Shown here in pieces: positions 1 through 64,000 of a stretch of DNA of 64,000 nt. A program made the position numbers and the translations under genes. Below the pieces are notes generated by a model, which was not told the origin of the DNA, did not search any database, and worked only from the letters and a program-made list of their open reading frames with translations. The stretch covers positions 1 to 64,000 of the forward strand of contig JARUHJ010000008.1 of assembly GCA_029667085.1 (NCBI GenBank). The letters are read 5' to 3'. Each line of letters starts with the position of its first letter. Within the stretch, counting starts at the first letter, position 1. This stretch comes from Deltaproteobacteria bacterium IMCC39524 (GTDB lineage: Bacteria > Desulfobacterota > Desulfuromonadia > Desulfuromonadales > BM103).

Positions 1-1252
1 CAATGCCCTTATCCAGTTGCTCAATGCTGACCCAGATACGACGGTGCGACAAGAAGAAAGCACCACAGGAGCCGAGCACCATCAACAGGCAGCCGAGCCA
101 GACCACCCAGACGCCGGGGTCTTTGGCCACCTGCAGGCCGGTGTAATAGCTTTGCGTTGCCTCAAGCAGACTGACTGAATAAGCACCACCGCGTTTTTCA
201 TCAAACTGCGGATAGTTTTTCATAACGATAAAGGGTGCTCCGGTACCGACCTTCACCTGGGCGGCCGGGCCGAAGTTCTGATAACTCTCGGCATAGCCCA
301 GGGCAATCAGGGAAGCGCCACCGGGAAGCTTGAGACGCTTGCCTTGGGCCCCCTGCACGATTACGGTTTCGCCGGTCTCATTGTTTTTGACACGGAACTT
401 ATAAACCGGGTCACCGGTCGGGCCGTAGCTGGACTGGTAGAAGGTCAAGCCTTTGTAGCTCAAGGGATCGTTAACCTCAATCGTCTTCTTCAAGACTTCT
501 TTGCCATTCTCAAGAACAACCAGGTCGCTGGTAAAGTCTTTGGGACGGCCACCACCTTCGTAAAAGGTGACCTCGAAATTATCGCAACGGACTTCGAAAC
601 CAAGAGGAATCGGGGTTTGCCCGGCCCGCGGCCAGACAGCATCAACCGATTTGCCTTCAACGATATTGATATAGGCCTTGAAACCCCAGATGTTACCGAT
701 CATGGCACCGAGGAAGATGATCAGGATCGAGGTGTGGGTCACGTAAACACCGAAGCGGGACAGCTTGCCTTTTTGTGAAAACAGATAAACCTTGTCATCC
801 TGCTCGGTGACCACCGGCGCGGCAAATTTACTGCTGAGCAGTGCGACCACTTTATCGCGGACGCTCTCGATGGTGCCCTCTGCGACAACTTCGCCCTTAC
901 TGGAAAAGGTGCGAAACAGGTTGTCATCGGCCACCAGGGTGGGCTCGCGCACAATCTTGATGATCCTGGGCAGGCGCTTGATCGAGCAGCAGATCAGGTT
1001 GACGGCAAAGAGGCCCATCAGGGAGAGGAACCAGTAAGAGTGGTACATGTCGAAAAACTGCAGGGTGTCGAGGGCCTTGTAGGTCGACTCGCTCATGCCG
1101 TAGTTCTGCATGTACTCCTGGGGAGACTTGTTCTGCTCAATCACCGTACCGATAATCGAGGTCGTTGCCAGCAGAATCAAAGTGATAATCGCAAGCTTCA
1201 GGGAACAGAAAAAGTCCCATAGCTCGTCAGTGAAGCTCTTTTCTTTATTCAA
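1..1252 (-). CDS. resB: ResB-like cytochrome c biogenesis protein (partial, 3' end outside window)
   Basis: Membrane protein of system II cytochrome c maturation, which with ResC/CcsA delivers and attaches haem to apocytochromes on the periplasmic side. About 417 residues are visible and the frame stays open to the window edge, so the C-terminus is missing. A hydrophobic helix at about residues 15-35 is followed by a second near 75, a third near 165 and one near 390, with a large soluble loop between; the order and the 'GTVIEQNKSPQEY' segment are typical of ResB. The start is a TTG codon at 1250-1252 with a GGAG about 8 bases upstream; no ATG fits better. It fits a genome needing to assemble the multihaem cytochromes found at 8-12 kb. 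Family assignment is firm; the start is fairly sure. Confidence 0.9.
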   Translation of the reverse strand, partial: MNKEKSFTDELWDFFCSLKLAIITLILLATTSIIGTVIEQNKSPQEYMQNYGMSESTYKALDTLQFFDMYHSYWFLSLMGLFAVNLICCSIKRLPRIIKIVREPTLVADDNLFRTFSSKGEVVAEGTIESVRDKVVALLSSKFAAPVVTEQDDKVYLFSQKGKLSRFGVYVTHTSILIIFLGAMIGNIWGFKAYINIVEGKSVDAVWPRAGQTPIPLGFEVRCDNFEVTFYEGGGRPKDFTSDLVVLENGKEVLKKTIEVNDPLSYKGLTFYQSSYGPTGDPVYKFRVKNNETGETVIVQGAQGKRLKLPGGASLIALGYAESYQNFGPAAQVKVGTGAPFIVMKNYPQFDEKRGGAYSVSLLEATQSYYTGLQVAKDPGVWVVWLGCLLMVLGSCGAFFLSHRRIWVSIEQLDKGI

Positions 1253-1434
1253 GATAATTTCTCCTGAACCAATTGTTAACAATGGCGGTTAAAAGAAGAG
1301 TTGCCATTGCGTATCGAAGCATCCGTGAGACCGTCATGGTCTTGCGGACATTAACTATTGAATTGTCTTTATTTGGATCAATTGGGAGAGTGGGGAAAGG
1401 CCGTATCGGCCCAACCTCACCTATGGGACATGAC

Positions 1435-1872
1435 TCAATTCAGCAGAACAACCGTGCGATGAGCAAGAATGGTTGGCGAAACACGTGGTGACAGAGAGGT
1501 TAACCTGGCAACTCGCAGATCGCCTTGTACCCTTTTGGGGGAGAAGCTATCAGCAGCCAAAGACGCAACAGAAGCTGTCGAAGCATGCTTCAGACGTTTG
1601 AAAAATACCGCACCACGCTGTTGAGTGGAGACATCCAGGCATGAACCGCAGGAGTCTGCACTCGACTGGCTGAGACTGGGGACAGCATACCTGTCCGTAG
1701 CAGACTTCTCAACATCTTCGGCACAACAACCACCGCCCTTTGAGTAACTGACCTCCACATGGCCATCATCGCCGAAGCACCAGGCATAACCGAAAACGGT
1801 GCCCGCGCTGGCAACCAGGAAGGTCGTCACAAGCAGGTAAGTCACTAATTTCAAACAATATCTATATTTCAT
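1435..1872 (-). CDS. small secreted Cys-rich protein ending LAHRTVVLLN
   Basis: A 145-residue protein of unknown function. An N-terminal signal peptide (about residues 1-28) is followed by 'CFGDDGHVEV', a CC pair and a CxxC, then a low-complexity stretch and the C-terminal decapeptide LAHRTVVLLN. The ATG at 1872 is chosen because it begins the signal peptide; the frame extends further upstream without a plausible start, and no clear ribosome site is seen. A second protein in the window (18056-18499) shares the TQQ..VF.KR segment and the identical last ten residues. The CFG.DGH plus Cys pattern recalls small secreted proteins found beside heavy-metal efflux genes, which would suit the neighbouring metal-type cluster, but that is memory and not a search result. 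Confidence 0.65.
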   Translation of the reverse strand: MKYRYCLKLVTYLLVTTFLVASAGTVFGYAWCFGDDGHVEVSYSKGGGCCAEDVEKSATDRYAVPSLSQSSADSCGSCLDVSTQQRGAVFFKRLKHASTASVASLAADSFSPKRVQGDLRVARLTSLSPRVSPTILAHRTVVLLN

Positions 1873-1963
1873 CGCATCAAAAGATAGCACAAGAGCAGCT
1901 TGGCTTGCCAGCCTTATCGAGTCGTTTGGTTGCGAAAACCAAGCAGGCCATCTGCCCTGGTTC

Positions 1964-2272
1964 TCAGCCCGGGTGATCATCACCGCAATTAGGACAGTAG
2001 ACCCAGGAACTCTGCAGTTCTGAGCTGCACGAAATACAGTGAATGTCATCATGCTTCATAGTGTTGTATCGTTTGAGCAAGACGTAGACCAGAGCAGCAA
2101 CCAGGTTAGCGCCGATCACCCCCCAGCCTATCAAGGGGATGCGTAGAAAATCATTGAGAACACAGTGTCCCCAATAAAGAGACCAGAGGTTGCATACGAC
2201 GATAGACGCAATCGCTACCAGACAAAAAACGATAAATGGCGAGTATTTATATTTTCCGAACAAACTCTTCAT
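1964..2272 (-). CDS. small membrane protein with C-terminal zinc ribbon
   Basis: A 102-residue protein with two hydrophobic segments (about residues 10-35 and 48-66) and a C-terminal CxxC...CxxC zinc ribbon ('CISCSSEL', then 'YCPNCG'). Its ATG overlaps the stop of the preceding gene (2269-2526) in an ATGA junction, so the two are translationally coupled. Function is not recognised. Position at the end of an ABC transporter/DUF2318/HMA run suggests an accessory membrane factor of that cluster. Confidence 0.7.
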   Translation of the reverse strand: MKSLFGKYKYSPFIVFCLVAIASIVVCNLWSLYWGHCVLNDFLRIPLIGWGVIGANLVAALVYVLLKRYNTMKHDDIHCISCSSELQSSWVYCPNCGDDHPG

Positions 2273-2526
2273 GCCCTTATCTTTTCGTTCAAATATTTAC
2301 ACCAGGGACAATATTTCATCCAGACATCATGGGCTTTGCCGCAACCGGGACAACTTTCCCTCAATACCGCCTGGCATTCCGGGCAAACCAGCCATCCCGA
2401 CTCCACCTGCTCCGAACAACCTGGGCATGGACCAGACAAAGCCGACTCCGGGGGCGCCGGTTTAACCAGCTCCATGCAGATGAAGTAGAAGATGATCGAG
2501 AGACTGATGATAAAGAGTAAAAACAT
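2269..2526 (-). CDS. single-TM double zinc-ribbon protein
   Basis: An 85-residue protein with an N-terminal membrane anchor (about residues 1-20) and three CxxC-type knuckles ('CPGCSEQ', 'VCPEC', 'CPGCGKAHD') plus a final CPWC, as in double zinc-ribbon proteins. It starts 7 bases after the ATPase stop, with a GAGG just upstream of the ATG, and overlaps the next zinc-ribbon gene by 4 bases. Function unknown; it is probably co-transcribed with the ABC transporter and could bind metal. Confidence 0.7.
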   Translation of the reverse strand: MFLLFIISLSIIFYFICMELVKPAPPESALSGPCPGCSEQVESGWLVCPECQAVLRESCPGCGKAHDVWMKYCPWCKYLNEKIRA

Positions 2527-2532
2527 ACGGCC

Positions 2533-3240
2533 TCACACCGCCTTTGAAAAGCTGCGCGCATCTCCGGCAGAATCCATTTCAAGCATTCCGTCACGCAGAT
2601 AAATAGTGCGATCAAACCACTCCAGATTTTCCCTGTTATGGGTCACCATGATGATGGTCTGGCCATCCTGATGAAGTTCAGAAAGCAGGTTCATCACTTG
2701 TAGACTGGTCGCCGAATCAAGGCTGCCGGTCGGCTCGTCAGCAAGCAGGAGCGGCGGATTGTTCACCAGAGACCGGGCAATGGCGACCCTCTCCTGCTCT
2801 CCCCCTGACAGTTGCTGCGGCAAATGCAGCATACGATCAGGAAGCCCGACACGCTTGAGCATATTGCAGGCACGCTCACGTTTCTCCGCTGAAGAAAGTT
2901 TTGATACCGCCAGAGGCAACATGACATTTTCCAGGGCGTTCAGGTATGGGATCAGGTTGTGTGACTGAAAGATGAAGCCAAGATATTCACGCCTGAAGTC
3001 AGCTTGCTTCTCCTGTGAAAGGCCGTAGACATCGATCTCATCAACACGAACTTTCCCGGAAGACGGGCTGGTCAAACAGCCTAGCACGCTCAACAAGGTG
3101 CTCTTGCCGCTGCCGGAGGGTCCCATAACACCGAGGAAGGTCCCTTCATTAACAGCGAGGTTCAGTTCCTGCAGTGCCGTAACACAATCAGCACCGTTGT
3201 GGTAGCGCTTATTCACCTGTTTCAATTCAATCAGACTCAT
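2533..3240 (-). CDS. ABC transporter ATP-binding protein, MacB/LolD type
   Basis: A 235-residue ATPase that powers the FtsX-type permease encoded 12 bases upstream. Walker A is GPSGSGKST (about residue 40), the signature is LSGGE and Walker B leads into DEPTGSLD, the pattern of the LolD/MacB/FtsE group. The permease is of the MacB_PCD class and the next gene encodes a DUF2318 protein, so this set resembles the ABC part of bacterial iron-uptake clusters of the Campylobacter p19 type (inference from gene order). The ribosome site is weak, consistent with translational coupling. Confidence 0.9.
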   Translation of the reverse strand: MSLIELKQVNKRYHNGADCVTALQELNLAVNEGTFLGVMGPSGSGKSTLLSVLGCLTSPSSGKVRVDEIDVYGLSQEKQADFRREYLGFIFQSHNLIPYLNALENVMLPLAVSKLSSAEKRERACNMLKRVGLPDRMLHLPQQLSGGEQERVAIARSLVNNPPLLLADEPTGSLDSATSLQVMNLLSELHQDGQTIIMVTHNRENLEWFDRTIYLRDGMLEMDSAGDARSFSKAV

Positions 3241-3252
3241 AATTAATCCGTA

Positions 3253-4410
3253 TCAAAGAGCCCTGAGGGCTTCACTAGGTTCAAGGCGACTGGCACGAAA
3301 TGCCGGCTGTAAAGAAGCGAGCAGACCTACAAAGATAGCCGCGAAAACGGCAGCAACGGCCAAGGTTGGATTCCATTGCCAGCTCGCTTTACCGCCATCA
3401 AGCAATGGCAGAGCCACCAGGGTTGCAGCCACTCCGGTCAGATAGCCAAGCACACCAGCCAAGGCACTGACGATAGTCGCCTCCATGAGTACCAGGTGCA
3501 AAACGTGTCGACGGCGGTAACCGATTGCCCGAAAAATGCCAATTTCTCGGGTTCGTTCACTGATGGCACCCATCATGGTTACGAAAACCAACAAAGCACC
3601 GATAATCACAACGGTGACGGCAACACCCCAGGCAAACAAGCGAAACTGGCCAAGGGCATGCATGCGCGTTTTCACGACTTTTTGAACCGCCTGGACATCC
3701 GTTCCAGGCAGTACCGTTTGCAATTGGTTGACCATGTCATCAACAGGGCAATCGTGGCAAAGCGCAGCAATTTCGACCATGCTGACCTGCCCTGGCTTGC
3801 CTAAAGTGGCCTGGGCCTCATCAAGAGGAGCGATCAAAAGCTGATCATCCTGAGAGCCTGTCTTGGCCAGAAGCCCGACCACAGTGAAATCCTGGCCATT
3901 GACTTTAAGCGTGTCGCCCATATTCAGGTTGAAACGCTTGACCACTGCGTCACCGACCAGCAGCTCGCGACCTTGCTCAACGGGTCTCCCTGCGATGGAC
4001 CACCATCTTTTCAGCTTAAACTCCGCCGCCGGGTCAACGCCCATCATCATAATACGTTGGCCGTCAACCTCAACAGCCCCTAACACCTTGGGTGCAATCG
4101 TGGCGACATTACGGCGATTGGGGATGTCATCGATATTGGCAAGGCTTGACTGCTCAAGCTCTTTTGCAACCAGGGTTACACCCGCGAGTTGAATGCCTCC
4201 ATAGTTCAAAGCAAGGGCGTCGCTACGCGGGGTGATGATGATATTGGCGCCAAAGTTCTCCAGTTCGTGCTGGGCACGCTGCCCCATGGCATCAGTCAGG
4301 GAAAGCAAGGTGACAACCGTCGCCACACCGATCAGCAGACCGATCACCAGAAAGATGGCCCGTCCCTTCCGACGCCTGAGATTATGTAAGACGATATGCT
4401 CTAAACGCAC
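3253..4410 (-). CDS. ABC transporter permease, MacB_PCD/FtsX family
   Basis: A 385-residue inner-membrane permease with an N-terminal helix (about residues 18-40), a large periplasmic domain and three C-terminal helices with the 'SERTREIGIFRAIGY' segment that marks FtsX/MacB permeases. The periplasmic domain carries a CHDC motif near residue 215, unusual for lipid-type MacB permeases and suggestive of metal or thiol chemistry. The start is a GTG with AAGGAA upstream. The gene lies between the DUF2318 gene and its own ATPase. A second permease of the same fold is at 15444-16607. Confidence 0.88.
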   Translation of the reverse strand: MRLEHIVLHNLRRRKGRAIFLVIGLLIGVATVVTLLSLTDAMGQRAQHELENFGANIIITPRSDALALNYGGIQLAGVTLVAKELEQSSLANIDDIPNRRNVATIAPKVLGAVEVDGQRIMMMGVDPAAEFKLKRWWSIAGRPVEQGRELLVGDAVVKRFNLNMGDTLKVNGQDFTVVGLLAKTGSQDDQLLIAPLDEAQATLGKPGQVSMVEIAALCHDCPVDDMVNQLQTVLPGTDVQAVQKVVKTRMHALGQFRLFAWGVAVTVVIIGALLVFVTMMGAISERTREIGIFRAIGYRRRHVLHLVLMEATIVSALAGVLGYLTGVAATLVALPLLDGGKASWQWNPTLAVAAVFAAIFVGLLASLQPAFRASRLEPSEALRAL

Positions 4411-4425
4411 GATAGGTTTCCTTGC

Positions 4426-4950
4426 TTAATTTGTAGCGCCTTTGAAATACCAGGCCCCTGCCTTGATGTCATTTGCAGCGATGACAACATTTTCACCAGA
4501 TTGCTGACGTTTCAGCGGGGCAGGATTACAACCACCCTTGACCACGTTGATCATGTCTGTTTTAAAACGTTGATCGCAGTTATTACAGACCATATCATTC
4601 CCTTCCTGGCGGTATCCCTTGAGCGCTTTGTAGCAAACATCACAGGTGTCAAAAGCGCTGCGGATCACACCATCATTGCTGCGCACGACAAAGAAATCGA
4701 CCGGCCCGGACTCACCTTTGAAGCGATAGAATTTGGCTTTACCGTCGTTGAAATCGGTCGCCGTGAGACGGACCTTACCATCCTGCCCGGCCGAGACAAT
4801 CTCCGGTCCACCGACAGACGTCGAACCAAAGAGGAACCATCCGCCAACAGCAAATACGGCAAGGAACAGCACAGCAACGGGAGCCATCAGTTTCTTCCTC
4901 GCAGAAGGTTTTTCGTTAAATTGTTCTCGCTTGGATTCGCGTTCTGACAT
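4426..4950 (-). CDS. membrane-anchored DUF2318 protein (FtrD/Cj1660-like)
   Basis: A 174-residue protein with a cytoplasmic charged N-terminus, one membrane helix (about residues 20-42) and a periplasmic DUF2318 domain bearing 'DTCDVCYKALKGY', 'VCNNCDQRF' and 'GGCNPAP'. These Cys-rich motifs are characteristic of DUF2318, a family found with FTR1/P19 ferrous-iron uptake and MacB-type ABC genes. The ATG at 4950 has AGGAG 9 bases upstream; an in-frame TTG 6 bases earlier is less likely. It starts 50 bases after the HMA protein stop and ends 15 bases before the permease start, so one operon is likely. Confidence 0.85.
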   Translation of the reverse strand: MSERESKREQFNEKPSARKKLMAPVAVLFLAVFAVGGWFLFGSTSVGGPEIVSAGQDGKVRLTATDFNDGKAKFYRFKGESGPVDFFVVRSNDGVIRSAFDTCDVCYKALKGYRQEGNDMVCNNCDQRFKTDMINVVKGGCNPAPLKRQQSGENVVIAANDIKAGAWYFKGATN

Positions 4951-5000
4951 GATCAATATCTCCTGTCCTTATTTATTAGGGGTCGTGTTCAACTAAGCCA

Positions 5001-5870
5001 TTAACTGCTGCAACAGCCACCGCCACCGCTGCCACAGCCACCGCCACCCTGACTGACGGCCTTAAGTCGACTGTCAAAGATAACGACGTCGGTTTTATTC
5101 TGCAGCTCTGCATACCATTGTTGCAGCTTGTTTTTTTGCGCGCCAGGATCGGTGATCCCGGCATAGACATGATCTTCAATATTTCTTGTGATAATCATAT
5201 CCTCATGCAGTCGGGCACGAAAAACATCCACGCTGCCGTAACGTTTAGCCAGCAGATCGTCAAGCCCTTGATGTCCCTTGCGTAACTCATCCAGCCTCGC
5301 CTCGACTTCTCCATCCAGAACAACCACCTTGTTCTCTTCCGCAGAAGACAACATCAATTCACGCTGCAAGACATCCTGCCAGACGGTCTTCCAGAGCTGA
5401 GCGTTCTGCCCTGAAGCCACAGCGCCACGTGAGCGCTGCGTGACCAAACCTTCAAAATCCGACCGGGCAAGCAGACGGTCGCCGATACGAGCAAGGTACT
5501 CCTGACCGAGCTGGGCCTGTTCCTGCTGCAACGCAAGATATGCTTCAGAATCCAGCTCGAAGCGAAGCTTGGCCGGATAGCCAGCGGCAGTAATAGCCTC
5601 GGCAATCGCCTGGCTGTCCAGTAGGGTTGGATCGTAAGTAACCCGGCCACGGTTGCTGGTCAGGTTGATATCGACAGAACCAACACCGCCAAGACCAACG
5701 AGCGCCGTTTCAATATTGCCGATGCATGATCCACAGGTCATTTTTTCGATCTGGTATTCAGCCAGAGCGGCGTTGGCAAGATTGCTTCCCGTGGGATAAA
5801 AGAGCCATACGGCAACAAGGGCAGCAAGGCCAAGGCACAGAGACAGATAAAGCTTAGGACTTTTAATCAT
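5001..5870 (-). CDS. HMA-domain/SurA-like fusion protein with Gly-Cys tail
   Basis: About 289 residues. An N-terminal membrane anchor or signal (about 5-30) precedes a heavy-metal-associated domain with the metal site MTCGSC (about residues 45-50), then an alpha-helical region resembling the SurA/PpiC N-terminal domain (about 110-260), then a tail of glycines and cysteines ending GGGGCGSGGGGCCSS. HMA domains bind Cu(I) or similar soft metals; the tail offers further thiols. It is the first gene of the leftward metal-type cluster. The ATG at 5870 begins the hydrophobic segment; an upstream TTG would add 12 residues. The domain order is unusual; no enzymatic role is apparent. Confidence 0.75.
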   Translation of the reverse strand: MIKSPKLYLSLCLGLAALVAVWLFYPTGSNLANAALAEYQIEKMTCGSCIGNIETALVGLGGVGSVDINLTSNRGRVTYDPTLLDSQAIAEAITAAGYPAKLRFELDSEAYLALQQEQAQLGQEYLARIGDRLLARSDFEGLVTQRSRGAVASGQNAQLWKTVWQDVLQRELMLSSAEENKVVVLDGEVEARLDELRKGHQGLDDLLAKRYGSVDVFRARLHEDMIITRNIEDHVYAGITDPGAQKNKLQQWYAELQNKTDVVIFDSRLKAVSQGGGGCGSGGGGCCSS

Positions 5871-6096
5871 TGGTTTCGACTCGATTAATTTAAGGGTTAT
5901 AGTCAACGCGCATTGTTAATAATGGTTACTCAATAGATCAACTTTCATGCCAACCAACAAACAGACTAACAACTACCCTAAATCATTGACTTATTGATTT
6001 TTCAAGAAAAACCATGATGACAAAAGACCTACTACTTGTGGAATATTACACAGAAGAGAGGAGACTATTCTGCACCTTACGAAAACAGGGCAAAGA

Positions 6097-6125
6097 ACAA
6101 AAAACCCCATCAATAAATGATGGGG
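6097..6125 (-). terminator. intrinsic terminator of M24 peptidase gene
   Basis: Perfect 8-bp stem CCCCATCA/TGATGGGG with a 5-base loop, followed on the minus strand by TTTTTTG. It lies about 190 bases beyond the peptidase stop, with the repeat element in between. Confidence 0.8.
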
Positions 6126-6175
6126 CATTGAGATAATCTATGGGTTTAAAACCCAAACAAGGGCAAAACTATTTA

Positions 6176-6276
6176 TTAACGCAGAGACGCAAAGACGCGG
6201 AGGTGAGCCACTTGAATTTATGGAAAACAGCTTAATCTTGCCAATTAGGCTCTGCGACTTTGCGCATTTGCATTAA
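6176..6276. repeat. 101-bp MITE-like element with 27-bp imperfect terminal inverted repeats
   Basis: The left end starts TTAACGCAGAGACGCAAAG and the right end, read in reverse, starts TTAATGCAAATGCGCAAAG; both continue to GAG. The two 27-bp ends match at most positions and would fold as one hairpin. Relatives of the end sequence occur at 9527-9623 and 29374-29420. No coding capacity; probably a non-autonomous dispersed element. Confidence 0.7.
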
Positions 6277-6315
6277 ACATTTTTTCTATAAACTACAACC
6301 GATGCTTGAAAAGTA

Positions 6316-7506
6316 CTAAAGAATGATCAATTCGTGATTGGCAAAGGTTAGATGCTTCAGGCCATCTGCTCCAACCCAGAAAGTATCCTCAACGCCGACC
6401 GCACCCAGTCCCGGATAGACCACTTTGGGCTCAAAAGCAAAGACCATATTCTCTTCTAATTCGTAATCGTTAAAGCCTCTGGCGATAAAAGGGTATTCAT
6501 CCAGTTCCACACCAACGCCGTGACCGATAAAGGACACCTGGGCTCCTTTGGAGCCCATGAAGTGATCCTGGTAACCCATATCGCAAGCCATCTGCAAGCA
6601 TTCGTCGTAGACGCCGCCCCAGGTCGCGCCTGGCTTAGCTATTTTTTTGGCATGGTTGAGGAGAAGAACCATGTCGACGTACGCCTTTGAAAGCTTCTCA
6701 GGCAACTCACCGATACTGAACATCCGGGTTTGATCAACAATGTAACCGTCAAACACTCCGGAGAAATCAACGGTTACAGGCTCATTCTTGCGTACGCTTT
6801 TATAACTGGCGCCCTGGGGAAAAGAGGGGTTGAGGCCAACACCACCGAGGGGGGTGTCAGAATAGGTCGGTACGGCGCTATCGGCCCCGGAGAATGTGTG
6901 ACCGTAGAACAACTCGTTATTGAAGCCCCGCATACGAACCAAACCTTGATGGCCTTCTTTTCTGGCGACAAACTCAAGCTCTGCCGTCAGCTCAAGATCT
7001 GTCATACCTTCCCTGAGAATCTCTGGAACCCTTTTACAGACCTTGTCGACAATCAGTGCGGCATCCTTCAAAATACCGAGCTCATAATCCGACTTAACCG
7101 CCCGCACCTTGCGAATCATTGGAGTTGCGTCACTGATATTGCAGCCTCCGAGGCCTTTGCGAAACCTGTTCATCACGGAAACCGGCACGACATCCAACTC
7201 CATGCCGATTGTGTCCGGCAACGTATAACCGAAATCAACGAGGACGCCGGGAATATCTCTTGGGCTGCTGAAAGGAATGACTTCCTTCAGACCCGACTCC
7301 ATCCTGGCACGCGCAAAATCCTTGCGCACCAGGTAGAGAGCCTCCCCTTCTAAAGGCACGTACAAGGCTCCCTGCTGGATGGCACCGGTAAAGTAAAAGA
7401 GATCTGCATTCTGCAACGCGAGGATCGCTCCCAGGCTGTGGACAGCCATCTCTTTCTGCAGTTTTTCTATGCGATTTTTCAGTTCTGAGGCAGGTGTAAT
7501 ACGCAT
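6316..7506 (-). CDS. M24 family metallopeptidase (Xaa-Pro aminopeptidase/creatinase-like)
   Basis: A 396-residue cytoplasmic protein with a creatinase-type N-terminal domain (about 1-135) and a C-terminal pita-bread M24 domain. Expected metal ligands are visible: Asp in 'DFSGVFDGY', Asp in 'VDQTRMF', His in 'FIGHGVGVE', Glu in 'FAFEPK' and Glu in 'GVEDTF'. Members cleave N-terminal Xaa-Pro bonds or related amide substrates; the substrate is not predictable here. The ATG at 7506 has GGAGAG upstream. It appears to be a single-gene unit with its own terminator. Confidence 0.88.
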   Translation of the reverse strand: MRITPASELKNRIEKLQKEMAVHSLGAILALQNADLFYFTGAIQQGALYVPLEGEALYLVRKDFARARMESGLKEVIPFSSPRDIPGVLVDFGYTLPDTIGMELDVVPVSVMNRFRKGLGGCNISDATPMIRKVRAVKSDYELGILKDAALIVDKVCKRVPEILREGMTDLELTAELEFVARKEGHQGLVRMRGFNNELFYGHTFSGADSAVPTYSDTPLGGVGLNPSFPQGASYKSVRKNEPVTVDFSGVFDGYIVDQTRMFSIGELPEKLSKAYVDMVLLLNHAKKIAKPGATWGGVYDECLQMACDMGYQDHFMGSKGAQVSFIGHGVGVELDEYPFIARGFNDYELEENMVFAFEPKVVYPGLGAVGVEDTFWVGADGLKHLTFANHELIIL

Positions 7507-8019
7507 GCTTTACTCTCCAGGGGCAATATCGGCAAAAGTGGAGTTAAAAGGGACAACAAGTACTTTAGAATAGAAGTCAGAAGCTATTGATTTATAAAGC
7601 ACAAGTCTCAAGCAAAGACACTTTATTCCATAAATAAGGGCAGAAGCTTTCAAGCCATGCCACATATCACGACAAAGGAATAACTTACTGTTATATATAG
7701 GCTTTTTAAATACCACAACGATTCATGCAAGGCAATCAAAATAAGAAAGCACCCTGTCACAGTTATGTGATAACAGCATCACAGATATCTCCCTTTATTG
7801 GAAATGTAGAAGAAATATTCAACCTGATTTAGTCATGCTTTATTTCTGTGCAAAAGGCTAAAAAGTCATACGGCTAAAGTGTTTCACCTTTCCCCTTTCG
7901 CTCTTTCCACAAATCTATCCACAGGCATCTGTGGACTGTATACAGCCACTCACAAAAATCTCACAAAAAATCGGCCGGACTATTGTCCGGCCGATTATGT
8001 TTTACATACTGCGAAGTTA
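7507..8019. other. intergenic region, no gene supported
   Basis: About 510 bases of AT-rich sequence upstream of the M24 peptidase. It includes partly symmetric TCACA/GTGAT words around 7755-7790 and, at its right edge, the terminator of the octaheme gene. A short open frame at 7510-7716 has no ribosome site or recognisable features. Confidence 0.5.
7965..7996 (-). terminator. intrinsic terminator of octaheme cytochrome gene
   Basis: Perfect 12-bp stem AATCGGCCGGAC/GTCCGGCCGATT with a 4-base loop, followed on the minus strand by a run of T; it begins about 24 bases beyond the cytochrome stop. Confidence 0.9.
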
Positions 8020-9363
8020 TTATTTCACATCCTGCTGATAACGCTCCTTGTAGTAGGCCTTCATCTCCACGACCTTCTTGGGATCGAAGCCCTTGGTGTA
8101 CCATTCGTGCTCTTTACGTCCGTCAATGTATTTTGCAATAATTTCTTCGTAGACTTCCGGCTTGCCAGCTTTTTCACACGCATCTCTAGCTTCCGGAAGG
8201 AGTTCTGTATAAAAATTCTTGGCAACGTCGTAGATACCATGCCACCACGCATAATCAGGGCCACTCATAGCCGCGCCATGACGGGCACGACGACCTTCAT
8301 GATGCCAGAGCTCCCAGTAGATCCAATCGATCTTGTCATCAAAATTCCCTTTGGAGATAACCTCATTCTCCATCAGGAGTTCACGGATCTCTTTCGCCGG
8401 GATTGCAAACTTATCGTTATAAAGGGCGACAAAGCTGTCAAGTTGCTTGTAAAACCCCTCAACAAAAGACGAGCTGTGGCAGGCAGAGCAGACATCCTGC
8501 ATATCTGCCAGCTTCTGTTCCCAGTTCTCGGTACGCTTTGAAATCGGTGCACGCAGGTTCCACGCCAGTCGCGTACCAACATCATGGGTCACAGACTGGT
8601 TAGGTGTTGCGCTCATATGGCAAGTGGCGCAAGTTGGCGCATCATAGTAATCCTGACCGGCAACCCACTTCGGCTTATCCATGTTCAGATTATCTTCGAA
8701 AGCACGATAGAGGATGCCATGCTTGGACTCCTCGTAAACCTCTTTCTGAGGATGATCAGGACCCAGGTGACATTTACCGCAGGTCTCAGGCTTACGGGCC
8801 TGCTCTTTGCTGAAACGATGTCGGCTATGGCAGGCAGAACAGGTGCCTTTGGACCCATCCGGATTGACACGCCCGATACCTGTATTAGGCCAGGTGTTGG
8901 TGTCGAGAGAACCATCTTCGTTAACTTTGACAATTGAACCGTGACACTGACGACAACCGACAGCAACTGCCGGCTCACCACCGATAGTCTGGCCGAGCAT
9001 ACCATCCTGGGTGTTCAGGATGTCTCCGGCCTTGGCGTGGTGACTGGCCTCCTGCTCTGCAGTTTCCCCGGGATGGCACAGACCACAATCACGGGGGGAA
9101 ACAATAATTGCAACGGAGAAGCCGAAATGGTCCATGGCATCGGTATCACCTGGCTCTGCCTTGTGACATTCGTAACAACCGACGCCCGCATTCCAGTGTG
9201 CGCTGTCTTCCCACTGGCTGACGATACCCGGCATACCTTCATGACAGCCAAGGCAATCCTGAGTCTCTGCCGAAAGACGATCGGATGCTGCCAGGGAAAA
9301 ACCTGCTGTCAGCAGAACCAACAAAATCGCCAAAATCCCTTGCAAACCCAAAGTCCTACTCAT
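8020..9363 (-). CDS. octaheme c-type cytochrome, hydroxylamine oxidoreductase-like (shorter copy)
   Basis: A 447-residue exported protein with a signal peptide (about 1-25) and exactly eight CxxCH haem sites (CLGCH, CYECH, CGLCH, CRQCH, CSACH, CGKCH, CATCH, CSACH). The C-terminal helical part has 'WHHEGRRARHGAAM' and 'WWHG', the hallmark of the HAO/octaheme family. Members oxidise hydroxylamine or hydrazine, or run in reverse as nitrite/hydroxylamine reductases in non-nitrifiers; the latter is more likely in this type of organism. The ATG at 9363 has GGGAGG at ideal spacing and opens the signal peptide; an upstream extension is rejected. A second octaheme paralogue lies at 10338-11939, with a SurA-like gene between. 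Confidence 0.92.
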   Translation of the reverse strand: MSRTLGLQGILAILLVLLTAGFSLAASDRLSAETQDCLGCHEGMPGIVSQWEDSAHWNAGVGCYECHKAEPGDTDAMDHFGFSVAIIVSPRDCGLCHPGETAEQEASHHAKAGDILNTQDGMLGQTIGGEPAVAVGCRQCHGSIVKVNEDGSLDTNTWPNTGIGRVNPDGSKGTCSACHSRHRFSKEQARKPETCGKCHLGPDHPQKEVYEESKHGILYRAFEDNLNMDKPKWVAGQDYYDAPTCATCHMSATPNQSVTHDVGTRLAWNLRAPISKRTENWEQKLADMQDVCSACHSSSFVEGFYKQLDSFVALYNDKFAIPAKEIRELLMENEVISKGNFDDKIDWIYWELWHHEGRRARHGAAMSGPDYAWWHGIYDVAKNFYTELLPEARDACEKAGKPEVYEEIIAKYIDGRKEHEWYTKGFDPKKVVEMKAYYKERYQQDVK

Positions 9364-9526
9364 GCTTGAACCTCCCCGTCTGAATAATGGCCACGAATGG
9401 CCTTCAAAAAGCGACTCACCAACAAACCAAAACATCACGGATATAAATTAAAGAAGAGATTAAAAGATAACTGAAATGAAACTTTTCTCAACTTGTTACC
9501 TGCACACTTTTTAAAAACCTAAGTGC

Positions 9527-9623
9527 CTCAAGCCAAGAAAGACGCAAAGTGTGACTATTCTCACTTCCTGAAGTGGTTTACTTTGCAGATATTCTCCACC
9601 CCTTAACGCCTTTGCATTAAATA
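9527..9623. repeat. degenerate relative of the 6.2-kb inverted-repeat element
   Basis: The left part contains AAAGACGCAAAGTG and the right end is TTAACGCCTTTGCATTAA, matching the GACGCAAAG and TTTGCATTAA words of the element at 6176-6276. The ends are less well conserved. Confidence 0.5.
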
Positions 9624-9653
9624 CTTACAGACTAAGCTTGTGCTATAAGTCCG

Positions 9654-9685
9654 AAAAAAAGCCGAATAGTTTTCACTACCCGGCT
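9654..9685 (-). terminator. intrinsic terminator of SurA-like gene
   Basis: As RNA on the minus strand the stem AGCCGGGUAG/CUAUUCGGCU pairs fully using two G-U pairs, with a 6-base loop and seven U after it. The wobble pairs exist only on this strand, which fixes its direction. Confidence 0.85.
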
Positions 9686-9715
9686 CTTGTCGCGTTCTCA
9701 ATATGCTCTTATTAG

Positions 9716-10231
9716 CTAAAAATATTTGATTTCGTGCCCGGCTCGAACCTTTTCAACCAGGGCTCCCATCAATTTGTTTTTAAGGTCAGATTCTACTTCT
9801 TGTCTGGCCTGTTTTTCGGAATCGACATTATTCTTTTTCATGTAAAGATCGACGTCTTCAGCCGAAACATTAACCTTGTCCTGCACCTCAATTTTGAGCA
9901 GTGTTGAAAGATACATAACATCCTCATCAACGTTACGAGCATTATGATTGGTTACAACAGTATCCTTTTTGCTCACATTCTGCCGGGCATATTCAAGCAG
10001 GAGTCTACGATTGATGAAAAAGTCAGCGAGCTTTCTCTGCCCCTCCTTATCATGCAACCATGATTTATACTTAACACCAGCGACATCGTCTACATAAGTT
10101 GCCAAAGTCGCAACCGTAATGGTTTCATCATCAAGGCTCGCGACAACATCCTCGCTGTAGGCATAGGCTGCCATGGAAAACATAAAAAATGAGAACAGAG
10201 CCAGCGCTGCTCCTAGAGTTTTTTTCGTCAT
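9716..10231 (-). CDS. SurA/PpiC-N-like periplasmic chaperone-type protein
   Basis: A 171-residue exported protein with signal peptide about 1-24 (ending AAYAYSE), then an alpha-helical body like the N-terminal chaperone domain of SurA/PpiC proteins ('VVASLDDETITVATLATYV', 'FFINRRLLLEYA'). No parvulin isomerase domain follows. The ATG at 10231 has AGGAG 9-10 bases upstream. It sits between two octaheme cytochrome genes, suggesting help in secretion, haem loading or folding of those proteins (inference). Confidence 0.75.
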   Translation of the reverse strand: MTKKTLGAALALFSFFMFSMAAYAYSEDVVASLDDETITVATLATYVDDVAGVKYKSWLHDKEGQRKLADFFINRRLLLEYARQNVSKKDTVVTNHNARNVDEDVMYLSTLLKIEVQDKVNVSAEDVDLYMKKNNVDSEKQARQEVESDLKNKLMGALVEKVRAGHEIKYF

Positions 10232-10285
10232 AAAACCTGCACTCCTATGCTTTGACCATACTGCATTTCGTTGACAGACAAATAA

Positions 10286-10311
10286 CGCGGGAGAGCCAAA
10301 ACCCTCCCGCG
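10286..10311. terminator. hairpin between octaheme gene and SurA-like gene
   Basis: Perfect 8-bp stem CGCGGGAG/CTCCCGCG with a 10-base loop. On the minus strand it is followed by TTATTTGT; on the plus strand by CTTTTTT. It could end most transcripts of the upstream octaheme gene with partial read-through into the SurA-like gene. Confidence 0.65.
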
Positions 10312-10337
10312 CTTTTTTCATTTAAGAACCTGCATGC

Positions 10338-11939
10338 TTACTTGATCTTTTCTTCTGCAGGAGTCGGTGACGGCAGGCCGATCTTGATGGCCTGGCTTAA
10401 TGGTGAATTAGGATCTTTCAGATTCAGCTCCTTGACCTTGCGTTCTTCATAAGGCGCATGAAGTGGATGAGAACCGTACTTGGATCCATCGTAATGATCC
10501 TTGTTGTTGTAGCGCTCCATCCAACGGTTCCAGGCAACCTCGGTGAGGAAACCTTTCTTATATGCCTGCTCTACGTTGGCTTTCACTTTTTCCCAGTAGT
10601 CGGGAATGTACTGTTGGGCAGTGTTGACGGCCTGCGGCTCTTTTGTGGAGATGCCATAGACACCGCCCGGAAAATCGTAGAGCTTGTAGGTGAAGAACTT
10701 CGCCGGTGTATCAGCTTCGTAAATTTTCTTGGCTTCCTCGACGCCATGCTCAGCGCCCCAGGCAATCATTTCCTGCATATCATGCTGCAGTTCCCAGACA
10801 CCGTGCCACTGGACATAGTCAGCACCACCCATGGCTGCACCGTGACGGAAGCGACGTCCTTCATGATGCCAACCGTTGTACATCAAGTGCGAAGCGGTGG
10901 TGTACCATCCAGCGTTGATGACCAGTTGCGATTGCGGTCTTTCCTTGCCGTCGTTAAAGGTCTCTTTGAGTGGCTTGATCAGACCTTTTTCAACATAGAG
11001 CTTAACCCACTTGAGAAACTCGCGACGCATTTCGTTGTACTGAAGGTTGACCAGGTCATATGCGAGGAAATGGTCTTTGATGAAAGTCGGAGCATGGCAA
11101 TTCGCACAAACATCCTGCATCCGCTGGTTTTTGTCCTGCCAACTGCCCAGCTCTTCTTCGAACCAGATGGTGCGATAAGACCATGGAGCCTGAGATTCCC
11201 AACCGAGACGTTCGGAGACGTTATGGGTCGACTTCAGTTCACCCGCTCCGTCCATATGGCATGTGGTGCAAACTGGCGCCTCAATAGGAATGTTTTTCTG
11301 ATCATCCGAGCGATAGGAGAGGTCCCATTTATCACCTTCTGCAGCAAATATGTTGCCATGCTTTGATTCATTGTAGATTTCGATATGCGGATGATCGGGG
11401 CCAAGGTGGCACTCGCCACAGGTTTGCGGCTCACGGGCAACCTCGATAGAGAAGCTGTGCTTAGGATGGCACGCGTCACACTCGCCTACCGAGCCATCTG
11501 GCCACGGATTAGAGATATTGTGACAAGCTTCACAGCCTTGCTTGGTGCCAACAATCGGCTCAAAGATTGCGCGGTCAGCGGGAGCATAGAGCCAGAATTG
11601 ATAAGCATGCTTCGACTTGGTGTTCTCGGTGACTTCTTTCTCGTGGCACTGTGAGCAATCTTTTGGAGTCGGATAGAGACCGACGGTAAAGCCATTGTGC
11701 TCAAAGGCGTCAAAATCGTCCTTTTCAGCCTGGTGACAGGAAAGACAGCCGACACCATTTTCTGCATGCTTCGAGTTTTCCCACATCTCGATCATTTTCG
11801 GTGCCATCCCTTTAGCGAGATGACAGGTAATACATTGCTTTGTCTCTTTGTCTACTTCAACGGCCGCAAAAGCACTGCTACAGAGCAGCACGGCCAAAGC
11901 CATGGACAATAAGACAGCGGTAAACTTGAGCTTGTTCAT
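10338..11939 (-). CDS. octaheme c-type cytochrome, hydroxylamine oxidoreductase-like (longer copy)
   Basis: A 533-residue exported protein with signal peptide about 1-25 (ending SSAFAAVE) and eight CxxCH motifs (CITCH, CLSCH, CSQCH, CEACH, CDACH, CGECH, CTTCH, CANCH). It shares 'GWHHEGRRFRHGAAMGG' and 'WHG' with the shorter copy and has about 85 extra C-terminal residues rich in Tyr, Lys and Pro. The ATG at 11939 has GGAGG upstream. Probable role: periplasmic multi-electron nitrogen-oxide or hydroxylamine chemistry; direction and substrate cannot be read from sequence. A CRP/FNR-type palindrome lies about 210 bases upstream. Confidence 0.92.
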   Translation of the reverse strand: MNKLKFTAVLLSMALAVLLCSSAFAAVEVDKETKQCITCHLAKGMAPKMIEMWENSKHAENGVGCLSCHQAEKDDFDAFEHNGFTVGLYPTPKDCSQCHEKEVTENTKSKHAYQFWLYAPADRAIFEPIVGTKQGCEACHNISNPWPDGSVGECDACHPKHSFSIEVAREPQTCGECHLGPDHPHIEIYNESKHGNIFAAEGDKWDLSYRSDDQKNIPIEAPVCTTCHMDGAGELKSTHNVSERLGWESQAPWSYRTIWFEEELGSWQDKNQRMQDVCANCHAPTFIKDHFLAYDLVNLQYNEMRREFLKWVKLYVEKGLIKPLKETFNDGKERPQSQLVINAGWYTTASHLMYNGWHHEGRRFRHGAAMGGADYVQWHGVWELQHDMQEMIAWGAEHGVEEAKKIYEADTPAKFFTYKLYDFPGGVYGISTKEPQAVNTAQQYIPDYWEKVKANVEQAYKKGFLTEVAWNRWMERYNNKDHYDGSKYGSHPLHAPYEERKVKELNLKDPNSPLSQAIKIGLPSPTPAEEKIK

Positions 11940-12144
11940 GAAACACCTCCATCGGTTAGAGTGAGCAAAAACCCCATACAAAAGATTGGATATCGGCAAA
12001 AAGCTTAAGCTGTTGCGGACAAGTGACCAACTATCAACCCTGAAAAACCAACTGAAACAGATTAATAGCAGTTGTCAAGACTGAGCCTGAGTTTACGGTA
12101 CTTGTCATGCTCTGATTAAGTTAGAACAGTCTTAACTTTATATC

Positions 12145-12160
12145 TTTGACCTAAGTCAAA
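12145..12160 (-). promoter_or_regulatory. CRP/FNR-superfamily operator upstream of octaheme gene
   Basis: Perfect palindrome TTTGAC-CTAA-GTCAAA. Such sites bind CRP/FNR regulators; the TTGAC half-site is close to those described for HcpR/DNR-type regulators of nitric-oxide and nitrite stress. A plausible -10 (CTTAAT, minus strand, about 12114-12119) lies at class II spacing. The link to nitrogen-oxide control of the cytochromes is inference. Confidence 0.55.
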
Positions 12161-12533
12161 ACCGCTTGATCGATTTTAAAAGAGAAGAAAGCAGGCTCAC
12201 CGAAAGAGGCTTACATTGGTTTTGTACCGGGCAAGAACGACTTGTGGGATCTCCAAAAACTGAGTTCTGGAAAACGGCCAGGCCCCTTGACAGCAACTGT
12301 TTGTTTCAAGCGTGTTGCATCAGAGGCTTGCAGGTGGATTTGCATGCACAAAAATCAGATCAGAGTTTCCGTTGAAAGGGAGTTCTTCGTATTGGCAACG
12401 ACCAGGAAGGTTCCAACTCAACATCTATGAATCGGGACTTGATCAGACAGACAGTATCTGGTTTTACCTTAAAGTTCCCCATACTAAATTTCCTTAGATA
12501 TATGTAAGAATGAGATGCAACAGGATTTATAGA

Positions 12534-12566
12534 AAAGCCCCGAGCCTAGAAATAGGTTGGGGCTTT
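12534..12566 (-). terminator. terminator-like hairpin after the permease pseudogene
   Basis: 8-bp stem AAAGCCCC/GGGGCTTT with an inner CCTA/TAGG stem and a GAAA loop. It lies 70 bases beyond the stop of the minus-strand permease gene. The downstream T content is modest on the minus strand and better on the plus strand (ATTTTA). Confidence 0.6.
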
Positions 12567-12636
12567 ATTTTACTGGTAATCATGCTATCTAAGAAAAGAG
12601 TCCAAGAGGCGTGCCCCTGACGCTTCGACATTCCAG

Positions 12637-14738
12637 TTACAATCGCCATTCGCTTTCGAGATAAATCATCTTCAACTCAGCCAATCCACGCTCTTCCCCG
12701 ATAATTGTCAACTGGTCCCCCTCTTCCAGAACCGTATCGCCGTTCGGCACAAAAGACCGTCCTTTCCGGGAAAGCATAGCAACCAGACATCCCTTGGGAA
12801 TGCCAGCTGCTCTCAATGGCTTATTAATCATCACTCCGCTTGATGAATATGCACGAAGGAACAAAGATATAAAATGGTCGTCGTGCAGCAGACATTCCCT
12901 CAAGCCCTGTTCATTTTGAGCCTTACCCCACTCAAAGACAAAGCTATCCTCGTCTATCCGTTCAGCGATTCGGGCCAATAGTCTGAGATGCTGGGTCGGA
13001 TTATTGTCAGGGCTGACCAAAAAGAAAATAGCCTGGACACAAACCTCTGCCTCTTCTTCATGAGTCAGCGGGTTATAAGTTTGCATACATACACCTTGAC
13101 GGGCGCGAACAATAACCATCTCTGTCTGATCAATTCGAGAAGTCCGGAAATGAGGGAGAGCAACGCCGTGGGTCACTGGTGTTGCTCCAAGCATTGTGCC
13201 TTCCATAATTTGCAGCATGATTTCATCCGCTGACATATGAACCCTGGACTTGAGTTTGTCGGCAACCACCTTTATGACGTCCTCAAAAGAGGCTTCACCA
13301 TCAAGGTCAAACACCAGGCTCCTTGATACAATTTCATTGAAAGGGTCTTCATTCCGTAAGCCTTTTTCTCTCAAAATGCCGCGTAATTCAGTATCAAGAT
13401 CGTGATGTCTTTGCCGGCCCAGCCTCTCAAAAACATGATAGATGGCCCCGGTCCTGGCAACGTAACGCCGAGCATAAAAAAAGTACCAGAGAGAGGATGC
13501 GACAATCAGACCAAGGGAAAAAACAATCGGCATCGCTCCCATTTCAAAGATCAGATAGAAAGGTGAAATAATCCCCGCAATCTGCATCCACGGATAAAAG
13601 GGGGATTTGTATCCGGGGTCGTATGATGAAATTTGACTTTCACGCATCACAATGACGGCAAAACAGACCAAGGCAAACATAAGAAGTTGAAAAGAGCTAG
13701 CCAGTTTGGCGATACCCATGGGGTCGAACATAACCAGGATCAGGATAACAGTCGTAAGAGTCAGCAGAATGGAATAAAATGGCGTACCGAACTTGCCCAG
13801 TTTTCTAAAGATCCTGGGGACCAGATGGTCACGGCTCATCGCCAGAGGATAGCGTGACGCACTCATCATGCCGGCATTGGCAACCGAAACAAATGCCAGC
13901 AGTGCGGCCAGCGAAAGCAGGATCACGCCATAACGACCCAGAGCGTACTCCGCTGCGGTGGCCACAGGTGTCAAATTACCCTGCAATTCATCCATAGGAA
14001 CCAGCCCAACGATGGTCAAGGTGCCGAGGAAGTAAACAAGGATTGCCGTTGTCAGTGCCAGGATCACGCCTTTGGGCAGGTTGCGTTCCGGGTCCTTGAC
14101 CTCTTCGGAAAGACTGGCAACCTTGGTAACGCCGACGTAACTGATGTACACCATACCGGCTGTTGCAATGATCGAATCAAACCCGGCAGCAAAGAAATCC
14201 TGAAAATGATCCGTCTGAAATTGCACAGCACCACTGGTCAGAAAAACTGTCAAGATGGAAAGTAGACTAAAAACCAGAAAAACTTGCAGACGCCCACCTT
14301 TTTTGCTCCGACCAGATTGACGATGCTTAGCAAGACGGCAAGCATCACCGCAATCGGCACGATCGGCAACTCAGGCACGAATAACGAGATATAGGCCCCC
14401 ATGCCGACCAGGGCAAAGGCAACCTTGAGAATCAGGGCCAACCAGGTTCCGATGCCGCCGATGGTGCCAACAAAAGGACCAAGAGCACGATCCAGGAAAT
14501 AATAGACCCCGCCTGCTCGCGGCATGGCTGTCGCCAGCTCAATAACACTGAACATGGCGGGGATCAGGGGGACAGCGGCCAACATATAGGCCAGCACCAG
14601 TGCCGGCCCAGCCTCGGCGGCGGCTATGCCTGGTAGTAAGAAAAACCCAGCACTTAACGTCGCGCCTGTGGCTATGGCATAAACATCCAGAAGCCTTAGT
14701 TCCTTTTTCAACCGTTTCCGCTGTTTTATCATTGTCAT
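12637..14738 (-). pseudogene. frameshifted APC amino-acid permease with EIIA-like and TrkA-C domains
   Basis: Two overlapping frames (14250-14738 and 12637 to about 14292) together encode one protein of about 700 residues: an APC-superfamily amino-acid permease with about 12 helices, then a PTS EIIA-type domain with the active-site-like His in 'GVALPH', then a TrkA-C domain ('VLEEGDQLTIIGE'). Frame is lost in GTGGGCGTCTGC near 14293-14295. Adding one G to the GGG run restores a continuous reading VGRLQVFLVF and joins the frames. The start ATG at 14738 has AGGGGA upstream. It is either a real single-base deletion or a sequencing error in a short homopolymer. The substrate is unknown; the EIIA and TrkA-C parts suggest regulated amino-acid or cation-linked transport. 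Confidence 0.85.
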
Positions 14739-14790
14739 CGGGATATCCCCTGGCCATACATATCAACCTAACTTTGTCCGTGTAAATTCT

Positions 14791-15447
14791 TTAGGGATGA
14801 ACCAGGCCGTCTCTGATTTGCACCGTCCTCTGGGCGCGTGCTGCAAGTTCGGTGTTATGAGTAATCATGACCGTCGCCAGCCCGTTCTGGCTGAGCGAAC
14901 GCAGCAGCGCATAGATCTTGTCACTGTTTTCGCTGTCAAGGTTGCCGGTCGGTTCATCCGCCAGTAGAATCTCGGGATCGTTGACCAGCCCTCGAGCGAT
15001 GGCAGCCCGCTGCATTTCACCGCCGCTGAGTTGAGCAGGGGCATGGTCAAGTCGGTGTTCGAGGCCCACCATTTCAGCCAAGGCCAGGATCTTGGTCCGA
15101 CTTGCTTGTTTTTTGCTGAACAGTAGCGGCAAAGCGATATTGTCAAAGACGCTCAGTCCCGGGATCAGGTAGAACTGTTGAAAAACAAAGCCGATCTTTT
15201 CACGCCGTAATTGCACCAGCTCCGACTCAGGCATATTGGAGGTGTTCACGCCATCAAACAGGACCTCTCCTCTGGTCGGCTGGTCGAGACAGCCGAGGAT
15301 ATGCAGCAGTGTGGTTTTCCCCGCCCCCGACGGCCCGATAATGGCGAGCAGTTCCCCCGCAGCAATGCTGAGATCGACTCCACGCAACGCCCGTACCTCT
15401 TCAGCCCCTCTGCGGTAGTTTTTTTCAATCTGTTTAAGTTCAATCAT
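14791..15447 (-). CDS. ABC transporter ATP-binding protein, LolD/MacB type (second set)
   Basis: A 218-residue ATPase with Walker A GPSGAGKTT, signature LSGGEMQR and DEPTGNLD. It overlaps the permease gene 15444-16607 by 4 bases and completes a lipoprotein/permease/ATPase operon. It is paralogous to the ATPase at 2533-3240. LolD-like sequence alone does not identify the substrate. Confidence 0.9.
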   Translation of the reverse strand: MIELKQIEKNYRRGAEEVRALRGVDLSIAAGELLAIIGPSGAGKTTLLHILGCLDQPTRGEVLFDGVNTSNMPESELVQLRREKIGFVFQQFYLIPGLSVFDNIALPLLFSKKQASRTKILALAEMVGLEHRLDHAPAQLSGGEMQRAAIARGLVNDPEILLADEPTGNLDSENSDKIYALLRSLSQNGLATVMITHNTELAARAQRTVQIRDGLVHP

Positions 15448-16607
15448 CCTTTAATCGCCTCGACTGGGTTAATTTTCGATGCCTTTAAGGCCGGATAAAT
15501 ACCGGCACATAGGCCTATAATAAAAATGAACAAAACACTGCCTGCGGCAACGACCGGATCAAAGCTGATCAGATTTCCGGACGGCACAAACGGCATCACT
15601 GAGCGAACAAAAGCTTCGATCATTCGCGAACCAAGGATCGAGATGAGGATGCCGACCAACCCGCCACTGAGTGAAAGAATCGTGGTTTCTTCAAGGATAA
15701 TCCGGAAAATATCCCAGCGTGAGGCACCGACGGCGCGCATCATGCCGATCTCCTGAGTACGTTCGAAGACTGCCATGAGAATGGAATTCATCACCCCCAC
15801 GGCACTGATCAGAATTGCGATTAAAACAATCGCAAGGCTTAGCGCCCTGGCGGACGCGGCAAGATTGGAAATGGAGTTCATCACCTCGCCCATGGTCACG
15901 ATCTGGATCCCCGGCACAGCCGCTGTCAGCGCATCGGTAATCTCCACCATGCGCGTCGGGTCTGTTACCTTGACCCCGATAGCGGTTGCCGCAGCAGGCT
16001 GGTCGAGAAGTTTCTGTGCTGTCTTGATGGGAAGATAGATAAAAGCGTCATCCTGACTGCCGGTGAGACCGACTATCCCGGAGATAAGCAGATTCACTCC
16101 GCCACCGGAGGAGAATTGGTCACCGGGCTGCAGCTTCTCATGTTGAGCGACCTCGTAACCAAGCAGAATTTCATTGTCCTGCTGAGGAATTTTGCCAGTA
16201 ATCTCCCAGCCCGGCTTGATCGCCGACAGAACCGACATGTCAACACCGTAGATCAGGTCAATTTTACCGCGCTGCGGATCGGGGAGTTGGGCCACCAGAA
16301 TCGGCGTTGCCAGATCGATGCCAGCCGTGGTTGTGACATGCGCCATGACCTTGGTATCGAGAAATTTAGGGATAACTGCTCCGTGCAGAACCAGTGCTGC
16401 AACCTCGTGTGCGCAACCCGAAGGAACAACCATAAAGTGCAACCCGGTTCGCTCCAATTCGACCGCGAGACCCTCTGTAAAGCCCTTGTTAAAAGAGAGC
16501 ACCGAAAACAGAACGCCAACCGAAGCGGCAATCCCGAGCATCGTCAAAACACTGCGCGTGCGGTGACGCAGAAGATTCTTGCCGGCAAGCTTCAGATAGC
16601 CGCTCAT
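15444..16607 (-). CDS. ABC transporter permease, MacB_PCD/FtsX family (second set)
   Basis: A 387-residue permease: one N-terminal helix, a periplasmic domain of about 210 residues, three C-terminal helices and the 'FERTQEIGMMRAVGASRWD' FtsX signature. Near residue 65 there is 'PSGCAHEVAALVLHG', a Cys/His-bearing segment not expected in lipid-handling LolC/E. Its ATG overlaps the stop of the upstream lipoprotein gene (ATGA). It and the permease at 3253-4410 are related and may serve the same kind of substrate (inference). Confidence 0.88.
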   Translation of the reverse strand: MSGYLKLAGKNLLRHRTRSVLTMLGIAASVGVLFSVLSFNKGFTEGLAVELERTGLHFMVVPSGCAHEVAALVLHGAVIPKFLDTKVMAHVTTTAGIDLATPILVAQLPDPQRGKIDLIYGVDMSVLSAIKPGWEITGKIPQQDNEILLGYEVAQHEKLQPGDQFSSGGGVNLLISGIVGLTGSQDDAFIYLPIKTAQKLLDQPAAATAIGVKVTDPTRMVEITDALTAAVPGIQIVTMGEVMNSISNLAASARALSLAIVLIAILISAVGVMNSILMAVFERTQEIGMMRAVGASRWDIFRIILEETTILSLSGGLVGILISILGSRMIEAFVRSVMPFVPSGNLISFDPVVAAGSVLFIFIIGLCAGIYPALKASKINPVEAIKG

Positions 16608-16963
16608 TTGACTTCAACCCCGGTGGCAACGAGCATGTAGCTTTGCTTCGACCTGCCCACTGTGCCGCTGGCAAGTGCCAGCTTGCCCGGCCGGGACGGA
16701 AGGGTTAATTGGCTCTTGGCAAGGTCAATATATATCTGTCCGGTTTCGTCCTGCAGATAGAACCAGCAGCCGTTTGATTGGCATTGCGAGACGATCTTGC
16801 CTTCCAATGTGACCTTTTTGCCCAAAAGCTCCTGCTTCAGGAAAACATCCTTGACCTGAACTTTTGGTGCATCATGGTCGACGCCGGAACCATAGGTCTC
16901 GCCACCGCAGCCAGCGAGAACAAGGGAGACAAGAAGCAATGTTGTCAGTAAAAGATTTTTCAT
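16604..16963 (-). CDS. small lipoprotein with OB-fold-like domain
   Basis: A 119-residue lipoprotein with lipobox LVLAGC (Cys near residue 19). The rest ('KKVTLEGKIVSQCQSNGCW', 'YLQDETGQIYIDL') has the beta-strand pattern of OB-fold/DUF4920-like periplasmic domains and a CxxxxC pair that could bind metal or form a disulfide. It is the first gene of the ABC operon and overlaps the permease by 4 bases, so it is a candidate substrate-binding or accessory component. Confidence 0.75.
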   Translation of the reverse strand: MKNLLLTTLLLVSLVLAGCGGETYGSGVDHDAPKVQVKDVFLKQELLGKKVTLEGKIVSQCQSNGCWFYLQDETGQIYIDLAKSQLTLPSRPGKLALASGTVGRSKQSYMLVATGVEVK

Positions 16964-17009
16964 TTGTAATAACCTCGATTAAATTGTTTGTGAATATTCG
17001 ACTTCGTAA

Positions 17010-17864
17010 TTAAAGCTTCCCCAAGGTCATGAGCTCAAGTCTGGCAACACGCTCTTCCATGGGGGGATGAGTAGAGAAGAGCTTGAGCATTGATCCGCCG
17101 GTCAGTGGATTGACAATAAACATGTGCGAGGTCGCGGGGGTCGCCTCAGTCATAGGTACCGCCTGTGCGCCCATCTGTAACTTGCGCAGGGCATTGGCCA
17201 GGGCCATAGGGTTGCCGCAAATCCTTGCTCCTGAGGCGTCTGCCAGGTATTCACGGGAGCGGGAGACCGCCATCTGGATCAGCATGGCCGCCACAGGCGC
17301 AATAAATGCGAGAGCCAGGCTCCCGAACAGATTGCCGCCACTCTCTTCGTCATTGTTGCCACCGCCAAAGATAGCCGCCCATTGCAGCATGTTTCCAAGC
17401 ATTGCAATGGCCCCGGCAAAAGTCGCTGCGATCGTGCCAATCAAGGTGTCTCGATTCTGCACATGAGCTAACTCATGGGCCATCACTCCTTCAAGTTCTT
17501 CATCCGAAAGAAGGCGCATAATCCCTTCTGTCGCTGCGACAGCTGCATTTTCGGGGTTGCGGCCGGTAGCAAAAGCATTCGGCCCATCGGAAGGAATAAT
17601 GTAAACCTTCGGCATCGGCATATTCGCCTGCCGGGCAAGCCGGCTTACCATATTGTAAAAAGATGGATTCTCAGACTCAGAAACTTCCTTGGCCTTGTAC
17701 ATCTTGAGGACAAGTTTGTCCGAGTACCAGTAAGAGAAAAAGTTCATGCCGCCGGCAATGAGAAAGGCTATGATCATGCCGGTTTTACCACCGATAGCGC
17801 TGCCCATGACGACGAGCAGCAGGGTGAGACAGGTGAGTAGAAAAGTGGTCTTGAGAGTGTTCAT
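17010..17864 (-). CDS. htpX: membrane zinc metalloprotease HtpX
   Basis: A 284-residue M48 inner-membrane protease that takes part in quality control of membrane proteins. Two N-terminal helices precede the zinc site [10 protein letters not shown] (about residue 128) and the downstream Glu in '[10 protein letters not shown]'; two further helices lie between. '[14 protein letters not shown]' near the C-terminus is typical. The ATG at 17864 has GGAG 9 bases upstream and gives the usual family length; upstream in-frame starts are rejected. Confidence 0.95.
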
Positions 17865-18055
17865 TTCATTCATCTCCATACGCATTGGTTGCGCCGAAGC
17901 CATAAGAAAAGTCTTTTGATTTAGTGGATATAGCCAGTAAACATCCCCCTCAAGAGAGAAGGACGCTTGTTGTTCAATTGTGGATTAAGTCAGAAATCAG
18001 GGCGAAACCATATTTGAAGGTGTGAACCTTCCGACGGTTTCAAGAGAAGGGTGAA

Positions 18056-18499
18056 TCAATTGAGGAGGACAACTGTCCGATGAGCAAGAAGAGTTTGTGA
18101 CATTTTCGTCGGCGGTTTCGGTGCAAGGTTGCCAACAACCAGCTTTACACTTGTGGCAGCGGTGAGCGGGAAGTCATTTGAGATTGTAGCAATAGTGGCG
18201 GCAGCTGGAATTCTTTTGGTTCGTTTTGAGAAAACAGTCGAGCCCTGCTGTGTAGGGCAGTCGGAACATGAACCCTGCTGTTCATCACCTAATTGATGGA
18301 TAGCAGGGGCATCATGACTATCATCATGGTTGTTTATTAGATCATCAGTGCAGTAACACGTTTCCACGGTGGTGTTGACTCTTTGTGACCTTTCACCGCC
18401 CGCACACTCAGTACAACCAAATACATTCGCCGCTGTACTTGTTGCCAGAAATGCCGAAATGAGGAGTAGAGCTATTATCTTTTGGAATTTCAGTCGCAT
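18056..18499 (-). CDS. small secreted Cys-rich protein ending LAHRTVVLLN (second copy)
   Basis: A 147-residue protein with a signal peptide (about 1-27, ending TAANVFG), an early CxxC (CTEC), a CYC, a CxxC in 'CSDCPTQQGSTVF', and the C-terminus LAHRTVVLLN. It shares the TQQ...VF.KR segment and the last ten residues with the protein at 1435-1872 but little else, so the conserved tail is under selection. The start is the ATG at 18499; a TTG at 18508 is possible. Function unknown. It neighbours a ZIP metal transporter (divergent) and the second ABC set. Confidence 0.65.
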   Translation of the reverse strand: MRLKFQKIIALLLISAFLATSTAANVFGCTECAGGERSQRVNTTVETCYCTDDLINNHDDSHDAPAIHQLGDEQQGSCSDCPTQQGSTVFSKRTKRIPAAATIATISNDFPLTAATSVKLVVGNLAPKPPTKMSQTLLAHRTVVLLN

Positions 18500-18984
18500 A
18501 ATTTTCAAATTAACACAACTAATCTCAAGGATGCAATGGGGTGGGGTTTCGGGTGAGCAGTAAAACCCTCTTCATTCTCCCTCCCCCTTAACGAGACCGA
18601 AAAAGCCACTCGCTAATCTAAGGTTAGCTTGTGATTATAAATCAACACTCTCGCGAAATTTTTACTGACCCGGTGCCTTTAAATGGGTGACACAGGTGGC
18701 CTATCAAATAAGAATGATTTACCAAGTTAGAGCTTTGAACAGGACATAATCTTACACTGAGCGTCATATCAAATTTGAAATACTACACGTTATATTCCAG
18801 GAAAAGCTCAATGTTATCGGCCAACTGGATCTTCCTGTTGACCTCCACAATAAGCTCTCTGTGGGCGAATCATTTTAGTCACATCAGGGCTCTTGCCCTT
18901 AACCAGCTTCGACTCTATACTGCACTATCTAGAAGCGGGACTAACTCCCGCTTTCCTCTAAACCATACCCTCTGGAGATGTTGA
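18500..18984. other. divergent intergenic region upstream of ZIP transporter
   Basis: About 485 bases between the divergent secreted-protein and ZIP transporter genes. It holds the hairpin at 18933-18953 directly before the transporter. An open frame at 18775-18984 looks spurious. No zinc-regulator box was recognised. Confidence 0.5.
18933..18953 (+). promoter_or_regulatory. hairpin in 5' leader of ZIP transporter gene
   Basis: Perfect 8-bp stem AAGCGGGA/TCCCGCTT with a 5-base loop, ending about 30 bases before the start codon and followed by TCCTCT. It resembles a weak terminator, so it could act as an attenuator; its role is unproven. Confidence 0.4.
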
Positions 18985-19758
18985 ATGTCTGAACAATGGT
19001 GGCACGTACTCTTTGCCGGAAGTTTTGCGGGCGCCGCAACCTTTGCCGGGATGTCTCTGGTTCTGCTCAAAGAGAATTGGAGCCGTCGTCATTCTTCGTC
19101 TCTGGTTTCTTTCTCGGCCGGTGTTCTGCTCGGTGTCGGGGTTTTACACATCCTTCCGGAAGCCATGGAGATGACCGTAAAAGCCCCTCTCTTCATTCTG
19201 CTGGCCTTCGTGCTCTTCTACTTCTTTGAACACCACCTGTTGATCCATGCCGGCCATGAAGAGCAGCACCACGTCAACCTGGAGGTCGCCGATTGCCATG
19301 GTGACTGTTGCACCCGCCCTCACCCGATGGGTTGGGTTGCCTTTATCGGCATGGGTCTTCATTCGGTGATCGACGGCATGATTATCGGTACTGGTTTTGA
19401 AGTCGGACACGATCTCGGTTTACTTGCCGCGCTTGGCGTTATCGCTCACGAAGTTCCGGAGGGGATTGCCATGATCGCAATCCTGCTGCACTACGGTTGG
19501 CATCGTAAGAAGGCGATTCAACTCACCTCCTTTGTTGCCCTGGCAACACCTGGAGCGGCGGTCCTGACCTTTGCACTGGTCAACAATCTATCCCAGTCGG
19601 TCCTCGGCGCCCTACTTGCAACGGCAGGCGGCTCCTTCATCTATATCGCGGCTTCCGATCTGATCCCGGAATCTCATCGCAGTCGCGGCTTCTCTGCCAC
19701 ACTGGCCCTCTGTGGCGGCATTCTGCTCGCCTGGACCGCTGGCTTTCTTGCCCATTAG
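18985..19758 (+). CDS. ZIP family divalent metal transporter
   Basis: A 257-residue inner-membrane protein with about eight helices that imports zinc or other divalent metals. The metal-binding helices carry 'HSVIDGMIIG' and 'HEVPEGIAM', the ZIP family signature. A His/Cys-rich loop ('HAGHEEQHHV', 'CHGDCC') near residue 90-110 is a probable cytoplasmic metal-binding segment. The ATG at 18985 follows GGAG in 'tctggagatgttga'. Substrate among Zn, Fe and Mn is not decided. Confidence 0.92.
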   Translation: MSEQWWHVLFAGSFAGAATFAGMSLVLLKENWSRRHSSSLVSFSAGVLLGVGVLHILPEAMEMTVKAPLFILLAFVLFYFFEHHLLIHAGHEEQHHVNLEVADCHGDCCTRPHPMGWVAFIGMGLHSVIDGMIIGTGFEVGHDLGLLAALGVIAHEVPEGIAMIAILLHYGWHRKKAIQLTSFVALATPGAAVLTFALVNNLSQSVLGALLATAGGSFIYIAASDLIPESHRSRGFSATLALCGGILLAWTAGFLAH

Positions 19759-19767
19759 GACGGAGTT

Positions 19768-19848
19768 TGGAGACTGGAGGCTAGGGGCTGGCTTGGATTT
19801 AAGATTAGTGCATTTGCCAGGCCCCAACCCCTAGCCTCCAGCCTCCGC
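19768..19848. repeat. inverted repeat of GGAGGCTAGGGG type between convergent genes
   Basis: Left arm ACTGGAGGCTAGGGGCTGG and right arm CCAACCCCTAGCCTCCAG are near-perfect complements around a roughly 25-base spacer, so the unit can fold as a hairpin between the convergent ZIP and mogA genes. The right-arm sequence recurs at 51632-51657. Confidence 0.75.
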
Positions 19849-19850
19849 CT

Positions 19851-20348
19851 CTAAGCACAATCAGAAGGATCGCCGGTTAACTTGGCCAAGGCATGGGGTA
19901 AAGCCGGCAACACGGTTTCCAGATTCTCTCTGGCCGCCTTGGGGCTTCCCGGAAGATTGACAATCATCGTCTGTTTACGTACACCTACAATGGCACGAGA
20001 CATCATCGCGTGAGGCGTCTTCTTCAGGCTTTGCATGCGCATGGCTTCCGCCATACCAGGAATTTCGTAATCAATCGCCTTTAAAGTAGCCTGGGGCGTC
20101 ACATCACGTGGGCTCAAGCCTGTGCCGCCGGTGGTTACGATAAGGTCTAATTTTTCCTGATCCGTCCATGCAATCAGCAGAGTGGCAATCGATGCAAGGT
20201 CATCAGGCAGGATGGCAACATCAACCACTTCACCAACAGGCGCCAGAAGTTCTTCGACTACAGGGCCACTCTCATCAATTCTCTGGCCCTTGGAGCCCTT
20301 GTCTGAAAGGGTCAGCACTCCAATACGGAATGGCCTATGCGCACTCAT
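19851..20348 (-). CDS. mog: molybdopterin adenylyltransferase MogA/MoaB family
   Basis: A 165-residue cytoplasmic enzyme activating molybdopterin by adenylation before metal insertion. The MoCF_biosynth motif 'TTGGTGLSPRDVTPQA' (about residue 75) and 'NLPGSPKAARENLE' are diagnostic. It overlaps the MOSC gene by 4 bases. MogA and MoaB cannot be separated with certainty by eye. It implies use of molybdo- or tungstoenzymes. Confidence 0.9.
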   Translation of the reverse strand: MSAHRPFRIGVLTLSDKGSKGQRIDESGPVVEELLAPVGEVVDVAILPDDLASIATLLIAWTDQEKLDLIVTTGGTGLSPRDVTPQATLKAIDYEIPGMAEAMRMQSLKKTPHAMMSRAIVGVRKQTMIVNLPGSPKAARENLETVLPALPHALAKLTGDPSDCA

Positions 20349-20815
20349 GGACTCTCCTGCTTGCCAACAGACTCAAGGATTTCCAGACTATCGCCAGTCT
20401 TCACCGGACCACCGTTAATGACAGTGGCAAAGACACCTTCCTTCGGCATGACACAATCACCAGCTTGATGATAGATAGCACAACGATCGTGGCATTCCTT
20501 GCCGATCTGAGTCATTTCCAACAAGACGGAATCACCGACACGCAAGCGAGTTCCGACCGGCAGAGTATAGAGGTTCACCCCCTGGGTTGTCAGGTTCTCG
20601 GCAAAATCACCGGGGCCCACATCGAGCCCTGCCGCTCGCATCTTATCGATACTCTCGATAGCCAGCAGACTGACCTGACGATGCCAATCGCCACCGTGGG
20701 CGTCACCGACCAAGCCGAAACCTTCCAGTAACTCTGCCTGTCCAACATCGGTTTTGCGCTCACCTTTTTCCTTGCTGGTACAGACAGCAACGATCTGTTG
20801 ACTTATCTTTTTCAT
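20345..20815 (-). CDS. MOSC domain protein
   Basis: A 156-residue stand-alone MOSC domain, a beta-rich fold linked to molybdenum-cofactor sulfur handling. 'GLVGDAHGGDWHRQVSLL', 'FAENLTTQG' and the conserved Cys in 'KECHDRCAIY' are seen. It overlaps mogA by 4 bases, and fused MOSC-MogA proteins are common in this lineage, supporting a joint role in cofactor maturation. Confidence 0.88.
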   Translation of the reverse strand: MKKISQQIVAVCTSKEKGERKTDVGQAELLEGFGLVGDAHGGDWHRQVSLLAIESIDKMRAAGLDVGPGDFAENLTTQGVNLYTLPVGTRLRVGDSVLLEMTQIGKECHDRCAIYHQAGDCVMPKEGVFATVINGGPVKTGDSLEILESVGKQESP

Positions 20816-21862
20816 TTATCCACCAGATTTCTTGATTCGAAAGGCTAATTCTTTACGAACTGCATTGGATACAATGTTTGTGAGTTGTTTGCTTTTCGCC
20901 AACTCCTTAAGGTCTTTCATGGTCAGAAAACTGACAAATCGCAGAGCTTTCGGTGGCGGTGTTTTGGGATGCGCCAACAAGGCTTTTTTAATTTCGTAAT
21001 TCTTCACCCAGTCTTTATTGAGAAGAATTATGCGAATCAAATCATCGCTGGAAGTCTTGGCCTTGGCCACCATGAGGACTTCACCATCACTGATCCTGGG
21101 GTTTTTCATGACAGCGCCCTGAATCAGTTTGTTCGATTGTTTCATCATGATGGAGCGCCATTCCTTGTCGCCAGTCAGCCCCATCTTGATTTTTTCAGAA
21201 ACCGTGAGATCCATGGCAATCTGATATTTCGACAGGCCTTCACGATCGGCCTCTTCCATCAGGGCCTCGATTTCAGTCTGGCTACGACCAGCCTCATCAG
21301 TCTCTTCGTCGCCCTCAGAATCCTCCTGGGGCGGTTCCTGTTTTGTGCTCTCTTCCGGATCCTGCCAACCCAGTTTGAATTTTAAAGCCTTTTCTGCTGC
21401 AGAGTTAGCAATAATCGCTTCAACGATTTCTGGATTCTCATAAAGCATATTCTGGTGACCAGCCAAGCGCTCCAGAACATCGGCACCAGCCTTTTGAGCA
21501 AGATAGAGCAGGGTTTTCACAGTGACAGCAGGGTGCATGATAACAGCTCCCATTAAATCGCTATCAGCCATCCGGGCTCTTACCATCAATTCAAGCAACT
21601 GCGGGTGCAGGCTCTCATCCTTACAGAGTGGAGACAGGATCGTCGCCGGAAGCTCACGTAAAGTCTTGACCGCCGATTTTTTGATCTCAGCGTCAACGCT
21701 ACGGCAAAGGAAGAAAAGAACGGTAAGGAGATCCTTCCCTGCAAGGGGGAGAGCCCCCCGCGCTGCCGCCAGTTGGGCATCGCGGGGGGCCCCCGGTTTG
21801 ACAATCCGTGCAACCTCAGGAGAGACTTTTAAACGCACGGTCCTGGATTCAGATTGTGACAT
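20816..21862 (-). CDS. conserved hypothetical helical-repeat protein
   Basis: A 348-residue soluble protein. Helix pairs at about residues 45-165 and 240-345 have the look of HEAT or leucine-rich-variant repeats; between them lies an acidic, Glu/Gln/Asp-rich linker (about 170-205). No catalytic motif. Its stop is directly adjacent to the MOSC start, but the SPOR gene also ends 18 bases before its start, so it may belong with either. No function is proposed. Confidence 0.75.
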   Translation of the reverse strand: MSQSESRTVRLKVSPEVARIVKPGAPRDAQLAAARGALPLAGKDLLTVLFFLCRSVDAEIKKSAVKTLRELPATILSPLCKDESLHPQLLELMVRARMADSDLMGAVIMHPAVTVKTLLYLAQKAGADVLERLAGHQNMLYENPEIVEAIIANSAAEKALKFKLGWQDPEESTKQEPPQEDSEGDEETDEAGRSQTEIEALMEEADREGLSKYQIAMDLTVSEKIKMGLTGDKEWRSIMMKQSNKLIQGAVMKNPRISDGEVLMVAKAKTSSDDLIRIILLNKDWVKNYEIKKALLAHPKTPPPKALRFVSFLTMKDLKELAKSKQLTNIVSNAVRKELAFRIKKSGG

Positions 21863-21879
21863 AAATCAATACAACTCCA

Positions 21880-23265
21880 TCACTTGGTCTTTACAACAGT
21901 CGCCTTCACTCCAGCCTTTGCAACAACGCTAGCGGCCTCTGCAGCATCCTCTTGGCTGGCAAAGCTGCCGAAGCGGACGCGACTCAAGGTTCTGACGACT
22001 TGTACCGGCTCAGATTTGACCTGGACCCCTTCAGCGAGGAAGCGCTTTTTAATCTTCTCCAGGTTATTCGTCTTAAGGAACGTGCCGGCATAGATCACGT
22101 AGCCATCACCTGCAGGGACGCTGTAGGAGCCAGGTTCAACCTCACGGGCAAAGGCCAGCGAAGCCTGGACGTCTTCTTTGCTGTGAGTTCCGAGACGCAG
22201 GCGCGTCATATTAATCGTAGCATCTACAGGAGTCACCAACGGCTGATATCCGAGCTTTTCAAGCTTTGCAACCAAAGTCTTCCTGTTTGACTCCAGTAGA
22301 TAGGAACCGGCATCCAGCGCATAGGCATCATCTGCTACCTGCTTAGGTGCTGCGACAGATTTCGGTGCCGCCACTGACTTAGCCACTTCGACAGGCTTTG
22401 TCACGACCATTGTCTTGACGGCAGGAGTCTCTGCAGTCTTGACAGGGGGAGCCTTGGGGGCTTTTTCTGTGACAGTTGGAGCAGGTTTTATTGGAACTGA
22501 CGCGGGAACCGGTGCCGGTACCGCAACAGACGTCTGTGCAGGCTTGGCAGGCTCTTGTTTAGGCTTCTCTACAGGAGCAGCTTTAGCTGCTGCCGCAGCA
22601 GGATTAGCTTCTGTCTTGGTAACGGCTGGCGCAGGTGGCGGAGGCACGGCAACACTCACCGGTTTCTCTTCTTGCGGGGCTGCTTTCTTTGCAGGGGTCT
22701 CGGCAGGTGGTGGCGGTGGCGGCACAGCGACTACTTTGGCCGGTGTTTCTACAGGCATCTTCACGGTCGGTACGGAAGGCGTTGAGCTGCCCAGGCCCAT
22801 AAAATAATAAGCACCTCCAGCGACAACGATGACCAGTAAAAGCACCATCAACAGAGTGCGGCTTCTTGAACCACCGCTTTTCTCCTGTGGCTCAGGGACG
22901 AAATCGACTGGGTCGTCAATTTCCACCTCGTTTTCAGGAAACCCGGCATTTAAGTTGTCGCCGAAGAGATCTTCATCACCTAAAAAGCTGCCCTCATCGT
23001 CCTTCGCTGTATCAAGTTCAGACTGTAGATCCTGCTCAGGATCCGAATCCTCCTCTTCAGTATCGAAGAAAAGTCCTTCGCTGCCTTTGTCGGACTCCTC
23101 AGTATCCGCCTGCTCGCCGAGGCTGGTTCCCGGAAGGTCTTCTTCCATATCAAAGAAGATTTCACCACCGCCGGCATCCGCTTCTTGGGGTTTTTCCTTC
23201 TTCGTTATACTGCATTCGGGACTCTCATCCTCATCTTCAAACGTGAACTGATCCTTGTCAGACAT
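21880..23265 (-). CDS. membrane-anchored protein with Pro/Ala-rich linker and two SPOR-like domains
   Basis: 461 residues: an acidic cytoplasmic N-terminus (about 1-125), one membrane helix (about 138-160), a long Pro-Ala-Lys-Val periplasmic linker with PPPPP tracts, and two SPOR-type repeats at the C-terminus (about 315-385 and 390-460). SPOR domains bind denuded peptidoglycan at division sites, so a role at the septum or cell wall is likely. Adjacent genes give no further hint. Confidence 0.82.
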   Translation of the reverse strand: MSDKDQFTFEDEDESPECSITKKEKPQEADAGGGEIFFDMEEDLPGTSLGEQADTEESDKGSEGLFFDTEEEDSDPEQDLQSELDTAKDDEGSFLGDEDLFGDNLNAGFPENEVEIDDPVDFVPEPQEKSGGSRSRTLLMVLLLVIVVAGGAYYFMGLGSSTPSVPTVKMPVETPAKVVAVPPPPPPAETPAKKAAPQEEKPVSVAVPPPPAPAVTKTEANPAAAAAKAAPVEKPKQEPAKPAQTSVAVPAPVPASVPIKPAPTVTEKAPKAPPVKTAETPAVKTMVVTKPVEVAKSVAAPKSVAAPKQVADDAYALDAGSYLLESNRKTLVAKLEKLGYQPLVTPVDATINMTRLRLGTHSKEDVQASLAFAREVEPGSYSVPAGDGYVIYAGTFLKTNNLEKIKKRFLAEGVQVKSEPVQVVRTLSRVRFGSFASQEDAAEAASVVAKAGVKATVVKTK

Positions 23266-23324
23266 AAATTACCTCCCGTTCTGCTACTCAACCATTGATG
23301 AGAAACATGGTTCTTAAGCAGACG

Positions 23325-25403
23325 TCAATCTTCGCTGTTCAATTCTGCCAGAAGTTTAGCCATCAGGTGAGATGGCACCTCTTCGTAATGCGTGAATTCC
23401 ATGGTAAAAAGCCCGCGATCAGAGGTCATGGAACGGAGGACCGGAGCGTACTTCAGGACTTCCGACATCGGCACCTGAGCCTTAACCAACTGACTGCTTC
23501 CCTGGGGCTCCATACCTAGGACTTTGCCACGACGGGAGTTCATATCGCCGATAACCTCACCGACACACTCGTCAGGTACGGTAATCTCCATCTCCATGAC
23601 TGGCTCGAGAAGAACCGGAGTCGCAGCTTCAAGGGCCTTCTTGAACGCCATCGAGCCCGCTATCTTGAATGCCATCTCCGAGGAGTCCACCGAATGGTGA
23701 GAACCATCGAACAGAGTGACCTGAACATCCTGAACAGGATATCCCGCCAGAGGCCCCTTGCCTATTGACTCAAGAATTCCCTTGTCGACAGCAGGGATAA
23801 ACTGCCGCGGAATCACACCACCGACGATCTTATCAACAAATTCGTAACCTGCGCCTCTTTCAAGGGGCTTAACCTTAATTGAAACGTCAGCAAACTGCCC
23901 TTTGCCACCCGACTGTTTCTTGTGTCGATAAGACTGCTCGACTGATTTTTTGATGGCCTCACGATAGGGGACTTTCGGCTCCTTGAGGAGAACGTCAACA
24001 CCGAACTTGCGCTTAAGTTTTTCAACCGCAACCTCAACATGTACCTGGCCCATGCCTGAGATGATCATCTCCTTGGTTTCAGCGTCGCGCTGCAACTGCA
24101 AGGCGGGGTCTTCTTCCGTCAGCTTTGAAAGCCCGCTAAAAATCTTCTCTTCATCACCCTTGCTCTTCGCCTCCAGAGCAAATGAGATGACCGGCTTCAT
24201 GCTCATCGGGCATTCGTAGACGATCGGCTTATTCGCGTCGCACAGAGTGTCACCAGTCGTGGTCTCTTTCAATTTGGCGACCGCAACAATATCACCGGCC
24301 ACAGCTTCGCTGACGGCTTTTTGCTTTTTGCCCTCAGGCAACAGGATCTGACCAAGGCGCTCGCTACAATCCTTGTTTGGATTAAACACTGAACTGTCGG
24401 ACTTGACTGTTCCTGAATAAACACGGAACAGGTTCAACTTGCCAGTAAAGGGGTCGCTGACAGTTTTGAAGACCATCGCCGAGAAAGGCTCGTTAGGGTC
24501 AGGGCGACGCTCTTCCGGCTCATTATTCTTGGGGTTCGTGCCGTACTGGATGCCTTTATCAATAGGCGAAGGCATGCAGAGGACGATATAATCAAGGAGC
24601 TGACGAATACCGATATTGGCCGTAGCGCTGCCGCAGAAAACCGGGGTAAAGACACCGGTCAGAGTTCCCTCACGCAAACCACGCAGGACCTCTGCTTCGG
24701 AGAGTTCCTCTGTTTCGAGGTATTTCTCCATCAGCTCATCATCGGCTTCGGCACAGGCTTCCATCAACATCACATGCAGACGTTCGGCTTCAGCCTGATA
24801 ATCTTCAGGGATATCGCCCTCGTCGTAGGTGCCCTTTTCATCGAACTTGAAAAGCCGCGCCTTCATGGTGATCAGGTCGATAACCCCTTTAAAATTGTCT
24901 TCTTCACCGATCGGCATATTAACAGCAACGGGGCGGCACCCCAAGGTTGTCTCCATGTCGTCAACAGCCTTGAGGTAATCAGAACGCTCCCGATCAAGTT
25001 TATTGATAAAGGCAATGCGGGGGACCTCAAACTCTTCAGCCCACTTCCAGAGCGTCTGGGTTTGAGCTTTAACGCCGTCAACGGCGGAAACCAGCAGCAC
25101 AGCTCCACCAAGGACACGCATGCAGCCGCGCGTATCATGCAGGAAATTTGTATAACCGGGAGTATCTACAATATGCAGTTCATGGCCGTTCCATTCGCAA
25201 TGATGCAGCTTCGATGAGATCGTGATCTTTCGCTTGGTTTCTTCGGGCTCAAAATCCATGTTCGAGGAGCCATCGTCAACTTTACCGAGGCGATCGGTCA
25301 TCCCGGTGTTGAACAACATAGCTTCGACCAGGGAGGTCTTGCCCGCATCCCCTTGTCCGACGATGCCCAGATTCCTCAACTTTTCAGTTTCGAACTTTGC
25401 CAT
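23325..25403 (-). CDS. elongation factor G paralogue (FusA2 type)
   Basis: A 692-residue GTPase with the five-domain EF-G layout. G1 reads GQGDAGKTS instead of the canonical AHIDAGKTT, G3 is DTPGY and G4 is NKLDRE, as in the second EF-G group of deltaproteobacteria. The ATG at 25403 has GGAGAG upstream. It may act in ribosome recycling or an auxiliary translation step and not as the main translocase; this follows from the divergent G1 and is not certain. Confidence 0.88.
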   Translation of the reverse strand: MAKFETEKLRNLGIVGQGDAGKTSLVEAMLFNTGMTDRLGKVDDGSSNMDFEPEETKRKITISSKLHHCEWNGHELHIVDTPGYTNFLHDTRGCMRVLGGAVLLVSAVDGVKAQTQTLWKWAEEFEVPRIAFINKLDRERSDYLKAVDDMETTLGCRPVAVNMPIGEEDNFKGVIDLITMKARLFKFDEKGTYDEGDIPEDYQAEAERLHVMLMEACAEADDELMEKYLETEELSEAEVLRGLREGTLTGVFTPVFCGSATANIGIRQLLDYIVLCMPSPIDKGIQYGTNPKNNEPEERRPDPNEPFSAMVFKTVSDPFTGKLNLFRVYSGTVKSDSSVFNPNKDCSERLGQILLPEGKKQKAVSEAVAGDIVAVAKLKETTTGDTLCDANKPIVYECPMSMKPVISFALEAKSKGDEEKIFSGLSKLTEEDPALQLQRDAETKEMIISGMGQVHVEVAVEKLKRKFGVDVLLKEPKVPYREAIKKSVEQSYRHKKQSGGKGQFADVSIKVKPLERGAGYEFVDKIVGGVIPRQFIPAVDKGILESIGKGPLAGYPVQDVQVTLFDGSHHSVDSSEMAFKIAGSMAFKKALEAATPVLLEPVMEMEITVPDECVGEVIGDMNSRRGKVLGMEPQGSSQLVKAQVPMSEVLKYAPVLRSMTSDRGLFTMEFTHYEEVPSHLMAKLLAELNSED

Positions 25404-25479
25404 GATCTCTCCTTTCAATGTTCCTCATGATTTCCAATAGTCAGATAATCGTAATGATTTTCAGATTATTAAATGACCA

Positions 25480-26250
25480 CTAAGCGACATGGTTGCGTTC
25501 ATAAATGATCCGCAAGCCTTCCAGGGTGAGACTGTTATCCACTTCATCAATGGTCTGGCTGTATGGTGCAATCAGCGTCGCCAGTCCCCCGGTCGCCATG
25601 ACATGGGGTTTTTCGCGCGACTCCTGCTTCATGCGACCGACAATACCATCCACCAGACCGACATAACCGTAGAATAAACCGGACTGCATGCTGTTGACTG
25701 TGTTCTTGGCGATAACTTGTGGCGGGCAAACGATTTCAACCCGGGGCAGTTTACTGGCCCTTTCGTACAAAGCCTCTGCAGAGATACTCAGGCCCGGAGC
25801 TATCGCCCCTCCCTGGTACTCACCACGACAGGAGATGTAATCAAAAGTTGTCGCCGTACCGAAATCCACAACGATCAGACTGGCTTGCTGTTTTGCGTAG
25901 GCGGCCACCGCATTAACGATACGATCGGCACCAACCTCTCGGGGGTTGTCATACTGAATCGGCATGCCGGTCTTGATTCCGGGGCCAACCACCAGCGGCT
26001 TCAGCTTGAAATAATTATCGCACAGGGTCTCCAGAGTGTTCAGCAACGGTGGAACGACACAGGAGATAATAACATTTGAGACGTCAGGAAAATGTAAGCC
26101 ACTGAGGCTGAACAGCTCATGTACGACCATCGCCCATTCATCTGCGGTACGCGCTTTATCAGTGGTTAAGCGCCAACTGCGTGCAAGCTCCTTATCCTTG
26201 TACAGGCCAAGCACGGTGTTGGTATTACCGACATCTATAACGAGTAGCAT
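25480..26250 (-). CDS. coaX: type III pantothenate kinase
   Basis: A 256-residue enzyme phosphorylating pantothenate, the first step of coenzyme A synthesis. '[12 protein letters not shown]' (phosphate loop), '[13 protein letters not shown]' and '[10 protein letters not shown]' are family landmarks. The ATG at 26250 has GAGG at 6 bases; an immediately upstream TTG is less likely. It follows birA and nadC in a leftward cofactor cluster, separated by a tandem repeat. Confidence 0.93.
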
Positions 26251-26265
26251 CAAAAACCTCGTAAA

Positions 26266-26290
26266 GCGGTACGCGGTACGCGGTACGCGG
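26266..26290. repeat. 7-bp tandem repeat (CGGTACG)n
   Basis: Three full copies of CGGTACG plus flanking partial units, in the short gap between birA and coaX. It is noncoding and phased at 7 bp like the tandem array at 56844-56881. Confidence 0.8.
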
Positions 26291-26363
26291 AAAATTCAAA
26301 ACCCAAAATACAGACAAATTGCTTCATCAATCGTTCCCCGTCCCGCGTCACTCGTCCTGGTTT

Positions 26364-27347
26364 CTAAAGCGGTCGCACGTCCCCTGCATAAATGCTCTCT
26401 ATCTTACCAGCCGAAGTTCGAACCAGCAATGCGCCATCATCGCCAAGGCCGACCATGGTGCCTTCAATCAACAGATTATTGCAATCCACCTGCACCCGTT
26501 TACCGGTCAGGTCGCAGAGCTCTGTCCAGGCAGTGAAAACAGGGGCACTTCCCTCTCCCAGATAGAGCTGGTAAAGAGCGTCCAGCTCCTGCAACAGGGA
26601 ACGGGTAAAGGCCAACCGGGAAACAGCTTTGCCGGAGGCAATGGCAAGCGACGTGGCAGGGTAACGCAGATCTTCCGGGAACTGTTCGGCGCGCATGTTC
26701 AGATTAACGCCAATACCGAGAACGACATAATTAACCTGGTCGGTCTCAGAACTCATCTCATTGAGGAGGCCTGCGACCTTGGCTCCATTCAGGAGAATAT
26801 CGTTGGGCCATTTAACCGTTGGCTGCAGGCCGGTACAGTTTTTAATTGCACGACAGACGGCCACAGCAGATAGAAAAGTCAGTTTTGGGGCTTCAAAAGG
26901 CAGAACAGGAGGGCGCAGTAAAATCGAGGCGTAAAGGTTGACGCCACCGGGTGATTCCCACTGGCGGCCCATCCGACCCTTGCCCGAGGTTTGACGGTCA
27001 GCAATCACCACCAGCCCGTCGTCGGCTCCTTCATCACCAAGGCGACTGGCCTGAAGGTTGGTGGAATCCGCCTCGTCAAGCGAGATGATACGGGACCCGA
27101 CCAGCTGGCATTCGAGACCGGACTGAATGGCTTCCGGCATTAGGACATCGGGAGACTGCTGCAATTGGTACCCTCGTGAAGGAATCGCTTCAATCTGGTA
27201 ACCTGCCTGGCGAAGGTTGCGAATGTGCTTCCAGACCGCCGTACGCGAAACACCCAACTCATCACTGATCCTTTCACCAGAGACAAAACCGTCTGGCGTC
27301 TGGCGGAAAAGTGAGAGGATGGCTTCACGTGGGGCTGGTGTTTTCAT
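26364..27347 (-). CDS. birA: biotin-protein ligase/biotin operon repressor
   Basis: A 327-residue bifunctional BirA: an N-terminal winged helix-turn-helix (about 8-65, 'DELGVSRTAVWKHIRNL'), a central ligase domain with the biotinyl-AMP loop 'GKGRMGRQWESP' and 'VKWPNDILLNG', and a C-terminal SH3-like domain. It attaches biotin to carboxylase carriers and probably represses biotin genes. ATG at 27347. Confidence 0.94.
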   Translation of the reverse strand: MKTPAPREAILSLFRQTPDGFVSGERISDELGVSRTAVWKHIRNLRQAGYQIEAIPSRGYQLQQSPDVLMPEAIQSGLECQLVGSRIISLDEADSTNLQASRLGDEGADDGLVVIADRQTSGKGRMGRQWESPGGVNLYASILLRPPVLPFEAPKLTFLSAVAVCRAIKNCTGLQPTVKWPNDILLNGAKVAGLLNEMSSETDQVNYVVLGIGVNLNMRAEQFPEDLRYPATSLAIASGKAVSRLAFTRSLLQELDALYQLYLGEGSAPVFTAWTELCDLTGKRVQVDCNNLLIEGTMVGLGDDGALLVRTSAGKIESIYAGDVRPL

Positions 27348-27373
27348 CAATAGTTAGGTTCACGCCCTAATGT

Positions 27374-28204
27374 TTAAGTAAACAACATGGAGATATCAAC
27401 GGACCGATAAGAGTGCGTCAGTGCGCCGACAGAAATCAAGCGGACGCCGGTCTCGGCAATAGCCCTGACACTTTCCAGGTTGACCCCCCCGGAGGCTTCC
27501 GTGATGGCGCGATCGCCAACCAGCTCGACGGCCGCAGACAATTCGTCAAGAGACATGTTGTCGAGGAGCAGGATATCTGCACCAGCGGCCAAAGCTTCTG
27601 CCACCTCCTCCTGATTGCGAACCTCGACTTCGATTTTCTGGGTGTGCGGCACACGCTGTTGAGCGCGACTAACCGCGGCAGTAATCCCCCCGGCAGCGGC
27701 GACATGATTCTCCTTGATCAGAACAGCATCATAAAGGGCCATGCGGTGGTTACCGCCACCACCCATGCGTACCGAGTACTTTTCCAGGACCCTTAGCCCA
27801 GGTGTGGTTTTCCGCGTATCCACAACAACCGCGCGGGTTCCTGCAACCTCTTTCGCAAACGCAGCGGTGAGAGTGGCTACCCCGCACATACGCTGCAGAA
27901 GGTTTAACGCAACACGCTCGCCTTGCAGAAGAACGGAGGCATCACCTTTAATCCAGGCCAGAACATCGCCGCGTTTTACCGATTGACCGTCGTTCATAAG
28001 TTTTTCAAATGCTGTCTCTGCAGAAAGCAGTTGAAAGACTCGTTGCGCAACATCAATGCCGGCCAGAACGAAATCTTCCTTGGCGACCAGTTCTGCGCTT
28101 GCCTGGGTACCAGGCGTTATCGTTGCCAGCGTGGTGACATCCCCGGTACCGATATCTTCTTCAAGAGCACGGCGTAGAATAGGATCGAGTATAAATGAGT
28201 TCAT
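27374..28204 (-). CDS. nadC: nicotinate-nucleotide pyrophosphorylase (carboxylating)
   Basis: A 276-residue quinolinate phosphoribosyltransferase of de novo NAD synthesis. 'EEDIGTGDVTT', 'DTRKTTPGLRVLEKYSV', 'GGGGNHRMALYDAVLIKENH' and 'EASGGVN' are the conserved stretches. It is the first gene of the nadC-birA-coaX cofactor run. Confidence 0.95.
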   Translation of the reverse strand: MNSFILDPILRRALEEDIGTGDVTTLATITPGTQASAELVAKEDFVLAGIDVAQRVFQLLSAETAFEKLMNDGQSVKRGDVLAWIKGDASVLLQGERVALNLLQRMCGVATLTAAFAKEVAGTRAVVVDTRKTTPGLRVLEKYSVRMGGGGNHRMALYDAVLIKENHVAAAGGITAAVSRAQQRVPHTQKIEVEVRNQEEVAEALAAGADILLLDNMSLDELSAAVELVGDRAITEASGGVNLESVRAIAETGVRLISVGALTHSYRSVDISMLFT

Positions 28205-28436
28205 AAATTATGTTTCCTGCGGGCCGGCAAAGGTGAAACTTCTTCGTCTCCTCGCGGAAACTCTGAATGTCGCGATTTAGTCTTAAGGTGTATTTTTATA
28301 ACATATTGAAACTTTTACAAGCAACTGAAAAGCCTGTAACCATGCCTATTTCCAAGCTTTACATTTATCTTGAAATCGCCAACAATGGGAGCTATTGAAA
28401 ATTTGCAGATTTCTATACAACCCTAAGGAGCTGCTC

Positions 28437-29324
28437 GTGAAATTTTACTTCAAATTCAGTCTGTTTCTGGTGATGATCGCAACTCTCTCAGCATGTGTCA
28501 GTCAAACCGAGCACCAGCAGAAGCTGGACGAAAACCATTATCTCCAATCAGTTATCAAGAGCCTTGAAGGCGATTACGAGAGCCTTAAAGAAGACAAAAA
28601 CCATTTGGTTGATCGCAATGATAGCCTGAATCAGCGTTTGCTCGAAGCCATCGAGCGCAACAAACGCCTCCAGGAAGACCTCATGCGGGCACGCGCTGAC
28701 CTGGACCGGGTAGAGAAGGTTCTGGCCAGCCGCAGCGCCGAAGCCGGGGCCGCCATGGCCGAGATGCGCCAGGAGATCGATCGGCTGACCGAAGGGAGCA
28801 GTGAGCTACAGCAGCAACTGGAAGTTGAGCGCCTCGAACGCGAAGCCAGGCTTGCCGAGGTGCAGGGCACCTACGATGAACTGGTGGGGAAACTCGAAGA
28901 AGAGATCCAGCGTGGTGAGGTTAAAATCTCCGAGCTCAAGGGAAAACTGACTGTTAACGTGGTCGACAAAATCCTCTTCGACTCAGGTAAGGCCGTCCTC
29001 AAGCCCGCAGGAATCAATGTTTTGCAACAGATCGGCGACATCCTCAAAGTTGCCGCCGACAAGGATATCCAGGTTGAAGGTCATACCGACAACGTACCGA
29101 TCAGCGGCACTCTCGCTCAAAAGTTCCCGAGTAACTGGGAGCTCTCCACGGCAAGGGCGACCACGGTTCTGCATTTCCTCCAGGAGAAGGCAGCCATCTC
29201 CGGAGAAAGGCTCTCCGCAGTCGGCTATGGAGAGTACCGCCCGGTCGCCAGCAACGGAACAGCCCAGGGACGAGCCTTGAATCGGCGTATTCAGATTGTT
29301 CTGACGGCAAGCAAGGACCGCTGA
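28437..29324 (+). CDS. OmpA-family peptidoglycan-binding lipoprotein
   Basis: A 295-residue outer-membrane lipoprotein: lipobox TLSAC (Cys at about residue 20), a long coiled coil (about 30-175), then an OmpA C-terminal domain ('ILFDSGKAVLKPAG', 'VEGHTDNVPI', 'ELSTARATTV', 'LNRRIQIV') that binds peptidoglycan. The start is the GTG at 28437, preceded by AAGGAG at 6 bases; the earlier ATG at 28395 lacks a ribosome site and would disrupt the signal. Confidence 0.9.
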   Translation: MKFYFKFSLFLVMIATLSACVSQTEHQQKLDENHYLQSVIKSLEGDYESLKEDKNHLVDRNDSLNQRLLEAIERNKRLQEDLMRARADLDRVEKVLASRSAEAGAAMAEMRQEIDRLTEGSSELQQQLEVERLEREARLAEVQGTYDELVGKLEEEIQRGEVKISELKGKLTVNVVDKILFDSGKAVLKPAGINVLQQIGDILKVAADKDIQVEGHTDNVPISGTLAQKFPSNWELSTARATTVLHFLQEKAAISGERLSAVGYGEYRPVASNGTAQGRALNRRIQIVLTASKDR

Positions 29325-29373
29325 AACGGGCTCATAAGATTAACGGACTGATAACCCAAACAAAGGGTTCAAG

Positions 29374-29420
29374 GACTTAACGCAAAGTCGCGAAGGGACG
29401 AGAAAGGCTGCAAAGAAAAC
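29374..29420. repeat. single-ended relative of the TTAACGCAGAGACGC repeat
   Basis: Contains TTAACGCAAAGTCGCGAAGG, matching the left end of the element at 6176-6276. No matching right end is obvious. Confidence 0.5.
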
Positions 29421-29477
29421 CACTTCAAAAAGCGAGCATAGTCACTGACTATCGCCATGCGCGGCACAGCGGGTGTC

Positions 29478-29506
29478 TTGACCAGGTATTCTACCGCCCT
29501 TATAGG
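29478..29506 (+). promoter_or_regulatory. sigma-70-type promoter of mscS-like gene
   Basis: TTGACC, 17-bp spacer, TATAGG; the expected start near 29513 gives a leader of about 45 bases before the channel gene. Confidence 0.6.
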
Positions 29507-29559
29507 GTGCTGCCCTTCTGTTACAATGTCAGATATCTATTCTGAACCTGGAGGAAATG

Positions 29560-30390
29560 ATGGAACAAGAGGTGGAAACAATCCAGCAGGTCTACAACGT
29601 CGTCGTTGAATTCATCATCAATTACAGCTTCCAGATACTGGGAGCCATTATCATATTGACCATTGGCTCCAAACTGGCGAGTTGGTTCGGCCGTTTGGTC
29701 ACCGGGCTGTGCGAAAAAAGGAATATAGACATCACCCTCGCGCGCTTTCTCGGCAGCGTTGTCAAGATCCTGACACTGACTTTTGTGGTCATTATTGCTA
29801 TCGGTAAGTTTGGCATTTCAATCGCACCGTTCATCGCGGCTCTTGGTGCCCTGGCTTTTGGCACCAGCTTTGCCATCGCAGGACCGGTCTCCAACTATGG
29901 CGCCGGACTTGTGATCATCTTGTCCCGGCCATTTGTGATCGGCAACACGATCACGATTGGCGGCGTAAGCGGAGTCGTTGATGAGATTCACCTGGCCGTA
30001 ACAATTCTCTCCACAGAAGATGACGAAATAATCACGATCCCAAACAAGCATATTGTCGGAGAAATTCTATCGAATTCATTCGCTAACAAAATTGTCGAAG
30101 GGACGGTCGGGATCAGCTATCAGGATGATCCGGAGAAAGCGATAGAAGCGATACAAACGGCGCTTCTGGGGATTGAAGATGTATGCAGTGAACCGCCCCC
30201 GCAAGTCGGCATCGAAGCCTTCGGAGACTCCTCAATTGATTTGGGGATGCGTTACTGGGTACCGACCAAGAAGTATTTCCAGACCCTCTATCGTGGGAAC
30301 ATGGCTGCTTATAAGGCATTGGAGAGCGCAGGCATCACGATTCCATTCCCGCAAAGGGATGTCCATCTGAAGCAGAAAGCCACCGGATAG
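29560..30390 (+). CDS. small-conductance mechanosensitive channel, MscS family
   Basis: A 276-residue inner-membrane channel that relieves osmotic pressure. Three N-terminal helices end in the Gly/Ala-rich pore helix ('ALGALAFGTSFAIAG'), followed by the beta domain ('TITIGGVSGVVDEI') and C-terminal alpha-beta domain ending 'IPFPQRDVHL'. The second of two adjacent ATGs is chosen because GGAGG sits at 5 bases; the first (29557) is possible. A larger MscS relative is at 42130-43854. Confidence 0.92.
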   Translation: MEQEVETIQQVYNVVVEFIINYSFQILGAIIILTIGSKLASWFGRLVTGLCEKRNIDITLARFLGSVVKILTLTFVVIIAIGKFGISIAPFIAALGALAFGTSFAIAGPVSNYGAGLVIILSRPFVIGNTITIGGVSGVVDEIHLAVTILSTEDDEIITIPNKHIVGEILSNSFANKIVEGTVGISYQDDPEKAIEAIQTALLGIEDVCSEPPPQVGIEAFGDSSIDLGMRYWVPTKKYFQTLYRGNMAAYKALESAGITIPFPQRDVHLKQKATG

Positions 30391-30420
30391 CTATCAATAC
30401 AAGGCTGACAATGTAAGAAC

Positions 30421-30454
30421 AAAAAAGCGGAGGCCCCAAATAGAGCCTCCGCTT
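30421..30454. terminator. bidirectional terminator between convergent genes
   Basis: Perfect 9-bp stem AGCGGAGGC/GCCTCCGCT with T-rich tracts on both sides (TTACCTTTT on plus, TTTTTTGTTC on minus). It serves the mscS gene and the membrane-protein gene at 30485. Confidence 0.9.
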
Positions 30455-30484
30455 ACCTTTTCACATAACGTCATTTACAAAAAA

Positions 30485-31168
30485 CTAACGCAGCAGCTTG
30501 CCTAGATAAAGGAACGTGCCTCCAACCGAGATACTTGCGAGCAGACTGCCTGCCAGGTTGGTGTAATGAGAAATAGTGTAGTTAATCAAGTCCTGTTTCG
30601 TATCGAGGCTGAAAACATCCATATAAAGCTGAGAACCTTTCCAGAGGAAGATACAGGCAAAAACGACCATAAAGGCAAGAAACCCATTACTGATCGGAGT
30701 ATCCTTGATATTGAGATGAATTTTGCGAATCAGATCGATATTGATCAATGACAGGAAGACCCAGTTGGTGTTTTCCACGACCCGAATGACGCGGAGAACG
30801 TCCTCATCAGGAGTCGGATTGATTAACAGAAAAACCAGGGACGCGACGATAACGCCGACAACAGCCAGGTAGACATGAAGCTTACTGCCTTCGAAATCAA
30901 GAGTCCGGGTAAAAACATAGTACTCCTGGAAACCGTGGCTCATAATCAGGATAGAAAGAGTCCCGATGATATGTCCCATGGCCAGTACATAGGGGTTATT
31001 GAGGCCAGGGAGAAAAGGCAGGGCACCCGGGATAATCTCACCAATCAGAATCAGGAAGAAGCCAACAGAGATACTGGTCCAGACTCGAGCATTACCGATA
31101 CTGAAATAGAAAGAAACACACCCGGCAACAAGCCAGAAGACTCCGAGTACAACTTGAAACATTTCCAT
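30485..31168 (-). CDS. integral membrane protein of unknown function
   Basis: A 227-residue protein with about seven hydrophobic helices and short loops, resembling 7TM sensor modules but without any attached signalling domain. GGGAGG precedes the ATG at 31168. It lies 77 bases downstream of the DUF4388 gene, with a terminator between. No function recognised. Confidence 0.75.
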   Translation of the reverse strand: MEMFQVVLGVFWLVAGCVSFYFSIGNARVWTSISVGFFLILIGEIIPGALPFLPGLNNPYVLAMGHIIGTLSILIMSHGFQEYYVFTRTLDFEGSKLHVYLAVVGVIVASLVFLLINPTPDEDVLRVIRVVENTNWVFLSLINIDLIRKIHLNIKDTPISNGFLAFMVVFACIFLWKGSQLYMDVFSLDTKQDLINYTISHYTNLAGSLLASISVGGTFLYLGKLLR

Positions 31169-31200
31169 GAACGCCTCCCTGAGATACGGATTGAATCAAT

Positions 31201-31226
31201 AAAAAACGGCGACTCGAAAGCCGCCG
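31201..31226 (-). terminator. intrinsic terminator with UUCG tetraloop
   Basis: As RNA on the minus strand, CGGCGGCU-UUCG-AGUCGCCG forms an 8-bp stem (one G-U) capped by the very stable UUCG loop and followed by six T. It ends the DUF4388 transcript. Confidence 0.85.
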
Positions 31227-31245
31227 GGATCTGAACCTGGGCTCC

Positions 31246-32196
31246 TTAAGAGAGCCCGTTGAAACCCTTTTTCATTTCATCCAGCATTTTATCGATTTTG
31301 CTGGGACCTGCGACCAGCCTGGCTGATTTACCCAGCTTGGTGTAAAAGTCATCAAGAGCAGATTCGCTAATCTGCCCACCGTTGAGTTTCAGTTTTTCAA
31401 ACTCTTTATCTACCAGCAAGGAGCCGATTTTGCCAAGATGCGCCATGGCAAAACTCTGAAAAAGCTCCTGTGTCTTCTGCCGCCGATCCGACTCTTTTGT
31501 CTCCTGAGTTTTACTTGCAGCGTGCTCCTGCTCTTCTCGCTGACGTTGACGTTCGGCAACAGCAGCACCCCACATACCTGTGATATCCGCGGTTTCCATA
31601 AGGTCTGCCAGTGATTTTTCGCCGTCACCACGAGTCACCAGAACATCAACTTTGGCTCCGGGCTCTTTGGCAACCGACATGGAACTGTCTGCAGTGGTTT
31701 CAATGTCCGTCGAACCATCGTGGAAGAAACCAAGGGGGCGACCGTCGCGATAAAAGATCAGGGCAATATGTTCTTTAGAATAAATGCGCAGGCATCCGCT
31801 ACGCTTCTCTTCGCGCATCCGAACCAGCAAGGATTTAATATCGATCAACTGGAGATCCTGCCCTTTGTGCAGAACCTCACCATGCAGGAGGGTATGAATA
31901 CTGTGCGCCAGCTCGGTAGATAGTCGATAGATGTTCAGCTTACCGTTGCCATTCAGAGACTCGTCGAACGTACGGGAGATACCATCATATGCGATCAGGT
32001 GTTCCCGCTCATTCTCAAAGAGTGAGCTGATGAGGCTGCCTTCCTGGTAAATGAAGACGCCGGTCCCTTCAGGAAAATCAAAACGCATGTATCCGGTAAA
32101 TTTTCCCTGACGCATTTTTCCCAAGGCATCCGCAAGGTTTACTTTGCCAGGATTGATATTTTCCTTAACAGGATTGCCTCGTGGCAACAGAATCAT
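31246..32196 (-). CDS. DUF4388/PatA-N-like protein
   Basis: A 316-residue cytoplasmic protein. The N-terminal half has two repeats of the DUF4388 pattern ('GKFTGYMRFDFPEGTGVFIY' near residue 33 and 'RSGCLRIYSKEHIALIFYR' near 137); the C-terminal half is helical and charged. The family is common in delta- and cyanobacteria next to signalling genes; its biochemical role is not established. Confidence 0.75.
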   Translation of the reverse strand: MILLPRGNPVKENINPGKVNLADALGKMRQGKFTGYMRFDFPEGTGVFIYQEGSLISSLFENEREHLIAYDGISRTFDESLNGNGKLNIYRLSTELAHSIHTLLHGEVLHKGQDLQLIDIKSLLVRMREEKRSGCLRIYSKEHIALIFYRDGRPLGFFHDGSTDIETTADSSMSVAKEPGAKVDVLVTRGDGEKSLADLMETADITGMWGAAVAERQRQREEQEHAASKTQETKESDRRQKTQELFQSFAMAHLGKIGSLLVDKEFEKLKLNGGQISESALDDFYTKLGKSARLVAGPSKIDKMLDEMKKGFNGLS

Positions 32197-32338
32197 AACT
32201 TAAAGCCTCGTTCTCATTAACATTACTTTTAGAACACGAATTTTTAGAATATTTGAGCTTTCATGTCAAGGCCGTTGCGCGACCGAGGGAACGCCCGCAA
32301 ACTAGGGTTTAGTAGAAAATCATATTGAGATAGGGTCT

Positions 32339-33625
32339 TTAAAACAAGCCGGCGAGACGAAGTTCCCGAGCGATTTTGCGACGACGGAATGCAAAACGAC
32401 GGAAAAGATCATCACCCATTTGTTCAGCCGGGCTCATGGCTTGACGATTGATTATGACAAGCTCACGGTAAGCGGCATCAAGAGGACGGCCGATTATCAT
32501 TGACAGGGCGTTATGGAAGCGACTCTTCACTTTACCAAGCTCTTCACTGGCAACAAGGCTTTCATCGGCATCAAACAGATGGGCCGTCAAGCGACTCTCC
32601 GGACCAACCAGTCCAGGCCCTTCAATTGTCAAGGCAAGTATCTCCTCAGACGTCATTACATCCAGCTCGAGTTCGGCAAAAAGCTGGTCACAACAATCAG
32701 GATGAATAAAGCCCCGCCGCCGGCTGCTCAAATCAAAGAAGAAATGACCTTCAGCATGCAGGGACTGTTGACAACACAAAGGGCACTCAAGGACAAGCTT
32801 GCGTCGCCGTGCAGCGGGCAGTCCCTCCAGGCCCCCTTCACAACCACTGCCACTCCTGTACTCGAAGGTTTCGGTCGCAGAGTTTGACAAGACAAATTCT
32901 GCCAGCTTTTTGAACTGACCATGAACGGAAGTATTCCGGGCGTGGGTGAGAACGGGCAAGATGCGACTGGAGAACCCGGAAGCAAGGCCTTCGACCTTGG
33001 GACTTTTACTGATGCAAATTTCAAGAACCTGGTAGTCTCGTTCACGGGCGCCGTAGATCAGGAACTCATGAACGCGCACTTCGGCATTCAAGCGAGCACG
33101 GGCATCAACCAGGCTTGGCAGCAACCAAAGTTTTTCTGCACGGCCGGCATCGGCCATAATCTTCCTTAACGAACCGGCGTTTATCAGGGCTGCACGATCC
33201 TTAACCGGCACAAGGACCAGGTCTGCAGTCAAGAGAGCTGCTTCAGTGAACCAATCAAGAATGGGTCTTGTATCGAGGATTAGAATACCGTCAAGCTTTG
33301 AAGCCGACACCCTCTGTCGCAACCAAACAGGATCATGGTCTGGTGGTTGCAGCCGCCGGGATGAGGCGACATACTGCACTCCGTATTGACCGAGCACAGC
33401 AAGCTCTTCAATCGGGCAGCCTTCGAGAAGCTTGGCAACATTACCCTCAGGCTGTGGACCGAGAGAAAACATCTGGTCAACGCTGAAGTGGTTATCAAAA
33501 GAGGCAATTGTAACCGGTAAATCCTCATGCAAAGCCTTGAGATAGACGGCAAGGTTAGTGGCAATCGTTGTCTTTCCCACCCCGCCTTTTTCGCTGGCAA
33601 CGGCGATCACAAAAGGACGCTTCAC
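32339..33625 (-). CDS. ParA-like ATPase with C-terminal Cys motif
   Basis: 428 residues. The N-terminal ParA/MinD-type domain has deviant Walker A 'KGGVGKTTIATN' and 'ILDTRP' where Walker A' family members have a switch Asp. A C-terminal region (about 275-330) has 'CPLCCQQ' and later 'HPDCC', which may bind zinc. There is no adjacent ParB, so a plasmid or chromosome segregation role is not supported; positioning of another cargo is possible. Its ATG overlaps the stop of the ABC-F gene by 4 bases. Confidence 0.8.
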   Translation of the reverse strand: MKRPFVIAVASEKGGVGKTTIATNLAVYLKALHEDLPVTIASFDNHFSVDQMFSLGPQPEGNVAKLLEGCPIEELAVLGQYGVQYVASSRRLQPPDHDPVWLRQRVSASKLDGILILDTRPILDWFTEAALLTADLVLVPVKDRAALINAGSLRKIMADAGRAEKLWLLPSLVDARARLNAEVRVHEFLIYGARERDYQVLEICISKSPKVEGLASGFSSRILPVLTHARNTSVHGQFKKLAEFVLSNSATETFEYRSGSGCEGGLEGLPAARRRKLVLECPLCCQQSLHAEGHFFFDLSSRRRGFIHPDCCDQLFAELELDVMTSEEILALTIEGPGLVGPESRLTAHLFDADESLVASEELGKVKSRFHNALSMIIGRPLDAAYRELVIINRQAMSPAEQMGDDLFRRFAFRRRKIARELRLAGLF

Positions 33626-35562
33626 GACACTTCACCTTCTGCGAGCACCTCCTGCAGGGTCTCCCAGCGTTCCATACAGTCGTCCAACTCCTCTTGAAGA
33701 ATTGAATGTTTCTCAATGAGCGGACTAAGGCGGGCATGGTCAACCGCCATGGCAGGGTCCTGCATTTCAGTGGTCAGCTCAGCGAGAGCCTGCTCAAGAA
33801 CCTCGATTCGCTCTTCAACCTGAGTCAACTCTTTCTTCCGTTTCTGCTCTTCTCGCCTGGTCGCCTTACGCTCCTCGTGCGAAAGCACCCGGGATGTCTT
33901 GCTTTTTACCGGCGCAGAGGTTCCCTTCGCACCAGCCTGCTCGACTCGCAAAGAGGAGTGGCTGCCATCCCCTTCACCACTTTTTACGCGCAGAAAGTCC
34001 TCATAATTTCCGAGGTAGGACGTGGCACGATGGCCGGCAACTTCAACAACTCGGCTAGCGAGCTCATCAACAAAATAACGGTCGTGAGAAACAAACACGA
34101 GGGTCCCCTGATACCCTTTCAGAGCATTAAGAAGAACCTCTTTGGAGGCCAGGTCAAGGTGGTTGGTCGGCTCGTCCAGAAGCAGCAGGTTGGCCGGCTC
34201 TAGAAGCAGGATCGCCAGTGCCAGCCGGTTACGCTCTCCACCTGAGAGAACAGAAACCCGCTTGTGAACGTCATCACCATGAAAAAGAAACGCGCCTAGC
34301 AGGTTGCGCACCTTCGGCACCATGTCGAAAGGGGCTGCTTTGGTAATTTGCTCCAGCACAGTCAGTTTTGAGTCGAGGGTGCGCGCCTGATCCTGGGCAA
34401 AATAAGCCATAACCATGTTATGACCTTCCTCACGCTCGCCTTGCAACGGCGCCTCAACCCCTGCCAGCAATCTCATCAGGGTTGACTTACCAGCACCGTT
34501 AGCCCCAACCAGGGCGACACGCTCGCCGCGAGCAACAGAGAGATCAACATCCTCAACAACGGTCTTGTTTTCGTATCCGTGTGCGACGCCGGAGAGACCG
34601 ATTGAAAGCTGCCCGCTTTTCGGTGGCGCTGGGAAGGAGAAACCGATTTTTTTACGCTCTGGCGGCAATTCAATGCGCTCAATTTTTTCCAACATCTTGA
34701 CGCGGCTCTGTACCAGGGCAGCCTTGTTGGCGTTATAACGAAACTTGTTAATGAACGCCTCGAGGCGGGCGACCTCTTCATCCTGGCGTCTCTTGGTTTC
34801 ACGTAAAGCGGCAACGCGTTCGTCGCGGGCAGCCAGGTAGCGGGAATAGTTACCGGGATAATCTGTGAGCTTACCGTGCCAGATTTCGACGATCCGGGAG
34901 ACGACCTGGTCAAGGAAAAACCGGTCATGGGAAACCAGGATCACTGCGTATGGGTAGGCCGACAGGTAGCCTTCTAGCCAATCACGGGCAGGCAGATCAA
35001 GGTGGTTGGTCGGCTCATCAAGGAGAAGCAGGTTGGGTTTCTGCAGCAATAACTTGGCCAGTGCGATACGCATCTGCCAGCCGCCGGAAAACTGCTCGCA
35101 CGGTTTACCCCAATCTTCTTCGGCGAAACCCAGGCCCTTGAGGACCCTGCCGATTTCGGTTTCCATGGTGTAACCACCGCGTTGTCGAAAAATCTCCTGC
35201 AACTCGGAATAACGATCAAGGTCAGACTCTTCAGCCTCACGACTGATCTGTCCCTCAAGCTGTTTCAGCTCGGCTTCAACCGCGAGCAGCTCCTCAAGAG
35301 CTGAGCGCACCTCGGTAAAGAGGTCACGACCACTATGCTCGAGGCCTTCCTGCGGCAGATACCCGATAGTGGTACCACGAGCCAACTGCACCTTGCCGGC
35401 ATCAACATCCGACTGCCCGGACAGCAGACGTAGCAAAGTGGTCTTACCGGCACCATTTTCGCCACAAAGCCCGATACGGTCAGTGGGACGAACATGCCAG
35501 TCAACATGGCGCAGCACAACTTGGTCTGCAAACTGTTTGACAACATCTTTTAGCTGTAACAT
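33622..35562 (-). CDS. ABC-F family ATPase (ribosome-associated, Uup/YheS-like)
   Basis: A 646-residue soluble protein with two ABC domains (Walker A 'GENGAGKTT' and 'GANGAGKST'; signatures 'FSGGW' and 'LSGGERNR'), the interdomain ABC-tran linker and a C-terminal coiled coil (about 560-640). ABC-F proteins act on the ribosome and not in transport. It overlaps the ParA-like gene by 4 bases. Confidence 0.92.
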   Translation of the reverse strand: MLQLKDVVKQFADQVVLRHVDWHVRPTDRIGLCGENGAGKTTLLRLLSGQSDVDAGKVQLARGTTIGYLPQEGLEHSGRDLFTEVRSALEELLAVEAELKQLEGQISREAEESDLDRYSELQEIFRQRGGYTMETEIGRVLKGLGFAEEDWGKPCEQFSGGWQMRIALAKLLLQKPNLLLLDEPTNHLDLPARDWLEGYLSAYPYAVILVSHDRFFLDQVVSRIVEIWHGKLTDYPGNYSRYLAARDERVAALRETKRRQDEEVARLEAFINKFRYNANKAALVQSRVKMLEKIERIELPPERKKIGFSFPAPPKSGQLSIGLSGVAHGYENKTVVEDVDLSVARGERVALVGANGAGKSTLMRLLAGVEAPLQGEREEGHNMVMAYFAQDQARTLDSKLTVLEQITKAAPFDMVPKVRNLLGAFLFHGDDVHKRVSVLSGGERNRLALAILLLEPANLLLLDEPTNHLDLASKEVLLNALKGYQGTLVFVSHDRYFVDELASRVVEVAGHRATSYLGNYEDFLRVKSGEGDGSHSSLRVEQAGAKGTSAPVKSKTSRVLSHEERKATRREEQKRKKELTQVEERIEVLEQALAELTTEMQDPAMAVDHARLSPLIEKHSILQEELDDCMERWETLQEVLAEGEVS

Positions 35563-35701
35563 GGCGCCTGTTATAGCACATCTGTATGCTCTCGAGAATT
35601 ATCATCTTCATCGTTGACAGGGACAACGAACATTAGCAGAATGAATGAGCGTTTTCTCACCCACCACTAAAGAGCTGTTGCAGTTCTTTCAGGAGGCCTC
35701 A

Positions 35702-36796
35702 ATGGCACGTAAAGTCTTCATAGCTGCGACCGGACAGGACTGCGGCAAAACCACCACCAGCCTCTCACTTATCCACCTGGCCCTCAAAAAATACCGTCGG
35801 GTCGGCTTTATCAAGCCGGTCGGGCCCAAGCCTTCCCCCTACAAGGATTTCTGGGTCGACAAAGATGCCGCCCTGGTCGCCAAAGTATTCGGGCTTGAGG
35901 ACGACATCCGCCTGATGTCACCCGTAGTGGTACAACCTGGAGACACACGCAAAGTCATCGATGGCGTGGTCACCCGTGAGCAACTCGAACAGCAGCTCAT
36001 CAAGGCCTGTAAGGAACTCGAAGAGCGCTGTGACTTTCTGATCATTGAAGGGGCCGGTCATAGTGGTGTCGGCTCGGTGCTCGGTTTAAGTAACGCCCGT
36101 GTTGCCCGCCTGCTCGATGCTCCGGTCCTGATTGTCAGCGGCGGCGGCATCGGCCACGTCATCGATGATGTCAGCATGAACCTGGCACTTTACAAAATGG
36201 AGGGCGCAGAAGTCCGCATCGTCATGCCGAACAAGCTGATCGCTGAGAAACGGGCAAGAACCCTCGAATACATGGACAAAGCCTTTGCCCACGAAAATTT
36301 TATTGTCCACGGTGGCTTCAACTACTCGCCGATACTTGCTGGCCCCACCTTGCAACACGTTGCCAAACTCTTTGATGTGTCTCTGCGTGCCAATCAGGAG
36401 CAGGCGAGGCAGATCATCAAACACATACAACTCGCAGCAGCTTCCACGGAGAAGGTCGTCGAAATTCTCAAAAATTCAACATTGCTACTGGTGAACAGCA
36501 GTCGTAATGAACTTCTGGTCATGCTCGCCACTCTGCATCATATTCCAGAATATGCTGAGAAACTTTCCGGAGTACTGATTTCGGGAGCCAACCCCATTGC
36601 CAAACTGACCCAGCAGGTTCTCGACGACAGTCAGTTGCCCTTCATGCGCACCGAGCAACTCACATCAACGGTCTTCCATACCGTGACCCGCGATGTCTCC
36701 AAGATCACTGCTGATGATCATGAAAAAATCAGCCTGGTTAAGAGTCTGGCTGAGCAGGAGCTTGATTTCGATTTAATTGACAGTCAACTTGGGTAA
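35702..36796 (+). CDS. phosphotransacetylase-N-like P-loop protein with DRTGG domain
   Basis: A 364-residue protein. An N-terminal AAA_26/dethiobiotin-synthetase-like P-loop domain ('ATGQDCGKTTTSLSL') is followed by a DRTGG domain (about 220-330), the arrangement of the N-terminal part of long Pta enzymes; the acetyltransferase domain is absent. It is probably a regulatory or nucleotide-sensing relative. The ATG at 35702 has GGAGG upstream; the longer reading from 35645 is rejected. Confidence 0.82.
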   Translation: MARKVFIAATGQDCGKTTTSLSLIHLALKKYRRVGFIKPVGPKPSPYKDFWVDKDAALVAKVFGLEDDIRLMSPVVVQPGDTRKVIDGVVTREQLEQQLIKACKELEERCDFLIIEGAGHSGVGSVLGLSNARVARLLDAPVLIVSGGGIGHVIDDVSMNLALYKMEGAEVRIVMPNKLIAEKRARTLEYMDKAFAHENFIVHGGFNYSPILAGPTLQHVAKLFDVSLRANQEQARQIIKHIQLAAASTEKVVEILKNSTLLLVNSSRNELLVMLATLHHIPEYAEKLSGVLISGANPIAKLTQQVLDDSQLPFMRTEQLTSTVFHTVTRDVSKITADDHEKISLVKSLAEQELDFDLIDSQLG

Positions 36797-37207
36797 GAGA
36801 TTAGTCATAGGGAATTAGATTCACTGATAAAAGTTCTTTTATTCAAAGAAAAAAACAACTGACAACACTGGCAGATCTCGTCCTGCCGGTGTCATGACTT
36901 ATCTGAAAGAGAGCAAAAACAACATCTTTGAAGATCAATTTACATTCAACACAAACGATACAGAGACGTCACCTTCCATTATTTACGTGCAATTTTCATT
37001 TAATTTGTTATAGTTCGGCCGTATCTACCTTTTTTAAAAGGTTTTTTCGATCTTAAGGACTGAGATACAGGTCCTACAGATAAACAGTTTTGGTATTTAT
37101 CCTGTTATTGAGCGCGCTCCCAGTTCCGGTTGAGCCAACCATCTCGAAACAGGGTTTATGCCCCCAACAGATTAAGGTTGTCGCATGCGGCAGCCGGGAA
37201 GAATTAC
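36797..37207 (+). other. intergenic region and probable long leader of RNase E/G
   Basis: About 410 bases, AT-rich at 36930-37050 and less so next to the start codon. A weak promoter (TTTACG, 18 bp, TGTTAT) may lie near 36980-37015, giving a leader of about 190 bases. RNase E messages often carry autoregulatory leaders, but no specific structure was recognised. Confidence 0.4.
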
Positions 37208-39943
37208 ATGTCTAAGAAAATGATGGTTAACGCCACCCATCCCGAAGAAAACCGGGTGGCTATTGTAGAAGATGGTATCCTCACTGAGCTCGATATCGAG
37301 GTTGCCGGTCGCGAACCCTCCAAAGGGAATATCTATAAAGCGGTTGTGGTCCGGGTTGAAACCGGTCTGCAGGCCGCTTTTGTTGATTATGGCGCAGATC
37401 GCCTCGGCTTCCTGCAAATCGATGAAATCAATTACACCACGGTCAAGCCTGACTACACTCCTGCCGAAGATGGCCGCAGGCCACGCATCAATGACCTTTT
37501 GTCTCGCGGCCAAGAGATCCTGGTCCAGATCACCAAGGAAGAGCGCGGTACCAAGGGTGCAGCCCTGACCACTTACCTGTCCCTCGCCGGGCGCTACATG
37601 GTTCTTATGCCCGGCAGCCAGACACGGGGTGTTTCACGCAAGGCCGAGAGCGACGCACAACGCAAAGAGCTGAAAAAGGCCATGAGCTCTCTCGACCTCG
37701 CCGAGGGCATCGGTTATATCGTGCGCACGGCAGCTCTTGACCAGACTCGCGAAGAGTTGGAACGGGATTATCGCTATCTGATTAGGCTCTTTGAAAGCAT
37801 CAAGGAGCTTGAGCAAAAAGCCAAAGCTCCGGCCCTGATCTACAAAGAATCCAACCTGATGATCCGTTCGATCCGTGATTACTTCACCACGGAGATGGAT
37901 GAAGTTCTGATCGACGACCCGCAGGTTTTCAAAGAAGCGAAAGACTTCTTCCAGATGGTCATGCCTGACCACATCAAACTGGTCAAACTTCACCAGGAAC
38001 GTCGACCGATCTTCTCCCGCTACCAGATTGAAGACCAGATCGAGACCCTGAGCCGCAACAAAGTGCTCCTGCCCTCTGGCGGTTCGATTGTCATCGACCC
38101 CACTGAAGCCCTCGTCGCCATCGACGTCAACAGTGGCAAGATGGCTTCCGAGCGCGGCGTTGAGGACACGGCGACCAAGACCAACCTGGAAGCCGCCACA
38201 GAAGTCGGCAGGCAGCTTCGCCTGCGCGACCTCGGTGGCCTGATCGTCATTGACTTCATCGACATGCGGGACCGCAAAAATAATCGCGCGGTCGAAAACC
38301 AGGTCAAGAAATCACTGGAAAACGACAAGGCCCGGGTTAGCGTTGGTCGCATCAGTAAATTTGGGTTATTGGAAATGAGCCGGCAAAGGATTAAAGCCGC
38401 CCTGACAGAAGGCTCCTACCTGCCCTGCCCGCACTGTAACGGCTCCGGACATTTGAAGAGTCCTGAAACCCAGGCGGTTGCCCTGTTGCGTAAAATTCAC
38501 GCCAGCGCCGCTAAAGGCCAGGTCAGTCGTGTTGATGCCCAGTTGCCGATTGAAGTTGCCGCCTACCTGTTGAACAACAACCGTGAAGAGCTCGTCGAGA
38601 TGGAGCGGCGCTACCAGTTGCAGATCCATATTCACGGTAACCGCGATTTTCTGTCTGACCAGGTTGAAATCGAAATTCAGAAAAAAGAGAAGAGTAAGTC
38701 GACCCAGCAGGAATTTGTTGAGGCCGGTTCCGTGCCCCTGGCGACCGAAGAAGAGAGTAAGCGAGACAAAGAGGAGACGGATCTGCCTGCGGTGGAAGAA
38801 ACAGCTGAGGTGGGAACGGATCAACCCAAAAAACGCCGTCGCAGGAGACGCCGCAAGCCTTCAGGAGCGACAGCTTCTGAAGCAGAGCAGAACACCAGCG
38901 ATACTGATGAGCCAACATCGGAAGACGCTGCAACTGACTCAACGGACACCATAACCGGGGCGGCAGAAGAAAAGTCTGATGATGTGGCACCGGCGAAGAA
39001 GCCACAAAGGCCAAGACGTTCACGAAGCAAAAAAGTAACTGAAAGTGCGGCAACGACAGAAGCGCCTGCACAAGAAGCACCCGTCGCCGAAACGCCAGAG
39101 GAGAAGCCTGCGGAGGCCGCAGAAGGAAATCAAGACGCACAGGAAGCCAAACCGAAACGTCGGCGGAGTCGTCGTAAACCGAAATCAGCAGCGGACGAAG
39201 TAAAAGTGGAGCCGCCCTCTACAACTGACAAGAACCAGTCAGCGACATCAGACACAACGACAGAACCTCCGGCAGAAGTCGCTGCAGGAGAAAAACCAGA
39301 GGTCGAGACCAAGCCAAAACCGAGACGTCCTCGCCGTACGACGAAAAAAACTGATCCACCAACAGAAGCAACCAAAGTTGCGCCAGAGGCCCCTGCAGAG
39401 GAGAGCGCTCAGAAAGAAGCTGCGAGCGAAAAGAAAGTTGAAACTAAAAAACCAGCCAGCCGCAGGCCTCGTCTCGCGAAAGCCAAAGTAACGAAAACAG
39501 AGGCAGCAGCTGAGAAGAGTGAAGAAAAAAGCGCCCCCGCGGAGAGCGGAGAGGTCGTCAAAAAAGCACCGGCCAAGCGCCCACGCAAAAAGCCGGCAGC
39601 CAAAGAGATTGCATCGGTAGAGAAGAGCGAACCAATAGTAACTGAAATTAAAGAGAACACTGTCGGAGAGAAACCTAAGCCGAAAACGCGTCGAACCAGC
39701 ACGGCCAAGCCAAAAGCAAAAGATGCGGACGCTTTAAAAGCAACAGAGGAAGCTAATTCCGCAGAAAAGAAGACCGTCCAAAAAGCTCCCGCCAAGACGA
39801 AAGCCCCGGCTAAGAAGACGACCAGGAAAACCGCGGTTAAAGATGAGGTGGCGGCAAAGCCTACCGAAGAGCCTGCCAAAGCAAAACGGACCAGAACACC
39901 TCGCAAGAAAGCGGTCGAAAAGGATTCTGGCAAAGAGGATTAA
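37208..39943 (+). CDS. ribonuclease E/G with long basic low-complexity tail
   Basis: A 911-residue endoribonuclease of RNA decay and rRNA processing. The catalytic half has an S1 domain (about 35-130), the DNase-I-like site 'AIDVNSGKMASERG' and 'IVIDFIDMRD', and the zinc-link CPHC (about residue 405) needed for tetramers. From about residue 510 the protein is disordered, with eight Arg/Lys clusters (such as KKRRRRRRRK and KPKRRRSRRK) separated by Glu/Ala/Pro linkers, a likely RNA-binding and degradosome scaffold. The ATG at 37208 has a weak GGAAG; a longer frame from 37130 lacks a ribosome site. Confidence 0.92.
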   Translation: MSKKMMVNATHPEENRVAIVEDGILTELDIEVAGREPSKGNIYKAVVVRVETGLQAAFVDYGADRLGFLQIDEINYTTVKPDYTPAEDGRRPRINDLLSRGQEILVQITKEERGTKGAALTTYLSLAGRYMVLMPGSQTRGVSRKAESDAQRKELKKAMSSLDLAEGIGYIVRTAALDQTREELERDYRYLIRLFESIKELEQKAKAPALIYKESNLMIRSIRDYFTTEMDEVLIDDPQVFKEAKDFFQMVMPDHIKLVKLHQERRPIFSRYQIEDQIETLSRNKVLLPSGGSIVIDPTEALVAIDVNSGKMASERGVEDTATKTNLEAATEVGRQLRLRDLGGLIVIDFIDMRDRKNNRAVENQVKKSLENDKARVSVGRISKFGLLEMSRQRIKAALTEGSYLPCPHCNGSGHLKSPETQAVALLRKIHASAAKGQVSRVDAQLPIEVAAYLLNNNREELVEMERRYQLQIHIHGNRDFLSDQVEIEIQKKEKSKSTQQEFVEAGSVPLATEEESKRDKEETDLPAVEETAEVGTDQPKKRRRRRRRKPSGATASEAEQNTSDTDEPTSEDAATDSTDTITGAAEEKSDDVAPAKKPQRPRRSRSKKVTESAATTEAPAQEAPVAETPEEKPAEAAEGNQDAQEAKPKRRRSRRKPKSAADEVKVEPPSTTDKNQSATSDTTTEPPAEVAAGEKPEVETKPKPRRPRRTTKKTDPPTEATKVAPEAPAEESAQKEAASEKKVETKKPASRRPRLAKAKVTKTEAAAEKSEEKSAPAESGEVVKKAPAKRPRKKPAAKEIASVEKSEPIVTEIKENTVGEKPKPKTRRTSTAKPKAKDADALKATEEANSAEKKTVQKAPAKTKAPAKKTTRKTAVKDEVAAKPTEEPAKAKRTRTPRKKAVEKDSGKED

Positions 39944-40013
39944 GAAAAAAGTCCTTTAATACAAACCAAAGCGGTCGCCGTTCTTATGACGTCGACCGCT
40001 TCAGATTTCTAAA

Positions 40014-40045
40014 AACCCCCACTTGTTCCATGTGGGGGTTTTTTG
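40014..40045 (+). terminator. intrinsic terminator of RNase E/G gene
   Basis: Perfect 9-bp stem AACCCCCAC/GTGGGGGTT with a 9-base loop and a T6 tract, 70 bases after the stop. Confidence 0.92.
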
Positions 40046-40147
40046 TATGAACGGATTCAACTTGCAGGTGCAACTCGTTGTTTATAAATAGCATTTTTCC
40101 GTGAATCATCCGGCATCCCGACAAAAGCAATATAAGCCACCACTGTC

Positions 40148-40248
40148 GAGACGAAAATTTGCTTCTTATTTATTGATAGAGGTATTCAGGAAGCTCTTTA
40201 ATACACAAAGCTGTGGCCACCAGGATCTGAGCCTTGGTGGCCTTTTAT
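40148..40248 (+). repeat. structured ~100-bp repeat, copy 1
   Basis: Order: GAGACGAAAA, GCTTCTTATT, a short hairpin region TAGAGGT..AAGCTCT, boxA-like GCTCTTTAA, CACAAA, then the hairpin GGCCACCA..GG/CC..TTGGTGGCC followed by TTTTATTA. It lies between the RNase E/G terminator and the convergent histidine phosphatase gene. It aligns along its whole length with copies at 41876, 45747 and 46012, all in the same orientation. Confidence 0.8.
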
Positions 40249-40329
40249 TATTTGTTATGCGCAATGAAAAAGGGTTTGCGACTCGGGATCAGGATAAGTG
40301 CGAAAGGACAGGATATTCCTGAACAACAT

Positions 40330-40920
40330 TTATTTCGTTTTGATCGTTCCGACAACCGCAAATTCACCGGTTTTGGATCGGCGGATTATCACGAGTTCAC
40401 CAGAGCTGGGATAGACATTAGTCAGAGCTGTTATGTTGACTTGATGTGTCACCAACACAAGAGGCTGGCCAAGGTTTTGCTCATGAAGCCACGCTGTGAG
40501 CTTTTGTGTTTGCGACTCACGATAATCATAATTATTGAAGAAGGAGTTGAGAAAAGAAAGGGCCTGAACCGGCCCAAGTTCCAGCAACTTTGCGGTCTCT
40601 AGGCAGCGACACCATTGGCTCGAGAATACTCGTGCCGTTTGAATCCTATTTTCACGAAAGAGCTTACCTATCTTAACGGCCTGGCTCCGTCCTTCCTCGG
40701 AGAGATTTCTTTGCGTCCGGCAACTGCCAAGTTTGAACCCCGGAGGATCTCCATTGCCAGGAGCAATGGCATGACGGAGTAAAGCAAAATGCTCACCCGA
40801 TCGCAAACTATTCCAGAGAACAGCATCACCCTCTGAGGACAGTACCGGGGTACAGCTCAAGCTGCTTATAAAGACCACGCTAATCAGCGCCTTACCAACC
40901 AAGTTTAAATAATCTAGCAT
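40330..40920 (-). CDS. secreted histidine phosphatase family protein
   Basis: A 196-residue exported protein with a signal sequence (about 1-28). The phosphate-binding RHA motif is in 'ALLRHAIAPG', a second conserved Arg in 'SSQWCRCLETA', and the catalytic His in 'LVLVTHQVNITAL'. It belongs to the two-histidine phosphatases (PhoE/SixA/phosphoglycerate-mutase clan); substrate unknown. GGAGG lies 12 bases before the ATG, farther than usual. A terminator-like hairpin precedes the gene. Confidence 0.85.
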   Translation of the reverse strand: MLDYLNLVGKALISVVFISSLSCTPVLSSEGDAVLWNSLRSGEHFALLRHAIAPGNGDPPGFKLGSCRTQRNLSEEGRSQAVKIGKLFRENRIQTARVFSSQWCRCLETAKLLELGPVQALSFLNSFFNNYDYRESQTQKLTAWLHEQNLGQPLVLVTHQVNITALTNVYPSSGELVIIRRSKTGEFAVVGTIKTK

Positions 40921-41354
40921 TTTTTGCTGTAACCTCCTTAAGTATATGCAATCTAATTTACCTTATAAAAACAGATCTACCCATCAAACAAAGTGGATAG
41001 ATCCGTTTTCTTTTCATTTAAGAAGCTCCTGAATCAATTCCGGGTTGGCATTTATTGTTTATGAAGGTTTCTAGTAATCATTTCAAAAATGAAGCCCTTA
41101 GACGCCAAAACTTTGGAGGAGGAAGCATAGTAATGTTTGACGTTTGACCATTTCAGCCAAATACACTAAATTAAAAATGTCCTATTTGTGTAGGTATTCA
41201 AGAAGTTATTACCCAGAGGGTGGCAAGTAGTATTTATGAAGCTCCTCTGGTCATAGGTTGGGTTTTTATTTGAGTTTTAAACGGTTTGGGGAAGGTCATC
41301 CTAAGCGGTTAAAGCTTATATGAATTTAAATTCAATTCCGTAAGGAGTAATGCT
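40921..41354. other. divergent intergenic region
   Basis: About 430 bases between the phosphatase and the small lipoprotein. It has the minus-strand hairpin at 40967-41003 and, at about 41190-41270, a segment with GTAGGTATTCAAGAAG and a CCAGAGG/CCTCTGG stem that may be a decayed fifth copy of the structured repeat. Confidence 0.4.
40967..41003 (-). terminator. terminator-like hairpin in leader of histidine phosphatase
   Basis: On the minus strand GAUCUAUCCA pairs with UGGGUAGAUC (one G-U) over 10 bp, followed by TTTTT. It lies about 50 bases upstream of the phosphatase start, so it would end a leader RNA or act as an attenuator. With the G-U pair it is better formed on this strand than on the plus strand. 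Confidence 0.55.
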
Positions 41355-41702
41355 TTGATAAGGGCTATTGTAATTTTTTTTGCCATGCTCCTGTTGACCT
41401 CCTGTTTGAGCAAACCAATCCAACTTAACGACAAGGATGGTACGGAGCAACTTGCTCTTTTAGGTATCCCTTTTTGGTCCGATGACAGGGCGGGGACACA
41501 TACTGAGTTAATTTATGGAGGCAGAAGCGGCTCTGAAATTGTGATTATTTTCAGCGAAAAGGTGGGCAATGACACTTCTCCTACCAACAAAGAGTATAAA
41601 TTTGATTTGTCAGAAAGTAATGTCGTTACAGTCGATAAATATAGACTGAAGATAATTATGGCTTACGAGGCAGATATGATGTTTCGTTTTGTCGTGAATT
41701 AG
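41355..41702 (+). CDS. small lipoprotein of unknown function
   Basis: A 115-residue lipoprotein: lipobox LLTSC (Cys at about 17), then about 98 residues with beta-strand character. TTG start at 41355 with AAGGAG 7 bases upstream; no ATG fits. AT-rich codon use compared with neighbours and a position between two structured repeats hint at an accessory gene. Not recognised. Confidence 0.65.
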   Translation: MIRAIVIFFAMLLLTSCLSKPIQLNDKDGTEQLALLGIPFWSDDRAGTHTELIYGGRSGSEIVIIFSEKVGNDTSPTNKEYKFDLSESNVVTVDKYRLKIIMAYEADMMFRFVVN

Positions 41703-42129
41703 GTTTGTCCTTTGACACCTCACCTTCTGTTGCTGTCCGAAGAATTCCCTTTAATTCTTTTAGTAAAAATACCCGTTTTTTTATAGCTAAAGTAGAAATC
41801 TTGTAAACCTCCCTGCTTTAGTACCGACCATTATGCCAAGGAGTCTCATTATTGCTGGCACTATTTTAAGGAATGGTTAAAAAACCGCTTCTTATTGATG
41901 GAGGTATTCAGAAAGCTCTTTAAAACACAAAACTACGGCCACCAGGATACGATCCTCGGAGGCCGTTTTCTTATGCCTGATTGCAATGGTTGAAAGCTTC
42001 TCTGAAGTAGTAGCTGCCCTGGCATCGGGAAACGCCCTTATTATTTCCTTGGCAAACTTGAGCCTTCTTGGTGAGCGAAGTTATAGCGGGGAGAAGGACA
42101 AGAAAGAGGTTATGTTCTGATCTGTTTTT
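41703..42129. other. intergenic region with repeat copy 2
   Basis: Between the convergent lipoprotein and large MscS genes. Apart from the structured repeat (41876-41973) nothing is recognised. Confidence 0.6.
41876..41973 (+). repeat. structured ~100-bp repeat, copy 2
   Basis: Same order as copy 1: CCGCTTCTTATTGAT, GGAGGTATTCAGAAAGCTC, boxA-like GCTCTTTAA, AACACAAAAC, then ACGGCC...GGCCGT hairpin with inner CC/GG and AGGA/TCCT pairs, and TTTTCTTAT. The base pair outside GGCC is C-G here but A-T in copy 3, a compensatory change. Confidence 0.8.
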
Positions 42130-43854
42130 CTATGCCAACGCATGACTGTATAGATGCACATCACGCTGCGGGAACGGAATACTGATTTCTTCAGAATCGA
42201 ACCTCATTTTTACTGCACGCGTGACGTCCCAATAAACATCCCAGTAATCGTCAGTAGCTACCCAGGGTCTGACGACGAAGTTAACAGAAGAGTCAGCGAG
42301 TTCGTGTAAACGAACAATTGGTTCTGGATCTTTGAGGACCTTATGATTCGAATCGAGAATCTCTTTCAAGATTTTCTCTGCCTTTGGGATATCATCGGTA
42401 TATGAGATGCCGAAAACCAGATCCACACGTCTAGTTGCTTGTGCGGTGACATTTTTTACGACATCTCCCCAAATCTTGTTGTTTGGGATAATAATGGTCT
42501 GATTGTCAAATGTTATGACAGTAGTATTGACAAGGCTCATGTGAGAGACCTTGCCAAAAACACCCGCCGCTTCTATCAAGGATCCAACATCGTAGGGCCT
42601 GTAGAGCAGAATCATTAGTCCAGAGGCAAAATTGGATAACGAATCTTGAAGCGCAAACCCGACAATAAATCCGATAATCCCCAACCCCGCAAAGAGAGGC
42701 CCAATGCTAACTCCAACCTGAGACAGGGCAACCAGAGCTCCAAGCAAGATGATCACGTTACGTGTAAGAGAAAATATCATGCGCCTCAACAACTCAGACA
42801 AATGAATGTTTGACTTATTAAAACTCTTTTCAACAACGCTGTGAGCAACCTTTGAGAGTTTTTTTGAAATATATAAGATGAGGATGAACAAAAATATTTT
42901 AAAAACAATATCGGGGCCGTTTTCAACAACTCCATTCCAAAGACTCTTTCCCCAGGCTGTCAATAAGCGAGAGCCAACACCTACGTCAAGCACATCTATC
43001 GTAATGACTCCAGTATTACTCAGGACCAGTTCCCGATAGGCTGAAGTATCCATGCCTAGATCGGCCATCATATCCAACACACTGTTGAGTGACACAGCAA
43101 GCCTTTGAGCCAATTGCTTTGTTGCGTTCAGTTTGGTTGCCAGTTCCGTATCATCGGGGACAACCTCCGCACTGGCGCTTAATGCGACAACGTCTTCCAT
43201 CATTGAATCTAAAAGAATTGATATGTTGATTGCGCGATTGGACAGACTCTTTCTGAGAGACTGCTCTTGTGCAGTTACATCAAGCTCAAAATCTTTCGCA
43301 ATTTCGAGACTCTTTATTTGTAGCTCAACCGTTCTTTGGATGGACTCTAACAGGACAAATATTTTAGAAAAGGCGGCAGCTTTTTCTACGGCAGAAGAGC
43401 CCTGCTCAGGAAGTTTTATTCTTTGATGGATCCGATTAATTACCGTGTTTGCAATTTCACTCTGCTCGCCAAGAATCTTTTTGGCTTTTTGTTGGTAGTT
43501 CTCATTATTGATGTCATCATTCTTTTTGGCATCAACAGTTTCGGCGTAAGCTACGCCTTGCTCTAATAGTTTTAACCAAGACTTGTCTAGCCAGGCCTCA
43601 AGTATCTGCTTTTTGGTCCCCCCGCTATTTGCGATACGTTCTTCATAATCTTTTATCGTCTTTCTTTGTCTCTCAATACCTGCGAATGCTATTTCCAAGG
43701 CTTCATTGGTTTGATGACTGATTTCTTTTTGTTCAGAAGATGCTGTTGTTTTTTCAGTTACTGAATCAGCAAAAACTTGCTGTGAGATAAGTAGAAAAAA
43801 GAATCCGAAAAAGATCAGAAACAGTTTTTGATTTAGATATTTATTTGATCTCAT
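42130..43854 (-). CDS. large MscS-family mechanosensitive channel with periplasmic domain
   Basis: 574 residues: signal peptide (about 1-29), a helical, coiled-coil-rich periplasmic domain (about 35-290), then membrane helices and the MscS pore and beta domains ('GLGIIGFIVGFALQDSLSNF', 'LIEAAGVFGKV', 'IIPNNKIWGDVV') and the C-terminal 'IPFPQRDVHLY'. GGAGG precedes the ATG at 43854. Related in the channel part to the smaller protein at 29560-30390. Confidence 0.9.
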   Translation of the reverse strand: MRSNKYLNQKLFLIFFGFFFLLISQQVFADSVTEKTTASSEQKEISHQTNEALEIAFAGIERQRKTIKDYEERIANSGGTKKQILEAWLDKSWLKLLEQGVAYAETVDAKKNDDINNENYQQKAKKILGEQSEIANTVINRIHQRIKLPEQGSSAVEKAAAFSKIFVLLESIQRTVELQIKSLEIAKDFELDVTAQEQSLRKSLSNRAINISILLDSMMEDVVALSASAEVVPDDTELATKLNATKQLAQRLAVSLNSVLDMMADLGMDTSAYRELVLSNTGVITIDVLDVGVGSRLLTAWGKSLWNGVVENGPDIVFKIFLFILILYISKKLSKVAHSVVEKSFNKSNIHLSELLRRMIFSLTRNVIILLGALVALSQVGVSIGPLFAGLGIIGFIVGFALQDSLSNFASGLMILLYRPYDVGSLIEAAGVFGKVSHMSLVNTTVITFDNQTIIIPNNKIWGDVVKNVTAQATRRVDLVFGISYTDDIPKAEKILKEILDSNHKVLKDPEPIVRLHELADSSVNFVVRPWVATDDYWDVYWDVTRAVKMRFDSEEISIPFPQRDVHLYSHALA

Positions 43855-44038
43855 TCTTGCCTCCTTTTGTTGAGACTAAACCTAGCATAACTCCTTATCC
43901 GTGGCTGGCAACTTTACCGAAAAACAAAACAGCGACTAATCAGAAAGGGGTTGAGATCGGAGGGCTGAAAAAGCGCAGATATGCGCTTAAGAGATGATCC
44001 AGAACAGATGAAGGGATCGGAGAAAAACAGAAGGAAGG

Positions 44039-44071
44039 CAAGGCCGGTGTCCTCTATGGGCACCGGCCTTG
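44039..44071 (-). terminator. intrinsic terminator of kamA
   Basis: Perfect 11-bp stem CAAGGCCGGTG/CACCGGCCTTG with an 11-base loop, 60 bases beyond the kamA stop; the following minus-strand sequence is moderately T-rich. Confidence 0.75.
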
Positions 44072-44131
44072 TTGGTTTTCGTTGAAACAGCGACCATTTG
44101 TTTCCGGATTTAACGCGTTAAGGTGCAAAGG

Positions 44132-45208
44132 TTATTCTGGCATATTGGGAATGGTCGTCACCTCACCCTTATGATTGCGCAGCTGGTAGTTTTCATCATC
44201 CTTGCCAGCGATGTAATAGTCGGGCATCAGTGGAATTTTACCGATGTTCGTAGCGATGACGTGCATCGGTTGGGCCAGCCCTGTAGTGTGTCCGCGTAGG
44301 GCATCGCGTATCAGTTCGGCACCCTTTTCCACCGGGGTGCGGAAGTGGTCAATGCCGGGGGCTGGTTCACAGTAGAAGACGTAATAAGGCTTAATCCTGA
44401 CCCTCAGCAGTTTCTGGTGCAGTTCGCGGAAGGTCTCGACATCATCATTAATCCCCTTGAGGAGCACCGCTTGGTTACCAATATTTACACCGCATGAGAG
44501 CAGCTCAAACACGGCCTTGGCAGTCGTTTCAGTGATTTCTTTCGGGTGGTTGCACTGAGTATTGATCCAGATCGGTACGCGATGATAGGCACTGAGGACC
44601 TTTTTCAGCCCCGGGGTGATACGTTGTGGCAACACGATTGGCGAACGGGTACCGAAGCGGATCATTTCAATGTGTGGCAGCTCGCGCAGTTTACGGATCA
44701 GGTATTCGAGCTGATCGTCTGAAAGCAAAAACGGGTCTCCTCCAGTAATGAGCACATCACGTACCTCAGTGTGTGCGGCGATCCAGTCGAGACCCTCATC
44801 TACATTGAAGTCGAGTTTTAGGTCGCCGTCAACAACCAGCTCCTTGCGAAAGCAGTGTCGGCAGTAAATTCCGCAAGTCTGGGTGACTGTGAAGGCTACG
44901 CGATCACGGTACTGCCGGGCGATACTGTCCGGACGTTGTTCCTCAGTGGCGCGGTTCTCCTTCCAGACCAGGTAATCATCCATACCGAAGCGATTCTGTT
45001 GCTCCTGCACCGATGGAAGCACTTGTCTGCGAATGGGACATGAAGGATCATCGGGGTCCATCAGGGCAGCAAAATAGGGAGTGGTTCCCCAGGTCGTTTC
45101 ATTGGTGCGGAGAACCTCCTCTTCCTCGGCAGTGAGGTTGATGAACTGTTTGAGCTTGTCGGCGGTGTTTACAAATTCTCTGAGTTGGTCTTGCCACTCG
45201 ATTGACAT
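44132..45208 (-). CDS. kamA: lysine 2,3-aminomutase family radical SAM enzyme
   Basis: A 358-residue radical-SAM, PLP-dependent aminomutase. The cluster motif CGIYCRHC (CxxxCxxC, about residue 112), 'LITGGDPFLLSDDQLEYL' and the downstream 'VLLKGINDD' are conserved. It converts L-lysine to beta-lysine, here perhaps for the osmolyte N-acetyl-beta-lysine, although an adjacent acetyltransferase (ablB) is not seen. EpmB-like function is an alternative. GGAGG precedes the ATG. Confidence 0.88.
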   Translation of the reverse strand: MSIEWQDQLREFVNTADKLKQFINLTAEEEEVLRTNETTWGTTPYFAALMDPDDPSCPIRRQVLPSVQEQQNRFGMDDYLVWKENRATEEQRPDSIARQYRDRVAFTVTQTCGIYCRHCFRKELVVDGDLKLDFNVDEGLDWIAAHTEVRDVLITGGDPFLLSDDQLEYLIRKLRELPHIEMIRFGTRSPIVLPQRITPGLKKVLSAYHRVPIWINTQCNHPKEITETTAKAVFELLSCGVNIGNQAVLLKGINDDVETFRELHQKLLRVRIKPYYVFYCEPAPGIDHFRTPVEKGAELIRDALRGHTTGLAQPMHVIATNIGKIPLMPDYYIAGKDDENYQLRNHKGEVTTIPNMPE

Positions 45209-45746
45209 GGTGCCTCCTTAAGCAAGTTGAGGTTGTGCCAAAAAGCCCACAGCCCAACACAGAGGGCGATGAGATCATTTCAGCAGAGGCACTTGCGACA
45301 GGCATGACAAACGTGGAGAGAATACAGAAGAGACTCCCGTTTTAGAAAGCGGGAATCAGCCGGGCAGCAGTGTGCCGGAAAAATGATGGTTATTGATTGT
45401 TTTAAAGAGGACAGAGCCACCCGCACCCGATGTTGCGATGGGACATCACAACCGCAGTGCTGCTCTGAAGAGAGAGGGTTCGTCTCGAACATACCGGAGC
45501 ATGAACGATCCACCTCATTTGCGGGTCTATGGTCGGAACGCCCCGGAGAGGACGCCGCCATCAACTCAGGCACACTAACACAGATGAGACGGAACGGCAA
45601 ACGTGGGCAGGGGCTTTAGCTGTACAAAACTCCCAGCGAAGGCTCGGAGAAAATTCATGGTCCTGGAACAAAAAGCAAAAGCGCCCCCCTGCCCCGAAAT
45701 TGGTGCGCCAACAGACTGCACTATATTCATAAATGTCACGACTTCT

Positions 45747-45834
45747 GAGACGAAAACGGGCTTGTTATAGATAGAGCTATTTAGGAGCAGAAAACTATGG
45801 CCACCTGGGTTCAATCCTGAGTAGCCTTTTCTTT
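45747..45834 (+). repeat. structured ~100-bp repeat, copy 4 (lacks boxA-like part)
   Basis: GAGACGAAAACGGGCTTGTTATAG, then AGAGCTATTTAGGAGC, a deletion removing the GCTCTTTAA segment, then AGAAAACTATGGCCACC and a weakened hairpin ending GTAGCCTTTTCTTTT. The loop GGGTTCAATCC resembles a tRNA T-arm by chance or descent. Confidence 0.7.
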
Positions 45835-46011
45835 TCACGGCAACGGCTCAAAAAAAGCTTCACTCTCAGGAGGGGGTAAGGAGCAGGGCAAGTTATCTGT
45901 GCCTTAAATAAGGTGGGAAATGCAAAGGCAGTAGATTTTTTTAACTAATAACACCCTTTGAAGTATTGTCTACCGGAAGCGTTGGAATCTTTCCTATAAG
46001 ACACAACATCC

Positions 46012-46110
46012 GAGAAAAAATCCGGCTTCTTTTTGATAGAGCTAGTTAAGAAGCTCTTTAACTCACAAAACAAGGCCACCAAGGCTCGATTCTTGGTGGC
46101 CTTTTCTATA
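46012..46110 (+). repeat. structured ~100-bp repeat, copy 3 (best formed)
   Basis: GAGAAAAAATCCGGCTTCTT, a perfect AGAGCT/AGCTCT hairpin, boxA-like GCTCTTTAAC, TCACAAAAC, and a perfect 10-bp hairpin GGCCACCAAG/CTTGGTGGCC with TTTTCTATA. It lies 125 bases upstream of the receiver-protein start codon. Confidence 0.8.
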
Positions 46111-46235
46111 AGGCAGGATTATGTGATTTTCAAGTCACAGCACATTCTGTTTTATATGTTAAAGTGTACCAATGCTGCGATTTGATCAGGAGACTGAGGA
46201 TGACGATCGGATCAGACTTAAACGTGGAGGTTCCT

Positions 46236-46604
46236 GTGATTAAAAAGAAGATTTTGGTTGTTGAAGACGAAGAATCTCTATTGAAACTTCAAAGTATACT
46301 GCTGACCTTAAGGGGTTACAATGTCGAAGGAGTGACGGATGGTCAGGCAGCATTGGAGGCAGTAGTAACTATGAATCCAGATCTGATTCTGCTTGATATT
46401 ATGCTTCCCAAGATTGATGGCCTTGAGGTTTGTCGGCAGGTAAAGACTAACGTAACGACCCGTCATATACCGATTATCATGCTTACGGCGAAAAAAAGCA
46501 AAGAAGATCTTCTCATGGGCGAGCAAGCTGGAGCCGACATGTACATAACAAAACCTTACAAGTCATCAATGGTTATTGAAACCATTCAGAGTCTACTCTC
46601 TTGA
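46236..46604 (+). CDS. CheY-like response regulator (single receiver domain)
   Basis: A 122-residue stand-alone receiver. The acidic pocket VVEDEE, phosphoacceptor Asp in 'LILLDIMLP', Thr in 'IMLTA' and Lys in 'ITKPYK' are all present, so it should be phosphorylated. The GTG at 46236 is chosen because GGAGG stands 5 bases upstream and it gives the normal receiver length; an ATG at 46200 with AGGAG is possible and would add 12 residues. No kinase is adjacent. Confidence 0.88.
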   Translation: MIKKKILVVEDEESLLKLQSILLTLRGYNVEGVTDGQAALEAVVTMNPDLILLDIMLPKIDGLEVCRQVKTNVTTRHIPIIMLTAKKSKEDLLMGEQAGADMYITKPYKSSMVIETIQSLLS

Positions 46605-46923
46605 ATATCGGCCTCTGAAGATTGTCCCCATGGATCGTTTCTTATTTTCACGATTTATAAACATATTGATTCTCTGTCGTGTCAGTTTACTGTAAATCCT
46701 GTTGCAACTCGTCCTTACATTACCTAGGGATATTTAGTATGCGGTGTGAGTAGGATAAAATCAGACACTGCCTGCCTAATCAAGGCCCGACGGCTGCACA
46801 TTATTTCTGTTTTGGCTGTCCGCCCTCCCCGTACCACGTCCCGGGTTCCAGTCTTTAATAGATTGACATCCCCAAACGTGTCATGCTTCCATTTAGAAAT
46901 TACAAATCACCAGAGATGAAAAC
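46605..46923. other. intergenic region, nothing recognised
   Basis: About 320 bases between the receiver gene and dppD. A TTGACA word occurs near 46863 but lacks a matching -10 at normal spacing. Confidence 0.4.
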
Positions 46924-47886
46924 ATGAGCACACTTCTCACTGTCAGCAACCTGAAAACCTACTTCTTCACCAGAGATGGTCTGACCAAGGCCATAAACGG
47001 TATCGATTTCACCATCAAACGTGGAGAAACCCTGGCCCTGGTAGGCGAGTCCGGCTGCGGCAAATCGATGACCGCCCTTTCCTTACTGCGCCTGATCCCG
47101 GAACCGGGGAAGATCGTCGAAGGTGAAATTCGTTTTGACGACCTGGATCTGCTACGCATACCCGAAGAAGAAGTGCGGCGGGTGCGAGGAAATCGCATCA
47201 GCATGATCTTCCAGGAGCCGATGACTTCGCTCAACCCGGTCTTTCGCATCGGCGACCAGATCATGGAGAGCTTGCAGTTGCATCGGGGTAAAAGCAAGCT
47301 AGAGGCAACCGAGATCGCTACCGAACTTCTGCACAAGGTTGGAATCCCGGCGGCAGCCCAGAGAATCAAGGATTTCCCTCATCAGCTCTCCGGCGGCATG
47401 CGCCAACGCGTAATGATCGCCATGGCGCTTGCCTGCGATCCTCAGTTATTGATTGCCGACGAACCGACCACGGCTCTCGACGTCACTATTCAGGCACAGA
47501 TTATGGATCTGCTCGCTGCGATCAAGGCCGAACACGACATGGCCATGCTTCTGATCACCCACGACCTCGGCGTGGTCGCTGAAAACGCCGATCGCGTTGC
47601 CATCATGTATGCTGGTGTCATCGTGGAAACCGCTCCGGTTAAAGAGCTCTATGCGAACCCTCGGCACCCCTACACGCAAGGGCTACTGGCCTGCATCCCG
47701 CGTATCGGTGAGCAAAAGCAACGCCTTATCCCTATAGAAGGCACTGTTCCCAGAGCTGGTGCAACCAACGAAGGATGCTCTTTTCTTGAGCGCTGTTCCG
47801 AATCCTTCGCGCCGTGCCGTGGCGAGCTCCCACCACTCAAGGAAGTGCAGCCAGACCACTGGGTGCGCTGCTGGCAGGTGCAATAA
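46924..47886 (+). CDS. dppD: oligopeptide/dipeptide ABC transporter ATPase DppD
   Basis: A 320-residue ATPase of peptide or nickel importers: Walker A GESGCGKS, '[10 protein letters not shown]', signature 'LSGGMRQRV', '[10 protein letters not shown]', and the C-terminal oligopeptide/Fe-S-like Cys region ('CSFLERC'). It overlaps dppF (TAATG). The permease and binding-protein genes are not in the window, so the ATPase pair is separated from them or lies with them elsewhere. Confidence 0.92.
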
Positions 47887-48881
47887 TGTCGACACTTCTC
47901 AAGGTAGAAAATCTGCACAAAGCCTTCAAGGTCAGCGCCAACCGCCCCGGCGCAGCAAAACAATCGCTCAGGGCGGTGGATGGGGTCTCTTTCGAGATCA
48001 AAAGTGGCGAAACGCTCGGCCTGGTCGGTGAATCCGGCTGCGGAAAGTCGACCACCGGCAAGTTATTGCTGCGACTCATCGAACCGGACTCAGGCACGAT
48101 TCAATTTGACGGCAGAGATGTCGCTGGCATGGGCCACCGCGAGTTGACAGCCATTCGCCGTGACATGCAGATGATTTTCCAGGACCCTTACTCGTCGCTC
48201 AATCCACGCATGCGGGTCGGCGAGATCATCGGCGAACCGCTGGTAGTCCACTCCCTTGCCAGAGGCAGCGCCATTAAAGAGCAGATCCTGGCTTTGATGC
48301 AGAAAGTAGGACTGGCTCCCGAACATTACGATCGCTACCCCCACGAATTTTCCGGTGGCCAACGACAACGCATCGGCATTGCACGAACCCTGGCTGTGCA
48401 ACCACGCCTGATCGTCGCTGATGAGCCGGTTTCAGCACTCGATCTCTCTATCCAGGCACAGATCGTCAACCTGCTGAAAGACCTGCAAGAAGAATTCGGT
48501 CTGACGTACCTCTTTATCTCCCACGACCTTGGCATTATCGAGCACGTCTGCGACCGGGTCGCGGTGATGTACCTGGGGCGGATTGTCGAAATAGCCACGG
48601 CAGAGCAGCTTTACCATCAACCATGCCACCCCTATACCGAAGCCCTGCTCAACGCTGTGCCGATCCCCGACCCGCAAAGAGTTCGCGAGCACCAGATTTT
48701 AAGTGGCGAAATCCCATCACCGATCAACCCGCCCACAGGCTGCCACTTCCATCCCCGCTGCCCTTACGCGCAAGAGGTCTGTCGCAAAGAATATCCGGCA
48801 TTGACAGATCACACCGGAGGCCACCAGTCCGCCTGTCATTTTAGCGGTGAAGTCGGCAGGTTTCGCCAGAGCAGAAGCTGA
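47886..48881 (+). CDS. dppF: oligopeptide/dipeptide ABC transporter ATPase DppF
   Basis: A 331-residue partner ATPase: Walker [10 protein letters not shown], '[13 protein letters not shown]', signature 'FSGGQRQRI', '[10 protein letters not shown]', and the C-terminal '[10 protein letters not shown]'. The ATG at 47886 overlaps the dppD stop; an in-frame longer reading inside dppD is rejected. Together the two ATPases energise peptide uptake. Confidence 0.93.
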
Positions 48882-48984
48882 TCTCACGGCGGGCTGCAGC
48901 TAGTGATAGAATCGTTACCGCTACTTTTAGCAAGCGTCATTGCACTCCGCGCGCTCCGGGCCGAAGAGGTTATAAGGCAAAGAA

Positions 48985-49239
48985 ATGATTTTTACCAACA
49001 ACCCCGACAAACCCATTGCAAATTTAATCCAGGGAATTTTTCTGATCATCTTTTGTTCCATCGCCCTCTTCGTTGCCTGGATTCTCACAAGAGCAGAGGT
49101 TCATTGGTTTTTCTTGTTTTGCATGATTATCTCATTTGTTGTCCCTGCGTTGGCTGCCTTTTGGCTTGGCGTAAAACGGGTGAACGCTTTCACGAAGCAC
49201 GACAGGACTTCGAACCAATCGCGCGGGAAAGACAGGTAG
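48985..49239 (+). CDS. small two-helix membrane protein
   Basis: 84 residues with two hydrophobic helices (about 15-36 and 42-62) and a charged C-terminus. AAGG stands about 9 bases before the ATG. The hydrophobic pattern supports a real gene, but no family is recognised. Confidence 0.5.
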   Translation: MIFTNNPDKPIANLIQGIFLIIFCSIALFVAWILTRAEVHWFFLFCMIISFVVPALAAFWLGVKRVNAFTKHDRTSNQSRGKDR

Positions 49240-49359
49240 CCTGACAAGAAACGATGGGCCCCTGACGAATAAGTACCCTAAGCCAGGACTATGCTGCAGA
49301 AAGTCGCTTGATAGCACAAAAAGACAAAACGATATCAACTTCGGCCAAAAGGAGGCGTT

Positions 49360-49869
49360 ATGTTAAATACAAGAAAAGAGAGACAAATGATAAAAATCTT
49401 GTTTTCATCCATAATCGTCGTTCTTGCACTTTGCAGTGTTCAGGCTTGCGCTGCCGTTCATCCTGAGTTGAAAGCTTTTCCTGCGGCAGAAAAGGGCATG
49501 GAAAGATTCGTCGTCGTTCTTCCCGAAAAGACGCGCGCGGAAGAAGTCGATTTCAAGGTCGAACTGATCCCCGGAAAAACCATGCTGACCGATAGCGTGA
49601 ACCAGGTGCGTCACAGCAGCACCATCGAAGCACGCCCGCTCGCAGGCTGGGGGTATACTTTTTACGAAGTGACAGGACAGGACACAACCATGAGCACCAT
49701 GATGGCGGCCCCCGAAGGAAGTAAAAAAATTGAACAATTTGTCTCAGGAACGCCTTTGCTGATTCGTTACAACAGCCGTTTGCCGATTGTGGTTTATTCG
49801 CCGGAAGGATATGAGCTCAAGTACCGTATCTGGGCCGCGGGTGATGCAGGGAACGCTGACAAAAAGTAA
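49360..49869 (+). CDS. eco: ecotin-like serine protease inhibitor
   Basis: A 169-residue exported inhibitor. 'AEKGMERFVVVLP', 'AGWGYTFYEV', the reactive loop STMMA and 'RYNSRLPIVVYSPEGYELKYRIW' match ecotin, which blocks trypsin-fold proteases and protects against host or predator enzymes. Both cysteines that form ecotin's single disulfide are replaced: the CNLHR position reads SVNQVR, and MMAC reads MMAA. The P1 Met is kept. GGAGG precedes the ATG at 49360; the signal runs to about residue 32. Confidence 0.9.
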   Translation: MLNTRKERQMIKILFSSIIVVLALCSVQACAAVHPELKAFPAAEKGMERFVVVLPEKTRAEEVDFKVELIPGKTMLTDSVNQVRHSSTIEARPLAGWGYTFYEVTGQDTTMSTMMAAPEGSKKIEQFVSGTPLLIRYNSRLPIVVYSPEGYELKYRIWAAGDAGNADKK

Positions 49870-49964
49870 CTGCATACTCTTATTGACCCAACACCACATA
49901 CCGTGGCAAGCTTCCAGCGATTCTAAATTCCGGGTGAACTATCCCCACAACAGGAGTGACAACT

Positions 49965-50450
49965 ATGCCGAGCTTTGACATCGTTTTCAAAGTTGACCTG
50001 CAGGAAGTTGACAATGCCGTCAACCAGACCCGTAAAGAAGTGAATCAACGCTTTGACTTCAAGGGCACACATAACGAGATCAACCTGGAAACCGACAGCA
50101 TCCTGGTCCTTGGCGCCGATGATTACAAGCTGACTGCTGTGGTTGATATTTTGCGCGGCAAACTGGCCAAACGCAGTGTCTCCCCCACTTGCCTTGATTT
50201 CGGCACAAAGGAGCCGGCGTCACACGGTGCCGTGCGCCAGCGGATCAGTCTTCTCCAGGGGATCGACAAGGAGCGCGGTAAAGAGATCGTCAAAGCGATC
50301 AAGGAGAGCAAGCTGAAAGTTCAGGCACAGATCTTGGAAGACCAGGTGCGTGTAAACAGCAAAAAGATTGATGATCTGCAGAGCGTGATTCAGCTGCTCA
50401 AAGGAAAAGACTTCGGAATAGACTTGCAGTTTATTAATATGAGGAGCTAA
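49965..50450 (+). CDS. yajQ: YajQ family nucleotide-binding protein
   Basis: A 161-residue UPF0234/DUF520 protein; some homologues bind cyclic di-GMP. '[11 protein letters not shown]', 'NQRFDFKGT' and '[13 protein letters not shown]' are invariant family stretches. AGGAG precedes the ATG at 49965. Its gene converges on ltaE. Confidence 0.93.
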
Positions 50451-50470
50451 AGACGATTATTAGCTATAGG

Positions 50471-50527
50471 CGGCAAGCTGCAAGATTACAGGCTTTGAGG
50501 TCTTATAGCTTACAGCTTACAACCGCC
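50471..50527. repeat. inverted repeat AGCTTRYAGCTTAC type overlapping end of ltaE
   Basis: The arms GGCGGCAAGCTGCAAGATTAC and GCTTACAGCTTACAACCGCC are imperfect complements. The ltaE stop codon (50503) lies inside the right arm, so the repeat supplies the last codons. It probably also works as a transcription end between the convergent genes. Confidence 0.6.
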
Positions 50528-51528
50528 TTTTGAAAAGCTTCAACAACGACAGGAATGTCCTCGGCATCAATATCGTGATGCGTGACCAGTCGTAGTTGTC
50601 CATACCCGCCAACCAAAATGCCACGCTCTTTCAGAGTCTCGACAAGCCGGGGCTGCGTCTCACGATCCGATGTCACGAAAACCATGTTGGTTTCAACTGT
50701 ATCCAGCTCAACATCCAACCCATCAATAGTCGAGAGTCCCTCAGCGAGAGCCCTGGCGTTGTGATGATCTTCAGCCAGACGCACAACATGGTGCTGCAGG
50801 GCATAAACGCCCGCAGCCGCCAGAATCCCCGCCTGACGCATGCCGCCACCGGCCATCTTACGCCAGCGGTGCGCTCTTTCAATCAGCTCATGCGATCCAA
50901 CCAGTACTGAACCAACAGGCGTACCGAGCCCTTTCGAGAGGCAGAAGGAGACAGAATCATAATGACGTGTAATCTCAGATATAGGCACCTGCTGCTTAAC
51001 GGCGGCATTAAAGACACGTGCACCATCAAGGTGCAGCTTTAAATCCTTTTCACGGCCAAAAGCTGCCGCTTCAGCTTGATAATCGAGCGACAGAACCTTG
51101 CCTGACTGGGTGTTCTCCAGACAGAGCAAACGCGTGATGGCAAAGTGGCTGTCATCGGGCTTGATCATCTCCGCAACTTTATACAGGTCAAGCCTGCCAT
51201 CCACCTCGAAATCAATCGGCTGAGGCTGCACCCCGCCAAAGACCGCCGCACCACCACCTTCGTAACGATAACAATGGGCCTGCTGGCCGGCAATAAACTC
51301 TTCACCACGCTGACAGTGCGAGAGGATCGCCAGTAAATTACTCTGGGTACCCGTTGGTACGAACAGGCCGGCCTCCTTGCCAGAAATCTCTGCAGCCAGT
51401 TTCTGAAGCCGGTTGACCGTCGGGTCCTCACCGTAGACGTCGTCGCCAACTTCTGCATCGAGCATAGCCTGCCGCATCGCCTCGGTCGGCTTGGTCACCG
51501 TATCACTACGTAAATCAATTGTTTTCAT
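50503..51528 (-). CDS. ltaE: low-specificity L-threonine aldolase
   Basis: A 341-residue PLP enzyme cleaving threonine or allo-threonine to glycine and acetaldehyde. '[18 protein letters not shown]', '[12 protein letters not shown]' and the PLP Lys in '[17 protein letters not shown]' are diagnostic. The ATG at 51528 has a GAGAG ribosome site. The final residues are encoded by a dispersed repeat. Confidence 0.93.
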
Positions 51529-51631
51529 AGCACTCTCTCCTGACCGGGTTTACTTCGCGCACAAGATAGCATATTAGAAAAGCAAGTGATAAGGCTATAA
51601 GGTTTTAATACCATGCCCTACCTAGACACGA

Positions 51632-51657
51632 GGCCCTAGCCTCCAGCCTCCGCTCTT
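51632..51657. repeat. copy of GGAGGCTAGGGG-type repeat arm
   Basis: GGCCCTAGCCTCCAGCCTCC matches the right arm of the repeat at 19768-19848 in the same orientation. It lies just upstream of the regulator promoter. Confidence 0.65.
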
Positions 51658-51661
51658 CCGG

Positions 51662-51691
51662 TTGACACAATCGTGCCAAAAGTGGCACAAT
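51662..51691 (+). promoter_or_regulatory. sigma-70-type promoter of hydrogenase-domain regulator
   Basis: Consensus TTGACA, 18-bp spacer, CACAAT. The -10 and spacer overlap the palindrome at 51671-51690, so binding there should block this promoter. Confidence 0.5.
51671..51690 (+). promoter_or_regulatory. palindromic operator 1 (TYGTGCCA-N4-TGGCACAA)
   Basis: 20-bp palindrome TCGTGCCA-AAAG-TGGCACAA, 33 bases before the start codon of the sigma-54 activator. The same motif occurs twice downstream of the gene. Its position over the promoter points to autorepression. Confidence 0.75.
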
Positions 51692-51722
51692 CCCGTACCG
51701 TTCTCGACAGACAAGGAGCTTT

Positions 51723-54002
51723 ATGGATCCGATCATTACCGTCAAGGAAAACTGTCGTAAATGCTACGCCTGTGTCCGCAACTGCCCGGTCAAAGCGATC
51801 CGCGTCGACCAGAACTACGCCGAGGTCATCAGTGGTCGCTGCATAGGCTGCGGCAACTGCGTGAAAATCTGCTCGCAGAAAGCCAAAGTCATCGCCGACC
51901 ATATCGGGGAATGCAAAAAGCTCCTCGAAGGCGAAAATAAACCGATCGCCATCATTGGGTGTTCACACCCAGCATTCTTCAACGACGTCAACACAGGCCA
52001 ACTGGTCACAGGTCTGCGCCGAATCGGCTTTTCCGAAGTCCATGAGGGCGCCGCCGGCATCGATCTGCTACGTGACAGCTACCGTAACAAGGTCGAAAAG
52101 AACCCTGATTTCCCGCTGATAACAACTCACTGCCCAACAGTTGTTGACCTGATCGAACGGCACTACCCGCAACTCCTGAAAAACCTGATCGGCATCGTTT
52201 CGCCGATGGTGGCGATCGGACGCTTCATCAAAAGCCGCAGGCCTAAAGAGACACCGATCGTCTACATCAGTTCCTGCATCGCAGGGAAATTCGAGATAAC
52301 AGCCGAAGAGACCGGGGGCGCCATCGACTGCGTCATCTCCTACCAGGAACTCAGCCAAATGTTTCAGGCTCGCAACCTCAACCTGAAACGTCTTGGTGAA
52401 ATGGCTATGGATGGAATCGAGCCCAGGCGTGGCCACCTCTTTGCCATTTCAGGAGGACCATTCAAATCGTTCGGCATATCAAGCGAAGTCACCGACAAAG
52501 ACTACATAGAGACCGAGGGGGAAGAGAACACCATGGAGGTGATTAAGGACCTTGCCGCCGGCAGGATCTCCCCCAAAGTTGTCGATATCCGGTTCTGCAA
52601 CGGCGGCTGCATCGGAGGACCCGGCAAGAACAACCGCCTGACGACCTTCTCCAAACGGAACCTGATTATCGATCAGCACCTTAACAAGAACCTGTACTAC
52701 AAAACCAAGTCGATCTATCTGGCCGACATTCCATTACCTGCTTTTTTTAGAACTTTCTCCAATAAACATGAACGACAAAAAGCCCCGAGCAGTGAACGCT
52801 TACGCCAGATCCTTCAGTCAACCGACAAGTATGACACCAAGGATGAACTGAATTGCGGCGCCTGCGGCTACTCCACATGCCGCGAGCATGCGGTAGCCGT
52901 TTATCGTGACCTCGCAGAGGGGAATATGTGCCTCCCTCACTCGATCAAACGTCTTGAAGAGGATCACATCAAGCTCACCCAGAAGTATGAACTGGCCAAA
53001 CACGCCCTCAATCAGGAATTCGGCGACACAATGATTGTCGGCAACGACCAGCGGACCAGAGAAGTTATCAAACTGATTCACCAGGTCGGTCCGACACCGA
53101 CGACAGTTTTGATTCGCGGTGAAAGCGGAACCGGCAAAGAACTCACTGCGCGCGCCATCCACGCCCAGAGCAAGCGCGCCGACAAAACCCTGGTGACTGT
53201 TAACTGTACGACCCTGACAGACAGTCTCCTGGAGAGTGAACTTTTCGGCCACAAAAAAGGCGCATTTACAGGCGCACTTGCCGAGAAACGCGGCCTTTTT
53301 GAATCAGCGGATGGTGGCACCATTTTCCTGGATGAGGTCGGCGACATCACCCCTAAACTTCAGGCGGAACTCCTGCGTGTACTCGATATCGGCGAGATCA
53401 GGCCTGTTGGAAGCAATACCGCAACCAAGGTCCATGTACGCCTGATCGCGGCAACGAACCGCAACCTCGAGCAAGGGATCGCTGAAGGCTGGTTCCGTGA
53501 AGATCTTTTCTACAGGCTGAATGTCTTCACGATTACCATGCCACCGTTACGTAACCGCCTCGACTCTCTCGACGAGCTGCTACAAACTTTTATTGCCAAG
53601 GCCAGCACGCGCGTCAATAAGACATTGATCGGCATCGAAGACCGGGCGATTTACGCCATGCATCAATACCACTGGCCAGGCAATATCCGGGAGCTACAGA
53701 ACATTATCGAGCGTGCAGCAGTTCTGACTCACGATGAGGTCATCAGGCTTGAGAACCTGCCTGTGATTTTTGGTGAACTGGTCTTTCAGTCACCTGACGA
53801 GACCAGCCAGGACAGCCTGCGCAGCCAGCGGCAAAAGCATGTGAACCAGGTGGAAAGAAACCTTTTGACGCGATACTTGCGCGAAACGGATGGCAACACC
53901 TCGGCAGCAGCCCGACTTGCCGGAATTCCGCGAAGAACCTTCTACAGGATGCTCAGCCGCAACGGGCTCAACGGGTCTGATTTCAAATCACCACAAAAAT
54001 GA
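51723..54002 (+). CDS. sigma-54 activator fused to ferredoxin and iron-hydrogenase-like sensor domains
   Basis: A 759-residue protein. Order: two 4Fe-4S motifs ([12 protein letters not shown] and [12 protein letters not shown], residues 10-55); an Fe-hydrogenase large-subunit-like domain (about 75-370) with cysteines in THCP, SSCIAGK and FCNGGCIGG, matching the positions of H-cluster ligands; a further FeS domain ([10 protein letters not shown], about 377-405); a sigma-54 AAA+ domain with [14 protein letters not shown] and FLDEVGD; and a Fis-type HTH (about 715-755). GAFTGA shows it contacts sigma-54. It should sense redox state, H2 or a related signal through its clusters. AAGGAG precedes the ATG. 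Palindromes lie on both sides of the gene. No H-cluster maturase genes are nearby. Confidence 0.9.
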
Positions 54003-54042
54003 GAAGCCTCTAAGACAAAACTTGTCATATTTATAAATCTCA

Positions 54043-54062
54043 CTGTGCCACTTCCGGCACAG
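54043..54062 (+). promoter_or_regulatory. palindromic enhancer site 2
   Basis: CTGTGCCA-CTTC-CGGCACAG, same 8-4-8 layout as site 1. It is centred about 199 bases upstream of the predicted sigma-54 start. Confidence 0.75.
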
Positions 54063-54108
54063 CGAAATGGCACGGCATTGTGGCGTTTTCCCTGCAGACA
54101 AATCATTG

Positions 54109-54128
54109 TTGTGCCAAATTAGGCACAA
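54109..54128 (+). promoter_or_regulatory. palindromic enhancer site 3
   Basis: TTGTGCCA-AATT-AGGCACAA, the most symmetrical of the three. It is centred about 133 bases upstream of the predicted start, 66 bases (about six helical turns) from site 2. Confidence 0.78.
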
Positions 54129-54223
54129 CAATTCAAAACAACCCAACCTTAAAACAATTCCTGAAAACCCGGCAAAGCCTCTGGAGAAGGTACTTTACAA
54201 TATTCGTCAAGAACCTCATGCTG

Positions 54224-54240
54224 TTGGCATAATAGTTGCT
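54224..54240 (+). promoter_or_regulatory. sigma-54 (-24/-12) promoter
   Basis: TTGGCAT-AATAG-TTGCT matches the consensus (Y)TGGCAY-N5-TTGCW at every defining base with correct GG-to-GC spacing. Transcription should start about 12 bases after the GC, near 54251. Confidence 0.8.
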
Positions 54241-54250
54241 CTATATAACA

Positions 54251-54348
54251 ACAACTGTCTAGGGACATCAGTTTCCATTCCTAAAAAGGATTCCTGTTCC
54301 CTTGTTTACGCCGCCACGGGACCTCTCTCCCCCGGGCGGCGTTTTTTT
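54251..54348 (+). ncRNA. predicted sigma-54-dependent small RNA (~98 nt)
   Basis: The interval from the predicted start to the end of the T-tract contains no ATG. It can fold into a 5' arm (GGGA..CAG..TCCT-AAAA-AGGA..CTG..TCCC) and a 3' GC-rich terminator stem. The placement of sensor/activator gene, enhancers, sigma-54 promoter and short terminated unit resembles GlmY or CrcZ-type regulation. The transcript itself is unproven; the terminator could alternatively attenuate ptsP transcription. Confidence 0.65.
54309..54348 (+). terminator. strong intrinsic terminator
   Basis: CGCCGCC/GGCGGCG 7-bp stem, one bulged A, inner CGGG/CCCG 4-bp stem, 10-base loop, then seven T. Confidence 0.92.
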
Positions 54349-54498
54349 ATCTACCAGGACCGATCCAAATCCCAGTTGACAAGAGAAGAGACAGCCCCCT
54401 TAAAGAGACACCCTGAAATCTTCTCAATTTTTTAGTTCGCCAAAACATCAATCGTCAGCTATCATGCTGTTATAACTATCATCTAACACAGACAACAA

Positions 54499-56844
54499 AT
54501 GCCACGTACAGCTAAATCAAAAATTGGCGTCACCACTCTTGAAGATATCAGCGCGCTGATTCTGCAGTCGCACGATCTCGACGAGACACTGCGGAACATA
54601 GTCAATCTCGTAGCGCGACGCATGCATACAGACGTCTGCTCGATCTACCTCCTTGACGAAGACAATGAAACCCTGCGCCTGCAGGCATCGAAAGGTCTTT
54701 CACGTAAAGCTGTCGGTAAAGTCACCCTGCGTATCGGCGAAGGCCTGACCGGCATGGCCGCGCAAAAGCGCCATGCAATAGCCATAGAAGAACCTCAAGA
54801 CCATCCCAGTTACCGTTACTTCAAAGAGACTGGTGAAGAGAAATTTCACTCATTTCTTGGCATTCCGCTCTTCGATCGCAACAATCCTCTCGGGGTTATC
54901 GTTTTACAGACCAAGACCTCACGGCAGTTCAGCAAAGAAGAAATAAGCGCACTCTCGACTATCGCTTTCCAGATTACTTCTATTGTCGTCAACGCCCGCC
55001 TGCTAGACTCAATCCGCCTGCACCAGGAAGAAAGCCAGCGAGTCAGTGAAGCACTCGCCATGGCTCAACAGGGCATCACGGACGTTGAGCAAGCAACTGA
55101 AGACTCCCGCCAGAATACGCTTTCTGGTGTTGTCGCCTACCCAGGAGTTGCAATCGGTCCGGCGGCGATCCTCGAGGAGCGTCTCGGCTTTGCCGACATC
55201 CTGCACGAGGAGCAGATCGACATTGCAAACGAGTTGAAAAAACTCGAAAGCGCCCTGGAGAAGACCTGCATCCAGACCATCTTCCTGGAAAAACGCGTCG
55301 CTGAGCGGCTCAGTGAAAATGACGCAGCAATTTTTCACACACACCTGATGATTCTTGAAGATCGAAGTTTTATCAGGAAGCTTCAAAAGCAGATATCAAA
55401 CGGACACAGCGCCGCATATGCTCTTGAAAAAACCGTTGCCGACTACATCGAAGTCTTCCATAACATGCAAGACCCGTATCTTCGTGAACGCGCAACTGAC
55501 ATGGAAGATATAGGTCGACGCATTCTCGCTAACCTGGTCGGAGAAGCCACTGATCAGGTTCTGCACCTGAAGCACCCGAGCATTCTGGTTGCCCGGCAGA
55601 TTCTCCCCTCCGACATGGCTGCTCTCGACAACGAGCAGATCCTCGCCATTGTCACCGAAGTCGGAGAGAAGAACGCTCACGCCATAATCATGGCGAAGTC
55701 AATGGGGATACCAGCCATTGTAGACGTGCGTGGTGCTCTCAAGAACATTGCCCCCGAAGACAGCTTGATCGTTGATGGCAATACCGGCCGGATTTACATC
55801 AACCCCCTTGAGACGGTCAAGGACGAGTACCATCGGCTTCAGGTTGACCAGACGCGCGAGCTCTGCCGCCTTGAACAGTATCGCGACGAACCGGCAATGA
55901 CTGCTGACGGCCATCGCATTACCCTGCGTGCAAACATCGGATTGGTCAGCGACATTAATGTTGCCATGCGCTTCGGTGCCGAGGGCGTCGGTCTCTATCG
56001 TACAGAATTCCCCTATATGGCCCGCGGCGATTTTCCCAGCAGAGAGGATCAATACGAGCTTTACAGCCACGTGGTCAAAGCCTTTGCCGGCGAGACAGTC
56101 ACCATCCGGACTCTGGATATCGGGGGAGACAAAGGTCTCCCTTACTTCAGCCCACCCAAGGAGGACAACCCCTTCATGGGCTGGCGCTCGGTCCGTGTCT
56201 CCCTCGACAACCGGGATATTTTCCAAACCCAGATCGAAGCGATTCTCATGGCAGGATGCCACGGCCAGGTCAAACTGCTCTTCCCGATGATTTCGAGTAT
56301 GGATGAAACGATTGCATGCCTTGAAGTGATCAAGGAGGCCCGCGCCAATCTAACGAAAGAGGGCATTGAGTTTGCGGACAATGTTCCTGTCGGCGTCATG
56401 ATCGAAGTTCCTGCAGCCGTCAGGCTTGTCCCTCGACTTGCCAACAAAGTAGACTTCTTTGCCCTCGGCACCAATGACCTTGTGCAATACCTGCTGGCGA
56501 CCGATCGCAACAACCCTTTGGTCAGCAAGCACTATGACCCGCTCCATCCTGCCGTTTTACAAGTTCTTTACGAAGTCACCGACACAGCCCTTTCTATGGG
56601 AAAAGGCGTCAGCCTCTGTGGCGAGATGGCAACCGATCCGCTTACCCTTCTGTTACTGCTCGGCATGGGGCTTCGTGAATTCTCCATGCCCGCACCTTTC
56701 ATTCCACGCACCAAAGCCTTTCTCAAAGGGGTTTCACTGGCAACCGCCTGCAAGTGCTACACGGAAATTCATCGCATGGACAGCAGCACGGAGATTCGTG
56801 CGCACCTTGCTGAGATTCTTGAGGAAATTGAGCTGGGGTATTAG
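54499..56844 (+). CDS. ptsP: phosphoenolpyruvate-protein phosphotransferase PtsP (enzyme I-Ntr)
   Basis: 781 residues: N-terminal GAF domain (about 20-165), EI N-terminal helical domain (about 210-330), the phosphohistidine swivel with active His in 'NAHAIIMAKSMGIPA' (about 394), and the C-terminal PEP-binding barrel with 'GVGLYRTEFPYM' and 'LFPMISS'. It starts the nitrogen-type PTS relay to NPr and EIIA-Ntr, often tied to sigma-54 regulation. It follows the sigma-54 regulatory region in the same direction; read-through past the terminator could connect them. Confidence 0.95.
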   Translation: MPRTAKSKIGVTTLEDISALILQSHDLDETLRNIVNLVARRMHTDVCSIYLLDEDNETLRLQASKGLSRKAVGKVTLRIGEGLTGMAAQKRHAIAIEEPQDHPSYRYFKETGEEKFHSFLGIPLFDRNNPLGVIVLQTKTSRQFSKEEISALSTIAFQITSIVVNARLLDSIRLHQEESQRVSEALAMAQQGITDVEQATEDSRQNTLSGVVAYPGVAIGPAAILEERLGFADILHEEQIDIANELKKLESALEKTCIQTIFLEKRVAERLSENDAAIFHTHLMILEDRSFIRKLQKQISNGHSAAYALEKTVADYIEVFHNMQDPYLRERATDMEDIGRRILANLVGEATDQVLHLKHPSILVARQILPSDMAALDNEQILAIVTEVGEKNAHAIIMAKSMGIPAIVDVRGALKNIAPEDSLIVDGNTGRIYINPLETVKDEYHRLQVDQTRELCRLEQYRDEPAMTADGHRITLRANIGLVSDINVAMRFGAEGVGLYRTEFPYMARGDFPSREDQYELYSHVVKAFAGETVTIRTLDIGGDKGLPYFSPPKEDNPFMGWRSVRVSLDNRDIFQTQIEAILMAGCHGQVKLLFPMISSMDETIACLEVIKEARANLTKEGIEFADNVPVGVMIEVPAAVRLVPRLANKVDFFALGTNDLVQYLLATDRNNPLVSKHYDPLHPAVLQVLYEVTDTALSMGKGVSLCGEMATDPLTLLLLLGMGLREFSMPAPFIPRTKAFLKGVSLATACKCYTEIHRMDSSTEIRAHLAEILEEIELGY

Positions 56845-56881
56845 ACTGGGGACTGGGGACTGGGGACTGGGGACTGGGGAC
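56844..56881. repeat. 7-bp tandem repeat (GACTGGG)5
   Basis: Five exact copies of GACTGGG plus GAC. The first G is the last base of the ptsP stop codon. The unit resembles the ACTGGAGGCTAGGGG repeat arms at 19.8 kb, suggesting slippage amplification of such a sequence. Confidence 0.9.
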
Positions 56882-56984
56882 GCAACCACTCAGTTTAACT
56901 CATTAAATAACTGTACCATTGCTAATCATCTTTCTACTATCAATCCACGGACAGTTCACATAGAACAGCCCCCTAGCATCCAAC

Positions 56985-57015
56985 AAAAAAGGCGACAGAT
57001 CCCACATCTGTCGCC
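56985..57015 (-). terminator. intrinsic terminator of valS
   Basis: Perfect 10-bp stem GGCGACAGAT/ATCTGTCGCC with a 5-base loop and TTTTTT on the minus strand, about 24 bases after the valS stop. Confidence 0.93.
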
Positions 57016-57038
57016 CCTTACGTTCTATAGCTCTTTTC

Positions 57039-59696
<2,658 letters not shown>

Positions 59697-59754
59697 CAGT
59701 GTCGCATCCTTCCAACATGGCGAATTCGGCGTTTTTCTCTGCAGCCGACAAAAG

Positions 59755-59783
59755 GAAATGGGGATTTTAGCAATCCCCATTTC
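59755..59783 (-). terminator. terminator between receiver protein gene and valS
   Basis: Perfect 10-bp stem GAAATGGGGA/TCCCCATTTC with a 9-base loop, then CTTTTGT on the minus strand. Confidence 0.75.
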
Positions 59784-59813
59784 ACACGTCAATCTATTGT
59801 CTGCCAGTTACTG

Positions 59814-61202
59814 TCAGGCGGCAGTGTCTTTGATCTTGCGTATCTCTTCACGGATCAGGTTTTCGGCAAGATCTGGGACAACTTCCCAGGCAACCCGCTC
59901 CAGAATTGATCCAGCCAGTTTTTCCACGACCTTGGTGACAACCTTTTCGATAATCTCTTCGATTTCGTCTTCACCCATCGCAGAAGCTTTCGCTTCTACA
60001 TCCACAGCAGAGACTGCGGCAGCAACAGGAGCAGCGTCCTCGATGACAACTTCAGGAGCTTCTTCGACTGGGGCAGACTCCACCACAGGCGCTTTAAAGA
60101 CCGGAGCAGCGGCAATCACAGGCTCATCAACAAAGACGTCGACTTCTTCCGCTTCTGGAGTCGCACTCACTTCAGGGGACACTGCGATCGGTTCCGCTGC
60201 TGCAAAAACATCTTCATCTTCAATAGCAGCCACTTCAGCAACAGGCTCCGCAAAGACATCTTCAGCCACTTCGTCACGCGACCAAGCCGCAAGAGTCTGC
60301 TCTGGCATCGCCGGCTCGAGGTCTTCCTCGCCCAGGATATCATCATCTCCCAGAGGCATGATCTCGTCCTCGTCCATATCAAAAACATCGAGGTCGGCAC
60401 TAACCGTCGGCAGCTCTTCCACTTCACCAAAGTCTGCAACCGGAAGTTCTTCTATTTCCTCAAACTCTGTAACCGGTAGAGGTTCTTCATCGGCGAAAGC
60501 AAAGTCATCTTCGACGGCTGCAACCGGCTCATCTGCAATAAAGGCTTCTGCGGCAACTGGCGCCGATTCCGTTTCGGTGGCAACCTCACTCCAATCATCT
60601 GCAACAGCAGGCTCGGACTCTACGGCAGGCGTCTCTTCCTCGAAAGAGATATCTCCAAAAGGATCCTCGGACGCAGCACTCTCTACCGGTTCGGCGGTAG
60701 CGACTTCATCAAAAGCAGCAAGAGGCTTCTCTTCTATGGCAAAGGCCTCAACCGCAGCAAGTTCCGATTCGACGGTGGGGACTGGTACAACAAAGGGCTC
60801 CGGCTCAGCCAAAGTTGCTGATTCAACCACGGCAGCGGCGCTGAGCAACTCAGCGACCTTATCAATCAGGCTTTGTGACTCAAAAGGTTTTTCAATCCAG
60901 GCGTCCGCTTTGCAACTGCGAGCTTTATCCTCGTCAAACGGCTCAAACGAACCGGCCAGGAGCAAAACAGGAACATGCTGAAGGGAAGGATCCTGTTTGA
61001 TCGCCGTGGTCAGTTCATAACCATTCTTTCCCGGCATGTAGACGTCGCTCATAATTAAATCTGGCTTGAGCTCCTGAGCTTTAGCCAACGCGGCATCACC
61101 ATTATCGGTGATAGTAAGCTCATAGTCCTCATGCGCAAAAGTAATCTGGATGACTTTTTGAATTGTTATACTGTCGTCGGCCAACAGCAGTTTCTTGCTC
61201 AT
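59814..61202 (-). CDS. receiver-domain protein with long acidic Ala/Glu/Val tail
   Basis: 462 residues. Receiver domain at 1-120 with ADD pocket, phosphoacceptor Asp in 'LIMSDVYMPG' and Lys in 'IEKPFES'. Then about 270 residues of Glu/Ala/Val/Pro low complexity, and a conserved helical C-terminal segment ('ERVAWEVVPDLAENLI') found in other deltaproteobacterial receiver proteins. Such architecture resembles FrzS-type polarity or motility adaptors. GGAGG precedes the ATG at 61202. A CheW-like gene follows upstream, hinting at chemosensory or motility signalling. Confidence 0.82.
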   Translation of the reverse strand: MSKKLLLADDSITIQKVIQITFAHEDYELTITDNGDAALAKAQELKPDLIMSDVYMPGKNGYELTTAIKQDPSLQHVPVLLLAGSFEPFDEDKARSCKADAWIEKPFESQSLIDKVAELLSAAAVVESATLAEPEPFVVPVPTVESELAAVEAFAIEEKPLAAFDEVATAEPVESAASEDPFGDISFEEETPAVESEPAVADDWSEVATETESAPVAAEAFIADEPVAAVEDDFAFADEEPLPVTEFEEIEELPVADFGEVEELPTVSADLDVFDMDEDEIMPLGDDDILGEEDLEPAMPEQTLAAWSRDEVAEDVFAEPVAEVAAIEDEDVFAAAEPIAVSPEVSATPEAEEVDVFVDEPVIAAAPVFKAPVVESAPVEEAPEVVIEDAAPVAAAVSAVDVEAKASAMGEDEIEEIIEKVVTKVVEKLAGSILERVAWEVVPDLAENLIREEIRKIKDTAA

Positions 61203-61343
61203 GCCAACCTCCTTGAGACCTTCAGTCCACAAAGCGTAAAATCCGGATCCTCGACAACATGGTTCAGATCCAGAAAACGATATTCACAATTGTTGATTTG
61301 ACACGTATCTTGATGAGAATCGAATCCGGGGATAGCGTCGGAA

Positions 61344-61694
61344 TCAACTTCTTCGTTTGTCGTTATTCTGACACTTAAACTGAGCAGAAGGCTTCACGCC
61401 GGTGACGTGATCTACCTTTACAGCCCAGGAAAAATCCGAACCCGCAAAAACCAGCAACTGACTCTCAACATTAGAATCCGGCTCCGGGGGTTCAAAAAGT
61501 GACATCAGGTTAGAGACTGCGAAATCCGTCTCACGGTCAACCATAAATCCGGTCTGCAAGGGTGAGTCAGGCCTCTCTAGCGCAGCCAATGCATCCTCAC
61601 CTTCACCACGGATTGCCAGCAAATTAGCAACCGGCATCACAAAGCCAATATCGTTCGCGTGAAAAACGATACGCAACGGGTCAGCATCAACCAT
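61344..61694 (-). CDS. short CheW-like protein
   Basis: A 116-residue protein whose beta-strand pattern ('LRIVFHANDIGFVMPVANL' and 'LLVFAGSDFSWAVKVDHVTGV') matches the CheW fold, though shorter than usual. CheW proteins couple receptors to CheA kinases. GGAG stands 6 bases before the ATG. It is 140 bases from the receiver gene, in the same direction. Confidence 0.68.
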   Translation of the reverse strand: MVDADPLRIVFHANDIGFVMPVANLLAIRGEGEDALAALERPDSPLQTGFMVDRETDFAVSNLMSLFEPPEPDSNVESQLLVFAGSDFSWAVKVDHVTGVKPSAQFKCQNNDKRRS

Positions 61695-61810
61695 GTTTTT
61701 CTCCGTTTACCGGAACTGCCAAATAGCTGTAAAGGCGCTGAAAAACTACCATATTGACTTCTCAGGTGTCAAGCCTCGCGGCAACTCTGCAAGCTTTTGG
61801 CACCACCCCA

Positions 61811-62851
61811 CTAAACTGCTTTCCAAGGTTGCGGGAAAAACAGCTTCTGATAAAGGTTCATGGCGTATCGGTCCGTCATCCCGGCCAGAAAATCTGCGAC
61901 CGCAATTTCGTCGCTCTCGCACCCTTCACCACGGCCACCGTAATCGTTCAATTCCCCCGGTCTTTCCATAAAATAAACAAAGAGTTCGCGTAGGACTCGA
62001 CTCGCTTTTCTAAATTCGTCCTCTATGGCACCAGCCATGTAAACATTCTCATGTAACCAGTCCCGCAGAGCAGACACCTGCTCCGCGACCGAGACAGAAA
62101 GCAACACAATTTCATAGCTCCCATTCATCGTTGTTTCGATCAGGTCGGTGACCATAGTGTTCAGCCTTTGCGAACTGTTCTCGCCGAGAGCTTCACGTAA
62201 ATTCTGAGGGACGTCCTCATGGCGAATCAAGCCACCACGGATCGCATCATCAAGATCGTGGTTAACATAAGCGATTACATCGGAAAGTCTCACCAACTGG
62301 CCCTCGAGTGTTTTCGGAAGATCTTCAGCTCGACGTCCGAGTAAAGCACCGCGCCCCTTGGAATGCTTGAGGATGCCGTCAACAACTTCCCTGGTAAGGT
62401 TGAGACCCGCTCCATTCTTCTCCAGTTTCTCTACGACTCTTAAGCTCTGATTGACATGATGAAAACCTCCAGGCAGAAGATCAGCAAGGACACGCTCACC
62501 GGCATGGCCGAAGGGCGTATGGCCGAGGTCATGACCCAGGGCAATCGCTTCGGTGAGGTCTTCATTCAAGCGCAAGGCTCTAGCCATAGTCCTGGCGATC
62601 TGGCTGACTTCAAGGGTATGAGTCAATCGGGTCCGGTAATGATCACCTTCCGGAGAGAGAAAAACTTGCGTCTTATACTTCAGACGACGGAAAGCTTTAC
62701 AATGCAGAATTCGATCTCTATCAACCTGAAAGACGGTTCTTACCGGGCACGCATCTTCAGGCAACCGTCGACCTTTTGAAGAACGACTGTGGCAGGCAGA
62801 TTCGCAGAGGACATTGGATTCGGTCGTTTCAATAACCTCTCTGACAATCAT
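61811..62851 (-). CDS. dgt: deoxyguanosinetriphosphate triphosphohydrolase-like protein
   Basis: A 346-residue HD-domain dNTPase hydrolysing dNTPs to nucleoside and triphosphate. 'CKAFRRLKYKTQVF', the His in 'RLTHTLEVSQIA', and HD in 'ALGHDLGHTPFGHAGE' form the metal site. GGAG precedes the ATG at 62851. Length is typical of the type 2 subfamily. Confidence 0.93.
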   Translation of the reverse strand: MIVREVIETTESNVLCESACHSRSSKGRRLPEDACPVRTVFQVDRDRILHCKAFRRLKYKTQVFLSPEGDHYRTRLTHTLEVSQIARTMARALRLNEDLTEAIALGHDLGHTPFGHAGERVLADLLPGGFHHVNQSLRVVEKLEKNGAGLNLTREVVDGILKHSKGRGALLGRRAEDLPKTLEGQLVRLSDVIAYVNHDLDDAIRGGLIRHEDVPQNLREALGENSSQRLNTMVTDLIETTMNGSYEIVLLSVSVAEQVSALRDWLHENVYMAGAIEDEFRKASRVLRELFVYFMERPGELNDYGGRGEGCESDEIAVADFLAGMTDRYAMNLYQKLFFPQPWKAV

Positions 62852-63074
62852 GTTTCTCCGTCTTTCGTATTAGCTGCTTACTGAAAGGATAGATTTATTA
62901 ACAAGCGGAACACTTACTAACAAACAGGTTACATCATATTCATCTAATAAAATCACAAAAAAAACAAAGATCTACCCTTTTGATCTTGATTATACAAATA
63001 AAGGCTGTATTACTAAAGGTTCATTTAAACAACAAACAATAGAGGCAAATTATTAATCAACAACGGAGGACATG

Positions 63075-63515
63075 ATGGCAACAATTCTTGAAATGGCGGC
63101 TGATATCGTAGCAGCCCATGCATCAACAACTAACATGACAAAAGAAGAACTTGTTTCTGAGTTGAATGATATTTACAACGCTCTTAACAGCCTGGAAAAA
63201 GGCGAAGCTATCACTGAGGCCACTGAAGACGAACCAGGTCCGGCAGTGACCCGCAAAAAAGCTTTTGGCAAAGACAAAATCTATTGCATGATCTGCGGCA
63301 AAGGCATGAAAACTCTCTCTCGCCATCTCAAGACATCTCACGACATGACAGCATCGGAGTATCGCAAGCAGTTTGACATTCCACGATCACAGTCTCTCGC
63401 GGCGAAAAGCTACTCGGAAAAGCGGCGTCAGATGGCAATAGACCGCGGCCTCGGCGAGAAGCTCGCCAAAGCAAGGGCAGAAAGAATCAAGGGAAAAGGG
63501 AAGAAAAAAAGCTGA
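63075..63515 (+). CDS. MucR/Ros family zinc-finger transcriptional regulator
   Basis: A 146-residue regulator. The zinc finger is 'CMICGKGMKTLSRHLKTSH' (about 75-93), followed by the conserved 'YRKQFDIP' stretch, and the N-terminal helix pair for oligomerisation. Ros/MucR proteins bind AT-rich DNA and control surface polysaccharide and other genes. The second of two adjacent ATGs has GGAGG at 5 bases. The AT-rich 200-base region upstream could be an autoregulatory target. Confidence 0.9.
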   Translation: MATILEMAADIVAAHASTTNMTKEELVSELNDIYNALNSLEKGEAITEATEDEPGPAVTRKKAFGKDKIYCMICGKGMKTLSRHLKTSHDMTASEYRKQFDIPRSQSLAAKSYSEKRRQMAIDRGLGEKLAKARAERIKGKGKKKS

Positions 63516-63823
63516 TGTTTTCTGGGGGCACTAGGGCTTGGATCTTGTGCCCCCAGGATTATGAGGCCGCTAAGAATTGAGACACATCCTACACCTTTAA
63601 ACCTTCACTCCCCCGAGCAAAGGATCCGAAGATAACTCCAGTCTGACCTGTAGTACTTCGACCCTTTCAGCAACGTCCTGCGTAGAAATAGCAATAGAGA
63701 ATTTTCTCCTTTGCTCAAAATGACGGATACGATAAATTAATCAGCATCTTAATGGAAGCGACCTGTTTAAAACTATAAGGCCGCGTGAAGCCGGTGCTTA
63801 ACCTATTAATACACAGGCTATAA
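63516..63823. other. intergenic region
   Basis: About 300 bases between MucR and the partial receiver gene; only the hairpin at 63522-63556 is recognised. Confidence 0.5.
63522..63556 (+). terminator. hairpin after MucR gene without T-tract
   Basis: Perfect 10-bp stem CTGGGGGCAC/GTGCCCCCAG with a 15-base loop, 6 bases after the stop. No T run follows, so it may protect the 3' end or act with Rho. Confidence 0.6.
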
Positions 63824-64000
63824 ATGAAGAACATTCTCGTTGCAGATAATCGCCCCGAACTTTTGGCAACCCTTGAGCCAATACTCAAGCACTGGGGCTA
63901 CCGTGTCTTATCTACCAGCAAAGCTGATCAGGTCATGCCTTTCATCAAGGAGAGCAGCCCAAGTCTTTTGATCATGGGTGAAGCTTTTTTTGCCGCTAAA
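63824..64000 (+). CDS. receiver-like domain protein (partial, 3' end outside window)
   Basis: 59 residues are visible: 'ILVADNRPELLATLEPILK' matches the start of a CheY-like receiver. At the place of the phosphoacceptor Asp the sequence reads LLIMGE, and one acidic-pocket residue is Asn, so it is probably a pseudo-receiver. No strong ribosome site; the ATG is the only sensible start. The rest lies beyond the window. Confidence 0.65.
   Translation, partial: MKNILVADNRPELLATLEPILKHWGYRVLSTSKADQVMPFIKESSPSLLIMGEAFFAAK

Follow-up and report, generated by a model that had tools for sequence, protein, structure and literature searches.

The 64-kb window analysed here (the whole stretch of DNA, 64,000 nucleotides) contains an activator gene (51723-54002, plus strand) that is divergent from a threonine-aldolase-type gene (50503-51528, minus strand) and that is followed on its own strand by a predicted sigma-54 promoter (54224-54240), a candidate small RNA of about 98 nt (54251-54348), and ptsP (54499-56844), a neighbour that lies outside the unit. 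The activator combines ferredoxin-type [4Fe-4S], Fe-only-hydrogenase-like, FeS, sigma-54 AAA+, and Fis-type HTH domains (Pfam matches to Fer4 families, Fe_hyd_lg_C, FeS, Sigma54_activat, and HTH_8). Its N-terminal part resembles NCBIfam FeFe_hydrog_B1 with 160 bits, which is below the cut-off of 450. When the protein was aligned with 53 orthologs (5 of 58 were dropped for a stop in the translated stretch), cysteines 137, 185, 292, and 296 of the hydrogenase-like part proved invariant in all 54 proteins, as did a histidine at position 136, just before Cys 137. We take these cysteines to match H-cluster-type ligands, and the histidine presumably takes the place of a catalytic cysteine.

The promoter is a TTGGCAT-N5-TTGCT box (TTGGCATAATAGTTGCT) whose GG and GC are 12 nt apart, and an RNA start at 54251 is deduced from its -12 position. 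A first-pass annotation of this DNA had described the -24/-12 box, a start near 54251, and a downstream stretch free of ATG, and the sequence confirms all three (no ATG occurs in 54251-54348). The pattern TTGGCAY-N5-TTGCW has a single exact match in the window, which is this box. If one mismatch is tolerated, 4 sites match where 1.84 are expected, and therefore the box by itself is unremarkable. Two exact TGTGCC-N6-GGCACA dyads lie upstream as candidate upstream activating sequences, a distal one at 54044-54061 (about -198) and a proximal one at 54110-54127 (about -132). A third dyad with one mismatch, CGTGCC-N6-GGCACA, precedes the activator gene at 51672-51689. The first-pass annotation had overlooked all three. 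Against these 3 matches, 0.16 would be expected in the window, and none of 100 shuffles reaches that number. Across the 3.78-Mb genome only two exact dyads exist, both at the RNA promoter, and one-mismatch dyads occur at 7 further places (one of them before the activator gene) versus 3 for a reversed control. The upstream dyad sits inside a sigma-70-like promoter (hexamers 51662-51691), which is where autoregulation of the activator gene would predict a copy, and such autoregulation is possible.

At the sequence level, positions 54251-54348 have the character of a short, terminated, non-coding RNA that is present in single copy in its own genome. The predicted fold is stable (-33.9 kcal/mol, z = -4.07; 0/200 shuffles are as stable) and comprises a 5′ domain closed by AGGGA/UCCCU (54261-54302) and an intrinsic terminator (54308-54348). 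The lower stem of the terminator pairs 54308-54315 with 54335-54342, and the T7 tract occupies 54342-54348. The GC-rich stem and seven T that had been noted earlier are present, but the stem, which spans 54308-54342 and has a bulged A, counts 12 pairs rather than 11. A simple terminator scan has no entry for this terminator because its loop limit is 8. The loop itself, ACCUCUCUCC with the core UCUCUCC (54321-54330), is exposed and is a candidate anti-Shine-Dalgarno seed. The window has no Rfam family match at the gathering score, including the GlmY/GlmZ, Qrr, and CrcZ models, and a known RNA family was therefore ruled out.

A scan of named genomes yielded 71 loci, including 59 with close orthologs of the activator, and 58 of these were examined since one (L047) ends inside the gene. 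Downstream of the activator, the unit of promoter, RNA, and terminator is kept at 55 of the 58 loci. The box reads TGGC-N8-TGC at 52 (among them L020, in which the terminator loop is shortened) and has one mismatch at L023, L037, and L040. The loci that have it include L031, from the culturable Malonomonas rubra DSM 5091. At the remaining three, L043, L045, and L048 (Geobacter or Geobacteraceae), a small protein gene replaces the RNA. A dyad with at most two mismatches is found downstream of the activator in all 58 orthologs (22 exact, 27 with one mismatch, 9 with two), whereas one shuffle per region gave best dyads with 2-5 mismatches. Furthermore, of the 56 orthologs with enough sequence, 42 have a dyad with at most one mismatch in the 200 nt that precede the activator. 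Conservation of promoter, hairpins, and terminator near orthologous activators had been proposed as a check on the original annotation, and the outcome, together with the restriction of exact dyads to this promoter genome-wide, gives strong comparative support to its main reading that a sigma-54-dependent RNA is probably the dedicated output of the adjacent activator.

A wider search with a terminator model, R1, leads to a similar picture. Of the 277 genomes in the class, 91 have a match, and 88 of these 91 are among the 136 genomes of the order, Desulfuromonadales. By manual count, 81 of these 136 have a strong activator match and 80 of the 81 also have the RNA; the 81st, G095, has a weaker copy beside its activator that is recovered by a lenient search. 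Six other order genomes with a weak activator match (E 1e-170 to 1e-196) gave no RNA hit at 1e-3. Eight genomes have an RNA-model match without a strong activator match, and all but G094 were inspected. In five (G046, G084, G093, G132, G133) the RNA is retained behind a TGGC-N8-TGC box and comes after ABC transporter genes, and the gene that follows it is ptsP-like in G046, G084, and G133 and encodes an iron-sulfur protein in G132. The match in G023 has an altered loop, CUCUCUCAC, and no box was seen there, while that in G085 is a different RNA. Second, weak R1 matches in G004, G132, and G024 are without the UCUCUCC seed. Matches outside the order (G158 twice, G171, G212; 33-36 bits) were also inspected, and none has UCUCUCC. 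Upstream of activator-less RNAs at L324, L315, and L317 we observed the dyads TGGTCTGACCA/TGGTCAGACCA. These look to us GntR/FadR-like and perhaps reflect a changed regulator of those RNAs.

The inner parts of the RNA vary among clades, with the terminator hairpin following the 5′ domain and its loop common to nearly all. Individual folds give an outermost 5′-domain helix of at least 4 bp in 49 of 56 RNAs, and by manual reading this is of the GGG../..CCC type (AGGGAU/AUCCCU, GGGAG/CUCCC, GGGG/CCCC) in 45 of those 49. UCUCUCC is present in 55 of the 56 RNAs, and in all 55 minimum-free-energy folds 4-5 of its first 5 nt are unpaired. It is kept even though mean column identity in a 46-sequence alignment is 51%. 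Because a terminator needs no fixed loop, this one is probably under selection for something besides termination. In one clade of 15 RNAs (L031, L034-L037, L039, L041, L044, L049-L053, L057, and L069), an 18-nt hairpin, CCGUUCCCGCCCGAACGG (CCGUUC-CCGCCC-GAACGG), is near-invariant in both loop and stem and possibly forms a second binding site. G084 also has this hairpin, and G046 has a version of it that is shorter by one base.

In the alignment, 98.9% of cells in the lower terminator helix are paired and 2 of its 6 pairs have changes on both sides. Only 35% of cells pair in the upper stem under the structure given to R1, because the alignment shifted the loop side and the upper stem is misplaced. 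A covariation test, which had been suggested with the original annotation, gave a divided answer. The score of 0.156 was reached by 0/500 shuffles, but the 5 pairs changed on both sides were equalled in 416/500. Since the misplaced upper stem accounts for this weak whole-structure signal, our conclusions on structure are drawn from the individual folds.

The complement of the seed core UCUCUCC, GGAGAGA, is a variant of the Shine-Dalgarno sequence. In the same genome, GGAGAGAG-N2-9-ATG occurs at 33 places versus 9 for the reversed pattern. Likely starts among them are those of aconitase B, citrate synthase, malate dehydrogenase, and isocitrate dehydrogenase, and others belong to pyrB, an aldehyde ferredoxin oxidoreductase, the threonine-aldolase-type gene beside the activator (whose Shine-Dalgarno sequence is GGAGAGAG and which is a possible local target), a cytochrome, and a secretion gene. 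The pattern AGGAGAGA-N3-8-ATG occurs at 41 places versus 6 for its control and adds fumarase, sucD, both subunits of a NiFe hydrogenase, NuoL-like, leuB-type, aroF-type, and dapA-type genes, and others. A pyrE-like gene on this second list was assigned by manual reading and has no Pfam match at 1e-10. At locus L002, the GGAGAGAG 8-mer also precedes a 348-codon minus-strand ORF.

Six genes of the TCA cycle (gltA, acnB, icd, mdh, fumarase, and sucD) are thus among about 30 plausible matched genes, the latter figure resting on a manual reading of the 41 places. Finding six in such a list has a chance of about 1e-11 to 1e-8 when the calculation is made for 26 genes and totals of 3000-3800 genes and 10-20 TCA genes are assumed. 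Predicted duplexes between loop and leader range from -11.9 to -17.1 kcal/mol for the motif-selected genes, compared with a mean of -8.2 (sd 3.3) for 52 genes of the window, 7 of which, including the aldolase, lie at -11.9 or lower. This comparison is partly circular because the targets were picked by motif.

Relatives with and without the RNA, as defined by the R1 search, differ at the same ribosome-binding sites, in a comparison that amounts to nearly one single phylogenetic contrast. Of 31 genomes with the RNA, 30 have GGAGAGA before gltA, 26 of them as the full 8-mer. The 15 RNA-less genomes, two of them (G112 and G113) from the order, contributed 17 gltA records, none with the motif. The corresponding values, RNA-bearing versus RNA-less, are 19/20 (13 full) versus 0/7 for mdh and 14/21 (13 full) versus 0/7 for acnB. 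For icd they are 20/22 (5 full) versus 5/7, and icd was ruled out as a discriminating target. Exceptions among RNA-bearing genomes, of which acnB alone has 7, include G089, without the site at mdh, acnB, and icd; G037, without it at gltA; and G008, without it at acnB and icd. The gltA counts omit G064, which gave no match, G055, which gave a partial one, and the second of the copies in G182; those for mdh omit G025 and G037 (no match), and those for acnB omit G037 (match begins at residue 87). As background, GGAGAGA precedes 9 and GGAGAGAG precedes 2 of the 329 ORFs of at least 250 codons in the window and 56 loci, 176 of which have an SD-like site. From these counts gltA and mdh emerge as the strongest candidate targets, with acnB depending on lineage and icd failing to discriminate. 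In terms of what is expected of an anti-Shine-Dalgarno RNA, the conserved unpaired C/U seed fits, and conserved complementary ribosome-binding sites are clear for gltA and mdh and partial for acnB.

Genomes of the genus g20 were kept apart. Two of them, G048 and G049, have GGAGAGAG before gltA without an activator or RNA-model hit; G048 has it likewise before acnB and mdh. Their counts are 2/2 for gltA, 1/1 for mdh, 1/1 for acnB, and 0/1 for icd. A divergent copy of the RNA in g20 was ruled out, as the 21 hits of the lenient search that were viewed are other terminators, plus the RNA of G095 itself. A different candidate RNA with a C/U loop lies, in some members of g20, downstream of an Fe-S gene that is presumably lactate-utilisation-like, and it consists of a hairpin, CGTGAGACTCTCTCTCCCACG, and a terminator with the same C/U seed. 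By pattern it occurs in 6 of the 136 order genomes (G051, G071, and G085-G088; L327, L324, and L329-L334), none of which is among those with the activator-linked RNA, and the pattern scan misses at least G056 (L286). It was not found in G048. A terminator with the loop GGAACUCUCUCCCC was also seen after an unrelated coding gene at L308/L328 (G051:C47), in a genome without the activator-linked RNA.

Several other explanations of the locus deserve consideration. The transcript might be an attenuated leader of ptsP, with read-through of the terminator in certain circumstances extending it into that gene, as had been offered earlier as an alternative. Indeed, ptsP is the next gene in the window, and 40 of the 53 testable loci have it directly after the RNA, at 62-191 nt past the terminator in 37 of the 40. 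However, the RNA and its terminator remain in the 13 loci where no ptsP was found downstream, and what has been conserved is the open loop of the terminator. We reject the leader on the strength of those 13 loci and consider it very improbable. An even fainter prospect is that the region holds a short translated ORF or is non-functional sequence between two conserved genes. An ATG does occur in 24 of 56 homologues, and MTRE-like starts are common to one clade, but the other 32, including that of the window, have none, and the ORFs listed differ by clade. An encoded peptide was ruled out because no ORF is common to the clades. Neither version accounts well for the paired changes in the lower terminator stem or for a seed retained in an otherwise divergent RNA.

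The alternative that comes closest accepts an activator-driven sigma-54 sRNA but proposes that its loop binds a protein or sponges RNAs, GGAGAGA being merely the Shine-Dalgarno variant favoured in the order. This would agree with the presence of GGAGAGA before icd in 5 of 7 RNA-less relatives, and with G048, which carries GGAGAGAG before gltA, acnB, and mdh despite having no acceptable RNA-model hit. The motif is nevertheless rare before other ORFs of the same loci (the 9/329 and 2/329 above). The letters that follow GGAG are complementary to the seed and not to the 3′ end of 16S rRNA, and TCA genes are over-represented in the genome scan. We therefore regard this explanation as unlikely, though less so than the other two.

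Taken as a whole, the most satisfactory explanation, and one that we consider probable, is that an activator-driven sigma-54 RNA uses an anti-Shine-Dalgarno loop to lower translation in the TCA cycle and is an RNA counterpart of the protein HgtR. The hydrogenase-like Fe-S activator would bind the two TGTGCC-N6-GGCACA sites and open the promoter at 54224-54240, such that the RNA would be made only when the activator acts. The UCUCUCC loop would then pair with GGAGAGA(G) at the ribosome-binding sites of the mRNAs for citrate synthase, aconitase B, malate and isocitrate dehydrogenase, and other proteins of energy metabolism and biosynthesis. By blocking ribosome binding, this pairing would reduce translation of TCA-cycle and related mRNAs, and acetate oxidation might be curtailed when another electron donor, probably H2, is available. 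Since the exposed loop fits the ribosome-binding sites of several genes of the TCA cycle, the RNA probably acts to slow this cycle. We infer from sequence comparisons that the RNA is transcribed, that the activator binds the dyads, and that the effect is repression rather than activation.

The signal for the activator would be H2 or the Fe-S/redox state, and a role for the hydrogenase-like sensor domain is suggested by this reading of the RNA and its targets. Both NiFe hydrogenase subunits with AGGAGAGA sites (L383 and L384) are in the same genome as the RNA. A response to H2 would be expected to spare hydrogenase, and these sites are consequently odd unless they serve feedback, which counts against the H2 reading.

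The comparison with HgtR rests on the genomes in which the RNA is replaced. The activator is present in 203 of the 277 genomes of the class and in 116 of the 141 outside the order (203 less 87). In 20 of these 116 the downstream region was examined, and all 20 have a gene for a protein of about 60 aa, with MGRMRENPRYNV-(I/V)-SMR near its start, in the place of the RNA. We call these genomes Geobacter-type because L043, L045, and L048 have a like protein at a like place. By loose patterns, 15 of the 20 regions have a dyad-like match and 17 a box-like one, and UCUCUCC is absent from all 20. The -12 part of the Geobacter-type promoters (L423-L442) is often TGGC or TAGC, not TTGC. The protein has a sub-threshold Pfam hit to DUF6290, and we read its sequence manually as ribbon-helix-helix. 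Conversely, an HgtR-like small protein gene is absent from the place of the RNA in the window.

By synteny we infer that the Geobacter-type protein is HgtR. The 2010 paper on HgtR has 'biosynthesis and energy generation' in its title, a phrase that also describes the list of sites found here. The hgtR gene lies downstream of a gene for an enhancer-binding protein and has a predicted RpoN promoter (PMC2725144). Another report describes HgtR (GSU3364) of Geobacter sulfurreducens as H2-induced and as lowering citrate synthase, although it was not detected in the results of that study (PMC7894505), and a third states that HgtR lowers gltA, atpG, and nuoA (PMC7726332). The two systems are alike in having an orthologous activator, a dyad, and a sigma-54 promoter. 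They are unlike in that HgtR is a protein repressor of transcription, whereas here an RNA with an anti-Shine-Dalgarno loop would act. On balance we favour the view that one ancestral Fe-S/hydrogenase-like sensor and sigma-54 promoter came to serve two unrelated effectors in sister groups, HgtR in relatives of Geobacter and the RNA in Desulfuromonadales, both directed against the TCA cycle. The regulatory logic would have been kept while the molecule was exchanged and the Shine-Dalgarno sites of the targets adapted to the seed.

If this is true, an order of environmental anaerobes would possess a switch between acetate oxidation and another electron donor for which the sensor, the RNA, and the targets can all be named. 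It would also show clearly that a protein repressor and an sRNA can trade places under one sensor, and such an exchange would make the replacement of regulatory outputs in evolution testable in related, partly culturable bacteria. In the literature searched, which covered few subscription papers, we found neither a description of this RNA nor one of a single sensor whose protein repressor has been exchanged for an sRNA. No paper combining Desulfuromonas, small RNA, and the TCA cycle was found; papers on small RNAs of Desulfuromonadales are unrelated by title, and among those listed for Geobacter sRNA, citrate synthase, hydrogenase, and post-transcriptional control, none is on this RNA by title. 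The predicted CsrB-type sRNAs of G. sulfurreducens (PMC11934962) are distinct from it. The kinds of component are known already, both sigma-54-controlled sRNAs and sRNAs that lower TCA-cycle enzymes.

Among known sRNAs, RoxS/RsaE of Firmicutes has a C-rich motif, and its control differs from that of the RNA described here. In RepG of Helicobacter pylori, a C/U-rich terminator loop does the pairing. RoxS/RsaE is similar as an sRNA of central metabolism, and the likeness is functional. RepG targets a G-repeat of the tlpB leader (PMC8295292). It too is likened by function, and it differs in facing one G-repeat in one leader, whereas the loop here would face many metabolic ribosome-binding sites. 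The sibling sRNAs NgncR_162/163 of Neisseria down-regulate TCA-cycle enzymes including GltA (PMC9973317). They belong to another organism and resemble the present RNA in its predicted function, and the text consulted mentions no sigma-54 or Fe-S activator for them.

The pairs GlmY/GlrR, Qrr/LuxO, and CrcZ/CbrB are sigma-54-dependent sRNAs under the control of NtrC-type activators. Our locus is like them in its arrangement of an activator, upstream sites, a -24/-12 promoter, and a short terminated RNA, and the predicted promoter and the shared candidate sites near the activator gene would place it in this class. It is unlike them in that the part of the activator is played by a one-piece Fe-S/hydrogenase-like protein and not by a response regulator, and in that the predicted targets and the seed are others.
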